Source: a virus. Taken from it: a stretch of 29,605 bases of DNA. Below are positions 1 through 29,605 of the stretch, in pieces. Location of the stretch: IMG/VR virus record IMGVR_UViG_3300025131_000282, positions 1 to 29,605 of that record. The stretch is one strand, 5' to 3'. Under the pieces are notes generated by a model that was not told the DNA's origin, did no database searches, and saw nothing but the letters and a program-made list of their open reading frames with translations. Within the stretch, counting starts at the first letter, position 1; each line of letters begins with the position of its first letter. Made by a program: the position numbers and the translations under genes.

Positions 1-546
1 CTTGTCCACAAAGTAACCTTCAATAGAAATTCCTTTAAGTTCTTTTGATTTGATTCTTTCCCACATATCCTCATTTTCAATTTTCATTTTTACCATCCAT
101 GTGCCGACAGGTAGAGAAAAGCCGTAAAGGTTAGATTTATCTTTTTTAGAATCTTCTATTATCCAACTTTCAACTGTTAGCACTCCTCCTACTCTATCTT
201 GATGTTCATAAGTAGCTTTGTGATGATTATTATTTTTCAAATATAATTCACTAGCTTTTTGAACTGTATCTTTTGAGAAAAATACATAATAATCTTGGTC
301 GGTTGCTGGATCATAACGATAGATCTGTTTGTTAGGGATAAGGGCGGGAGAAACTAACATTTTTTTCTCTTCGTCAACCTTTGCAAGAGTTAAATTATTC
401 TTTTCTTTCCCAAAATATACAAAGTCCACTTCAATTGCCGGTTCTGATACAAGAGAAATAGCATCAATAGTTAATTCACTAGAGTCATCACTGATTACAA
501 GCTCAGTAATTTTAAAAGGTTTTCTTTTTAGTTTCTTTTTTGCCAT
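1..546 (-). CDS. XkdF-like prohead protease, N-terminal part (cut by window edge)
   Basis: The first 182 residues are present; the rest lies beyond the left edge. The protein begins MAKKKLKRKPFKITEL. It then shows VSEPAIEVDFVYF near residue 33, KATYEHQ near residue 107, VESWIIEDSKKDKSNLYGF, and a GTWMVKMK...KGISIEGYF block. This pattern is what I know from XkdF-type putative serine proteases of Bacteroidetes phages, which process capsid precursors during head maturation. The His of YEHQ and the Ser in the GISIEG block are candidate catalytic residues (inference). The start is the ATG at 546, after an A-rich leader and a 67-base gap behind the tape measure gene. The position suggests that the capsid genes continue to the left. 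Confidence 0.7.
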   Translation of the reverse strand, partial: MAKKKLKRKPFKITELVISDDSSELTIDAISLVSEPAIEVDFVYFGKEKNNLTLAKVDEEKKMLVSPALIPNKQIYRYDPATDQDYYVFFSKDTVQKASELYLKNNNHHKATYEHQDRVGGVLTVESWIIEDSKKDKSNLYGFSLPVGTWMVKMKIENEDMWERIKSKELKGISIEGYFVDK

Positions 547-613
547 AATTTTTAGTTTTAATGTACTTTTTATTCGTTTTAAGAGGTTTTTATATTATTT
601 TAATAGAAATACC

Positions 614-2755
614 TTATATAGTTGATTCTTGTCTTATATCTTCAAGTTGATTTTGACTGTCAGTCATCTCATCTGTAACTACGTACGCCTTCAAAGGTTT
701 TTCTTCACTAGCTCCCGACAATGTAAAACTGCCAGAAGTTTTTGGAGGTCCAACTTCTTCAGGAGTAGAGGAATCTCCCCCAGCTCCTCCATCTCCTACG
801 TCTTGAGCATAGATTTGTCTTACAGCTGCCGCCCCTCCTATTGATATTGCTGCCGCTGCAATAGGTCCAGCTATTGGTCCTAAATCAGCTATAGCTCTAG
901 TAGCTCCTACAAATGTGTTTATAATTGCTTGTGAAGCTTGTATTGCCTTCTGTCTCTTAGCAATCCTATCTTTCTTTTTCTGGTACTTCTTGTTTATCTT
1001 TTCCTTTTGGGCGTTAGTAAGACCTTCTACATCTAACTCCCTTTGGTGAGCGTTATTAAGTTCAGTAAGTCTAGCGTCCATATTAGCACTAAAGGCATCT
1101 GCTAATTGATTAATAGAGTCTAATTTAGCATCAAATACTTCTCGTTCCTTTTCATCTTCCTCTTCTCTGTAAGTGTCATTTATTAGTTGTAGTTCTGCAT
1201 TCTGTGCGGCTACAAGGTCTGCTTTGTTTAATCCATATTCATCAGCTCTTTCAATTAGTTCAAAATACTTTTCGTAAACAGCGTTTTTCTCTTGATTTTC
1301 AGCACTTACCAAACTTTGATAGTACTCATCTAAATAATCCGCTTCTTTGCCTAAAAGTTCATCTTTATATTCTTGATCCATCTCTGCCATCTCATCAAGA
1401 TGAGCTTGATGTAGTTTTTCTATCTCATCATCCTTTTTCTTTTTTCTATTTAATTCCTCTTGATCATAAATATCCTGAATATTTTGTAGAGTCGCTAATC
1501 TTATTTTTCTACTTTTTATTTTCTTAGCATCAGCTAAATCATCAGCTAATTCTTGCTCTCTTTTTAATTGAGCTCTCTCCTCTAAGTCCTGTTTCTCTAA
1601 TAGTAATAATTCATTTTCTAATTTTCTTAAATTTTCTGCATCTGTTTTCCTCTGTTCCCTTCTTTTTTTAGAGGCGTCCTCTGACTTTTTATTGTTATCC
1701 TCTATTGCTTGTGTTGCGTTATTGTATCCTTTTATAACGTTTTTTTGAACCTCTTGAAGATTTTTCAACGTTTCTTCATAAGCTTCAGATGCATCAACCT
1801 GTTTCTTTATAGTTTTTAAGTGCTTTTCCATATCAGCACTATAGTATCCATATGATTTCTGCATACTTTTATAGTTCGCTTTGAGAGTAGCATACACATT
1901 ATTTAAAGAATTGGTCTCTTTAACTTGGTCCTCTAGTCTGTTATTAAGTTTCAGTAGCGCTGCTTCATGCTCATTATCCGCGTTTTTTATTTCCCTCTTT
2001 CTATCACTATATTCTCTACTTGCATCTAATGTTCCTTTTATCTTTTCTTTAAGTCTATCCATCTCATCAGACAAATTGCTTGTAGAACCTGATGTTTCCT
2101 CACTACTACTAAACCAACTAGACATTGCAGAAACTAAACTCACTACTCCAATCACTAAAGCTCCAATTCCTGTTGCTGCAATTGCAACTTTCAAAGCGTG
2201 TAAAGCTACTGTACTTGTACCAATTGCAAAGGATAATACCTTCTGTGCCACAGCCGCTGCAATATTAGCTATAGTATTGGCTTTAGTAATTACCATAGCT
2301 GCTTTTGTTGCTACCAATCCAGCCTTTTCTGCAATTACTCTTTTCGCAGTAGCTGCCATTAAAGCCGCTTCACTCATCATTCTCACCCCTGTAGCGATTG
2401 CAATAGCTGATTGAACTTTAACTTGTATCTTTTCTAAATTCTCACTCTCTACTCCCATTAATCCCATAGCTCCCTGCCCGACTGCGAACGCTCCTGCGAT
2501 GCCCTCTCCCATTTTTAGGAAGGCCTCGGCTTTTTGCTGCGGCTCCAAACCTTCCATATTTTTTTCTAGGACTTTCATTTCAGAACTAGCATTGGATAAC
2601 TGTCCTGTTAATCTCTCAAAATCTTCTGAACCTAATGGTGCTCCCTCAATAGTGTTTCTAAGCTCTTCTATCCTTCCTTGTAACTCTTTTATATTTTTTG
2701 CAGGTTTGCTAGTATCAACAACAAACTCCATATTTAATTTCCCTCTCTTTGCCAT
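614..2755 (-). CDS. Tail tape measure protein
   Basis: 713 residues. Residues 1-75 are helical and charged, with ELQGRIEELRNTIEG and LSNASSEMKVLEKNMEGLE. An Ala-rich hydrophobic stretch follows (about 100-215), including a likely membrane-spanning segment near 186-214 (GIGALVIGVVSLVSAM). From about 225 to 650 the protein is a very long Lys/Glu-rich coiled coil with DEELNRKKKKDDE-like runs, ending in a second Ala/Gly-rich helical patch near 645-685. This architecture (coiled-coil rod plus hydrophobic segments) is that of tape measure proteins, which set tail length and leave the tail during DNA injection. At roughly 0.15 nm per residue it would fit a tail of about 100 nm. It starts four bases after the preceding gene ends. 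Confidence 0.85.
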   Translation of the reverse strand: MAKRGKLNMEFVVDTSKPAKNIKELQGRIEELRNTIEGAPLGSEDFERLTGQLSNASSEMKVLEKNMEGLEPQQKAEAFLKMGEGIAGAFAVGQGAMGLMGVESENLEKIQVKVQSAIAIATGVRMMSEAALMAATAKRVIAEKAGLVATKAAMVITKANTIANIAAAVAQKVLSFAIGTSTVALHALKVAIAATGIGALVIGVVSLVSAMSSWFSSSEETSGSTSNLSDEMDRLKEKIKGTLDASREYSDRKREIKNADNEHEAALLKLNNRLEDQVKETNSLNNVYATLKANYKSMQKSYGYYSADMEKHLKTIKKQVDASEAYEETLKNLQEVQKNVIKGYNNATQAIEDNNKKSEDASKKRREQRKTDAENLRKLENELLLLEKQDLEERAQLKREQELADDLADAKKIKSRKIRLATLQNIQDIYDQEELNRKKKKDDEIEKLHQAHLDEMAEMDQEYKDELLGKEADYLDEYYQSLVSAENQEKNAVYEKYFELIERADEYGLNKADLVAAQNAELQLINDTYREEEDEKEREVFDAKLDSINQLADAFSANMDARLTELNNAHQRELDVEGLTNAQKEKINKKYQKKKDRIAKRQKAIQASQAIINTFVGATRAIADLGPIAGPIAAAAISIGGAAAVRQIYAQDVGDGGAGGDSSTPEEVGPPKTSGSFTLSGASEEKPLKAYVVTDEMTDSQNQLEDIRQESTI

Positions 2756-2758
2756 ATC

Positions 2759-3610
2759 TTAAATTTCTACTTTTGTCTGATTAATATATAATTTTACTAC
2801 AGCACTCCAATTCACACTCACATTTGCTGATGCTGAACATTGAACTGAAAATATATTTGATGTACTAACATCTAAAGAGATATTTCCTGTTGTACCACTA
2901 TTGCCTAAGTCAGTATCTAAAGATTCTGTTTTTGTAATACTTCCTGAGTTTTCCACAAGTAGAGAGCCCATTATTCTTTTTGTCTTGTAATCTCCTGCTG
3001 TTCCGCTAGAACCACCTGTGCACAAACCTGTAATACAGACTTCATAAATAGAAATACTATTACTAGGTAAATATATTTGTTCTTGTTTAACATCATCTCC
3101 TTGCGTGTATAATGTAATATCTAAACCAGTAGTTTCTCCATATAGACTAACAATAGATGTTTGTATTTGTCCAGCAACAGAATCATCTCCTATTCCTCCT
3201 CCAATTACAACCTCTCCATTATGAGTAGAGTTTCCGTATGTTCCTCCAATTATAGAGGAGTTTGAAATTCTATCTGAAATATTATGAGCCCTTCCTGATA
3301 CAAAACAATTTCTATCTTGTGATAACGTATGGCTATCTCCTACTATTAAAGAGTTTGAGGATTTTCCTAAAGATATATTACTTCCTATTTTACTATTAGA
3401 GTTCTCTACATTTACACTTGCTAATCCTGTAACCTTACTGTCTATAATAAAAGCTCTACAAACTCCTTTATCTTTGTCGTATTTATATCCATAAGCCTTG
3501 CAAGTATCTTCATTTGCCTGTAGGGTGTTAGTAGTTCCATCTGTAAAATCTACTAATCCATTTTTATGAATCATATAAGGTTTTATTTTATGTCCTTTTT
3601 TATATTCCAT
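2759..3610 (-). CDS. Tail-associated beta-roll protein, possible fibre or adhesin
   Basis: 283 residues. After a short N-terminal segment with two Cys residues (DTCKAYGYKYDKDKGVCRAF), residues about 60-150 form short repeats rich in SNS, IGG, VSG and GD turns, for example NSLIVGDSHTLSQDRNCFVSG and NSSIIGGTYGNSTHNGEVVIGG. That spacing resembles the YadA-head type of left-handed beta-roll found in trimeric adhesins and phage fibres. Residues about 195-283 are Ser/Thr/Gly-rich beta strands, probably a compact C-terminal sandwich. The start overlaps the stop of the 965-residue tail protein. A tip or fibre role is inferred from position between the tail-tip genes and the tape measure; the receptor is unknown. 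Confidence 0.5.
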   Translation of the reverse strand: MEYKKGHKIKPYMIHKNGLVDFTDGTTNTLQANEDTCKAYGYKYDKDKGVCRAFIIDSKVTGLASVNVENSNSKIGSNISLGKSSNSLIVGDSHTLSQDRNCFVSGRAHNISDRISNSSIIGGTYGNSTHNGEVVIGGGIGDDSVAGQIQTSIVSLYGETTGLDITLYTQGDDVKQEQIYLPSNSISIYEVCITGLCTGGSSGTAGDYKTKRIMGSLLVENSGSITKTESLDTDLGNSGTTGNISLDVSTSNIFSVQCSASANVSVNWSAVVKLYINQTKVEI

Positions 3611-6507
3611 TATGGTATTAATACTAATTCAACATTAGACAAAGCTTCCGGTTTGTAATCTATTTTATTTGCTCTATATAATCTGTTTTTAATTCTGATT
3701 TGATCATTGAAATTAAATGTGGATATATCTTGAGCATTCAAAGCTATTTTCAATTTTACAATTCTAGTATCAGCATGATATAATTCATCAAAATAAGGTT
3801 GCCAATAAGTGTTAAATAAATTATGAACAGATGGACTGCCACCATATCCCGTAATCTGATGAGTACCGAAATTCAAATCTAAATCATCTGTTGAGCTTGT
3901 CTGTGCTGGATGTCTAGCTAAATGAGAAAACAATCCAAACCTCTTTTGGTTTTCACTATACATTCCAGCCTGTGCTGGTATTTGATATTTATCAGGATCT
4001 AAAGTAATCACTGAAGTAGCTGGATCTAATGGTGTAGATGTAGATGTTGCATCATATAAAATTCTAGGATTGTTATCAATAGCACCATCAGCTCCTGAAG
4101 ATACATCTCCTCCAGTAATATGAGGCACTGTTAATATAATGTTCCAATGATCAAATACAGGAGTTAAAAATGTAGGACTAAATACTTTCAAAGCTATTTT
4201 TTGAGTTCCATTAGCTGTATCAAAATCACTAGCATCTATTTCAAAACTTCCAAATTGTAAACCTGTTGCATCTGTATAAACTTTATTAGCGTAGTCTTTA
4301 GGTTTTTTATAGTCAAATGTAACTACCTTTTTAAGTTTTGCAGGTTTTAACTCCATGCTGTCCATATCAACTTTATCTGTCCAATCCAAAGTATTTATTG
4401 ATATATATTGACTTTGAGAATCATCTATAAATACATCTTTGTAAGGCTCTATTATCAAATTGTTAGGATTCTGTCTATCAGACATTATAACTAAATTAAA
4501 CATAGTAAAAATGTCTTTTATATAATCCCATTGTTTTATCTTCCCTCTTTTCTGTAACATTATGTTAGAGCTAGCTATAGGATTCAAGTCGGTTGTAACA
4601 GTCAATAGTGTAGAGCCATTAGGAGGGTATGGATATGCATAACCTGCTCCCTGCTCTACAACTCCTCCTGAAACTTCTTTACATTGAAACTCTATTGTTT
4701 CTCCAGCAATTAAATTCCAAGTGCTATTACTTATAGTCCATATTCTCGTCTCTCCAGAGGCATTAGTAAATGTACTTACTTGCTGTGATATTATTGCTCC
4801 ACCTGCACTTTTATGAACTATCCTACAATCAAATGTAGTAGTAGCTGTTGAGATGTTTAATTCAAAAGCACCATCAAAAATGTAAGTAGTTGTAGTTGTA
4901 GGCGCTGTCCATATATGAGTACTCAAACTATATCCCATATCCACTAGACATTGAGCTGCATTTATAGATGCGTATGTAGCAGTGTTTAATTGTAAATTTG
5001 AATATGAACTACTGAAAATATTAGTAAGACCTCCATCCTGTCTATAATAAGCGTTTTTTGTTTCAGTAGTTGGAGTCATTAGTTCTTCTTTCCCCCAATT
5101 AAAATCCATAAATATTCTCGTAAAAGCTGTACTATTTAAAAAATCACTACTATATGAAAATCCCGCTTCGTGTATAATTCTATCTAATAAATATTTACAT
5201 TTTATCCAAGGCCTAAAAGCATCCTCTAAATCTGTTAATACAGGACTATTAAGAGGAGGAAAACTCCCTGTTCCTGGAGATTGGTAAATGTCTGTACTCC
5301 ATATACAGAAAGGGTATTTTAAAACACTAGTAGTAGTATCAAGCTCTGCTCCAGCGAATCCTTTGTAGCCTAGAGGTAGAGGAGATTCTAATTCTACTTC
5401 TCCTATCCAACTATCTTTTATATTTGATTTATTATAATCATGTTCCAACTCCTGAAGTCCAGAGCCTCCGTGATAAGAACCTCCATCAAAATCTGCAAAA
5501 GTCTTATTGTCTAGCACTGTTTTTAAAGAAATAGCATCATTAAATAAATTTACATTATAAACAACTATTCCCTTCTTTTCTTTGATTGATATTAATTTTA
5601 AATATCCTTCAAATATAGGGTAGCCATTATCCTTTAATATAGCTTTAGTTCTCTTATGAGGATTGAAAGAAAATGAATCACTTTTTATAGCTCTTTGAAC
5701 ATCATATAAACTACTGAAGATTCTATTATTTTTCTTTGTAGAAGGAAGATTAAAAGCTTTGGAATATGATTGAGGTTTTTCAGCTACATTTTTAAAATTA
5801 TCTATTGATAATGTTATTGGTAGACTATTAGCATCCATCAAATCTAATAACACTTGTCCATCGTCTACATCAGTTAAAAGTAAAGGAGCTGTATTTTCAT
5901 TTTCTCTAATAGATATTTTTTTTATTTTTAAATCAGCTGTAGCAAAAGAATGATATTGAAGAGTAAGAACTTCCTCTGTATGTTGAGCTGTAAATGTATG
6001 CGTTATTGTACCTGTAATATTAGGATGATGAGTTATAAAAGATTGTCCTCCAATTTCATTATGTTGAGGAAGAGCCCCGCATAAACTACCTATATACAGA
6101 AACTCTCCTGAAGATGATGTGCTTCCTCCATGAAATTTAATCACTAAGTCGTATGAATGTCCTATTTGTAACCCTGTAATTTTCTGATATATCCCAGACG
6201 CTCCTCCTGAAGATGCATCTAATTTAATATAATGATTCATAACATTATAAGAACCAAATGTAGGCGCTGTTGTTGCTGTATAAGTAGTACCGTCAGAATA
6301 AAATCCTCTCCATGAAGATATAGGCGCTGTAGCTGTCATAGCTTCCTGACTTGGACATCCTGTTGATGTAGATGCTGAAGGAAAATTAAACATCCCAGCC
6401 CAAAAAAATGAAGGATCTGATACTAACTCTGTATTTATAGCAGTTGAAGTATAGTTATAACTACCATTTAAGTTAGTTTGAGGATATATAGATAATTGAA
6501 GAGCCAT
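3610..6507 (-). CDS. Large tail tip / baseplate protein with carbohydrate-binding-like modules
   Basis: 965 residues, the largest protein here. Residues about 25-205 look like a beta-sandwich binding module (SDPSFFWAGMF, GIYQKITGLQIGHSYDLVI, TADLKIKKISIREN). A block from about 235 follows with AFNLPSTKKNNRIFSSLYDV, NPHKRTKAILKDNGYPIFEG and YLKLISIKEKKG, which I associate with tail-tip proteins of Bacteroidetes phages. A second Thr/Ser-rich beta module sits at about 490-640, then NIMLQKRGKIKQWDYIKDIF and LKPAKLKKVVTFDYKKPKDY, and a C-terminal beta region. It probably forms part of the tail tip and carries receptor-binding modules. It starts on the stop of the preceding tail gene (TAATG-type overlap). 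Exact function is inferred. Confidence 0.6.
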   Translation of the reverse strand: MALQLSIYPQTNLNGSYNYTSTAINTELVSDPSFFWAGMFNFPSASTSTGCPSQEAMTATAPISSWRGFYSDGTTYTATTAPTFGSYNVMNHYIKLDASSGGASGIYQKITGLQIGHSYDLVIKFHGGSTSSSGEFLYIGSLCGALPQHNEIGGQSFITHHPNITGTITHTFTAQHTEEVLTLQYHSFATADLKIKKISIRENENTAPLLLTDVDDGQVLLDLMDANSLPITLSIDNFKNVAEKPQSYSKAFNLPSTKKNNRIFSSLYDVQRAIKSDSFSFNPHKRTKAILKDNGYPIFEGYLKLISIKEKKGIVVYNVNLFNDAISLKTVLDNKTFADFDGGSYHGGSGLQELEHDYNKSNIKDSWIGEVELESPLPLGYKGFAGAELDTTTSVLKYPFCIWSTDIYQSPGTGSFPPLNSPVLTDLEDAFRPWIKCKYLLDRIIHEAGFSYSSDFLNSTAFTRIFMDFNWGKEELMTPTTETKNAYYRQDGGLTNIFSSSYSNLQLNTATYASINAAQCLVDMGYSLSTHIWTAPTTTTTYIFDGAFELNISTATTTFDCRIVHKSAGGAIISQQVSTFTNASGETRIWTISNSTWNLIAGETIEFQCKEVSGGVVEQGAGYAYPYPPNGSTLLTVTTDLNPIASSNIMLQKRGKIKQWDYIKDIFTMFNLVIMSDRQNPNNLIIEPYKDVFIDDSQSQYISINTLDWTDKVDMDSMELKPAKLKKVVTFDYKKPKDYANKVYTDATGLQFGSFEIDASDFDTANGTQKIALKVFSPTFLTPVFDHWNIILTVPHITGGDVSSGADGAIDNNPRILYDATSTSTPLDPATSVITLDPDKYQIPAQAGMYSENQKRFGLFSHLARHPAQTSSTDDLDLNFGTHQITGYGGSPSVHNLFNTYWQPYFDELYHADTRIVKLKIALNAQDISTFNFNDQIRIKNRLYRANKIDYKPEALSNVELVLIP

Positions 6508-7937
6508 TATCCTTTATGAGTTCTTTTACTCCTACTCTTTTCTAGGTCTATTGAATATTGTATAAGTTGATCATTAGCTGTTGTTTTTCTAATATAAGAG
6601 GTAGATTTAATAATTACAGGATCTAAAAATTTTCTTATAGTTCCTGATGAATCTGCATCATCATCAACCTGTAAAATATATACATCTGAACTAACAAATA
6701 ACTGCTCTAACCATAAAGACTCCCCTTCTGTAATATAATCTGTATTTATAGTAATCTCCTCACTTGCTGCGTTATTCAAAACTCTTTTGCCTCCTTTATA
6801 TCCTCTTATCTGATAAATCTCTTCATTCCAAATTCCTTCAATCTGATGATAGTGTACAGGTTTTTTATTAATCTTCCTGATAGATTTCTTTGTAAAATTA
6901 TAGTAATCCCAAACTCCCCATTTATTCAGCCAAGTTAGTCTTATTGTTTCATATCCTTTACAATCATCTGTTTGTTTATGATATTCATATTTTTGAGTAA
7001 TCTGATTATTGTTTGCATCCCTTCCCCATACTTCATAATAAGCCCATCCCGCTGGCAAACTCACTAAGTTATTAGTTAGGTTAGCAGGTCCAACTCCTCC
7101 AAAAACAATATGAGTATAGCTATCTAATTGACTTCCAAAATATCCTCCTTTATTACCTGATTGGACTTGGATTACAGTATTCAATAATAAGTCATCACTA
7201 TCGTAAAATGAAAAACTAAAATCATAAATACAATGATGACTACCAGACAAAGCTATAGGAAACCCTGAGTTAGCAGTTGATAGATTATTAAAAAACGCTA
7301 CAGTAGCATAATCATTCTCTCTTACATATTGTTTAACAGGAGAATATGTAAGAAATTTTGAACTAGAATCAACAGATACCCAATTAAAATCTGAAAAATT
7401 GTAATTATATCCTAAATTTAATTGTTGCAATACATCTGAATAATCTAAGTACCCATTAAATATAATAAATTTTCCTGAATCTGTCAGTATGCTTTTATCT
7501 TCTTCCACTGGTTCTGTATATGAGGATGCATATTCAGTATAAAAAGATAATTGAAAATATCTTACAGATTTTTTAGATGTGCAAAAATCATCTATTTGAT
7601 GTATAGAATGAGGATTATCAGATGAGTAGTCTACTTGATTATATTGAGAAGAATAATTTGAACTAGTAGATAGATATTGTCCTCCCTCATAATCAGGAGA
7701 AACATAATTATCAAATATAGTACCAAAATCAAATATACCTACTCCTGTACTATTAGGATTGACCTTTAATATACAAGTAGGATTCCCTGCTGTTAGTGTA
7801 GCTGAGTCAGTTCCTATATAAACTTCAGCTACATATTTTCCTTTTACATTTTGTACTACTGTATTGTCTTGAACTACGAATATTATATCCGAACCTGTTG
7901 GAAGTAATTGTTTATGAGGCTTTTGAGTTATATTCAT
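6507..7937 (-). CDS. Tail tip protein, distal-tail-like
   Basis: 476 residues, rich in aromatic residues and predicted beta strands. Notable blocks are GKYVAEVYIG near 35, CILKVNPNSTGVGIFDFGTI near 60, GWAYYEVWGRDANN near 300, and CKGYETIRLTWLNKWGVWDYYNF near 330 followed by a basic KKSIRKINKKP stretch. The C-terminal part (about 375-470) has GYKGGKRVLNNAASEEI and LWLEQLFVSSDVYI. The TWLNKWGVWDYYNF block is one I know from tail proteins of Bacteroidetes phages, and the position between tail-completion genes and the large tip protein fits a distal tail or hub component. I cannot name a specific family from sequence alone. Confidence 0.5.
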   Translation of the reverse strand: MNITQKPHKQLLPTGSDIIFVVQDNTVVQNVKGKYVAEVYIGTDSATLTAGNPTCILKVNPNSTGVGIFDFGTIFDNYVSPDYEGGQYLSTSSNYSSQYNQVDYSSDNPHSIHQIDDFCTSKKSVRYFQLSFYTEYASSYTEPVEEDKSILTDSGKFIIFNGYLDYSDVLQQLNLGYNYNFSDFNWVSVDSSSKFLTYSPVKQYVRENDYATVAFFNNLSTANSGFPIALSGSHHCIYDFSFSFYDSDDLLLNTVIQVQSGNKGGYFGSQLDSYTHIVFGGVGPANLTNNLVSLPAGWAYYEVWGRDANNNQITQKYEYHKQTDDCKGYETIRLTWLNKWGVWDYYNFTKKSIRKINKKPVHYHQIEGIWNEEIYQIRGYKGGKRVLNNAASEEITINTDYITEGESLWLEQLFVSSDVYILQVDDDADSSGTIRKFLDPVIIKSTSYIRKTTANDQLIQYSIDLEKSRSKRTHKG

Positions 7938-7940
7938 TAT

Positions 7941-8588
7941 CTATAAATTTCCTGATTTTCTTTTTCTTATTATTATTTGGTCTAATACATCCCTTTCAAA
8001 TTCTTGCATTAATTCCTTTCTCAATTTACCAGTAAAGGCTGCAACAGGTTGAGAATAAAAACTAATTCCTTCTATCCCTTTTGCCTTAATAGCTCTACCA
8101 ATTATGAAGGCCATACTTTTTAAACTCATAGGACTTCCATCTTCATTAGGGATTGATATTCCTTTTCTCATAACATAAGTTTCCATTATATTGCTTCTTA
8201 TATTAGCTGTTTTGAATCTATAAGGACTTCTCTTTCTCCTACCTGTTTCAGCATCAACATGAGTTCTAATAGGTCTTAATTTTGCTCCTCCATGCATCCC
8301 TGCTGTAGAACCTTTTAATTTTTCTCCCTTTGCGTTTGTTCCAGGTTTAGGCAAAATACTCCAACCTAATCCTTGAACTCCCTTATCAATAAAATCTCCA
8401 TGCCTAGCACTTAGAAACTCAATATCAAATATTCCCTTCTTTTCTTTTAATACATACTTTAAAGATCTTAGTAATTTGCCTGTGTCTTGTTTCCCCTTCT
8501 TTTTGATTATTTTTCTTGCTTGTCCTACAATAAATTTACCATACTTACGCAAATACTTTTCAACTCTAGGAAACTTCTTTTTTGCCAT
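7941..8588 (-). CDS. HK97 gp10-like head-tail joining / tail completion protein
   Basis: 215 residues. The N-terminal half is strongly basic (MAKKKFPRVEKYLRKYGKFI, ARKIIKKKGKQDTGKLLRSL) followed by a HGDFIDKGVQG block. The pattern of a helix, a DTG-LxxS turn and a Y/HGxFxxxG strand is that of the HK97 gp10-like tail completion family. The middle carries a Gly/Arg-rich loop (GAKLRPIRTHVDAETGRRKR), and the C-terminus is helical (LRKELMQEFERDVLDQIIIR). It overlaps the preceding gene by one base (TAATG) and lies between the tail terminator-like and tail-tip genes. The family call rests on the N-terminal pattern only. Confidence 0.5.
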   Translation of the reverse strand: MAKKKFPRVEKYLRKYGKFIVGQARKIIKKKGKQDTGKLLRSLKYVLKEKKGIFDIEFLSARHGDFIDKGVQGLGWSILPKPGTNAKGEKLKGSTAGMHGGAKLRPIRTHVDAETGRRKRSPYRFKTANIRSNIMETYVMRKGISIPNEDGSPMSLKSMAFIIGRAIKAKGIEGISFYSQPVAAFTGKLRKELMQEFERDVLDQIIIRKRKSGNL

Positions 8589-9040
8589 TAAACACTAGCT
8601 ACAAATAATTCTACTTGTATATCATTTGTGTTGATAGGTTTAATCTGTAACGAAGCTAAGTCTCCTGTAATTGCTGCAAACGCTGGTGTAGTATCTTCTT
8701 CCCCTATAGCTATATCATCACCATTATATAATATATGTGAGGCTCCAGCTCTTAATCTTACCTGATAATTAGACGCTCCTGTTACTACTCCTAGCATGCA
8801 CTCATTAGTAGTATCTAAATTTGTTACCCTTAAATACTTTACATTATCTCTATCTATATTACTACCTGATGCATGAGGTGTAGCTCCAAACTCTGCTATT
8901 GTAGTTGTTTGTGAGTGTGTACAAGATATAGTTCTTTCTAAAGTATCTATTATTCCTGTTGTAGTTACTGAGTTTGTAGAGCCTCTTACGCTCCCATTAA
9001 TTGTTACTGATTCTGTGATACTGGTTGTTAAATCTGCCAT
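8588..9040 (-). CDS. Small beta-rich virion protein, possible major tail protein
   Basis: 150 residues, Thr/Ser/Gly/Asn-rich and low in Lys. It begins MADLTTSITESVTINGSVRG, then SVTTTGIIDTLERTIS, then a strand pattern VKYLRVTNLD near 68, VRLRAGASHILYNGDD near 95, and IQVELFVASV at the end. The composition and strand pattern fit a self-assembling structural protein. It follows the tail terminator-like gene after 59 bases and overlaps the next gene by one base. The major tail protein is expected close to this position in siphovirus tail modules, but the protein is short for that role; a decoration or joining protein is equally possible. Confidence 0.4.
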   Translation of the reverse strand: MADLTTSITESVTINGSVRGSTNSVTTTGIIDTLERTISCTHSQTTTIAEFGATPHASGSNIDRDNVKYLRVTNLDTTNECMLGVVTGASNYQVRLRAGASHILYNGDDIAIGEEDTTPAFAAITGDLASLQIKPINTNDIQVELFVASV

Positions 9041-9099
9041 ATTTTATAATTTATAAGTTATCTTTGGTGGTATTAATTGTATTATTAATTTCCCTATTT

Positions 9100-9600
9100 T
9101 TATTTTACACATATTGTATTGTTGTCTATTGGAACATCACAAGAGTTTAATTCACTTTCAATTATAATGTTCATATCAAATATCCATCCTGAAACTGCAT
9201 TATCAAATCTCTCTGTAAACGGCTCTAATGTAAAGTCATCATCTACAAAATACCTCTCTTCCTCTCCATGAGATGCATCATATCCATATAATATCTCTCC
9301 ATGTTTTAAAATAGCTATTATGTCTGTAGCGATAGCTAGAGTATCACTCAATACATACTGCTCAATACCTCCATCCTCATCTACAATATCCATTATGAAC
9401 AACTGTAAGTTAAAAGATTTCTGACTCATATTCACATCAACTGAAGTACAATCAATATGGAATAAAGGAAATTTAGTCATCTTCTCCAAATCAATATCTA
9501 CAATATCTCCTGTTGTTATTGTCTTAATTTCTAAATGTTGCTCTCCAATACATTTAATAGTATTGATTACATTATTGTAAGTCTTATATCTAATTGCCAT
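9100..9600 (-). CDS. Tail terminator-like / minor tail protein
   Basis: 166 residues, acidic. It shows the pattern GEQHLEIKTITTGDIVDIDL (18-37), KFPLFHIDCTSVDV (43-56), LQLFIMDIVDEDGGIEQYVL (65-84), and a C-terminal block FTERFDNAVSGWIFDMNIII followed by CDVP. I associate this arrangement with a small conserved tail protein of flavobacterial phages located after the tail chaperones. The family name is not certain; tail terminator or completion protein is inferred from position. Its ATG overlaps the 3-prime end of the frameshifted chaperone extension, whose stop is at 9590-9592. Confidence 0.45.
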   Translation of the reverse strand: MAIRYKTYNNVINTIKCIGEQHLEIKTITTGDIVDIDLEKMTKFPLFHIDCTSVDVNMSQKSFNLQLFIMDIVDEDGGIEQYVLSDTLAIATDIIAILKHGEILYGYDASHGEEERYFVDDDFTLEPFTERFDNAVSGWIFDMNIIIESELNSCDVPIDNNTICVK

Positions 9601-9838
9601 TTATATTCACATTTTGAACTTCATTTGCATCTTGTTTATAACACATAAAAGTAAAACATTCATGTATCCCCATTTTTGTTATAGCTTCCATATTTTCTAA
9701 TTTTTCTCCTGATAAATGATACAATACATCATACCATCCCCATTTGCTGTTAATTAAATCCCCTCCTTTCTTAGAGCTTTTAGTTCCTGTATTGAAGAGC
9801 TGACCATATGAGTTGATAGTTCTCTCTCTAAATCCGAA
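9590..9838 (-). CDS. Tail assembly chaperone, T-like extension made by -1 frameshift
   Basis: This frame encodes 82 residues and has no ATG near its beginning. It lies in the -1 frame relative to the upstream chaperone gene and overlaps its last 28 codons. The -1 frame opens after a stop about 15 codons upstream of a nine-T run and stays open through the run to the TAG at 9590-9592. The extension contains INSYGQLFNTGTKSS and then SKWGWYDVLYHL with HECFTFMCYKQD. A KWGW...hydrophobic...TF.xYxKD pattern is one I know from small tail-assembly frames of Bacteroidetes phages. Slippage at 9837-9845 would fuse it to the first 179 residues of the chaperone, giving a 261-residue product. This mirrors the lambda gpG/gpGT arrangement. 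The slip site is inferred. Confidence 0.7.
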   Translation of the reverse strand, partial: FGFRERTINSYGQLFNTGTKSSKKGGDLINSKWGWYDVLYHLSGEKLENMEAITKMGIHECFTFMCYKQDANEVQNVNINGN

Positions 9839-10374
9839 AAAAAAACCGACACTCCATGAAAGTCTCCTACTGTTAAATTATCTAACATAATCTGTTCTCT
9901 CTCTTTACAAGGTTCATACTCTTCAATCTGATACTTATCTCCATTCTTTTCTTTAACAGGTCTATATAAGACAGCTAGTATCTTATGTAAGTTATCATTA
10001 GCTCCTTCATTTATAAAGGCATCAATATCCGCCCACTCTCCAAAACTAATACTAGACAATTTAGGATGAAACCCATATTCAATTCCTTTAATCTTTAATA
10101 TATGATTCAATTCATCATTTGGATGAGTAGTCAAAAATCTAGCTAGGTAGCCTCCCAATACTTGCACATTATGAACAGGTAATCTTAATATGTCTGCCTC
10201 TGGAATATCTGTTAGAACCCTGATCATCTTTGTTGTTTTTTCTAGTTCTGTTTTGATTTCTTTGTCCGTTAAGATTTTCATTATCCGTACATACTTCTTT
10301 AATGGTAAATCATTCCAATGTTTAGGCATTTGATGTATTGCCTTCTTTCCATCTTTCACTAATGTAATCTTCAT
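9754..10374 (-). CDS. Tail assembly chaperone (G-like)
   Basis: 206 residues, mostly helical and charged. It begins MKITLVKDGKKAIHQMPKHW and contains MPKHWNDLPLKKYVRIMKIL, VLTDIPEADILRLPVHNVQ, and LSSISFGEWADIDAF. It lies directly downstream of the large terminase gene and upstream of tail genes. The clearest functional evidence is the overlapping -1 frame that continues into a T-like extension, the hallmark of siphovirus tail chaperones that load the tape measure protein. Codons 178-179 are both TTT inside the T9 run. Unframeshifted ribosomes end at TAA 9754-9756. Unusually, the tape measure gene is about 7 kb further on rather than adjacent. Confidence 0.6.
   Translation of the reverse strand: MKITLVKDGKKAIHQMPKHWNDLPLKKYVRIMKILTDKEIKTELEKTTKMIRVLTDIPEADILRLPVHNVQVLGGYLARFLTTHPNDELNHILKIKGIEYGFHPKLSSISFGEWADIDAFINEGANDNLHKILAVLYRPVKEKNGDKYQIEEYEPCKEREQIMLDNLTVGDFHGVSVFFSDLERELSTHMVSSSIQELKALRKEGI
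9837..9845 (-). promoter_or_regulatory. Candidate -1 ribosomal frameshift site (T9 run)
   Basis: The minus strand reads GGTTTTTTTTTCGG here, with nine T residues. In the chaperone frame the codons are GTT TTT TTT TCG, so the site contains a U UUU UUU heptamer that permits two-tRNA slippage by one base. The -1 frame is open through this site and for 82 codons beyond. I did not identify a convincing downstream pseudoknot by eye. A purine-rich AAGGAGGGG stretch lies about 60 bases downstream, at the zero-frame stop. Confidence 0.65.
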
Positions 10375-10413
10375 AATATATAAAGGAAATAGTTAATAAT
10401 TCGTTTAAAATTG

Positions 10414-11730
10414 CTATTGTACATAATACTTGCCTAAATTAGGATTTAACTCATAGAACATTCTCATCATCATCGCATCTGAATAATCAGGAGAACGACC
10501 TATAATTGTCTTTACAATTTCTTTAGGTAGTATTTGTAGTTTATTGTCTTTGTCCATATCTTTAGATCTAATCTGTTCAAGTTCTTCAATGATATTATTC
10601 TTTTGTGTTATATCTTTACACTCAATTCCTATCTGTGCTTTATTGATCATATCAGCTAACTTATAATAACACTGAGTTTTTATGTTTTGATAGTTCTCTT
10701 TATTGATAGGTCGTCCATTGTTTTGGAATCCTTTACATCTTAATATGTCTTGCACCCCACCTCCTACTCCATCAGAATCCACAATGATATTTCTTAAATT
10801 AACTCCCTCTGTTTGTTGTATCTTCTTAATCTCCTCTCCAACCTCTGTTACAGACGATTTACTGAATGATAATATCTTTTTAATACATAACCCTTCCCAA
10901 TACATAATCACAGTTTTATCCGTTCCAAATCTTGCGACATCACAAGTTATGTATTTTTCTCCTTCTATTCCTTTTTGCTCAAATAAATTTATTATAGAAT
11001 CATAATTACATAAGTTATCCTCTCCTGCGTTATATTCCCAATTACCAAATAAGAGCCTTTGTTTACTTATCTCATCTAATTTTTCTAATTGTCCTTTGTA
11101 ATGTATTGAAATATAAGGATTATCATCTACCAAACTCTGAACAAACTTTTTATGAGGTTCAATCTTTCCTTCCTTTGCTGGTCTATAATATTGAGTATAA
11201 GTCCAATTCTTACTAGGATTACAGGTTAATAATAATTTAGGAATAATACCATACTCATCTAATTTATATCTAATCCTACTGTTTACTATATTCTTTGCCT
11301 TCTCTGTTATTTGATTTGCTTCATCAATGAAAGCCCCTGTAATTTCTAAACTACCTAAACTATCATAATTAGGGTCTGCTGGATAATGGAATAAATCTTT
11401 TAAGTATATCTCACTCCCATTATAGAATGTTATTATATTACTACCAGCATTAAAGTTAAAATGTATTCCTGATTTTATATTCCACATTTTACATACTTCA
11501 AAAAAGGTATTAAGAGTTGTCTTTTTAAGATTATCTAATTTAGACCTTCCCATCAAGTATCTTGTTGAAGGATATTTAATACAAAGAACTATCAACCAAC
11601 TACAACCCATAAAACTTTTACCACCTCCCGCTGCTCCTCCAAATAGTATATCGTTTGTTTTGTTATCAAATAGATATTTTATTGCCCTACTTTGTGTGCT
11701 TGTATATTCAGGATTAATATTCAGTTCCAT
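10414..11730 (-). CDS. terL: Terminase large subunit (TerL)
   Basis: 438 residues from the ATG at 11730 (an in-frame TTG one codon upstream is less likely). The N-terminal ATPase domain has a Walker A GGAAGGGKS at 31-39, a Walker B-like region ITGAFIDEAN at 130-139, and a coupling motif TCNPSKNW at 169-176. The C-terminal RNase H-like nuclease shows CDVARFGTDKT around D264, IIVDSDGVGGGV around D318-D320, and a final acidic SPDYSDAMMMRMF block. This motor cuts and pumps phage DNA into proheads through the portal. The gene overlaps the small subunit gene. Length is normal for the family, and all catalytic motifs appear intact. Confidence 0.95.
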   Translation of the reverse strand: MELNINPEYTSTQSRAIKYLFDNKTNDILFGGAAGGGKSFMGCSWLIVLCIKYPSTRYLMGRSKLDNLKKTTLNTFFEVCKMWNIKSGIHFNFNAGSNIITFYNGSEIYLKDLFHYPADPNYDSLGSLEITGAFIDEANQITEKAKNIVNSRIRYKLDEYGIIPKLLLTCNPSKNWTYTQYYRPAKEGKIEPHKKFVQSLVDDNPYISIHYKGQLEKLDEISKQRLLFGNWEYNAGEDNLCNYDSIINLFEQKGIEGEKYITCDVARFGTDKTVIMYWEGLCIKKILSFSKSSVTEVGEEIKKIQQTEGVNLRNIIVDSDGVGGGVQDILRCKGFQNNGRPINKENYQNIKTQCYYKLADMINKAQIGIECKDITQKNNIIEELEQIRSKDMDKDNKLQILPKEIVKTIIGRSPDYSDAMMMRMFYELNPNLGKYYVQ

Positions 11731-12067
11731 CAATCTTGATGTTAATTTTTATAGGCTCCTCTCCACTTGTAATATCTAATTCCGACTTCTCTACATAACC
11801 TCTTTTCTTACCTTGTGTATTTAGAAAGTATTTTATATCGCTACTCTTACCATCTTTTACATTCTTTATTAAGGCAGCTTCTGCAACATCTAAGTATTGT
11901 TCTCTAATATCTAATACAGCTTCTTTTAATTCAGGATACTTATCTATATAATTGTATATAGTCTTTCTAGTGCAATTCAAACTCTTACAAGCAATTGAGA
12001 TAAAACCTCCAGCTTTTGTAATTGCATCTTTAATCTGTTCTTTTGTATATTTATTTTTGTTTGCCAT
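11714..12067 (-). CDS. terS: Terminase small subunit (TerS-like)
   Basis: 117 residues. The N-terminal half is a helix-turn-helix: YTKEQIKDAITKAGGFISIA, then CKSLNCTRKTIYNYIDKYP, ending near residue 46. A helical segment follows (LKEAVLDIREQYLDVAEAAL), then DGKSSDIKYFLNTQGKKRGY and an acidic beta-like C-terminus. An N-terminal DNA-recognition domain plus a central oligomerisation helix immediately before terL is the standard layout of small terminase subunits, which recognise the packaging site and regulate TerL. If phage DNA carries a modified guanine, this protein has to recognise modified DNA. Confidence 0.8.
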   Translation of the reverse strand: MANKNKYTKEQIKDAITKAGGFISIACKSLNCTRKTIYNYIDKYPELKEAVLDIREQYLDVAEAALIKNVKDGKSSDIKYFLNTQGKKRGYVEKSELDITSGEEPIKINIKIDGTEY

Positions 12068-12086
12068 AGTGTATAATATTGTGTAA

Positions 12087-12722
12087 TTATTTAATACTTT
12101 CTGTTGGTATATTAAGAGCTTCTATAACTGCAAATTCAAATACTTTACTCTCATTATCATATCCAATCACTCCATTAAACTTATTTTTTAATTCATTCCA
12201 TCTATCTAATATATCTTGACTTACTGTTATAGTTATCTTTTTATCAAAATCTTCTCCCTTCCCATCTCCTTCAAAATCTTCCCAATTAAAATCTGATAGA
12301 GTTCTAAAGTTTTCTAGCTCTTGTTCTGTGTAAGGTAATGTTAAATCTAAATCATCAAACTCATTACTAATCTCTTTTATTCTTTCAGCTAATTCTATTG
12401 TATCTGTTTCAAATTTAGTTTCGTTGGTCTCTATAGCTATTCTAATAGCCTGTGATTGATTTATTTTACCTAAGTTATAAGTATATACCTTCTCAAATTT
12501 TAACTCTTTTAGAACACTTAATCTGTGATTTCCATTTACCACCTCATAATATCCTGTATCTAATTCTCTTATAAGAATATTTTCTATCTGTCCATTTCTT
12601 TTGATATTCTCTTTTAGTTTCTCTTGCTTTTTATCATCTTCTGTTTTGTAATTCCAATCAGCTTTAACTAATTTGTCTATTGGTACTTCTATGAATCCCA
12701 ATTTATATTTTTTCTTTTCCAT
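12087..12722 (-). CDS. ParB/sulfiredoxin-fold protein next to dpdA
   Basis: 211 residues. The N-terminal domain matches the ParB/Srx fold: GFIEVPIDKLVKADWNY at 9-25, LKENIKRNGQIENILIREL at 36-54, and the nucleotide-binding-type signature VVNGNHRLSVLKEL at 61-74. A following helical part has INQSQAIRIAIETNET and TIELAERIKEISNEFDDLDL. The C-terminal section (about 157-211) has KITITVSQDILDRWNELKNK and an EFAVIEALNI helix. ParB-like proteins next to terminases are common in phages. The start lies inside the 3-prime end of dpdA (34-base overlap), implying co-translation. One option is a role in base exchange like the bacterial DpdB; others are DNA binding or nuclease activity. Function is not settled by sequence. 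Confidence 0.75.
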   Translation of the reverse strand: MEKKKYKLGFIEVPIDKLVKADWNYKTEDDKKQEKLKENIKRNGQIENILIRELDTGYYEVVNGNHRLSVLKELKFEKVYTYNLGKINQSQAIRIAIETNETKFETDTIELAERIKEISNEFDDLDLTLPYTEQELENFRTLSDFNWEDFEGDGKGEDFDKKITITVSQDILDRWNELKNKFNGVIGYDNESKVFEFAVIEALNIPTESIK

Positions 12723-13552
12723 AATTTTGTATAATATATTTGTGCTTGTTGATAAGCGTTAATACCTTGTGATAATCTATATTCTAATTGTTCTCTTTTA
12801 TTCTCATGATGTAATAAATCTATATTAAAACTAGCTCCTATTTTGTTTTTATCTTTTGCTGTTAAGTTTGTTACTTTTCTACCAGTAAATTTTGGTACAA
12901 ACCCATACATAATACCAGCCTTCCAACTTGTGCTATCAACTGAATAGAAAGGATATTTAGACATAACACTATCTTTAGTCATTGCAAAACCATGCACTTT
13001 AATACCTCTATCATAACATTGTTTAATTAGTTTTAGATAAGGTAATCTACTCCTATTGTTTCTATCTCCTTCCAAAGCAACATATTTACTTTCGCTATCT
13101 TCTAACATATCTATATAATCTTTCCAACTCATACAGTTAGGATGATATACAGTAACACATTTTGAGTATAGTTTTTCTTTCTTTAATTCTTCTCTCCATT
13201 TATTTACCAACTCTTGCCCTACTATTTCTCCTATATCTAACTCAGCAAAGTAATCATAGTTATTATAATTCCTTTTTAACCATACTAAATACTTATCAAA
13301 ATACTCTTGTGGAGTTTCTTTCATCTTCTCTTTCTTTTTATGAACTCCTGCTGAAGATATATTTTCATCCTCACTAAAAAATGTATGAGCTCCACTATCT
13401 ACAAATACTAAATCATGATAGATTTTTGCATTTCTTATCTTTTTATCCTCTTTATCAGTTCTCATATAATAGTAAGAATAGAAAGCGTTTAAGATTTCTG
13501 GTCTATGTCTGTAGTTCCAACTTTGTTCTACTCCTGCTAAAAATATTTTCAT
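12689..13552 (-). CDS. dpdA: DpdA-type DNA guanine transglycosylase
   Basis: 287 residues. The protein resembles the TGT-like DpdA proteins of phages, which exchange guanine in DNA for a 7-deazaguanine base. Visible motifs are LVFVDSGAHTFF at 48-59 (counterpart of the TGT DSGGFQ block, with D52 as candidate catalytic acid), YFAELDIGEIVG at 101-112, VALEGDRNNRSRLPY at 158-172, IKVHGFAMTKDS at 184-195, and FYSVDSTSWKAG at 202-213. It is much shorter than tRNA-guanine transglycosylases and I see no four-ligand zinc site, as in other phage DpdA proteins I know. It sits in one overlapping run with CDG-making genes, which strongly supports the call. The subfamily cannot be assigned without a tree. 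Confidence 0.82.
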   Translation of the reverse strand: MKIFLAGVEQSWNYRHRPEILNAFYSYYYMRTDKEDKKIRNAKIYHDLVFVDSGAHTFFSEDENISSAGVHKKKEKMKETPQEYFDKYLVWLKRNYNNYDYFAELDIGEIVGQELVNKWREELKKEKLYSKCVTVYHPNCMSWKDYIDMLEDSESKYVALEGDRNNRSRLPYLKLIKQCYDRGIKVHGFAMTKDSVMSKYPFYSVDSTSWKAGIMYGFVPKFTGRKVTNLTAKDKNKIGASFNIDLLHHENKREQLEYRLSQGINAYQQAQIYYTKLWKRKNINWDS

Positions 13553-14538
13553 TCAAACCATTTTTCTATTTCAAAAGTATAATTACTTTCTGTTTGTTTT
13601 AACTCTCCTTTTAGTGCCTCTTGAACTAATTTGACACATTCATCAAAATTATTATATAAATAATCTTTAGAATAAAATTCAGGATAAACTACTCTATTTG
13701 GTAATACAGGAATACATCCTAATTTAACTGCCTCATTTACTCCTATTCCAAAATTCTCTTGCAACGCAAAACTTACTACCACTTTACTTTTTCCTAATAA
13801 TTTATAGTAATCAGTTTTAGGTAATTTTAAAGAATGAGTATTTACAAATTTAGGTTCTTTAAATGGTTTCTCTAGGTAGCATAACCAGTCATTTGTAATA
13901 GTTTCTTTTAATTTTTCAAATAACCAAGGTTGTTTTTCATCTACATTTCTACCATTAAAGACAACTATGTTTTCTTTTTCATCAGATTTGTATTGCATAA
14001 ATTCTTTGTCGTCTAATGTTTGTCCTGTAACAATTAACTTATCTTCATTTATGATTCTTTTCTTCAATACATCTTTTTTGATAAATTCAGAAAAAACAAA
14101 TACTTTATCTGCTATATCAAAAATAACATCCTCAAAATTCTTTGCCCATCTTTCCATATCTCTAACAAAATCTGTATCAGTAAAACTACCAGCATGTAAA
14201 ACACCTCTAACCTTAACATCTTTCTTACAAAAGTAATTTAGATAGGCAATACTTTCTAATCCAGGAAACCAAATATCAGAAGTAAAAATTATATCTCCAT
14301 CTTCTATTTCTCCTGTATGATACATTTCTGCAACCTTAGCAATTTGTTTACTCTTAAATTCAATTGTAGTAGGTGCATCTAAAAAACTTCCTTCCTTGAT
14401 TTGTCTTGCAGGAATATCAGGATATATTCTTACATATTCTTTTCCACTTTTATCTAGATAATCACAAATGACTTTATCCATATAAACTGTGTATCTCATT
14501 TCAATATGTTCCAGCGGTAGGTATATTATTTTTGCCAT
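13549..14538 (-). CDS. GT-B (GT4-like) glycosyltransferase inside the base-modification cassette
   Basis: 329 residues. The N-terminal half (Rossmann-like) has DIIFTSDIWFPGLESIAYL at 82-100, VRGVLHAGSFTDTDFV at 110-125 and KVFVFSEFIKKDVL at 145-158. The C-terminal half has ENIVVFNGRNVDEKQPWLF at 189-207, then the donor-site block SFALQENFGIGVNEAVKLG at 256-274. E261 and E269 form the EX7E motif of GT4-type retaining enzymes, followed by CIPVLPNRVVYPEFY. It overlaps dpdA by four bases and the T-fold gene by 13 bases. The likely acceptor is therefore a modified base in DNA or its precursor (inference). A cell-surface target is the alternative. No signal peptide or membrane segment is seen. Confidence 0.8.
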   Translation of the reverse strand: MAKIIYLPLEHIEMRYTVYMDKVICDYLDKSGKEYVRIYPDIPARQIKEGSFLDAPTTIEFKSKQIAKVAEMYHTGEIEDGDIIFTSDIWFPGLESIAYLNYFCKKDVKVRGVLHAGSFTDTDFVRDMERWAKNFEDVIFDIADKVFVFSEFIKKDVLKKRIINEDKLIVTGQTLDDKEFMQYKSDEKENIVVFNGRNVDEKQPWLFEKLKETITNDWLCYLEKPFKEPKFVNTHSLKLPKTDYYKLLGKSKVVVSFALQENFGIGVNEAVKLGCIPVLPNRVVYPEFYSKDYLYNNFDECVKLVQEALKGELKQTESNYTFEIEKWFE

Positions 14539-14852
14539 ATTTCTGCTCCATTTTCGTTATCCTCTAATACTTTACAATAATTTAATTCAAATGTTAATAG
14601 TAAATCTTTTGCGATACTTTCGCAACTTAATCCACCAAACTCTTTATCATATCTGCAATCAAGGTATTCTGTTATTTTATTCTTAAACATTATTATTTCA
14701 ATATCTCTATCATCATGCTTTACTTCTTTCTTACAAGTAATATAAAAGTTATGCCTATGAATGTTTTTTAGGTATTCAACTTCTTTTATCCTACAATCTT
14801 TCCAAAAATGAGTACCAGCATATTGTATGTTTACTATTATATTTGTTCTCAC
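14526..14852 (-). CDS. QueD-like tunnel-fold protein of the modification cassette
   Basis: 108 residues, starting at GTG whose last bases form the TGA of folE (GTGA overlap). It is distantly similar to QueD/PTPS: AGTHFW around H15, HRHNFYI with H32 and H34 (matching the HGHNY zinc ligands of QueD), SCESIAKDLL at 76-85 (matching PTAENMAKYL), and a C-terminal VLEDNENGAEI around E97. All three zinc-binding histidines therefore seem kept. The Cys that QueD carries four residues before its HxH (C24) is not in the same place; the nearest is C20, twelve residues before H32. The protein is shorter than QueD, and a separate true QueD is present. It may act on CDG or another pterin/deazaguanine intermediate. 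A CDG decarboxylase role is one hypothesis. Confidence 0.65.
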   Translation of the reverse strand: MRTNIIVNIQYAGTHFWKDCRIKEVEYLKNIHRHNFYITCKKEVKHDDRDIEIIMFKNKITEYLDCRYDKEFGGLSCESIAKDLLLTFELNYCKVLEDNENGAEIWQK

Positions 14853-15376
14853 TTTATTAGATTTAAAAATTCATTCCTCGCATTCAAATCATTCTTAAAC
14901 GCTCCAATCATTTTAGAGGTAGTAGTCCAAGTATTGTGTTTTTTAACTCCTCTCATTTCCATACATAGATGTTTTGCTTTTAATACTACAGCAACTCCTT
15001 GAGGCTCTAATTGTTTTTGTATCTCATTTGCTACTTGTGTTGTTATCCTCTCTTGATTTTGTAATCTCCTACTAAACCATTCTACAGTTCTTGCTAATTT
15101 ACTCAACCCAACTATCTTTTTGTTTGGAATATATCCTACTGTTGCATATCCAAAGAAAGGTGCGATATGATGTTCGCATAAAGAATAAAAAGGTATGTTA
15201 GTTTGTATAATCATTTCATCATATCCTTCACTATCAAATGTAGTAAAGTTAAATTCAGGAGGACTTGTAAATTCCTTTAAGAATTTCAAATACCTTTTAG
15301 GTGTATCTTTTAATCCTTCTCTACTAGCATCATTATCTATTTGCTCTATTATTTTTTTAATATTATCTTCTATCAT
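14849..15376 (-). CDS. folE: GTP cyclohydrolase I (FolE)
   Basis: 175 residues. It converts GTP to 7,8-dihydroneopterin triphosphate, the first step of 7-deazaguanine synthesis. Motifs are SREGLKDTPKRYLKFL at 18-33, FYSLCEHHIAPFFGYATVGY at 63-82 with zinc ligands C67 and H70 and catalytic-type H69, IVGLSKLARTVEWFSRRLQN at 88-107 followed by QERIT, and KAKHLCMEMRGV at 133-144 with the third zinc ligand C138. It lacks part of the N-terminal helical region of the roughly 220-residue E. coli enzyme but keeps the full catalytic core. It overlaps queE by four bases (ATGA). In this context it supplies precursor for base modification rather than folate. Confidence 0.95.
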   Translation of the reverse strand: MIEDNIKKIIEQIDNDASREGLKDTPKRYLKFLKEFTSPPEFNFTTFDSEGYDEMIIQTNIPFYSLCEHHIAPFFGYATVGYIPNKKIVGLSKLARTVEWFSRRLQNQERITTQVANEIQKQLEPQGVAVVLKAKHLCMEMRGVKKHNTWTTTSKMIGAFKNDLNARNEFLNLIK

Positions 15377-16077
15377 ACTCCTGTTGTTTTATTCCATATT
15401 TCTATTTGTAATCTACTTGAATATAAAATTTGATTATCTTTACATATATCTGATACCATTTTGCTGTTTTGTTTTAACATTATTTCATCATCAGCTCCAG
15501 GCATTAAAACTATTTTTTCTTTTTTTAATTCATATTTGTTTATTAGTTCTTGTACCTCTTCCCAATCTTGTTGTTTTGTAATAACAAATTTGAATATAGA
15601 AAATTCGTGACTATTTATTTGTTTCAGAACATCTCTTTTTATTCTTTTATTATAAGGTTCTCCAGAGTTAGATAGTTTAGGACTACAATTAATAAGAGTA
15701 ACTAAATTAAAAAAACTATCATTTAATAATTTTGTTCCGTTTGTTTCCAATTCTACAAATGGCATCATTCCGTGTTTATTATAATACTCCCTTAAAAATA
15801 CTTCTAACTCCTTTTGTTGTAATACAGGTTCTCCTCCTGTTAAAACTAGATGAACTCCTTTTTTAAATAATTCTAAATAGTTATCTTCAAACAATTTCAT
15901 AGCCTCATCATGAGTATAATTATCTCCTTTCTTCCATACCTCTATTGTATCACATATCCAATCTCCTTTACATAAAAGATTACAAGCGGTTAGCCTTAAA
16001 AATACAGAGGGTACTCCCATTGTTATTCCTTCTCCTTGAATACTGTAAAAGTGTTCGCTAATTGATAATCCTTTCAT
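15373..16077 (-). CDS. queE: 7-carboxy-7-deazaguanine synthase (QueE), radical SAM
   Basis: 234 residues from the ATG at 16077, chosen because it starts just before the conserved EHFYSIQGEG block (8-17); a GTG start 12 codons earlier is possible but lies deep in queD. QueE converts 6-carboxytetrahydropterin to CDG using an iron-sulfur cluster and SAM. Visible motifs are the cysteines in ACNLLCKGDWICDT (C32, C36, C42), TGGEPVLQ at 80-87, ELETNGT at 109-115 and SPKLS at 132-136. The third Cys is spaced C-X5-C instead of the usual C-X2-C, a small insertion in the cluster loop. Some QueE proteins are known to have expanded loops, so activity is likely retained. It overlaps queD by 20 bases. Confidence 0.92.
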   Translation of the reverse strand: MKGLSISEHFYSIQGEGITMGVPSVFLRLTACNLLCKGDWICDTIEVWKKGDNYTHDEAMKLFEDNYLELFKKGVHLVLTGGEPVLQQKELEVFLREYYNKHGMMPFVELETNGTKLLNDSFFNLVTLINCSPKLSNSGEPYNKRIKRDVLKQINSHEFSIFKFVITKQQDWEEVQELINKYELKKEKIVLMPGADDEIMLKQNSKMVSDICKDNQILYSSRLQIEIWNKTTGV

Positions 16078-16489
16078 AAGTCGCTTTACATTTTCTAGTT
16101 TCTTCAATATCACATTTTATTAATATACATCCAGTTTCTGCTAATTCATCTATCGCAACTACCTCACAAAGATACTTTGCCATATTTTCTGCGGTAGGAT
16201 TGAAACTTGTTACTATTATATCATTAGGTACTAATTCTTTTAAGCTAGATACTAAATTATCGTGTTCCCATATTAAAAATTTATGGTCCCAATTATCTTC
16301 TAACCAATCACATAATTTAGATTTAATTACACTAAAATCCATTACTCTCCCTAAATGGTCTAATTCAGATGCTAGTATAGTAAAATGAACTCTATAATTA
16401 TGACCGTGTAAGTGAGCGCATTTGTTTTCGTGTCCTGTTACTTTGTGTCCTGCACTGAAGTCATGGTATCTAGTTGCTGTTATTTTCAT
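16058..16489 (-). CDS. queD: 6-carboxy-5,6,7,8-tetrahydropterin synthase (QueD)
   Basis: 143 residues. It converts dihydroneopterin triphosphate to 6-carboxytetrahydropterin. The full set of family motifs is present: FSAGHKV with H15, CAHLHGHNYRV with catalytic C24 and zinc ligands H28 and H30, VMDFSVIKSKL around D51, LEDNWDHKFL around H69, FNPTAENMAKYL at 97-108 and CDIEETRKCKATY around E130. It is the first gene of the modification cassette, after a 48-base gap that may hold a promoter or a tiny leader frame. The ATG at 16489 directly precedes the conserved N-terminal strand. Confidence 0.95.
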   Translation of the reverse strand: MKITATRYHDFSAGHKVTGHENKCAHLHGHNYRVHFTILASELDHLGRVMDFSVIKSKLCDWLEDNWDHKFLIWEHDNLVSSLKELVPNDIIVTSFNPTAENMAKYLCEVVAIDELAETGCILIKCDIEETRKCKATYERIIN

Positions 16490-16512
16490 AAGTTATTGAT
16501 TTTTAGTTTCAT
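16486..16512 (-). CDS. Possible 8-residue leader frame before queD
   Basis: An ATG at 16512 opens a frame MKLKINNL whose TGA overlaps the queD ATG (ATGA), the same overlap seen between many real gene pairs here. It lies in the only gap between the Cys-rich small genes and the modification cassette. It could be a translational coupling device, or chance in an A/T-rich gap. Confidence 0.2.
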   Translation of the reverse strand: MKLKINNL

Positions 16513-16537
16513 ATAATATAAAGTATTTTAATTGTTT

Positions 16538-16759
16538 TTATTTTTCTGTGTTATTATGCTTAAAGTCATTCCATAATTTATCTCCTTTATCTATTGCACT
16601 ATCGTTTCTTTTGATTTCAGGCATTCCTTTGTACTCATCTGTTATTACTTGATACATATACTCATCACAACATACAGCATCTTTACAAATTAAATCACTT
16701 GTAAATTTAACTTTATAAATATCTTTTGTCTTGCTACATTTCTTACACTGAAATTTCAT
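16538..16759 (-). CDS. Small zinc-ribbon-like protein
   Basis: 73 residues. It begins MKFQCKKCSKTKDIYKVKF and has a second cysteine cluster CKDAVCCDEY near 25-34, so a CxxC...CC zinc site is likely. The C-terminal half is charged (DEYKGMPEIKRNDSAIDKGD). The N-terminal MKFQCKKC is a common beginning of phage zinc-ribbon proteins. It overlaps the preceding small gene by 17 bases and is the last gene before the modification cassette. Function unknown; nucleic-acid or protein binding is plausible. Confidence 0.6.
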   Translation of the reverse strand: MKFQCKKCSKTKDIYKVKFTSDLICKDAVCCDEYMYQVITDEYKGMPEIKRNDSAIDKGDKLWNDFKHNNTEK

Positions 16760-16937
16760 CTTCTTCTAAAGTTTGTATTCTCCTTAATAGTTGTTCAGGA
16801 GTAAATATTTGTAATTCGTTTGTATAGTTTTTATAGATTTGTGTAAATTCTTTTTGTTCTTCATCATAAGTCCAAAAGGTTTTTACATTATTTTCTATCT
16901 GTTTTCTTAATATTCCTTTTATGTTATTGTATTTCAT
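16743..16937 (-). CDS. Small protein of unknown function
   Basis: 64 residues, beginning MKYNNIKGILRKQIENNVKT and ending with TPEQLLRRIQTLEEDEISV. It is predicted to be mostly helical with an aromatic middle (FWTYDEEQKEFTQIYKNY). I do not recognise a family. It overlaps the upstream gene by four bases (ATGA) and the downstream zinc-ribbon-like gene by 17 bases, so it is translated as part of the run from the sigma-like gene towards queD. Confidence 0.6.
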   Translation of the reverse strand: MKYNNIKGILRKQIENNVKTFWTYDEEQKEFTQIYKNYTNELQIFTPEQLLRRIQTLEEDEISV

Positions 16938-17146
16938 GAAGTATGTTTACTTGCTAAGTATTGATTTTCGTATGATTCAGTAGTCCTTTTGAATCCAAAC
17001 TGCATCTCCCATCCAATATCTTGATTTATTATTTTAGGTATTTTCATGATCTTTTCATCTAAATTCTTATCATCATAATCTCCGAAGATGCTATTATATA
17101 CAGGTTTCTTTTTACGACCTACTTTTTTGCCTTTAATTGTTTTCAT
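16934..17146 (-). CDS. Small basic protein of unknown function
   Basis: 70 residues. The N-terminus is strongly basic (MKTIKGKKVGRKKKPVYNSI), followed by an acidic stretch (FGDYDDKNLDEK) and WEMQFGFKRTTESY. The basic start could contact nucleic acid or a larger complex, but I recognise no family. It overlaps the upstream Cys-rich gene by 14 bases and the downstream gene by four. Confidence 0.6.
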   Translation of the reverse strand: MKTIKGKKVGRKKKPVYNSIFGDYDDKNLDEKIMKIPKIINQDIGWEMQFGFKRTTESYENQYLASKHTS

Positions 17147-17531
17147 TTATTATTCTTTTAATTCCTTCATATACTGTATTTAGACAAGATCCACAATTAG
17201 TATTTTTCTTAAAGTTTCCTCCATAGATTGTGTTGTATAATTCAACCGCTTTATGTTTTGCTCCTATGTCTTTTGCTATTCCTCTCTCAATATCTTTCCA
17301 AATTTCTTTTGCTTCTTTTATTAGATGTTTTGGCACTTCATCGTACTGTGTGTTTAAACTTGTTGCTTTCCATTTCTCTAACGGACAACTCATTATTCCG
17401 ATGGATGCCTTCACTCTCATAAAACATAAACAAACAGAGCAGTTTCCTGTCGGCTTAAAATAATAACTACATTCTCTACATATATCTAATCTCTCTTTGT
17501 ATCTTTTTTTATCTACAAAAAAACTACTCAT
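17133..17531 (-). CDS. Cys-rich protein downstream of the sigma-like gene
   Basis: 132 residues. An N-terminal cluster reads CRECSYYFKPTGNCSVCLCF at 18-37, then SCPLEKW at 49-55, giving six cysteines in a pattern suited to one or two zinc sites. A second pair, NCGSCLNTVYEG, lies near 112-123. The middle is helical (HLIKEAKEIWKDIERGIAKD). I know similar Cys-rich proteins from flavobacterial phage genomes but cannot name a function. It overlaps the upstream sigma-like gene by eight bases, so the two could act in the same regulatory step (inference). Confidence 0.65.
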   Translation of the reverse strand: MSSFFVDKKRYKERLDICRECSYYFKPTGNCSVCLCFMRVKASIGIMSCPLEKWKATSLNTQYDEVPKHLIKEAKEIWKDIERGIAKDIGAKHKAVELYNTIYGGNFKKNTNCGSCLNTVYEGIKRIINENN

Positions 17532-18066
17532 CTTTCAAAACCTTTTTTAGATGCTTCCGTACATTGTCTATCGTAGTAAATAAAGAGTTCCTACTTATTC
17601 CTGTCTTTTTTGCTATAGTATCTAGTGTTTCTTTATTTTCAATATTATAATATAATTTGTAAAGTTCTCTATCGTACCAATATAACTTATCTAATTCAAC
17701 ATCCATTTTTTCAAAGTATTCCCATATATTATTAGATTCATTTTCTTGTATTTTGTAATTATATGAATCAGTAAAAGTTTTATTTTCAGAAAATATAGTG
17801 TAATATCTTCTGTATTTATAATAATATGTGTTTTTATTACAGGTAAAACTTCTTCGTAAGACTACCGCTCCGTATCTTATTATTCCTTTCTTGCCGTCTT
17901 TTTTGTATATTTTTTTTAGTGTATCAGGATTCATGCTTAAAAATTTAATAAATAATTCCTGAACAGCATCTTCCATTTTATATTCTGATTTAACATATTG
18001 TCCAGCTATTCCTATAAAAACTTGCCTCAGTTCTCCAATAACTTTATATATATCTTCAATTGTCAT
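17524..18066 (-). CDS. RNA polymerase sigma-factor-like protein
   Basis: 180 residues. The N-terminal part has YKMEDAVQELFIKFLSMNP at 29-47, matching the region 2 pattern of sigma-70-like factors (acidic D-A-V-Q-E-x-F). A basic, aromatic linker follows (TYYYKYRRYY). The C-terminal part has ETLDTIAKKTGISRNSLFTT near 148-167, then IDNVRKHLKKVLKDE, a region 4-type helix-turn-helix. It is the right size for a compact ECF-like factor. Placed between the replication genes and the modification and late genes, it could switch host polymerase to phage late promoters. A non-sigma DNA-binding regulator is the alternative. Confidence 0.65.
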   Translation of the reverse strand: MTIEDIYKVIGELRQVFIGIAGQYVKSEYKMEDAVQELFIKFLSMNPDTLKKIYKKDGKKGIIRYGAVVLRRSFTCNKNTYYYKYRRYYTIFSENKTFTDSYNYKIQENESNNIWEYFEKMDVELDKLYWYDRELYKLYYNIENKETLDTIAKKTGISRNSLFTTIDNVRKHLKKVLKDE

Positions 18067-18415
18067 TGATAGGTTTTAGTTTACTCAAATCTTTACTGAC
18101 TTTGATTCCAAATTCTGATAATAAATGTCTATGTATTTTTACAGTAGTTCCATTGCTTTTGTTTTCATATCCACAAAAAAACCCACTAACCATTGTTGAA
18201 AAGTTAATAGGTATAATCATTAAAAAATCGTGGAAGTTTCCTATATCTTGATGTCCGCTATACTGATTATGATAATCTATAATAACATTTGCAATATCTA
18301 CAAAATCATTATATCTATCATCTTCAATTACTACTTCACGAACGCTATCAAATATGGTATCTAAATAGCACTGGACTATAGTTTCATGCTCATGATTGAT
18401 ATAGATAGGTTTCAT
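18056..18415 (-). CDS. Unknown protein upstream of the sigma-like gene
   Basis: 119 residues from the ATG at 18415; an in-frame TTG three codons earlier is less likely. It begins MKPIYINHEHETIVQCYLDT and contains VREVVIEDDRYNDFVDIANV, FHDFLMIIPINFSTMVSGFF and TTVKIHRHLLSEFGIKVSKD. No family is recognised. The C-terminal part could form a small helix-turn-helix-like unit. It overlaps the sigma-like gene by 11 bases, and is preceded by a 53-base A/T-rich gap after the NinG-like gene. Confidence 0.6.
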   Translation of the reverse strand: MKPIYINHEHETIVQCYLDTIFDSVREVVIEDDRYNDFVDIANVIIDYHNQYSGHQDIGNFHDFLMIIPINFSTMVSGFFCGYENKSNGTTVKIHRHLLSEFGIKVSKDLSKLKPINDN

Positions 18416-18468
18416 GTGGAACAAGTTTAGTAAAAAACTAATTCCAATAAATAAGGTTTAATTAAAAC

Positions 18469-18873
18469 TTATTCACAGTCCTCTATTAGCTTCTTTACTT
18501 TATATTTATAATCATGAATCTTTCCTAAATAATCATGCCTCATAAATTTTACAGTTGTTCTAGATAGTTTGTATAACTTATCAGATGTTCCTTTTCCTAA
18601 TCTAGCATCTAATAACCTTCCAAAAGTATATTGTTCTCCTTGATTAAATAAATTGCATCTAGGACATTGGACTTGAACATTCAATTCATCCCATCTGGTA
18701 GCAAGGTGCCTCCTACTTTGGAAGTGTCCTGCGTGCATCTCTTTGTAGTGTTTAACCGCAGAACAAGTCCAGCAAACTGTTAATCCTCCTGGTAAGGTAT
18801 TTTTTAATCTAATGTAAAGGGAGAACCATTTATCCAGTTCCTTTTTTAATTTTGGTAAGGGTTTTTGTTTCAT
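18469..18873 (-). CDS. NinG-like HNH recombination protein
   Basis: 134 residues. The sequence has LDKWFSLYIRLKNTLPGG at 13-30, CWTC at 34-37, EMHAGHFQSRRHLATRWDEL at 45-64, NVQVQCPRCNLFNQGEQY at 65-82 and FGRLLDARLGKGTSDKLY at 84-101. Paired CxxC motifs around an AGHF histidine and an N-x-x-x-QC stretch are the signature of lambda NinG (Rap), an HNH-family protein promoting recombination between phage DNAs. It lies at the end of the replication module. The stop codon sits within a TTATTCACA sequence at 18469-18477. Confidence 0.8.
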   Translation of the reverse strand: MKQKPLPKLKKELDKWFSLYIRLKNTLPGGLTVCWTCSAVKHYKEMHAGHFQSRRHLATRWDELNVQVQCPRCNLFNQGEQYTFGRLLDARLGKGTSDKLYKLSRTTVKFMRHDYLGKIHDYKYKVKKLIEDCE

Positions 18874-18997
18874 TATATAATTGTTTAATTTGTTTTGATG
18901 TTAATTCATGGCAAATAGTAGTATGTAATTTCTTTCTTATAAATTCATTCTCTGTAAGAGATTCTACTATCTCTCTGCTCATATCTATTGGACTCAT
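18830..18997 (-). CDS. Small unknown protein overlapping the ninG-like gene
   Basis: 55 residues, beginning MSPIDMSREIVESLTENEFI, then RKKLHTTICHELTSKQIKQL, and ending with a Lys/Thr-rich tail. Its ATG overlaps the stop of the upstream membrane-protein gene (ATGA), which supports expression. Its 3-prime end runs 44 bases into the ninG-like gene in another frame. Helical, no family recognised. Confidence 0.5.
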   Translation of the reverse strand: MSPIDMSREIVESLTENEFIRKKLHTTICHELTSKQIKQLYNETKTLTKIKKGTG

Positions 18998-19143
18998 TTA
19001 TTATTTTTTAATCCTAATTCTTTTTTACTCATTTTCATTTTAGGGTTTATTCTATTTTCAATATGAGTTTCTATTTGACTTGATATATAAACTCCAACTA
19101 CTGTTCCCATTACAAAAAATACAATACATATTACTATTTCCAT
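18994..19143 (-). CDS. Tiny single-span membrane protein
   Basis: 49 residues. The N-terminus is hydrophobic (EIVICIVFFVMGTVVGVYIS, 2-21), then a charged tail (SQIETHIENRINPKMKMSKK). The start forms TAATG with the stop of the upstream gene, and its stop forms ATGA with the next gene, so it is embedded in a translationally coupled chain. One N-terminal membrane span with a cytoplasmic charged tail is predicted. Function unknown. Confidence 0.6.
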   Translation of the reverse strand: MEIVICIVFFVMGTVVGVYISSQIETHIENRINPKMKMSKKELGLKNNK

Positions 19144-19562
19144 TATTTTAATTTTTTTAATTTTTCTTCTTCACTCCATTTTCTACCTGTTAATTGGCAA
19201 CCTATTATTTTCGTTCCTGTTCCTTTGCGGCTTCTGTATTGTAATCTTTTATCTTGACGATCCGGTTCTTTAGATGATTCATTCCATATCAGCTGTTGAT
19301 GTTTTTTTATCCAAATATAATAAGTTTGTACGTTTAATACAAACCTTACATCATCTGTGTTCCGTACTCCGTTTCGGAAAGAGTGTGCAATATCTTCCAT
19401 AGTTAAATCTCCAAAATCCTTTTTCAAATCATTTGCAAGAGAATGACTCATAGCTAACAACCATTGTTCTCCTTTACTTTGTCCTAGCTCTACTAAGGTC
19501 TTGAATAATAGTTCATTACAAGCTATGGTAAGATCTTGTATGTGCATCTTTTTAATTTTCAT
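19143..19562 (-). CDS. Possible helicase-loader-like replication protein
   Basis: 139 residues from the internal ATG at 19562, which overlaps the TGA of the upstream membrane-protein gene (ATGA); an ATG seven codons earlier would cut into that gene. The protein has SKGEQWLLAMSHSLANDLKK, DFGDLTMEDIAHSFRNGVRN and FVLNVQTYYIWIKKHQQLIW, then a basic C-terminal tail (RLQYRSRKGTGTKIIG). The order initiator, then a helical protein with a D-x-T-x-x-D/E-I-x-x-A/S-x-x-x-G pattern, suggests a DnaB-helicase loader-like role, but I cannot confirm a family. No phage helicase is visible in the window, so a host helicase would be loaded. Confidence 0.55.
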   Translation of the reverse strand: MKIKKMHIQDLTIACNELLFKTLVELGQSKGEQWLLAMSHSLANDLKKDFGDLTMEDIAHSFRNGVRNTDDVRFVLNVQTYYIWIKKHQQLIWNESSKEPDRQDKRLQYRSRKGTGTKIIGCQLTGRKWSEEEKLKKLK

Positions 19563-19669
19563 AATATTAATGTTATTAGACATCCTAGTATTGAATAAAC
19601 TATAATCATTAAAACTACAGCCATATAATATTCAGATGATTTCTTTTTATAAAATTCTTTACTATCCAT
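19559..19669 (-). CDS. Tiny single-span membrane protein
   Basis: 36 residues. A charged start (MDSKEFYKKKSSEYY) is followed by one strongly hydrophobic segment (MAVVLMIIVYSILGCLITLI) to the end. The ATG at 19669 lies inside the 3-prime end of the replication initiator gene, and its TGA overlaps the ATG of the next gene. The codon-level coupling and clean membrane segment argue for a real gene. Function unknown. Confidence 0.55.
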   Translation of the reverse strand: MDSKEFYKKKSSEYYMAVVLMIIVYSILGCLITLIL

Positions 19670-20330
19670 TTCTTAATTTATCATTTACTTTTTGCCATAC
19701 ATCTATTTGAGATTCAATCTTTGATCCTTTCTTATTCCATTTCTTATCATTCTTAATCCATCTTGCTAATCTTCTTTTTATATCAAATGTTTTCTCCATT
19801 TCAAATCTCATTAATTTACTACTAATATTCTTTTCTGTCCAATAATCTATAAATTCTATTTGAATATTAATATCATAATCTAATAAAGAAACATCATTTA
19901 TAAATTTAGCTTCTCTTATAGATATATCTTTTTTATTAGTTATTTTTATTTCTTTATTCTTATTTGTTTTAACTTCTTTAATATCTAGTTTTGTAGTTTC
20001 TTTAATACTAGTTTTTAAAAAATCAGCAATCTTGTTTTGAAGTATTTTAAAATGTAAGGTAGCAGGAACACCTTTTAGCTTTGTTTTTATAAACCCTTTT
20101 TTAACTAATTTTTTTATAGCTAAAGATTGTTTATGTCTTGAAAGAGTAGTATCTAATTCAATATTTTTACAAGTATTAAAAAACCATCCATCTTGTATAG
20201 TTTCATTATCAATAAAATAGTTTTCCTTACTTATTAAATCAGCAAGTAATACCGCTTCATTTAATCCTACTTTTTTAGATAACCTTTTATTAACTATTAA
20301 ATAAGAACTAGTACTCAATAGATGTTTCAT
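19662..20330 (-). CDS. Winged-helix replication initiator / replisome organiser-like protein
   Basis: 222 residues. The N-terminal domain has YLIVNKRLSKKVGLNEAVLL at 10-29, ADLISKENYF, DGWFFNTCKNIELDTTLSRH at 47-66, and KQSLAIKKLVKKGFIKTKLK followed by GVPATLHFKI, which is a winged helix as seen in DnaD- or RepA-like phage replication proteins. A Lys/Asn-rich linker follows (about 100-140), then a C-terminal helical part with FIDYWTEKN and RFEMEKTFDIKRRLARWIKN. That organisation fits an origin-binding replisome organiser. It overlaps the DnaA domain IV-like gene by four bases, placing two candidate DNA-binding replication proteins together. Confidence 0.7.
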   Translation of the reverse strand: MKHLLSTSSYLIVNKRLSKKVGLNEAVLLADLISKENYFIDNETIQDGWFFNTCKNIELDTTLSRHKQSLAIKKLVKKGFIKTKLKGVPATLHFKILQNKIADFLKTSIKETTKLDIKEVKTNKNKEIKITNKKDISIREAKFINDVSLLDYDINIQIEFIDYWTEKNISSKLMRFEMEKTFDIKRRLARWIKNDKKWNKKGSKIESQIDVWQKVNDKLRNG

Positions 20331-20854
20331 GATTTTATATATATTTTATAATTATAATCTTTTAGAGCTAACTTACATAATTCCATGTTCTTAGAAAAAC
20401 TTTTACAATCAGTATCAATTTGAACTTCAAATTTTGATGTACTGATTACAATATACATCTCAGGATTTTTAGAATGTCTAACTCCTATACTTGTTAAATA
20501 TTCAATCATTTCAGAAGGACTATCAAATCTTTTCTTTGTCTGTCTTAAATCTGTATAAGCATTATAGATCTTATTAAACAGAACTCTATAATCTTTCCAA
20601 CTCTGATAATTAGCTTGATGCCCTTTCTCATAGTGATATACACTATATCTAGTCCTATTTAATATATTAGCAACTAAATTATAATGTATTCCCAATTCTT
20701 TTCTTGCTAATACTGACACAATAGATCTGGGTAGTGTATATTCTTTTCTCCTAGACTTACAAGATAGAGAGCCCCTTTCAAGACTGCAGATCTGAGTTGC
20801 AATCTCGCAAAGGTCTTTCATCTCTTGCTCATCTGTTAAATTTACTTTTATCAT
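20327..20854 (-). CDS. DnaA domain IV-like DNA-binding protein without ATPase domain
   Basis: 175 residues from the ATG at 20854, two bases after the previous stop; a TTG six codons upstream is less likely. Residues about 17-80 resemble the DNA-binding domain IV of DnaA: EIATQICSLERGSLSCKSRR, TLPRSIVSVLARKELGIHYN, then LVANILNRTRYSVYHYEKGH. The RTRYSVYHYEK stretch corresponds to the RDHTTVxHAxxK signature of DnaA. No Walker motifs or AAA+ domain are present. The C-terminal half is unrelated (MIEYLTSIGVRHSKNPEMYI). It may bind the DnaA-box-like sites near 23315-23346 to steer initiation, or control host DnaA. Both are inference. Confidence 0.6.
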   Translation of the reverse strand: MIKVNLTDEQEMKDLCEIATQICSLERGSLSCKSRRKEYTLPRSIVSVLARKELGIHYNLVANILNRTRYSVYHYEKGHQANYQSWKDYRVLFNKIYNAYTDLRQTKKRFDSPSEMIEYLTSIGVRHSKNPEMYIVISTSKFEVQIDTDCKSFSKNMELCKLALKDYNYKIYIKS

Positions 20855-20855
20855 C

Positions 20856-21347
20856 TTAAAAAGGTTTTTCAAAAGGCATTTCCGGCACCTCTAATACTTC
20901 TCCAGTCATTTGCCAGTGATGAAACATTGTAGCTTGTTCCAATACCTGCTCCGGAGGACAATCTTGATTTCTACAAAAATCTATTGCACCTTTAAGAGCT
21001 GATTGTCTGCTAATTGAAATTTGTTTTTTAAGATTTGTATTATCCCAATCTTCTTTACTCATTTTATCATTAGGTTTATAAGGATTAGTAACAGCTCTCT
21101 TAAACTTCTCTTGATATTCAGAGTTATAAAATTTGATTTTAGGATATTTAGGATAAGTTAAATCTACTTGATATGATTGTTCTTGTCCTACAACAAATTT
21201 AGGATTGTCTTTGTCTTTTGCAGAATATTCTCCTGAATCTCCATTTTCAAAATCTACTTGAAACTTGTAATAAGTTCCATAATCTCCTGTGTAGTCGTTT
21301 CCTTCTAAATACTTTACTAATGTTACTACTGATTTTTTTGCTTCCAT
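20856..21347 (-). CDS. Possible single-stranded DNA-binding protein
   Basis: 163 residues. The first 75 residues look like an OB-fold beta domain (TLVKYLEGNDYTGDYGTYYK, FQVDFENGDSGEYSAKDKDN, PKFVVGQEQSYQVDLTYPKY). The central helical block QISISRQSALKGAIDFCRNQ and PPEQVLEQATMFHHWQMTGE is a pattern I associate with phage replication proteins. The C-terminus ends EVPEMPFEKPF, recalling the acidic tail with terminal PF of single-stranded DNA-binding proteins. Together with its place just before the DNA-binding replication genes, an SSB-like role is the best guess. The evidence is suggestive only. Confidence 0.4.
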   Translation of the reverse strand: MEAKKSVVTLVKYLEGNDYTGDYGTYYKFQVDFENGDSGEYSAKDKDNPKFVVGQEQSYQVDLTYPKYPKIKFYNSEYQEKFKRAVTNPYKPNDKMSKEDWDNTNLKKQISISRQSALKGAIDFCRNQDCPPEQVLEQATMFHHWQMTGEVLEVPEMPFEKPF

Positions 21348-21352
21348 AATTT

Positions 21353-21571
21353 TTAATTTAAGTTATTTATATATTTAATTGATTGTTCTTTCATATACTC
21401 TATTTCTATCCATTCTAAGATTTCTATTGTATTAAAGACAATAGTAATATCCTCTCCATTTTCATTTACTCCGCCAATATACAACTCATTATCTTTACTA
21501 GCAGCAAAAGTATTAATATCATGAATAGCTGTTAATATCGGTTCTTTACATTTACATTTTTTACAAGCCAT
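21353..21571 (-). CDS. Small Cys-rich protein of unknown function
   Basis: 72 residues, beginning MACKKCKCKEPILTAIHDIN with CxxCxC near the start. A beta-like middle (NELYIGGVNENGEDITIVFN) and a C-terminal helix (ILEWIEIEYMKEQSIKYINN) follow. The N-terminal cysteines may bind a metal, although only three are close together. It lies five bases after one gene and five before the next. Not recognised. Confidence 0.6.
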   Translation of the reverse strand: MACKKCKCKEPILTAIHDINTFAASKDNELYIGGVNENGEDITIVFNTIEILEWIEIEYMKEQSIKYINNLN

Positions 21572-21576
21572 AGTTT

Positions 21577-21936
21577 TTAATTTGCTATAAACGCTCCTTC
21601 TAATTTATATTTGTTATTATATTCTTTTATAGTTGAAGATACTTTCTTCATAGTTTCCTTATACTCTTTTGCTGTTCCCCAGCAATGATGTTTATACCAA
21701 TATGTTCCTTTCTTTGGTACTTCATAATGATACACTTCATTCAGATATAAGTGCTTATTCTCATCCATAAAGAGTTTATGTATTTTTTCAATTTCTTTAT
21801 GTGTTCCCACAATTCTAATCTTGATTTCCATATTTTGGTCATCTACATATTTTAATCCTAAGTTATCTGTTTTAGATACTAATGTAGAACCTCCTCTATA
21901 GTAATAATCTTTTACTATCATGTTATTGGTCTGCAT
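21577..21936 (-). CDS. Unknown early protein
   Basis: 119 residues. It contains MIVKDYYYRGGSTLVSKTDN, an acid/basic beta region (IKIRIVGTHKEIEKIHKLFM) and HYEVPKKGTYWYKHHCWGTA before a C-terminal helix (KETMKKVSSTIKEYNNKYKL). Methionine 6 is an alternative start that would remove the 14-base overlap with the upstream gene. No family recognised. It belongs to the early block of short genes that often holds host-takeover functions. Confidence 0.55.
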   Translation of the reverse strand: MQTNNMIVKDYYYRGGSTLVSKTDNLGLKYVDDQNMEIKIRIVGTHKEIEKIHKLFMDENKHLYLNEVYHYEVPKKGTYWYKHHCWGTAKEYKETMKKVSSTIKEYNNKYKLEGAFIAN

Positions 21937-22309
21937 ATTTTGAGAAATTTTTATTATAAATATTGATGATTTCTTTTTCAGTAATTGGATAATCTTCTAA
22001 TGTTGTGATAGTTTCTTCTGTATTTCCTACATAAAAGGCTTCATGATTTAATAGTTCCCTAAGTATGATTTTGTTCTTTCCGTTTTCTTTTATATCTTGT
22101 TTGATACTATCCTTATATATTTTATACCCTTGTTCAATTACTTTATTAGCGTGTTTTTTCGGAGTATACATTCCTGAACCTAAAAATACATATTCTGTTC
22201 CTTCAACCTCTTGATCCTTAAATTGTTTATTTGAAAAGGCAAAAAATGTTCCTGTTTCTTCAAATAATTTAGTTTGAGGCTCTTCCATATAATCTGATAA
22301 ATATTTCAT
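21923..22309 (-). CDS. Conserved-type phage protein of unknown function
   Basis: 128 residues. The stretch ETGTFFAFSNKQFKDQEVEG followed by TEYVFLGSGMYTPKKHANKV, and LLNHEAFYVGNTEETITTLE near 86-105, make a pattern I have seen in early proteins of several phages (FxAFSNKQF...Y...G.G.Y.PK...NHE.FY.G). I know no biochemical role. It overlaps both neighbours (four bases upstream, 14 downstream), so is part of the early operon. Confidence 0.6.
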   Translation of the reverse strand: MKYLSDYMEEPQTKLFEETGTFFAFSNKQFKDQEVEGTEYVFLGSGMYTPKKHANKVIEQGYKIYKDSIKQDIKENGKNKIILRELLNHEAFYVGNTEETITTLEDYPITEKEIINIYNKNFSKYADQ

Positions 22310-22746
22310 GATTTCACAATATTAGGTGACATATAATTTAGAACTTTTGCTGTTGCTAACATCCAATCCTCTCTAGTACAAGGTTGATTTTCCTCATCTA
22401 GTATTTCACTTGCTTTTGCTGGTCGCATAATAATTTCATTTTCATCAATCATTATTTTTATACAAACCTGCTTCCCATCTATAACTTCTAGTTTGAAATA
22501 CCATTCGTATTGAAATCCTTTATAGATTCTAAACATTGGTAAGTCGGAGGCTTTTAATTTATGATAAGCAACAGATTGTTTTTCTATTATAACTATTTCC
22601 TCCTCTTTTTTAGTTTCCTCTTGATCAATTCTATCTGTTGTTTCATTGGTCATCTCTTCAATTCGTAAGATGTCCTGTTCAATTTGGTCTGGCGTTCTTT
22701 TGTTTGGGTTCATACCCTTAAAAAAATCTTTATTAATTTTTGTCAT
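22306..22746 (-). CDS. Unknown early protein
   Basis: 146 residues. The N-terminal half is highly charged and probably disordered or helical (DFFKGMNPNKRTPDQIEQDI, TDRIDQEETKKEEE). The C-terminal half looks folded: KLKASDLPMFRIYKGFQYEW, KLEVIDGKQVCIKIMIDENE and PCTREDWMLATAKVLNYMSP. No family recognised. Its stop overlaps the next start (ATGA). Confidence 0.55.
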   Translation of the reverse strand: MTKINKDFFKGMNPNKRTPDQIEQDILRIEEMTNETTDRIDQEETKKEEEIVIIEKQSVAYHKLKASDLPMFRIYKGFQYEWYFKLEVIDGKQVCIKIMIDENEIIMRPAKASEILDEENQPCTREDWMLATAKVLNYMSPNIVKS

Positions 22747-22771
22747 TGTTTTTGTACCTATTTCTAGGATT

Positions 22772-22957
22772 TTATTTAGTTATTATTGAGTTGTAAAAAT
22801 TTAGAGCTTCAACTCTTCCCTCTTTGCTTCTTGCAAATTGTTGGTATTCCATCCATCCTCCGTTTAGTTCAATACTCACATGATTTGTTTCTAATTTAAT
22901 GGATTTAATATATCCATATTCGTTTGTCCATTTTGGTGTTTCATAATTTGTTGTCAT
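22772..22957 (-). CDS. Small unknown early protein
   Basis: 61 residues, MTTNYETPKWTNEYGYIKSI then KLETNHVSIELNGGWMEYQQ and a helix ending in LNFYNSIITK. A compact alpha/beta protein is likely. It is the first gene after the intrinsic terminator at 23005-23033, so it needs either read-through or its own promoter in the 22958-23004 gap. I see no clear promoter match there. Confidence 0.5.
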   Translation of the reverse strand: MTTNYETPKWTNEYGYIKSIKLETNHVSIELNGGWMEYQQFARSKEGRVEALNFYNSIITK

Positions 22958-23004
22958 TGTTTTATTAACCTATAATAGTTGCAAAGGGATTTATTTTATG
23001 CTAT

Positions 23005-23033
23005 AAAAAAAAGCTAGCATATTTTGCTAGCTT
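23005..23033 (-). terminator. Intrinsic terminator after the first early gene
   Basis: A perfect 9-base stem (AAGCTAGCA at 23011-23019 pairing with TGCTAGCTT at 23025-23033) with a five-base loop is followed, in the minus-strand direction, by an eight-base T-run (the A-run at 23005-23012, partly in the stem). It begins seven bases after the stop codon of the 67-residue gene. It should end or attenuate transcripts starting at the promoter near 23285. Confidence 0.85.
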
Positions 23034-23039
23034 GTGTTA

Positions 23040-23243
23040 TTATATTTTATTTATAAATTCTTGTAAACTTTCCCCACATACTGAACCATCTTCTTCAACT
23101 TGGATTAACTGAGATTGATAAGTAGAAGGATCTCTTCTCATTGTAATTATTTTTTCTTCATAAGAGAAAAAACTTCCATCAATTCTAAATCCCATTTTTT
23201 CTAATTTATTAATTGATTCATCTTGCTTGCTAATAATTTTCAT
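23040..23243 (-). CDS. First early gene, small unknown protein
   Basis: 67 residues: MKIISKQDESINKLEKMGFR, then IDGSFFSYEEKIITMRRDPS and a C-terminal segment with SVCGESLQEFINKI. A small alpha/beta fold is likely; no family recognised. It is the first gene after the 197-base regulatory gap and is closed by its own intrinsic terminator, so it may be expressed at a different level from the rest of the early operon. Such first-out genes often encode host-takeover or anti-defence factors, but nothing in this sequence proves that. Confidence 0.6.
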   Translation of the reverse strand: MKIISKQDESINKLEKMGFRIDGSFFSYEEKIITMRRDPSTYQSQLIQVEEDGSVCGESLQEFINKI

Positions 23244-23282
23244 AATTTTTATTTTTAATTAATATTCTATTTATTTATACCA

Positions 23283-23290
23283 CAAATGTA
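23283..23290 (-). promoter_or_regulatory. Candidate Bacteroidetes-type promoter -7 element
   Basis: The minus strand reads TACATTTG, an exact fit to the TAnnTTTG -7 consensus of Bacteroidetes primary sigma factors. It lies about 40 bases upstream of the ATG at 23243. I do not see a well-spaced -33 TTG; the nearest TTTTTG is about 31 bases away, too far. It would transcribe the 67-residue gene and possibly the early operon. Confidence 0.4.
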
Positions 23291-23314
23291 TGTATTATTT
23301 TTGAGGTAGCCTAA

Positions 23315-23323
23315 TTATCCACA
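23315..23323 (+). promoter_or_regulatory. DnaA box (exact consensus)
   Basis: TTATCCACA is the exact consensus DnaA box. It lies in the non-coding gap, 14 bases from a second similar site, and the window encodes a protein with a DnaA domain IV-like region. Confidence 0.6.
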
Positions 23324-23337
23324 AAAAGATTAAAAAG

Positions 23338-23346
23338 TTATTCACA
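23338..23346 (+). promoter_or_regulatory. DnaA-box-like site (one mismatch)
   Basis: TTATTCACA differs from the DnaA box consensus at one position and has the same orientation as the exact site 23 bases away (start to start, about two helical turns). Confidence 0.5.
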
Positions 23347-23365
23347 AATTAATTAAGCATGATTT

Positions 23366-23381
23366 AAGAGGTTTAACTCTT
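23366..23381. repeat. Near-palindrome in the regulatory gap
   Basis: AAGAG and CTCTT arms flank GTTTAA (16 bases in total). The short inverted arms could be an operator for a dimeric regulator or a minor hairpin. It is next to the A/T-rich tract of the candidate origin. Confidence 0.3.
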
Positions 23382-23440
23382 GTTTAATATAAGTATATTA
23401 TATTTATAAGAAAGTGTCTTAAAGCGAAGGAAAAGGGGGT

Positions 23441-24160
23441 TTACAAAGGCATCAAGAGGTTTATTGGTAGTGTTCCATTATCTAATACAACAGTACAACT
23501 AATTGCAGGTTTCTTTCCATACTTTGCGTATGCCATTGCATAGCTCTCATGATTTATTCCACAACCGGTTTGAGTTCCGAATATTCTATAATTTTGTCCT
23601 ACATAGTGTTCTGTGTAACATTGAGTATGTAAATGTCCTTGTACTGTATTCATCATATCAGCTCTACATTTGGTTCTTGCTGTTCCTCCTTCGCCGTGTA
23701 TATATTGAACTCCATCTTGAACATATCTTTCCATAAATTTCCAATTAGGAACTTCTAATACTTCTTTGTAACTCTTAATCCATTTTTTAGGAATATCAGA
23801 AGTTTGTGCTTTTCGCATAACCATCCTATCGTGGTTTCCTAAGATTACAATAGCATCACTAAAAGTTTTATACCATTTAGATATTTTCTTAATAGCTAGT
23901 TCTAATTCGTTTCCTCCACTTAATCCATCTGGATTTGTTTCGTGATAACTAGAATAATGATTGTCTATTATATCTCCAATAAAGATTACTTGATTGCAAT
24001 TGTATTTTAGATATGCGTTGTAACAAAAGTTCAAATATGCATCCAAACAGAAAGGTTCGTGTAAATCCCCAATGACAAGGACATTCCGAACCTCCTGCTT
24101 GCGCATATTCTCTAAAACATGTATTTCGTGAGGTTTCAACCTATATCGGTTGTCTCTCAT
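23441..24160 (-). CDS. Calcineurin-like metallophosphoesterase
   Basis: 239 residues. All metal-binding motifs of the superfamily are visible: VIGDLHEPF (D32, H34), FIGDIIDNHYSS (D63 region), ILGNHDRM (N109, H110), YIHGEGGT near 153-160 and VQGHLHTQ near 173-180. It is probably a soluble phosphodiesterase or nuclease; phages often carry such enzymes near replication genes. The start abuts the stop of the small holin-like gene. The substrate could be DNA ends or a nucleotide signal, and sequence alone does not decide. Confidence 0.85.
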   Translation of the reverse strand: MRDNRYRLKPHEIHVLENMRKQEVRNVLVIGDLHEPFCLDAYLNFCYNAYLKYNCNQVIFIGDIIDNHYSSYHETNPDGLSGGNELELAIKKISKWYKTFSDAIVILGNHDRMVMRKAQTSDIPKKWIKSYKEVLEVPNWKFMERYVQDGVQYIHGEGGTARTKCRADMMNTVQGHLHTQCYTEHYVGQNYRIFGTQTGCGINHESYAMAYAKYGKKPAISCTVVLDNGTLPINLLMPL

Positions 24161-24340
24161 CTACTTTTTTATATCTGCAATTCCTTGACCAATAATCAGT
24201 GTCAAAGCGGCATAAAATATTTCTTGTGCCGTGTCTGCTGATACTCCTAAATATGATACAATTGCTGGTATAACTACAGAACCAATAGCGTACCAGAACT
24301 TCTTACTGCCGAACATTTGTTTGATGAGCCAATTTTTCAT
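24161..24340 (-). CDS. Small membrane protein, possible holin
   Basis: 59 residues, MKNWLIKQMFGSKKFWYAIG then SVVIPAIVSYLGVSADTAQE and IFYAALTLIIGQGIADIKK. Two hydrophobic segments (about 15-32 and 41-54) separated by a short polar turn are predicted, with a basic start. The pattern of KKFWYAI, a hydrophobic span, and GQGIAD at the end is one I know from holin-like proteins beside lysins in Bacteroidetes phages. It lies 21 bases after the M15 peptidase gene. Confidence 0.6.
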   Translation of the reverse strand: MKNWLIKQMFGSKKFWYAIGSVVIPAIVSYLGVSADTAQEIFYAALTLIIGQGIADIKK

Positions 24341-24361
24341 TTTAATTATTTTTGATTAATA

Positions 24362-24742
24362 TTAGTAAGTCCAAATACAATTAGGTGTCTTTTTCGGACT
24401 GTTATCTACATGTATGAAGGTTGCCGCTATTCCTATTCTATTAAATCCCGCAAACAATAAAGCGTTTACAATCAACCATCTTGTTTTACTATCCTTACAA
24501 GATATATCTGCTGCATATCCATCTTGATGAGCAGACCTACCTTTGCTCGTTTTGTACCCGCGCCTACCCAAATCATCATGATATGCTTGAGTTCTAAATC
24601 CTGATGTAATACGGAAGGGTGTTTGAGATAATGAGCGAGCTTCTTGTAACGGTTTCATAAATTCATCTTTCATATTCTCTCCACTCCCTTTTAAGTCGGG
24701 AGAATCAAATTCAGAACTATTAAAGTTTTTGTATGATTTCAT
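24362..24742 (-). CDS. Endolysin, M15-type zinc peptidase
   Basis: 126 residues. The M15 (VanY/D-Ala-D-Ala carboxypeptidase-like) motifs are TPFRITSGFRT at 41-51, GRSAHQDGYAADIS at 68-81 with zinc ligands H72 and D79, and GFNRIGIAATFIHVD at 99-113 with zinc ligand H111. It would cut peptidoglycan cross-bridges. There is no signal peptide, so export needs a holin; two small membrane proteins flank it. A conserved-looking NFNSSEFDSPDLKGSGENM start is typical of small phage M15 lysins. Its ATG overlaps the TGA of the upstream membrane gene. Confidence 0.85.
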   Translation of the reverse strand: MKSYKNFNSSEFDSPDLKGSGENMKDEFMKPLQEARSLSQTPFRITSGFRTQAYHDDLGRRGYKTSKGRSAHQDGYAADISCKDSKTRWLIVNALLFAGFNRIGIAATFIHVDNSPKKTPNCIWTY

Positions 24743-24915
24743 TTTCTATTTTTACTGCAGTGTGTTCTCCACCTTGCAATAGTATAACCGATTGACAAAA
24801 CTAATAACAATAATTTTAAGACAAGCTCAAAATCAGCGAATGTTGTTATTCCTAGAACGGATGCGTTGACCGTTGTTACTTCTGCTATCTCTGTTGTTAC
24901 TCTTTTTAGTGGCAT
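24739..24915 (-). CDS. Single-span membrane protein, possible holin
   Basis: 58 residues. MPLKRVTTEIAEVTTVNASV is followed by a hydrophobic segment FELVLKLLLLVLSIGYTIAR at 29-48 and a short basic tail (WRTHCSKNRK). It overlaps the endolysin start (ATGA), the classic coupling of a holin and lysin pair. One membrane span in an otherwise small protein suits a holin or a pinholin-like protein. Confidence 0.55.
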   Translation of the reverse strand: MPLKRVTTEIAEVTTVNASVLGITTFADFELVLKLLLLVLSIGYTIARWRTHCSKNRK

Positions 24916-24975
24916 CTTTTATATATATTTTTAAAGCAACTTCATTTTTTGCTTTCGGTTTATAATTATTTTTCA

Positions 24976-25536
24976 TTAGCTAGGAGGTAAAAAATCATCT
25001 AATGTTATTTTTCCTCCTCTATATGTTACTCGTTCTGTATTTAATCCCGAATAGAACACATTTTTATCAGGATTAACATCAGCTCCAGTGTTGGTAGAGT
25101 ATTCAGGATAACTAGAATTGTTATTACAAAGATAATCCACTAACCTTTCTGTATAAAATTCAGCTGTGTTTCTAATCTCCTCTCTCAAACTATTCATATC
25201 TTGCTGACTCATACTCTCTAAATTTTCTGATGTCTTTACTCCTATTCCATTATTTGCTACTCTAACTCTTAAAAATGGTAAACACTCATAAAAGCCCCAA
25301 TGTACCAAAGCGTCCTGTATATAGTCATCTACAAGAGTTTGATATACACCAGCTAAAGAACCTGCAGTAATATCAGATTGTAATTTTTCAAATAAGTCTG
25401 TACCAAGCTTAGTTTCTATATACTTCTTCTGTGCAACTTTTAGATATGGAACTATAAACTCATTGTCTATGTTACCTCCCAAAGCCGTAGAATCTTTAAT
25501 CTTGTTCTCACTTACAAATAATACGTAATTTGCCAT
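24976..25536 (-). CDS. Head-tail connector-like protein
   Basis: 186 residues. It has LKVAQKKYIETKLGTDLFEK at 33-52, a helical middle with VYQTLVDDYIQDALVHWGFY at 64-83 and ECLPFLRVRVANNGIGVKTS at 84-103, and SMSQQDMNSLREEIRNTAEF followed by YTERLVDYLCNN. I know this pattern (helical protein, ALVHW, NNGIGVKTS) from a family found after the portal in Bacteroidetes phages (DUF6712-type), thought to act in head completion or connection. It follows the coiled-coil protein by 20 bases. Confidence 0.6.
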   Translation of the reverse strand: MANYVLFVSENKIKDSTALGGNIDNEFIVPYLKVAQKKYIETKLGTDLFEKLQSDITAGSLAGVYQTLVDDYIQDALVHWGFYECLPFLRVRVANNGIGVKTSENLESMSQQDMNSLREEIRNTAEFYTERLVDYLCNNNSSYPEYSTNTGADVNPDKNVFYSGLNTERVTYRGGKITLDDFLPPS

Positions 25537-25556
25537 TACTTAATTTTTATAATTTT

Positions 25557-26111
25557 TTATGTTCCTTTTTGTATTTCTAAATCTAACTTATCTTTAATTG
25601 CATTGTATTTAGAAATTTGACTAGACACTTTATCCATAACTCCTAATGACTTTGCAGAACTTTCAAAAGCAGATATTGCTGATTCCATTTGTCCAACTAA
25701 GCTTCTAGCATCTGATAAAACTGTTTCTGCATCTGATTCTTTTTTATTATATTTTGCAGTTAGTTTGTCTCTTTTTGCAATTTCTTTTTGCAATAAATCA
25801 TCTGCTTTTTTTATTAATTTTGTAGCATCATCTAATCTCTTTCTGTTCTCTTTTGCAACTTTATCAAAATTGTCCTGAGCAGAGTTTGTTTTTGCAAGTT
25901 GTTTTTCTGCTATTTGTTGTTGGTCGTATGAGTCAGAAAACGCATCAAGTTCTGCATTTACTGCCTTTGTTACCGCTGCTGTTTTTGATTTCGCTTTTGC
26001 AGACAAACCATCTAAAGTTTTAACATCTCTAAATTCAAATCTCTCAATTCTCTTTTCAATACTTACATGTTTCTTTCTTAGGTTCTCGTAAAATTTTTCT
26101 TTTGTTCTCAT
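25557..26111 (-). CDS. Coiled-coil protein after the portal, possible scaffold or head protein
   Basis: 184 residues, nearly all charged helix. It includes FYENLRKKHVSIEKRIERFE, LSAKAKSKTAAVTKAVNAEL, QIAEKQLAKTNSAQDNFDKV and LIKKADDLLQKEIAKRDKLT. No globular motif is visible. A long coiled coil in the head gene cluster, just after the portal, suits a scaffold or chaperone-like assembly role. The position of the capsid gene, outside the window, would help decide. Confidence 0.45.
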   Translation of the reverse strand: MRTKEKFYENLRKKHVSIEKRIERFEFRDVKTLDGLSAKAKSKTAAVTKAVNAELDAFSDSYDQQQIAEKQLAKTNSAQDNFDKVAKENRKRLDDATKLIKKADDLLQKEIAKRDKLTAKYNKKESDAETVLSDARSLVGQMESAISAFESSAKSLGVMDKVSSQISKYNAIKDKLDLEIQKGT

Positions 26112-26123
26112 AGTTTTAATTTT

Positions 26124-27989
26124 TTATCGTGGATTCTTATATCCATTATTAGGCATATTCCTTGGCGCTCGTGATACTTCTGATTGATTAGGTTCAGGAT
26201 AAAATCCATTACTACGAGCTTCAGTTGTTGTTATTATTTTAGTTGCATCTGCAATATCCTCTCCTGTTGCTTCTCCTAGTTTAAAGAAGTAGATCTCTCT
26301 ACGCCAATAATGGCCACATTGAGGACCACCTTTGTAAAGCCAGATTGAATAAGAAGTACCCCCGCCAAAGCCTGGATTATACATTTCACTATTCATACTC
26401 TTAATATGTTCCTTTCTATAAATTCTATTATTCCCTAACATATTTCTGCAAAATTGTCTTGAGTTTGGTCTTGAAATTGCAGTTGAATATCTATATCTAA
26501 CTTTATAAAGATTATGTTCTCTATCTGTTCCATCTTGTGTTTCATCTCTCTCATCTATTCCAGAATCAGAAATAATTGCAGAAGAACTTTTCTTCATTGC
26601 AAATTCTACTTTATGTAATTGATTTAACTCCCCTTCATAATCAAACTCCTCATGTTCATTTTCAACTATTTCATCTGATAATAATTTCCAATTTTCATTA
26701 GGAGTATCTTCTCCATATTTTTCAATCCATTCTAATAAAGGTTTGTTACTACTCATTTCTTTATACTCATCTTCCTCTACCGTTTCATCTGTAGCTAACG
26801 GAGGTAATCCTAATTCCTCTCTGATTTCATCTTGTGTCATTACTGCTTTCATATCCTCAACAGTAAATTGAGTTGTAATAGGTTTGTTTTGTATTATCTC
26901 AATAGGAAGGTTCATATTATTTACATCAAATATCTTTCCAAAACATCTTAAGATTCTTTCTTGATAAGGTTTAACTACTGTATTTAAGTAAATTTCAAAA
27001 GCTTGATTTAATTCATCTGCATTATTTCCTAATCCTGTATTGTTTTTAATTCCCATAAGCATAGGACTAGTAACTCTGTGTCCTGTCAGTATGTTCTGAA
27101 CCAGAAGTTCCTGTAAAGCTAAATATTGTTTGTCTGCATTACTTACAGCAATAGGAGTTATTGTAGGTATTTTAGTTTGGTCATCTGAGAAACTTAAAAT
27201 TATCTTTCCACTTGCTGATGCTCCTGTAAATTTATTTATGATACTTCTCTCTATTTCGTTTCTCTCCTGAACAGTAGGAGTTCCGTTAGCAAAACTTATG
27301 AAATAACTCCCCGAAAAACCATGCTGGATATTAGATAAATGGAACTCTGCAACTTTTTGATCTACTAACGCCCAATTACAAGACGCAGTGTAATCCGGAG
27401 TAAAATATATGTCCATATTAGGACTATAATCTCCATCATATATAATTTGACTAGGACTTGTTCTATCATTCAAATTAAAAGCAGGAACAGCTTGAGGTGG
27501 ATGTTTTCTTACATTACTCCAATCACTAGAAATATAATAAGTATCTACTACTCCTCTTTCATTTGGTTTCCCCGCTCGTAATTTTTCAACCGGTAAATGA
27601 TGTACCTCCGATATTTCAGTACGAGTTTGATTCCAAATAACATTCAAAGCAAAACCTCCCTGTAACTTATAATCAAAAGCACATTTCTTTATAACATCAT
27701 GTAAAGTTTCTTTTCCATTAGCATTATTTATGAATTGTTTTAATTTAACATAAGCCTCTGTATTCTCATTTTCTTCAACTAATAATCCTTCCCCAGCTAT
27801 CATGTCTCTTGTAGAATTTATAATTGCAGAATGAGTAGAGCTGTTGTAATAAAGGTCTATTAAAAATTGTGGGTATAAATTAGGATATTCTCCATCATTA
27901 GTTCCATATTCAATCCAGTCCTTTCCAGTAGCTTCTCTAATTGCAGGCGCTGTCTGTGTTTCAAGATTTATATTTAATATGTTTTCCAT
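26124..27989 (-). CDS. Portal protein with extra C-terminal domain
   Basis: 621 residues. The N-terminal 400 residues look like a portal: TGKDWIEYGTNDGEYPNLYP, PQFLIDLYYNSSTHSAIINS, KCAFDYKLQGGFALNVIWNQ, IEVHH-type strand TEISEVHHLPVEKLRAG, and LLVQNILTGHRVTSPMLMGI, QAFEIYLNTVVKPYQERIL. About 400-470 is acidic. The last 140 residues form a separate domain: YKVRYRYSTAISRPNSRQFC, RNMLGNNRIYRKEHIKSMNS, NPGFGGGTSYSIWLYKGGPQ and a C-x-x-x-W-R motif near the end, plus MPNNGYKNPR. I know such a C-terminal block from other head proteins in Bacteroidetes phages. Portals form the DNA gate and bind TerL. Confidence 0.75.
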   Translation of the reverse strand: MENILNINLETQTAPAIREATGKDWIEYGTNDGEYPNLYPQFLIDLYYNSSTHSAIINSTRDMIAGEGLLVEENENTEAYVKLKQFINNANGKETLHDVIKKCAFDYKLQGGFALNVIWNQTRTEISEVHHLPVEKLRAGKPNERGVVDTYYISSDWSNVRKHPPQAVPAFNLNDRTSPSQIIYDGDYSPNMDIYFTPDYTASCNWALVDQKVAEFHLSNIQHGFSGSYFISFANGTPTVQERNEIERSIINKFTGASASGKIILSFSDDQTKIPTITPIAVSNADKQYLALQELLVQNILTGHRVTSPMLMGIKNNTGLGNNADELNQAFEIYLNTVVKPYQERILRCFGKIFDVNNMNLPIEIIQNKPITTQFTVEDMKAVMTQDEIREELGLPPLATDETVEEDEYKEMSSNKPLLEWIEKYGEDTPNENWKLLSDEIVENEHEEFDYEGELNQLHKVEFAMKKSSSAIISDSGIDERDETQDGTDREHNLYKVRYRYSTAISRPNSRQFCRNMLGNNRIYRKEHIKSMNSEMYNPGFGGGTSYSIWLYKGGPQCGHYWRREIYFFKLGEATGEDIADATKIITTTEARSNGFYPEPNQSEVSRAPRNMPNNGYKNPR

Positions 27990-28702
27990 TATATAGTATC
28001 AAAGTAAGTATTAAGTGAGGTTCTATCATTAGAGCTTAAAGAATCATTACAAATTATCATCTCATAAAATTTAACATCAGCGGCAGGCTCACCAATTTGG
28101 ACTATATCCCAAGTTTCAGTAATATCTTGTGTTCCTCCTCCTGAACCTCCTACCGACTTTGAAACATTATCTATAAATAAAAATATTTGGTCATTAGCAT
28201 CTCCTCCACCGCCTGTATCTTCTCTTTCAATACCAATATTATATTTTGTTCCTGTGCTCATAGTTAATCCTAAAGCTACATCATGCCTTGATCCTCCATC
28301 TATTTTTATTCTCATTTCTGATGCTGATTGTGTTTTAAGAAAATCAGCTCCCGTAGGATTTAACAAAAAATCAGCTGTTCCAAAACTACTAACTTCAAAT
28401 CTAAAATAAACAGAAAACTTGCCTAATGTAAGTCCTGAATCAAAAGTAAGAATATCTACACTACCATCAAAATGAATTGCCCCGCTATCATATACAGGAG
28501 AACCTGCTTCATCTCCAGTAGCTGTTAAATCATTACTTCCTTTCTGGTCTGCCCAAGCTGTTACTTCATTCCCAGAATCACCACCTTTAGTAATACCAGT
28601 GTCGTATTTATACCAATGTATTAAACTAGATATGCTAGCAGGAGTCCAATCTGCTGCTCCTCCTCCTCTTTGTTTTAAACTACTGTCTAAACTTAGTTTC
28701 AT
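27989..28702 (-). CDS. LamG/concanavalin-like structural protein
   Basis: 237 residues. After SISSLIHWYKYDTGITKGGD it follows a LamG-type jelly-roll pattern: VTAWADQKGSNDLTATGDEA, GAIHFDGSVDILTFDSGLTL, FSVYFRFEVSSF, NIGIEREDTG, QIFLFIDNVSKSV, IVQIGEPAADVKFYEMIICN and LSSNDRTSLNTYFDTI. This is the fold of carbohydrate-binding domains in phage decoration and adhesin proteins. Position inside the head cluster, touching the portal start, suggests a capsid-surface protein that may bind host glycans or mucus-like polymers (inference). Confidence 0.7.
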   Translation of the reverse strand: MKLSLDSSLKQRGGGAADWTPASISSLIHWYKYDTGITKGGDSGNEVTAWADQKGSNDLTATGDEAGSPVYDSGAIHFDGSVDILTFDSGLTLGKFSVYFRFEVSSFGTADFLLNPTGADFLKTQSASEMRIKIDGGSRHDVALGLTMSTGTKYNIGIEREDTGGGGDANDQIFLFIDNVSKSVGGSGGGTQDITETWDIVQIGEPAADVKFYEMIICNDSLSSNDRTSLNTYFDTI

Positions 28703-28983
28703 TACAAAGTGTCGTTCTTATATACTAAAGCTAATCCACTCCCTAAAGTGATTGCTGTAAAATTAAGAAATAAAATAGTTCCAGCTGCATAAGTTCTAAC
28801 TAAATCAGCATCATCTCCTGTTACATTTGAACCTGTAACCATAGATGCAACTGCTGATTCAACAGGAAAGTGTACTGCATAATAACTTGTTCCTGATACT
28901 ACTGCTATTGCATCTGTATCTTCTATCATTGTTACACCACCCTTTCCTAATTGTTCTGATAATAATTCTTGTTGATTTGCCAT
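28702..28983 (-). CDS. Small head-region protein
   Basis: 93 residues, beginning MANQQELLSEQLGKGGVTMI, then beta-rich TSYYAVHFPVESAVASMVTG, ending TAITLGSGLALVYKNDTL. It looks like a small virion surface or stabilising protein: a strand rhythm, little charge and a G-rich turn near the end. It overlaps the LamG gene start by one base (TAATG) and begins seven bases after the preceding gene. Role inferred from position only. Confidence 0.5.
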   Translation of the reverse strand: MANQQELLSEQLGKGGVTMIEDTDAIAVVSGTSYYAVHFPVESAVASMVTGSNVTGDDADLVRTYAAGTILFLNFTAITLGSGLALVYKNDTL

Positions 28984-28989
28984 AATTTT

Positions 28990-29463
28990 TTAGTTTGAAT
29001 ATAAATAATTTGTTGTTGATTCTGTATGTTCTGTATATTGTATCTGTTCTGAACCTGATGTTTCTGTTACATATAGTTTCCCCTCATGAACCTTTCCTTG
29101 TACTACTCCGTTATCCCCATCCACATTTAATACTTCTGTTTCTGTTGATGGCGCTGTGTCTGCTGATAAAGCTACTGTTCCTATCCAAGAAACTTCGTAA
29201 ACTTCATAACTCCAATATCCATAAGGTTTGAAATTTACTTTACTTGTAAAAAGATCTTCTGTTAAGTGATGTACAAAATCATTTCTTACATATCTATCAT
29301 TTGGAGTATATACCTTGCCGTATCCATATTTTATAGTTTTAGTCATATCGTTAGTAAATTTAAACAGCCATCTCAATTTAGCATCTACAACAGATGTATT
29401 AATTTTACTTTCTAATAAACTTAAATAACTTGTTACTGTACTTCCATAAGTTCCGTGTATCAT
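28990..29463 (-). CDS. Small structural protein of the head cluster
   Basis: 157 residues. The N-terminal half has STVTSYLSLLESKINTSVVD, LRWLFKFTNDMTKTIKYGYG and RNDFVHHLTEDLFTSKVNFK. The C-terminal half is beta-rich: TETEVLNVDGDNGVVQGKVH, EGKLYVTETSGSEQIQYTEH. I have seen a similar NGVVQG-x-x-x-GK-x-YV...QYT-x-H block in proteins of other Bacteroidetes phages. It may be a head completion or connector protein. It starts 21 bases after a gene whose end is at the window edge. Confidence 0.5.
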   Translation of the reverse strand: MIHGTYGSTVTSYLSLLESKINTSVVDAKLRWLFKFTNDMTKTIKYGYGKVYTPNDRYVRNDFVHHLTEDLFTSKVNFKPYGYWSYEVYEVSWIGTVALSADTAPSTETEVLNVDGDNGVVQGKVHEGKLYVTETSGSEQIQYTEHTESTTNYLYSN

Positions 29464-29484
29464 ACTATATAAAGGAATTTAGAC

Positions 29485-29605
29485 TTAATTATTTGTATTG
29501 TCTAATTGTCCATTTATTTTATCAGTAGGTTTTGATTTTCTAGGTTTACTTTCAGAGCCTTCAAAATACTTTTCTAATCCCATGGGCTTTGCGTCTTTAG
29601 GATTT
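29485..29605 (-). CDS. C-terminal end of a head-region gene (cut by window edge)
   Basis: Thirty-nine codons and a stop (TAA at 29485-29487) remain. The visible end is GLEKYFEGSESKPRKSKPTD followed by KINGQLDNTNN: polar, Lys/Pro/Ser-rich and probably disordered. The frame is open to the window edge. The main body is outside the window, so no function can be given. Confidence 0.6.
   Translation of the reverse strand, partial: NPKDAKPMGLEKYFEGSESKPRKSKPTDKINGQLDNTNN

Follow-up and report, generated by a model that had tools for sequence, protein, structure and literature searches.

A glycosyltransferase paired with a candidate CDG decarboxylase in phage 7-deazaguanine cassettes hints at sugars on DNA guanines

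Which base does a phage place in its DNA when its 7-deazaguanine genes lead to CDG, no queC lies beside them, and a QueD-like protein and a glycosyltransferase (GT) are encoded in the same operon? The stretch of DNA analysed here (the window) raises this question. It is an entire linear viral contig, 29,605 bases long, in which end repeats are absent, and it is therefore possibly a fragment. The large terminase shares 53% identity with that of Flavobacterium phage 11b, which makes a flavobacterial host likely. As the initial annotation had described, six genes with overlapping ends run along the minus strand from 16489 to 12689 in the order queD, queE, folE, QueD-like gene, GT and dpdA, and are followed by a ParB-like gene. 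Families were assigned with Pfam, PHROGs and NCBIfam profiles and matched those proposed. The features are as follows:

16058..16489, minus strand: queD, 6-carboxy-tetrahydropterin synthase (PF01242, 1.8e-25; phrog_2389, 3.8e-46)
15373..16113, minus strand: queE, CDG synthase, radical SAM (phrog_2076, 9e-54; several QueE NCBIfams)
14849..15376, minus strand: folE, GTP cyclohydrolase I (PF01227, 2.9e-67; TIGR00063, 217 bits, exceeding its cut-off)
14526..14852, minus strand: dpdL candidate, a QueD-like protein of 108 aa with a QueD fold, proposed CDG decarboxylase (phrog_17812, 3.7e-22)
13549..14538, minus strand: GT4-type glycosyltransferase (GT-B, retaining; 329 aa), assigned by fold and motifs (Glycos_transf_1, 3e-4, below cut-off)
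12689..13552, minus strand: dpdA, DNA guanine transglycosylase, DpdA1-like (phrog_887, 2.9e-29; hhalign to CAjan/NP1 DpdA)
12087..12722, minus strand: ParB-like gene, overlapping dpdA (PF02195, 2.4e-6)

The deazaguanine cassette itself is confirmed. FolE, QueD and QueE, which together would convert GTP to CDG, are all present by Pfam, PHROGs and NCBIfam matches. In particular, QueD retains its catalytic C24, HLHGH, D68-H69, E101 and E130, the same residues being conserved across 75 phage QueDs, and it matches TIGR03367 at 3.6e-22 (78.6 bits, below the cut-off of 89.25). The QueE cluster motif reads Cx3Cx5C. The idea that this short loop represents a broken motif was rejected, as relatives differ greatly in this spacing and often have 5-7 residues there. 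For the start of QueE, the Met at residue 14 is likelier than the GTG at 16113, where the ORF had been opened mechanically. The window DpdA is recognised by PHROGs and not by Pfam or NCBIfam. Alignment of its subtype with the CAjan/NP1 DpdA set (hhalign) gave an E value of 8.5e-20, and 4.4e-54 with a broader set, the stretches DSGA, HGFAMT and YPFYSVDSTSW being common to the window and CAjan/NP1 proteins. The CAjan enzyme is proven: CAjan DNA carries preQ0, and deletion of dpdA removes both the DNA modification and restriction resistance (PMC6884629). Thus the earlier description of a CDG-making DNA-modification cassette with a DpdA-type enzyme holds.

The same annotation had the cassette stop at CDG, which is probably not correct, and listed the GT without giving it a role. 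The AlphaFold2 model of the QueD-like protein (pLDDT 96.5) has E. coli QueD as its best solved-structure match (Z 12.6, rmsd 2.4 A, 106 residues), bearing out the QueD fold. A PDB sequence search with this protein, DpdA and the GT returned no real match, and profiles and folds were used instead. Profile alignment against the 75 phage QueDs shows that the zinc-type histidines (H15, H32 and H34) are retained, as is E97, the equivalent of QueD E130, whilst this alignment and that of 61 viral QueD-like sequences both reveal the loss of QueD Cys24 and the Asp68-His69 dyad. Judged from these residues, the protein is an altered enzyme and not a second QueD. Moreover, H15, L28, H32, H34, F36, R49, E52, S76, C77, E78 and E97 are invariant in 61/61 sequences, and the combination of invariant histidines with the new R49, E52 and S76-C77-E78 implies an active enzyme rather than a decayed one. 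The protein belongs to the same family (phrog_17812) as its counterpart in Cellulophaga phage phiST (KC821604). This family was found in 12 named phages in addition to the window, in none of 14 control genomes, and in more than 100 CDG cassettes. A CDG decarboxylase named DpdL was reportedly described by Cui and colleagues in 2023, together with dDG and dCDG in phage DNA, and we take the phrog_17812 protein to be DpdL. On this assignment, the window protein most likely decarboxylates CDG to 7-deazaguanine.

These residues also bear on a reading in which CDG itself is inserted as dCDG and the QueD-like protein is no decarboxylase but has another role, such as that of a second QueD or of a carrier; any action of the GT on DNA would then consist in esterifying the carboxylate. 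Such a reading would fit the absence of queC from the record, the reported presence of dCDG in phage DNA, and a QueD-like protein whose chemistry is not fixed by sequence once the QueD catalytic residues are gone. However, the residues kept in all 61 sequences speak for an active enzyme and the cassette already contains a true queD, and we consider insertion of CDG distinctly improbable. With a dpdL candidate and a GT present beyond the CDG genes, unmodified CDG is therefore among the less likely end products, and 7-deazaguanine or a glycosylated form of it is more likely.

As had been noted before, there is no queC in the window. The QueC profile (PF06508) found nothing in the record, although as a possible fragment this does not imply absence from the phage, and the same search recovered QueC in 12 of 14 reference genomes. 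Neither queC nor gat-queC, which mark the QueC-type cassettes (preQ0, ADG, G+), was found in this possibly incomplete record; queC, or a pyrimidine hydroxymethylase, could lie elsewhere in the genome. QueC above the family cut-off was also found in 0/81 IMG/VR records chosen for encoding the phrog_17812 protein (two had sub-cut-off matches), and dpdL and the GT were found in 0/18 QueC-anchored cassettes, the loci compared here and below being phylogenetically non-independent and many contigs fragmentary. The other deazaguanine genes in these 18 loci, some of which are on cut contigs, were QueD (16), FolE (16), QueE (16) and DpdA1-type (16). Escherichia phage CAjan illustrates the QueC type: it shares folE, queD, queE and a homologous dpdA with the window, but has queC and neither dpdL nor GT, whereas the window has dpdL and GT in place of queC.

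The replacement can be seen at a single locus. Near relatives, fetched by the window's QueE, share with it the gene order queD-queE-folE-X-dpdA-parB, but differ at position X. A full-length queC stands there in L094, L095, L097 and L100 (PF06508, E at about 1e-65 or lower), whereas the window and L101, L104 and L015 have dpdL together with the GT, and L014 has only dpdL. Since queC occupies the slot of dpdL and GT, the two are alternatives. Both kinds are also seen among the phages of a single Cellulophaga strain: phiSM carries queC and queF, and phiST carries dpdL. This arrangement is relevant to the suggestion that host QueC converts phage CDG to preQ0 or ADG in DNA. QueC does occur in most bacteria, as the control search illustrates, but near relatives that encode their own queC in this slot point to alternatives rather than to host supply, and the host enzyme would face competition from a paralogue devoted to handling CDG; a contribution of host QueC is thus very unlikely. 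A short QueC-like protein (~150 aa), of which the QueC profile covers part only, occupies position X in L098 (4101-4556) and L099 (4564-5010). Among the 12 named phages, a single possible and ambiguous exception to the mutual exclusion of dpdL and QueC is Vibrio phage D479, where a partial, distant QueC-like protein (L190:1208-2014) lies ~100 kb from dpdL and beside a nicotinamide phosphoribosyltransferase. A weak QueC signal in the dpdL-carrying Xanthomonas phage X1 turned out to be an NAD synthase.

The GT model (pLDDT 94.2) has a GT-B fold, and its best fold matches are GT4 enzymes at Z about 20-23, with BshA, MshA and GlgM at Z about 22-23. Donor motifs are of GT4 type (R197-x4-K202 and E261-x7-E269); R197 is conserved in 61/61 sequences, K202 in 60/61 and E269 in 61/61, E261 being less conserved. 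The fold and the R-x4-K and E-x7-E motifs together place the protein, by predicted structure and alignment, with the GT4-type retaining glycosyltransferases. A scan with the GT sequence alone gave a deduplicated set of 59 loci, the window included. Of these, 57 contain dpdL, and in the remaining two the GT is cut by the contig end, starting within 3 bases of it. Conversely, among 48 dpdL-anchored loci flanked by 4 kb or more in each direction, 31 contain the GT; roughly one dpdL cassette in three lacks it. The dependence is one-way, such that the GT implies dpdL but dpdL does not imply the GT, as would be expected of an enzyme that acts later than DpdL. Among the loci carrying all four genes tested, the GT falls into at least 18 lineages that share less than 50% identity. 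Distances of GT and DpdL correlate weakly (r = 0.23), and GT distances follow those of other genes weakly too. The GT is therefore often exchanged, yet stays with dpdL. Co-evolution of the two proteins was dropped as strong support, the correlation being present but weak.

The strongest competing explanation is that DpdL makes plain 7-deazaguanine, which DpdA inserts as dDG, whilst the GT serves another target (e.g. host surface glycans) and simply rides along. Cassettes with dpdL and no GT are indeed known, for example in phiST, MA9V-3 and L014, and dDG is said to occur in phage DNA. The phiST cluster resembles the window in its queD, queE, folE and phrog_17812 genes and in having no queC, but it has no GT of the window's family and no phrog_887 DpdA, a 259-aa phrog_20335 protein being found nearby instead. 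A passenger GT is, however, difficult to reconcile with its presence alongside dpdL in 57/57 assessable loci, with its division into 18 lineages below 50% identity among the loci that carry all four tested genes, and with its absence from QueC cassettes. Furthermore, a search with short exact patterns found no close GT relatives in cellular genome contigs. Plain dDG is for these reasons rather unlikely as the end product.

Could the GT instead act on a pterin from the FolE/QueD branch, or on a hydroxymethylpyrimidine? The T4 enzymes glucosylate 5-hydroxymethylcytosine made by a PF00303 enzyme. Similarity to the T4 DNA glucosyltransferases lies only in the way of working, namely the presumed attachment of a sugar to a modified base by a phage enzyme; unlike T4, the window record has no PF00303 gene and its GT is linked to deazaguanine genes. 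One GT4 enzyme with a matching fold is indeed a tetrahydrobiopterin glucosyltransferase (9v0w, Z 20.1), but it is one of many tied GT4 matches. PF00303 genes are present in some GT phages (Paride and Phosso), but none was found in the complete GT-bearing phages ACP17, BUCT-ZZ01 and X1, and 5-hydroxymethylpyrimidine is therefore an unlikely acceptor. Moreover, a dpdA-type gene is found in 54/59 GT loci, three of the four dpdA families being assigned partly by motif. An acceptor other than a deazaguanine is the least likely of the readings weighed here.

We give about an even chance to the reading that the window operon encodes a DpdL-type 7-deazaguanine DNA modification with a dedicated GT, leading from CDG to 7-deazaguanine, insertion by DpdA and glycosylation. 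DpdL, in which the zinc site and guanine-binding Glu are kept, would divert CDG from the QueC branch and decarboxylate it. DpdA would then swap guanine in phage DNA for the resulting base, and the GT4 enzyme would add a sugar from a host nucleotide-sugar, either to the inserted base or to the product of DpdL. The bulky base so formed would be expected to block restriction enzymes. Plain 7-deazaguanine has neither hydroxyl nor amine at C7, and attaching the sugar would therefore call for either an additional step or a C-glycosidic bond, which would be unusual. The options are a C-glycoside at C7, which would place a C-glycoside in DNA, an ester on CDG, or an extra hydroxyl-forming step. In GT-type marine phages a 168-aa protein with no Pfam or PHROG match lies directly upstream of dpdL (L154:6594-7097; cluster 13, 21 loci) and might provide the missing point of attachment for the sugar.

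The wider proposition is that many phages, this one included, have glycosylated 7-deazaguanine, which would represent hypermodified purines of a new class, in their DNA through a CDG-DpdL-DpdA-GT4 pathway found in alternation with the QueC branch, the sugar varying with GalE-, mannose- or heptose-type donor genes; in our estimation this falls a little short of an even chance. A GalE-type epimerase directly follows the GT in about 18 loci (TIGR01179 above cut-off in 2/3 tested), and in 14 loci it is preceded by a cupin of the mannose-6-phosphate isomerase type, sometimes as a fusion with a nucleotidyltransferase. Neither a GalE nor an isomerase gene was found in the window cassette. Acidovorax phage ACP17 and X1, both with complete genomes, resemble the window in encoding folE, queE, dpdL and a GT of its family, and in having no QueC above the cut-off; a queD is annotated in ACP17 as well. 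They differ in a DpdA-type protein of another family (phrog_10773) and in a GT only 26-28% identical to that of the window. ACP17, X1 and Paride are cultured and carry the same dpdL-GT gene pair, making the question directly testable.

The pairing of dpdL with the GT is the surprising part of the cassette, and hints that DNA guanines may carry sugars. We found no report of a glycosylated deazaguanine in the literature searched, which is not proof of absence, and to our knowledge the glycosylated bases hitherto described in phages are pyrimidines. If the proposal is correct, sugar-bearing purines would be added to the known DNA modifications, and their bulk would matter for restriction, for CRISPR and for the sequencing of marine and jumbo phages. 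It would also offer a simple genomic rule, whereby QueC indicates preQ0-type bases, dpdL a different branch, and the GT a further step.

Several further genes recur around these cassettes. One family of 510 aa recurs in dpdL cassettes (L148:2735-4264; 59 loci in its cluster); it contains a GDSGGFQ motif and has no Pfam, PHROG or NCBIfam match. Given its alignment with the 'queuine tRNA-ribosyltransferase' family of X1 (hhalign 97.8%), it is probably a DpdA type that has escaped annotation, and it was counted above as one of the three dpdA families assigned partly by motif. Where phages have no recognised DpdA, the phrog_20335 protein (about 260 aa) is found near dpdL (L001:6815-7606, L003:6726-7505) and is a candidate transglycosylase. 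The ParB-like gene is a recurrent neighbour of dpdA (17 loci in the cluster analysis), adjoining it in phages unrelated to one another, namely the window lineage (12087-12722), Cracklewink and phiSM (L170:202-861 and L192:6357-6821). It may be a partner of the system or a packaging gene, its membership in the system being uncertain. Lastly, in the window's near relatives FolE is extended at its N-terminus by a domain of ~110 aa (L094:2980-3843, L101:8705-9574, L014:2441-3277), which is absent from the window FolE. This domain is phosphoribosyltransferase-like, with a PRPP motif (VDDLIDSGRT) in L014; in L094 and L101 it matches PF00156 weakly. The BUCT-ZZ01 cassette contains a separate xanthine-guanine phosphoribosyltransferase gene. 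A possible function of both is the salvage of guanine released by DpdA.

Follow-up and report, generated by a model that had tools for sequence, protein, structure and literature searches.

The window, that is, the whole 29,605-nt stretch of viral DNA analysed here, comes from a tailed phage, of which it forms a fragment containing portal, tape measure, and terminase genes. Its terminase is nearest to those of Flavobacterium phage 11b (53%) and Cellulophaga phage phi10:1 (51%), which suggests by sequence kinship a host among the Bacteroidota. On the minus strand, an operon runs from high to low coordinates in the order queD, queE, folE, S108 (a small QueD-like gene), the glycosyltransferase (GT) gene, dpdA, a ParB-like gene, and the small and large subunits of the terminase (Table 1). 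An earlier reading of this DNA, made from the sequence only, had reported the GT open reading frame without a strand; the frame is present on the minus strand, and the plus strand over the same interval is full of stops. Consecutive frames overlap by 4 nt (folE/S108), 13 nt (S108/GT), and 4 nt (GT/dpdA), and the last two values, taken from the frame coordinates, are exactly those claimed. The true start of QueE probably lies downstream of its annotated GTG. The ParB-like gene (c1 family) lies repeatedly next to dpdA of the phrog_887 type and to the gene for the small terminase subunit, as seen in 19 S108 loci, and could serve either DNA modification or packaging.

Table 1. Genes of the deazaguanine-glycosyltransferase operon in the window.
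Feature	Coordinates	Strand	Remarks
ParB-like protein, overlaps dpdA by 34 nt	12087..12722	-	PF02195 2.4e-6; phrog_723 2.6e-23
DpdA-type DNA-guanine transglycosylase, 287 aa	12689..13552	-	phrog_887 'queuine tRNA-ribosyltransferase' 2.9e-29
GT4-type GT-B glycosyltransferase, 329 aa, ATG start	13549..14538	-	predicted sugar transfer to 7-deazaguanine base
S108, QueD-like T-fold protein, 108 aa, phrog_17812	14526..14852	-	GTG start overlaps folE stop
FolE, GTP cyclohydrolase I	14849..15376	-	PF01227 2.9e-67
QueE-like radical SAM enzyme (7-carboxy-7-deazaguanine synthase)	15373..16113	-	phrog_2076 9e-54
QueD, 6-carboxytetrahydropterin synthase	16058..16489	-	PF01242 1.8e-25; phrog_2389 3.8e-46

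The AlphaFold model of GT, built from an alignment of 32 homologues, has a pLDDT of 86 and a pTM of 0.84. Compared with solved structures, it gives 123 matches at E<=1e-3, the best being the GT-B/GT4 enzymes BshA (5e-10), MshA, glycogen synthase, and PimA. The GT4-like identity proposed earlier is therefore borne out by fold and by motif, since the EX7E pair E261 and E269 is invariant in the 32 homologues, and at least 99% of 101 retain it. The sequence itself stays under the curated Pfam cut-offs (PF00534, 20.8 vs 26.4 bits; PF13439, 15 vs 28.5 bits), and a profile search of PDB sequences with GT returned no match. GT represents a family too divergent to reach the sequence threshold, and 'GT4-type' is meant here as fold plus motif. 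The T4 glucosyltransferases are absent from its best 50 fold matches and from the PDB sequence matches, and Pfam models of the QTMAN type do not match it. Among the 101 homologues, H115 is present in 97, and R197 and K202, which we take to be equivalent to the residues that commonly contact the donor phosphate in GT4 enzymes, are kept in nearly all. No membrane segment had been noted in the protein, in agreement with a highest 19-residue Kyte-Doolittle mean of 1.04. GT is slightly acidic (47 K+R vs 56 D+E) and has no obvious DNA-binding domain. From its modelled fold and residue conservation, GT very likely functions as a soluble, active sugar transferase.

IMG/VR was scanned twice with GT, which yielded 86 loci, and a profile HMM for each neighbouring gene was run on every locus. 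Of the 86, 83 have S108 and 81 a DpdA-type protein; wherever either is missing, the contig ends at the place expected for the gene. Forty-five loci have full flanks, defined as at least 5.5 kb upstream and at least 3 kb downstream of GT; all of them contain S108, DpdA, and FolE (45/45 each), with QueE in 42/45 and QueD in 25/45, in counts that take in many close relatives and come from pattern-based motif scans favouring nearer homologues. More distant homologues, of 26-32% identity, were covered by a tblastn search of INPHARED. Sampling in the reverse direction, a GT homologue is present in 48 of 79 S108 loci. Outside viruses, the 84,980 bacterial and archaeal genomes searched contain one match, located on a Flavobacterium MAG contig where the gene set recurs; by these sequence searches, the GT family is almost confined to viruses. 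The same set is found in isolated phages, namely Acidovorax phage ACP17, Sinorhizobium phage Phosso, Pseudomonas phages PA5oct and Paride with their relatives, Synechococcus phage BUCT-ZZ01, and Xanthomonas phage X1. In Phosso, the DpdA is located apart from the cluster and belongs to the PA5oct-type lineage (F4).

The association of GT with deazaguanine genes, recurring in 45/45 full-flank loci, is far beyond chance. The survey of homologues for steady linkage with dpdA, proposed in the sequence-only reading, speaks strongly for that reading in both the viral contigs and the isolated phages. The opposite pattern named there, homologues away from dpdA and beside surface-glycan genes, did not emerge, and DpdA, FolE, and the QueD paralogue were found wherever the contig was long enough. 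This bears on the idea that the targets of GT are host surface glycans or a phage protein, for superinfection exclusion or virion glycosylation, and that its operon position is incidental. Glycosyltransferase clusters ascribed to the outer polysaccharide are described in jumbo phages and cyanophages (PMC7824862), and the most distant GT homologue, of about 23% identity, lies among aminosugar genes in the PhiXhv phages. However, no surface-glycan gene context was seen around the close homologues in IMG/VR loci or isolated phages, and GT is without a membrane segment, which together with the full-flank linkage makes a surface role very improbable. The aminosugar neighbours of the distant homologue (loci L066 and L079, and Xanthomonas phage PhiXhv-12) are glucosamine-phosphate synthase-like and deacetylase genes. 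PhiXhv-12 also has an F4-type DpdA homologue far from its GT, near which no S108 was found.

S108 is a constant and obligate neighbour of GT. Its 'QueD-like' label is confirmed by a model with a pLDDT of 95 whose best PDB match is E. coli QueD (7e-5). The zinc histidines H15, H32, and H34 and the C-terminal E97 are invariant, and the catalytic Cys that QueD has four residues before the HxH pair is absent, Leu28 being invariant there in 30 sequences. Because Leu stands in place of the catalytic Cys, S108 probably combines the QueD-like fold with a different reaction. A decarboxylase of 7-carboxy-7-deazaguanine (CDG) has been suggested for phages with 7-deazaguanine (dDG), and S108 could be such an enzyme; if it is, the sugar would be C-linked or joined elsewhere. 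S108 also occurs without GT, and the remaining S108 loci tend to carry other genes. Those without GT (L067, L068, L117, L131, L142, L145, L147, and others) contain a conserved 263-aa family with TGT-like motifs and a dCTP-deaminase-like protein, in many cases together with a P-loop kinase; Cellulophaga phage phiST is such a relative, with a P-loop kinase. The c0 family of these loci resembles TGT by motif, but its profile comparison was too weak for an assignment to DpdA. Other decorations of the same base are perhaps made from the GT-less loci.

The DpdA partners of GT fall into three lineages: phrog_887, to which the window protein belongs, phrog_10773, and F4. The F4 profile matches phrog_10773 at 95-97%, and phrog_10773 includes a Vibrio phage nt-1 protein that adjoins FolE, a QueD-type gene, and QueC. 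Phage nt-1 encodes DpdA2, according to the relevant part of PMC6884629. In the alignment, the D-S-G, D, H, and D residues are invariant between the window DpdA and the other lineages. The ACP17 counterpart matches TIGR00449 at 4.6e-7, below the cut-off of that model, and against PDB sequences the F4 profile has TGT entries on top at an E of only about 0.3. The DpdA lineage changes at least nine times on the GT tree, which is a quick tree with long branches where L183 and some deep rows may be non-orthologous. From these changes it follows either that GT and S108 were retained while the transglycosylase was swapped, or that the pair moved between systems. Two PHROG families listed as 'unknown function' can be annotated from this comparison, phrog_17812 as the QueD-like T-fold partner and phrog_10773 as a DpdA lineage.

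The base can be narrowed down from the genes that are missing. QueC above the cut-off is found in none of the five complete GT-containing genomes, with positive controls matched and the window itself being a 29.6-kb fragment; QueF, which supplies the amine-bearing preQ1, is likewise absent from the five, with controls matched. A QueF match in Bakedbeans was weak and overlaps FolE, and candidate QueF-like genes of 130-165 aa that cluster with FolE proved to be phosphoribosyltransferases. With neither QueC nor QueF in the complete relatives, the phage's own genes lead as far as CDG, followed by the S108 step. The integral partnership of S108 and the absence of QueC, neither of which was part of the sequence-only reading, make a base derived from CDG likely, rather than preQ0. 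CDG has no hydroxyl, and O-glycosylation therefore needs the carboxylate, an additional step, or a base made by the host; the alternative is a C-glycosidic bond. Should unaltered CDG be the inserted base, its carboxylate would be the sole exocyclic handle at C7. Queuosine side-chain genes were not seen in the phages.

Several further genes at these loci point to purine metabolism or to additional chemistry. A phosphoribosyltransferase (PF00156) adjoins FolE or is fused to its N-terminus (L002-L004 and L018, folE ~272-291 aa), and small phosphoribosyltransferase genes lie near FolE in many other loci, e.g., L047:9000-9488. Such an enzyme may recycle the guanine released by DpdA to GMP and on to GTP for FolE. 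A gene of the IMP dehydrogenase/GMP reductase family directly downstream of GT in L034-L036 (e.g., L036:7960-9012) is another sign of purine supply in the cluster. Divergent GT clusters (L110, L114, L127, L129, L141, L148, L152, L172; L112, L146, L157, L169) encode, beside GT, an extra radical SAM enzyme (PF04055) or an alcohol dehydrogenase together with a GFO/IDH/MocA oxidoreductase, and these enzymes possibly carry out further steps on the sugar or the base.

A pyrimidine acceptor has also to be weighed, in which GT, like the T4 enzymes, would glycosylate 5-hydroxymethylpyrimidine residues of DNA and the proximity of dpdA would reflect a general DNA-modification island. The cases known from phages are glycosylated hmC and hmU; GT4-like enzymes are found in conflict systems, and the ACP17 GT weakly matches PF20706. 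The thymidylate-synthase/hydroxymethylase family (PF00303) occurs in PA5oct and Phosso, possibly as an ordinary thymidylate synthase, and is absent from the complete genomes of ACP17, BUCT-ZZ01, and X1. As three of the five complete relatives are without the family, a hydroxymethylpyrimidine acceptor is unlikely, and by gene content such a route is unlikely to operate in at least these three phages. Together with the strict coupling of GT to 7-deazaguanine genes, this leaves the pyrimidine explanation with hardly any probability. A Tet/JBP search gave no match in any genome, controls included, and is uninformative.

Genes for sugar supply accompany GT in many loci. A UDP-glucose 4-epimerase gene (galE) lies near GT in 22 loci, mostly adjoining it and in many with a 4-nt overlap; the protein scores 290.9 bits against the equivalog cut-off of 262.3 for TIGR01179 and matches a UDP-glucose 4-epimerase in the PDB at 1.8e-56. 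In 13 other loci, a phosphomannose isomerase domain (PF01050, 1.1e-38) is encoded next to or near GT, and in the GT tree these loci are spread over at least two branches. The presence of one or the other gene in 35 loci links GT with the metabolism of nucleotide-sugars; it also suggests that different phages use different sugars. The recruitment of sugar-nucleotide genes beside GT in several lineages and the conservation of active-site residues over 101 sequences also make it improbable that GT is a remnant without activity or with a structural role, or that it glycosylates another small molecule of the pathway, for instance to trap by-products, even though its activity is a prediction and several acceptor groups can be envisaged.

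The best explanation, to which we assign a probability of roughly 0.7, is that a QueC-independent 7-deazaguanine made by the phage is swapped into DNA by DpdA and then glycosylated by GT. As family membership suggests, FolE, QueD, and QueE would convert GTP to CDG, which S108 would process in place of QueC. DpdA, again judging by its family, would exchange the S108 product for guanine in DNA. GT would subsequently move a sugar from a nucleotide-sugar onto the inserted base, the donor being supplied by the host in the window phage, while in the relatives phage galE or phosphomannose isomerase would boost the donor supply. By analogy, the bulky sugar-7-deazaguanine may block restriction and other DNA-targeting defences. 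Sugar transfer to a base in DNA is held to be probable from linkage, fold, and supply genes taken together. The glycosylated 7-deazaguanine of the sequence-only reading thus gains support from the linkage and from the sugar-nucleotide genes in 35 loci, while the DNA acceptor, the atom, and the sugar are what we infer.

The order of the last two steps could be reversed, with GT glycosylating the free base or nucleotide and DpdA then inserting the sugar-bearing base. The same linkage data fit this order, and GT is coupled to S108 and QueD as tightly as to DpdA. However, the alpha- and beta-glucosyltransferases of T4 and the enzymes glycosylating queuosine in tRNA act on the polymer, and a sugar-bearing base would need to fit the DpdA pocket; glycosylation before insertion is unlikely. 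A broader reading, which we put forward tentatively, treats the pathway as a QueC-independent platform: S108 would act on CDG so that the product either offers a reactive group or has C7 free, and this product, once in DNA, would be decorated by one or another of several exchangeable enzymes. In this tentative scheme, the decorators would be, in many lineages, glycosyltransferases with galactose- or mannose-type supply, in some the extra radical-SAM or dehydrogenase enzymes, and the P-loop kinases of GT-less, phiST-like phages. The whole would be a purine counterpart of hydroxymethyluracil and hydroxymethylcytosine hypermodification, possibly with a C-glycosidic DNA base.

Both halves of the favoured reading, insertion by DpdA followed by glycosylation, have known parallels. 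T4 glucosylates hmC by its alpha- and beta-glucosyltransferases, and RB69 carries arabinosyl-hmC. The present system resembles T4-type glycosylation in that the predicted role of a phage-encoded GT is the glycosylation of a modified base in DNA. Unlike T4, the base would be a purine analogue introduced by base exchange, whereas the hydroxymethylpyrimidine of T4 is made at the nucleotide level; moreover, no T4 enzyme ranks among the 50 best structural matches of GT, and three of the five complete genomes have no hydroxymethylase. DpdA systems of phages yield dG+, dPreQ0, dPreQ1, and dADG, and the pathway enzymes of phage 9g have been tested (Hutinet 2019, PMC6884629). In the sections of that paper on DpdA systems, no described base bears a sugar. 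As in the DpdA phages described there, FolE, QueD, and QueE are combined with a DpdA-type transglycosylase in one operon; unlike them, the complete relatives have no QueC, QueF, or Gat-QueC, and S108 and GT are constant members.

In animal tRNA, QTMAN and QTGAL produce mannosyl- and galactosyl-queuosine by placing the sugar on the cyclopentene hydroxyl of queuosine, as given in the relevant part of PMC12518689. The likeness lies in mannose or galactose on a 7-deazaguanine already in nucleic acid, and the galE and phosphomannose isomerase of the phages point to similar sugars; the difference is that the phages are without visible genes for the queuosine side chain. The carboxymethylcytosine hypermodification of phage S-B43 is methyltransferase-based, with amide bonds on cytosine and no sugar (PMC12783734). 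It offers a possible analogy, if the base here is CDG, in using a base carboxyl as the handle for further decoration. No 7-deazaguanine bearing a sugar in DNA turned up in a full-text literature search, and the passages of a comparative paper that note the deazaguanine system of PA5oct mention no coupled glycosyltransferase. The union of the two halves with a QueC-independent base would provisionally be new.

To our knowledge, the known decorations of 7-deazaguanine are all small. If the proposed pathway is correct, the DNA of these phages would contain a sugar-bearing 7-deazaguanine, and the sugar could shield the DNA as strongly as the glucosyl-hmC of T4. The pathway would provide, in GT, a new enzyme with which guanine analogues in DNA could be glycosylated. 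It would also explain the two widespread families phrog_17812 and phrog_10773, and would give a direct prediction for isolated phages, including those of the PA5oct/Paride group, which infect P. aeruginosa.

Follow-up and report, generated by a model that had tools for sequence, protein, structure and literature searches.

A short QueD-like T-fold protein, probably a CDG decarboxylase, is linked to a glycosyltransferase in a phage 7-deazaguanine operon

The protein encoded at 14526–14852 on the minus strand of a tailed-phage fragment (a 29.6 kb IMG/VR virus record, analysed over its whole length and called the window below) is, judging by its sequence and predicted structure, a QueD paralogue in which the T-fold metal site and the purine- or pterin-binding Glu survive. 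Its substrate is likely to be 7-carboxy-7-deazaguanine (CDG), given the genes that accompany it, and we favour, with reservations, a reaction in which it decarboxylates CDG to 7-deazaguanine in the place of QueC. The gene content of the window suggests that its probable product is a glycosylated 7-deazaguanine.

The gene lies in a minus-strand run that reads, in order, QueD, QueE, FolE, the T-fold gene, a glycosyltransferase (GT), a DpdA-like protein and a ParB-N domain protein. QueD (16058–16489; PF01242, E 1.8e-25; phrog_2389, 3.8e-46) shows a complete active site on alignment (His, Cys, HGH, DH, PTAE and Glu), and the first-pass annotation was right to place a normal QueD in the run. QueE, the radical SAM CDG synthase (15373–16113), matched phrog_2076 (9e-54) and scored below the cut-offs of the QueE NCBIfam models, and FolE, GTP cyclohydrolase I (14849–15376), scored over the cut-off of TIGR00063 (1e-64). 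Beyond the T-fold gene come the GT4-fold GT (13549–14538) and a short-type DpdA-like DNA guanine transglycosylase (12689–13552; phrog_887, 2.9e-29), whose top PDB profile match was the DNA-guanine transglycosylase 7ui4 (E 0.013). Adjacent genes overlap by between a few bases and about 56, and the run appears to be arranged as in a single transcription unit. QueC was not found in the window record, which is a fragment. The ParB-N protein (12087–12722; PF02195, 2.4e-6) lies close to the T-fold gene in 5 of the 93 loci compared below; it is a neighbour, and may at most be a candidate member of the pathway.

The 108-residue reading frame proposed in the first-pass annotation is real and does not arise by chance. 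It starts with GTG at 14852, overlaps the folE stop by 4 nt and the GT gene by 13 nt, and the plus strand over the same interval is interrupted by stops. The protein matched phrog_17812, a PHROG of unknown function (E 3.7e-22), has at least 589 relatives in IMG/VR that came from a profile scan and were confirmed by tblastn, and gave a high-confidence structural model. At E up to 1 it matched no Pfam or NCBIfam family, the QueD/PTPS families PF01242 and TIGR03367 included. By tblastn it occurs in 27 phage records, where its genes are annotated as hypothetical. Carriers include Cellulophaga phage phiST, Acidovorax phage ACP17, Pseudomonas phages Paride and PA5oct and Synechococcus phage BUCT-ZZ01, as well as phages of Rhizobium, Sinorhizobium, Vibrio, Xanthomonas and others. 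A pattern-based scan of 84,980 prokaryotic species returned 13 loci, most of them on MAG contigs whose gene neighbourhood is the same as in the phages.

An AlphaFold model built from a 74-member alignment (pLDDT 96.6, pTM 0.87) has the strand and helix order of a T-fold (beta-beta-alpha-alpha-beta-beta). The nearest solved structures found by Foldseek were QueD and PTPS (E. coli QueD 4ntk, E 7.6e-5), VIA comparison with E. coli QueD gave a Z of 12.6 and an rmsd of 2.3 over 106 aligned residues, and QueD/PTPS entries were also top-ranked when the sequence profile was compared with the PDB (E 0.02 to 0.1). Uricases appeared as distant fold matches. The T-fold proposed earlier from the letters is thus borne out by structure prediction, with QueD as the nearest fold.

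Across 87 members of the family, H15, L28, H32, H34, F36, V44, R49, E52, S76, C77, E78 and E97 are invariant, H46 differs once (it is kept in 86) and D98 twice. H15, H32 and H34 align with the zinc histidines of QueD in the PDB profile alignment, as had been claimed, and are invariant in the set of 74 relatives too. E97, which follows beta 3, occupies the position of the pterin-binding Glu of QueD. The catalytic Cys of QueD, four residues before the HxH motif, is replaced by Leu28 in 87/87 members, which agrees with the earlier remark that this position is altered, and the segment bearing the Asp-His dyad is missing or non-conserved in the alignment. As far as alignment and model can be read, the metal and base sites are kept and the catalytic residues of QueD are gone. 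The earlier phrase "displaced cysteine" holds in so far as Cys is lost from the catalytic position; it does not hold as a moved catalytic Cys, as C77, the sole invariant Cys, sits in an S-C-E motif that aligns with the P-T-S/A-E motif of the QueD base-binding segment. Because of this location, and because the divergent QueD of phage ACP17 also has a Cys at the equivalent position, C77 can be called no more than a candidate catalytic residue. The individual roles of H46, R49, E52 and C77 are ones that we infer from conservation and the model.

Two other QueD-like proteins deserve mention. QueD of ACP17 and phiST (L004:3772-4248 and L005:6400-6894) has HGY instead of HGH and seemingly misses the first zinc histidine, with Cys, Asp-His and Glu retained; by its sequence it seems to be a QueD whose metal site has changed. 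In Mycobacterium phage Bipper, gp4 (L135:2047-2472) is encoded between the gene for the transglycosylase and queD; its HxH motif and E-T ending are reminiscent of a T-fold. It did not match the family of the T-fold protein, and could be a further paralogue of the QueD kind.

Among 28 carriers of the T-fold gene (records or contigs), QueE was present in 27 and QueD in 26. QueC exceeded its cut-off in one of the 28, as a weak partial match (profile positions 133–201, 32.8 bits) in a 258 kb Vibrio phage. The T-fold gene was absent from all 12 phages selected on the presence of QueC (CAjan, phiSM, BRET, HCTV-1, Motura and others), in a search that recovered it in 4/4 positive controls. As QueD coexists with the T-fold protein, the latter is no replacement for QueD; as phages with QueC lack it, it would occupy the next step, the slot of QueC. 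CDG is the substrate of QueC, which makes it the likely substrate here. The role on CDG suggested in the first-pass annotation is thus supported by the presence of QueE and QueD and the absence of QueC among carriers. Replacement of QueC by a homologue was rejected, there being no QueC-like sequence, as was a duplicate working QueD, given the lost active site and the QueD already present. Mycobacterium phage Bipper has been reported to be without QueC (PMC6884629); the T-fold family is absent from it, as expected of a phage that ends at CDG, and this is a weak negative. Faecalibacterium phage Roos (L006) has the T-fold protein and the DpdA type of the window, and no QueD, QueE or GT was detected in its whole record, a gene set that counts against our best explanation.

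Gene neighbourhoods were compared at 93 loci, the IMG/VR part of which comprises the best 80 matches to the family and includes related, non-independent contigs. Three DpdA-like families occur in these loci, never two in one locus. A GT is found with the T-fold gene at 24 of the 29 loci with window-type DpdA and 28 of the 29 with ACP17/X1-type DpdA (TGT profile match, E 5e-5), that is, 52 of 58 combined, and in none of the 32 with phiST-type DpdA, which a profile comparison with the window type marks as TGT-like (E 1.5e-5). The association of GT with DpdA type has a Fisher p of about 1e-18, uncorrected for relatedness. Only one GT family is involved; it shares the strand of the T-fold gene in 53/53 loci having a GT and overlaps or abuts it in 24. 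The model of the window GT (pLDDT 92.2) has a GT-B fold of the GT4 type (Z 23.5). Its Glycos_transf_1 score of 20.8 bits is below the gathering threshold of 26.4, which the X1 copy (45.5) and a Paenibacillus copy (36.9) exceed.

Searches of whole records found the GT in ACP17, Paride, BUCT-ZZ01, Phosso and X1, and in 0/6 phiST-type phages and 0/12 QueC phages. Its recurrence in the former, which are unrelated, makes a sampling artefact of a single lineage unlikely. A strict rule that window-type or X1-type DpdA implies a GT fails in six loci: Roos, for which the whole record was searched; L002, a close relative of the window that has the operon with no GT in the interval from the T-fold gene to dpdA; and L049, L053, L054 and L090, which are short contigs or contig ends. 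The link between T-fold gene and GT is strong, with exceptions. Within the literature searched, there was no earlier report of it and no paper on glycosylated 7-deazaguanine.

In the tree of the T-fold protein, many forks of which are poorly supported, the partner sets swap, with 15–17 changes. An independent-pair test on well-supported branches gave 4–5 to 0 (p 0.06–0.13), too small for significance. No active-site residue separates GT-linked from GT-free copies among the 87 members. Partner swapping around an unchanged active site points to one reaction upstream of different endings, and from these sequences a single T-fold reaction seems to feed two of them. As the presence of the GT and the family of DpdA usually change together, the sugar may be attached before insertion into DNA.

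Fused forms and further neighbours were also seen. At L038:7189-8157 and L041:7935-8888 the T-fold protein carries a fused P-loop deoxynucleotide-kinase-like domain; such kinase-like genes occur in 12/32 phiST-type loci and 0 GT-linked loci, a distribution hinting at a step in the nucleotide pool. In Chryseobacterium phage MA9V-3 (L003:7461-8342) the fusion partner of the T-fold domain is an endonuclease VII/HNH-like domain; in Vibrio phage Bakedbeans (L009:7221-8372) it is a stretch of about 260 residues that matched no PHROG. Eighteen loci (for example, L008:3441-3902) have a xanthine-guanine phosphoribosyltransferase-like gene close to the T-fold gene.

The T-fold protein and the phage-type GT also occur together in a chromosomal cluster of Paenibacillus polymyxa ISL-58 (L110:917-13500 and L120:5684-6706), with queE, queD and folE. 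The ISL-58 T-fold protein shares 35 percent identity with the window copy across 121 columns and keeps the invariant residues; its GT is 32 percent identical to that of the window over 331 columns. The cluster also encodes ABC transporters, NDP-sugar genes, a carbamoyltransferase and a radical SAM/SPASM protein. The cluster region showed neither a QueC nor a DpdA of any of the three families. Elsewhere in the genome, the only strong QueC match (E 2.5e-83) is next to a different queD on a separate contig, and a third contig has a second match, weak and partial. ISL-58 was the one genome among 394 Paenibacillaceae with the T-fold protein, and this single case was probably acquired. The joint occurrence of the two proteins, apparently without DNA modification, suggests that the GT acts on the product of the T-fold enzyme. 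By its gene content the cluster is a candidate pathway for a 7-deazaguanine natural product.

We propose the following route. FolE, QueD and QueE of the operon would, as known for their families, convert GTP to CDG. The T-fold protein, in the place of QueC, would remove the carboxyl group to give 7-deazaguanine, with E97 and the S-C-E segment holding the guanine-like edge and the three-histidine metal, H46, R49 and E52 handling the carboxylate and protonation. The DpdA-like enzyme would then, in keeping with its family, put the product into phage DNA in exchange for guanine. The base, nucleotide or DNA form would receive a sugar from the coupled GT4-fold enzyme, a step that we judge about as likely as not. 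Decarboxylation is the simplest reaction for such a site, and T-fold enzymes, namely PTPS/QueD and dihydroneopterin aldolase, are known to cleave C–C bonds on related rings. Counting against it, we encountered no T-fold decarboxylase with a solved structure; and if the base is decarboxylated, nothing obvious except C7, N2 or O6 is left as the acceptor for the GT. Of the guesses in the first-pass annotation, decarboxylation and preparation for glycosylation, both fit; the linkage to a GT was found, and decarboxylation we infer.

CDG might instead be altered without simple decarboxylation, for example by an oxidative step (metal and O2) that leaves a 7-hydroxy group, or by another step that makes a handle for the sugar. 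The three-histidine metal site, the precedent of the uricases as T-fold oxidases, the coupling to the GT across two DpdA types and the matching GT in Paenibacillus all suit this alternative. However, the phiST-type loci share the invariant residues and have no GT, which argues against a sugar handle as the common purpose, and we consider this alternative unlikely. To about the same slight degree, we entertain a non-catalytic base-binding or carrier subunit that passes CDG to DpdA or the GT, or that regulates the often-adjacent FolE; the small size of the protein and the frequent overlap of its gene with folE, GT or dpdA would fit. Invariant metal ligands, R49, E52 and C77 and a near-invariant H46 nevertheless suggest catalysis, the protein is kept in the Paenibacillus cluster although no DpdA was seen there, and its fusion partners differ in other phages. 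Least probable is a second 6-carboxytetrahydropterin synthase or other PTPS-type enzyme that has QueD activity, be it ordinary or weak: the fold and metal ligands are those of QueD, but Leu replaces Cys throughout the family, the Asp-His dyad is not conserved, the PTPS profile is unmatched, and most carrier records also encode a QueD.

Phage DNA is known to contain several 7-deazaguanine derivatives, and to our knowledge none of them bears a sugar. If CDG decarboxylation followed by glycosylation is correct, a glycosylated purine would join the list of phage DNA modifications, the T-fold would gain a decarboxylase, and a route to a 7-deazaguanine natural product would be at hand. Tentatively, and at somewhat below even odds, we suggest that the T-fold enzyme and GT form a movable module for glycosylated 7-deazaguanine, delivered to DNA via two DpdA families and put to an apparently DpdA-free use, in a small-molecule gene cluster, by at least one Paenibacillus. 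Enzymes for testing are now named in the isolated phages ACP17, Paride, BUCT-ZZ01 and X1, beyond metagenomes.

How does this system compare with known ones? Cui et al., reportedly in Nucleic Acids Research in 2023, predicted the phage protein DpdL to be a CDG decarboxylase, and 7-deazaguanine is said to have been described in phage DNA. The T-fold protein is likely to be of the DpdL kind, as its genomic setting (folE, queD, queE and dpdA, with no queC) is the one to be expected of DpdL. Two carriers found here, phiST and ACP17, are reportedly among the phages of the DpdL work; we know of no GT linkage described there.

The phage systems that bear QueC (9g, CAjan and Rosebush; PMC6884629) share FolE, QueD, QueE and DpdA with the window, which has no QueC or amidotransferase and has the T-fold protein and GT instead. 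In tubercidin biosynthesis, removal of the carboxylate from a CDG-derived nucleotide has been proposed for TubF, a UbiD-family enzyme (PMC6112128). TubF is an unrelated prFMN-type enzyme that acts after ribosylation by TubE (PMC6112128), in contrast to the T-fold enzyme of the window, which did not match the UbiD profile (Pfam, E up to 1); by analogy, this T-fold-free route counts against a T-fold decarboxylase. The coupled GT has its GT-B fold in common with the GT4 enzymes BshA, MshA and tetrahydrobiopterin glucosyltransferase 9v0w (Z about 20–23), although at about 11–18 percent identity. With E. coli QueD (4ntk, 4ntm) the T-fold protein shares the T-fold topology over 106 residues, the three zinc histidines and the base-binding Glu. 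In contrast to QueD, it is shorter, matches no PTPS profile, lacks the catalytic Cys and the Asp-His dyad, and has new invariant residues of its own in L28, R49, E52 and C77, with H46 nearly so.
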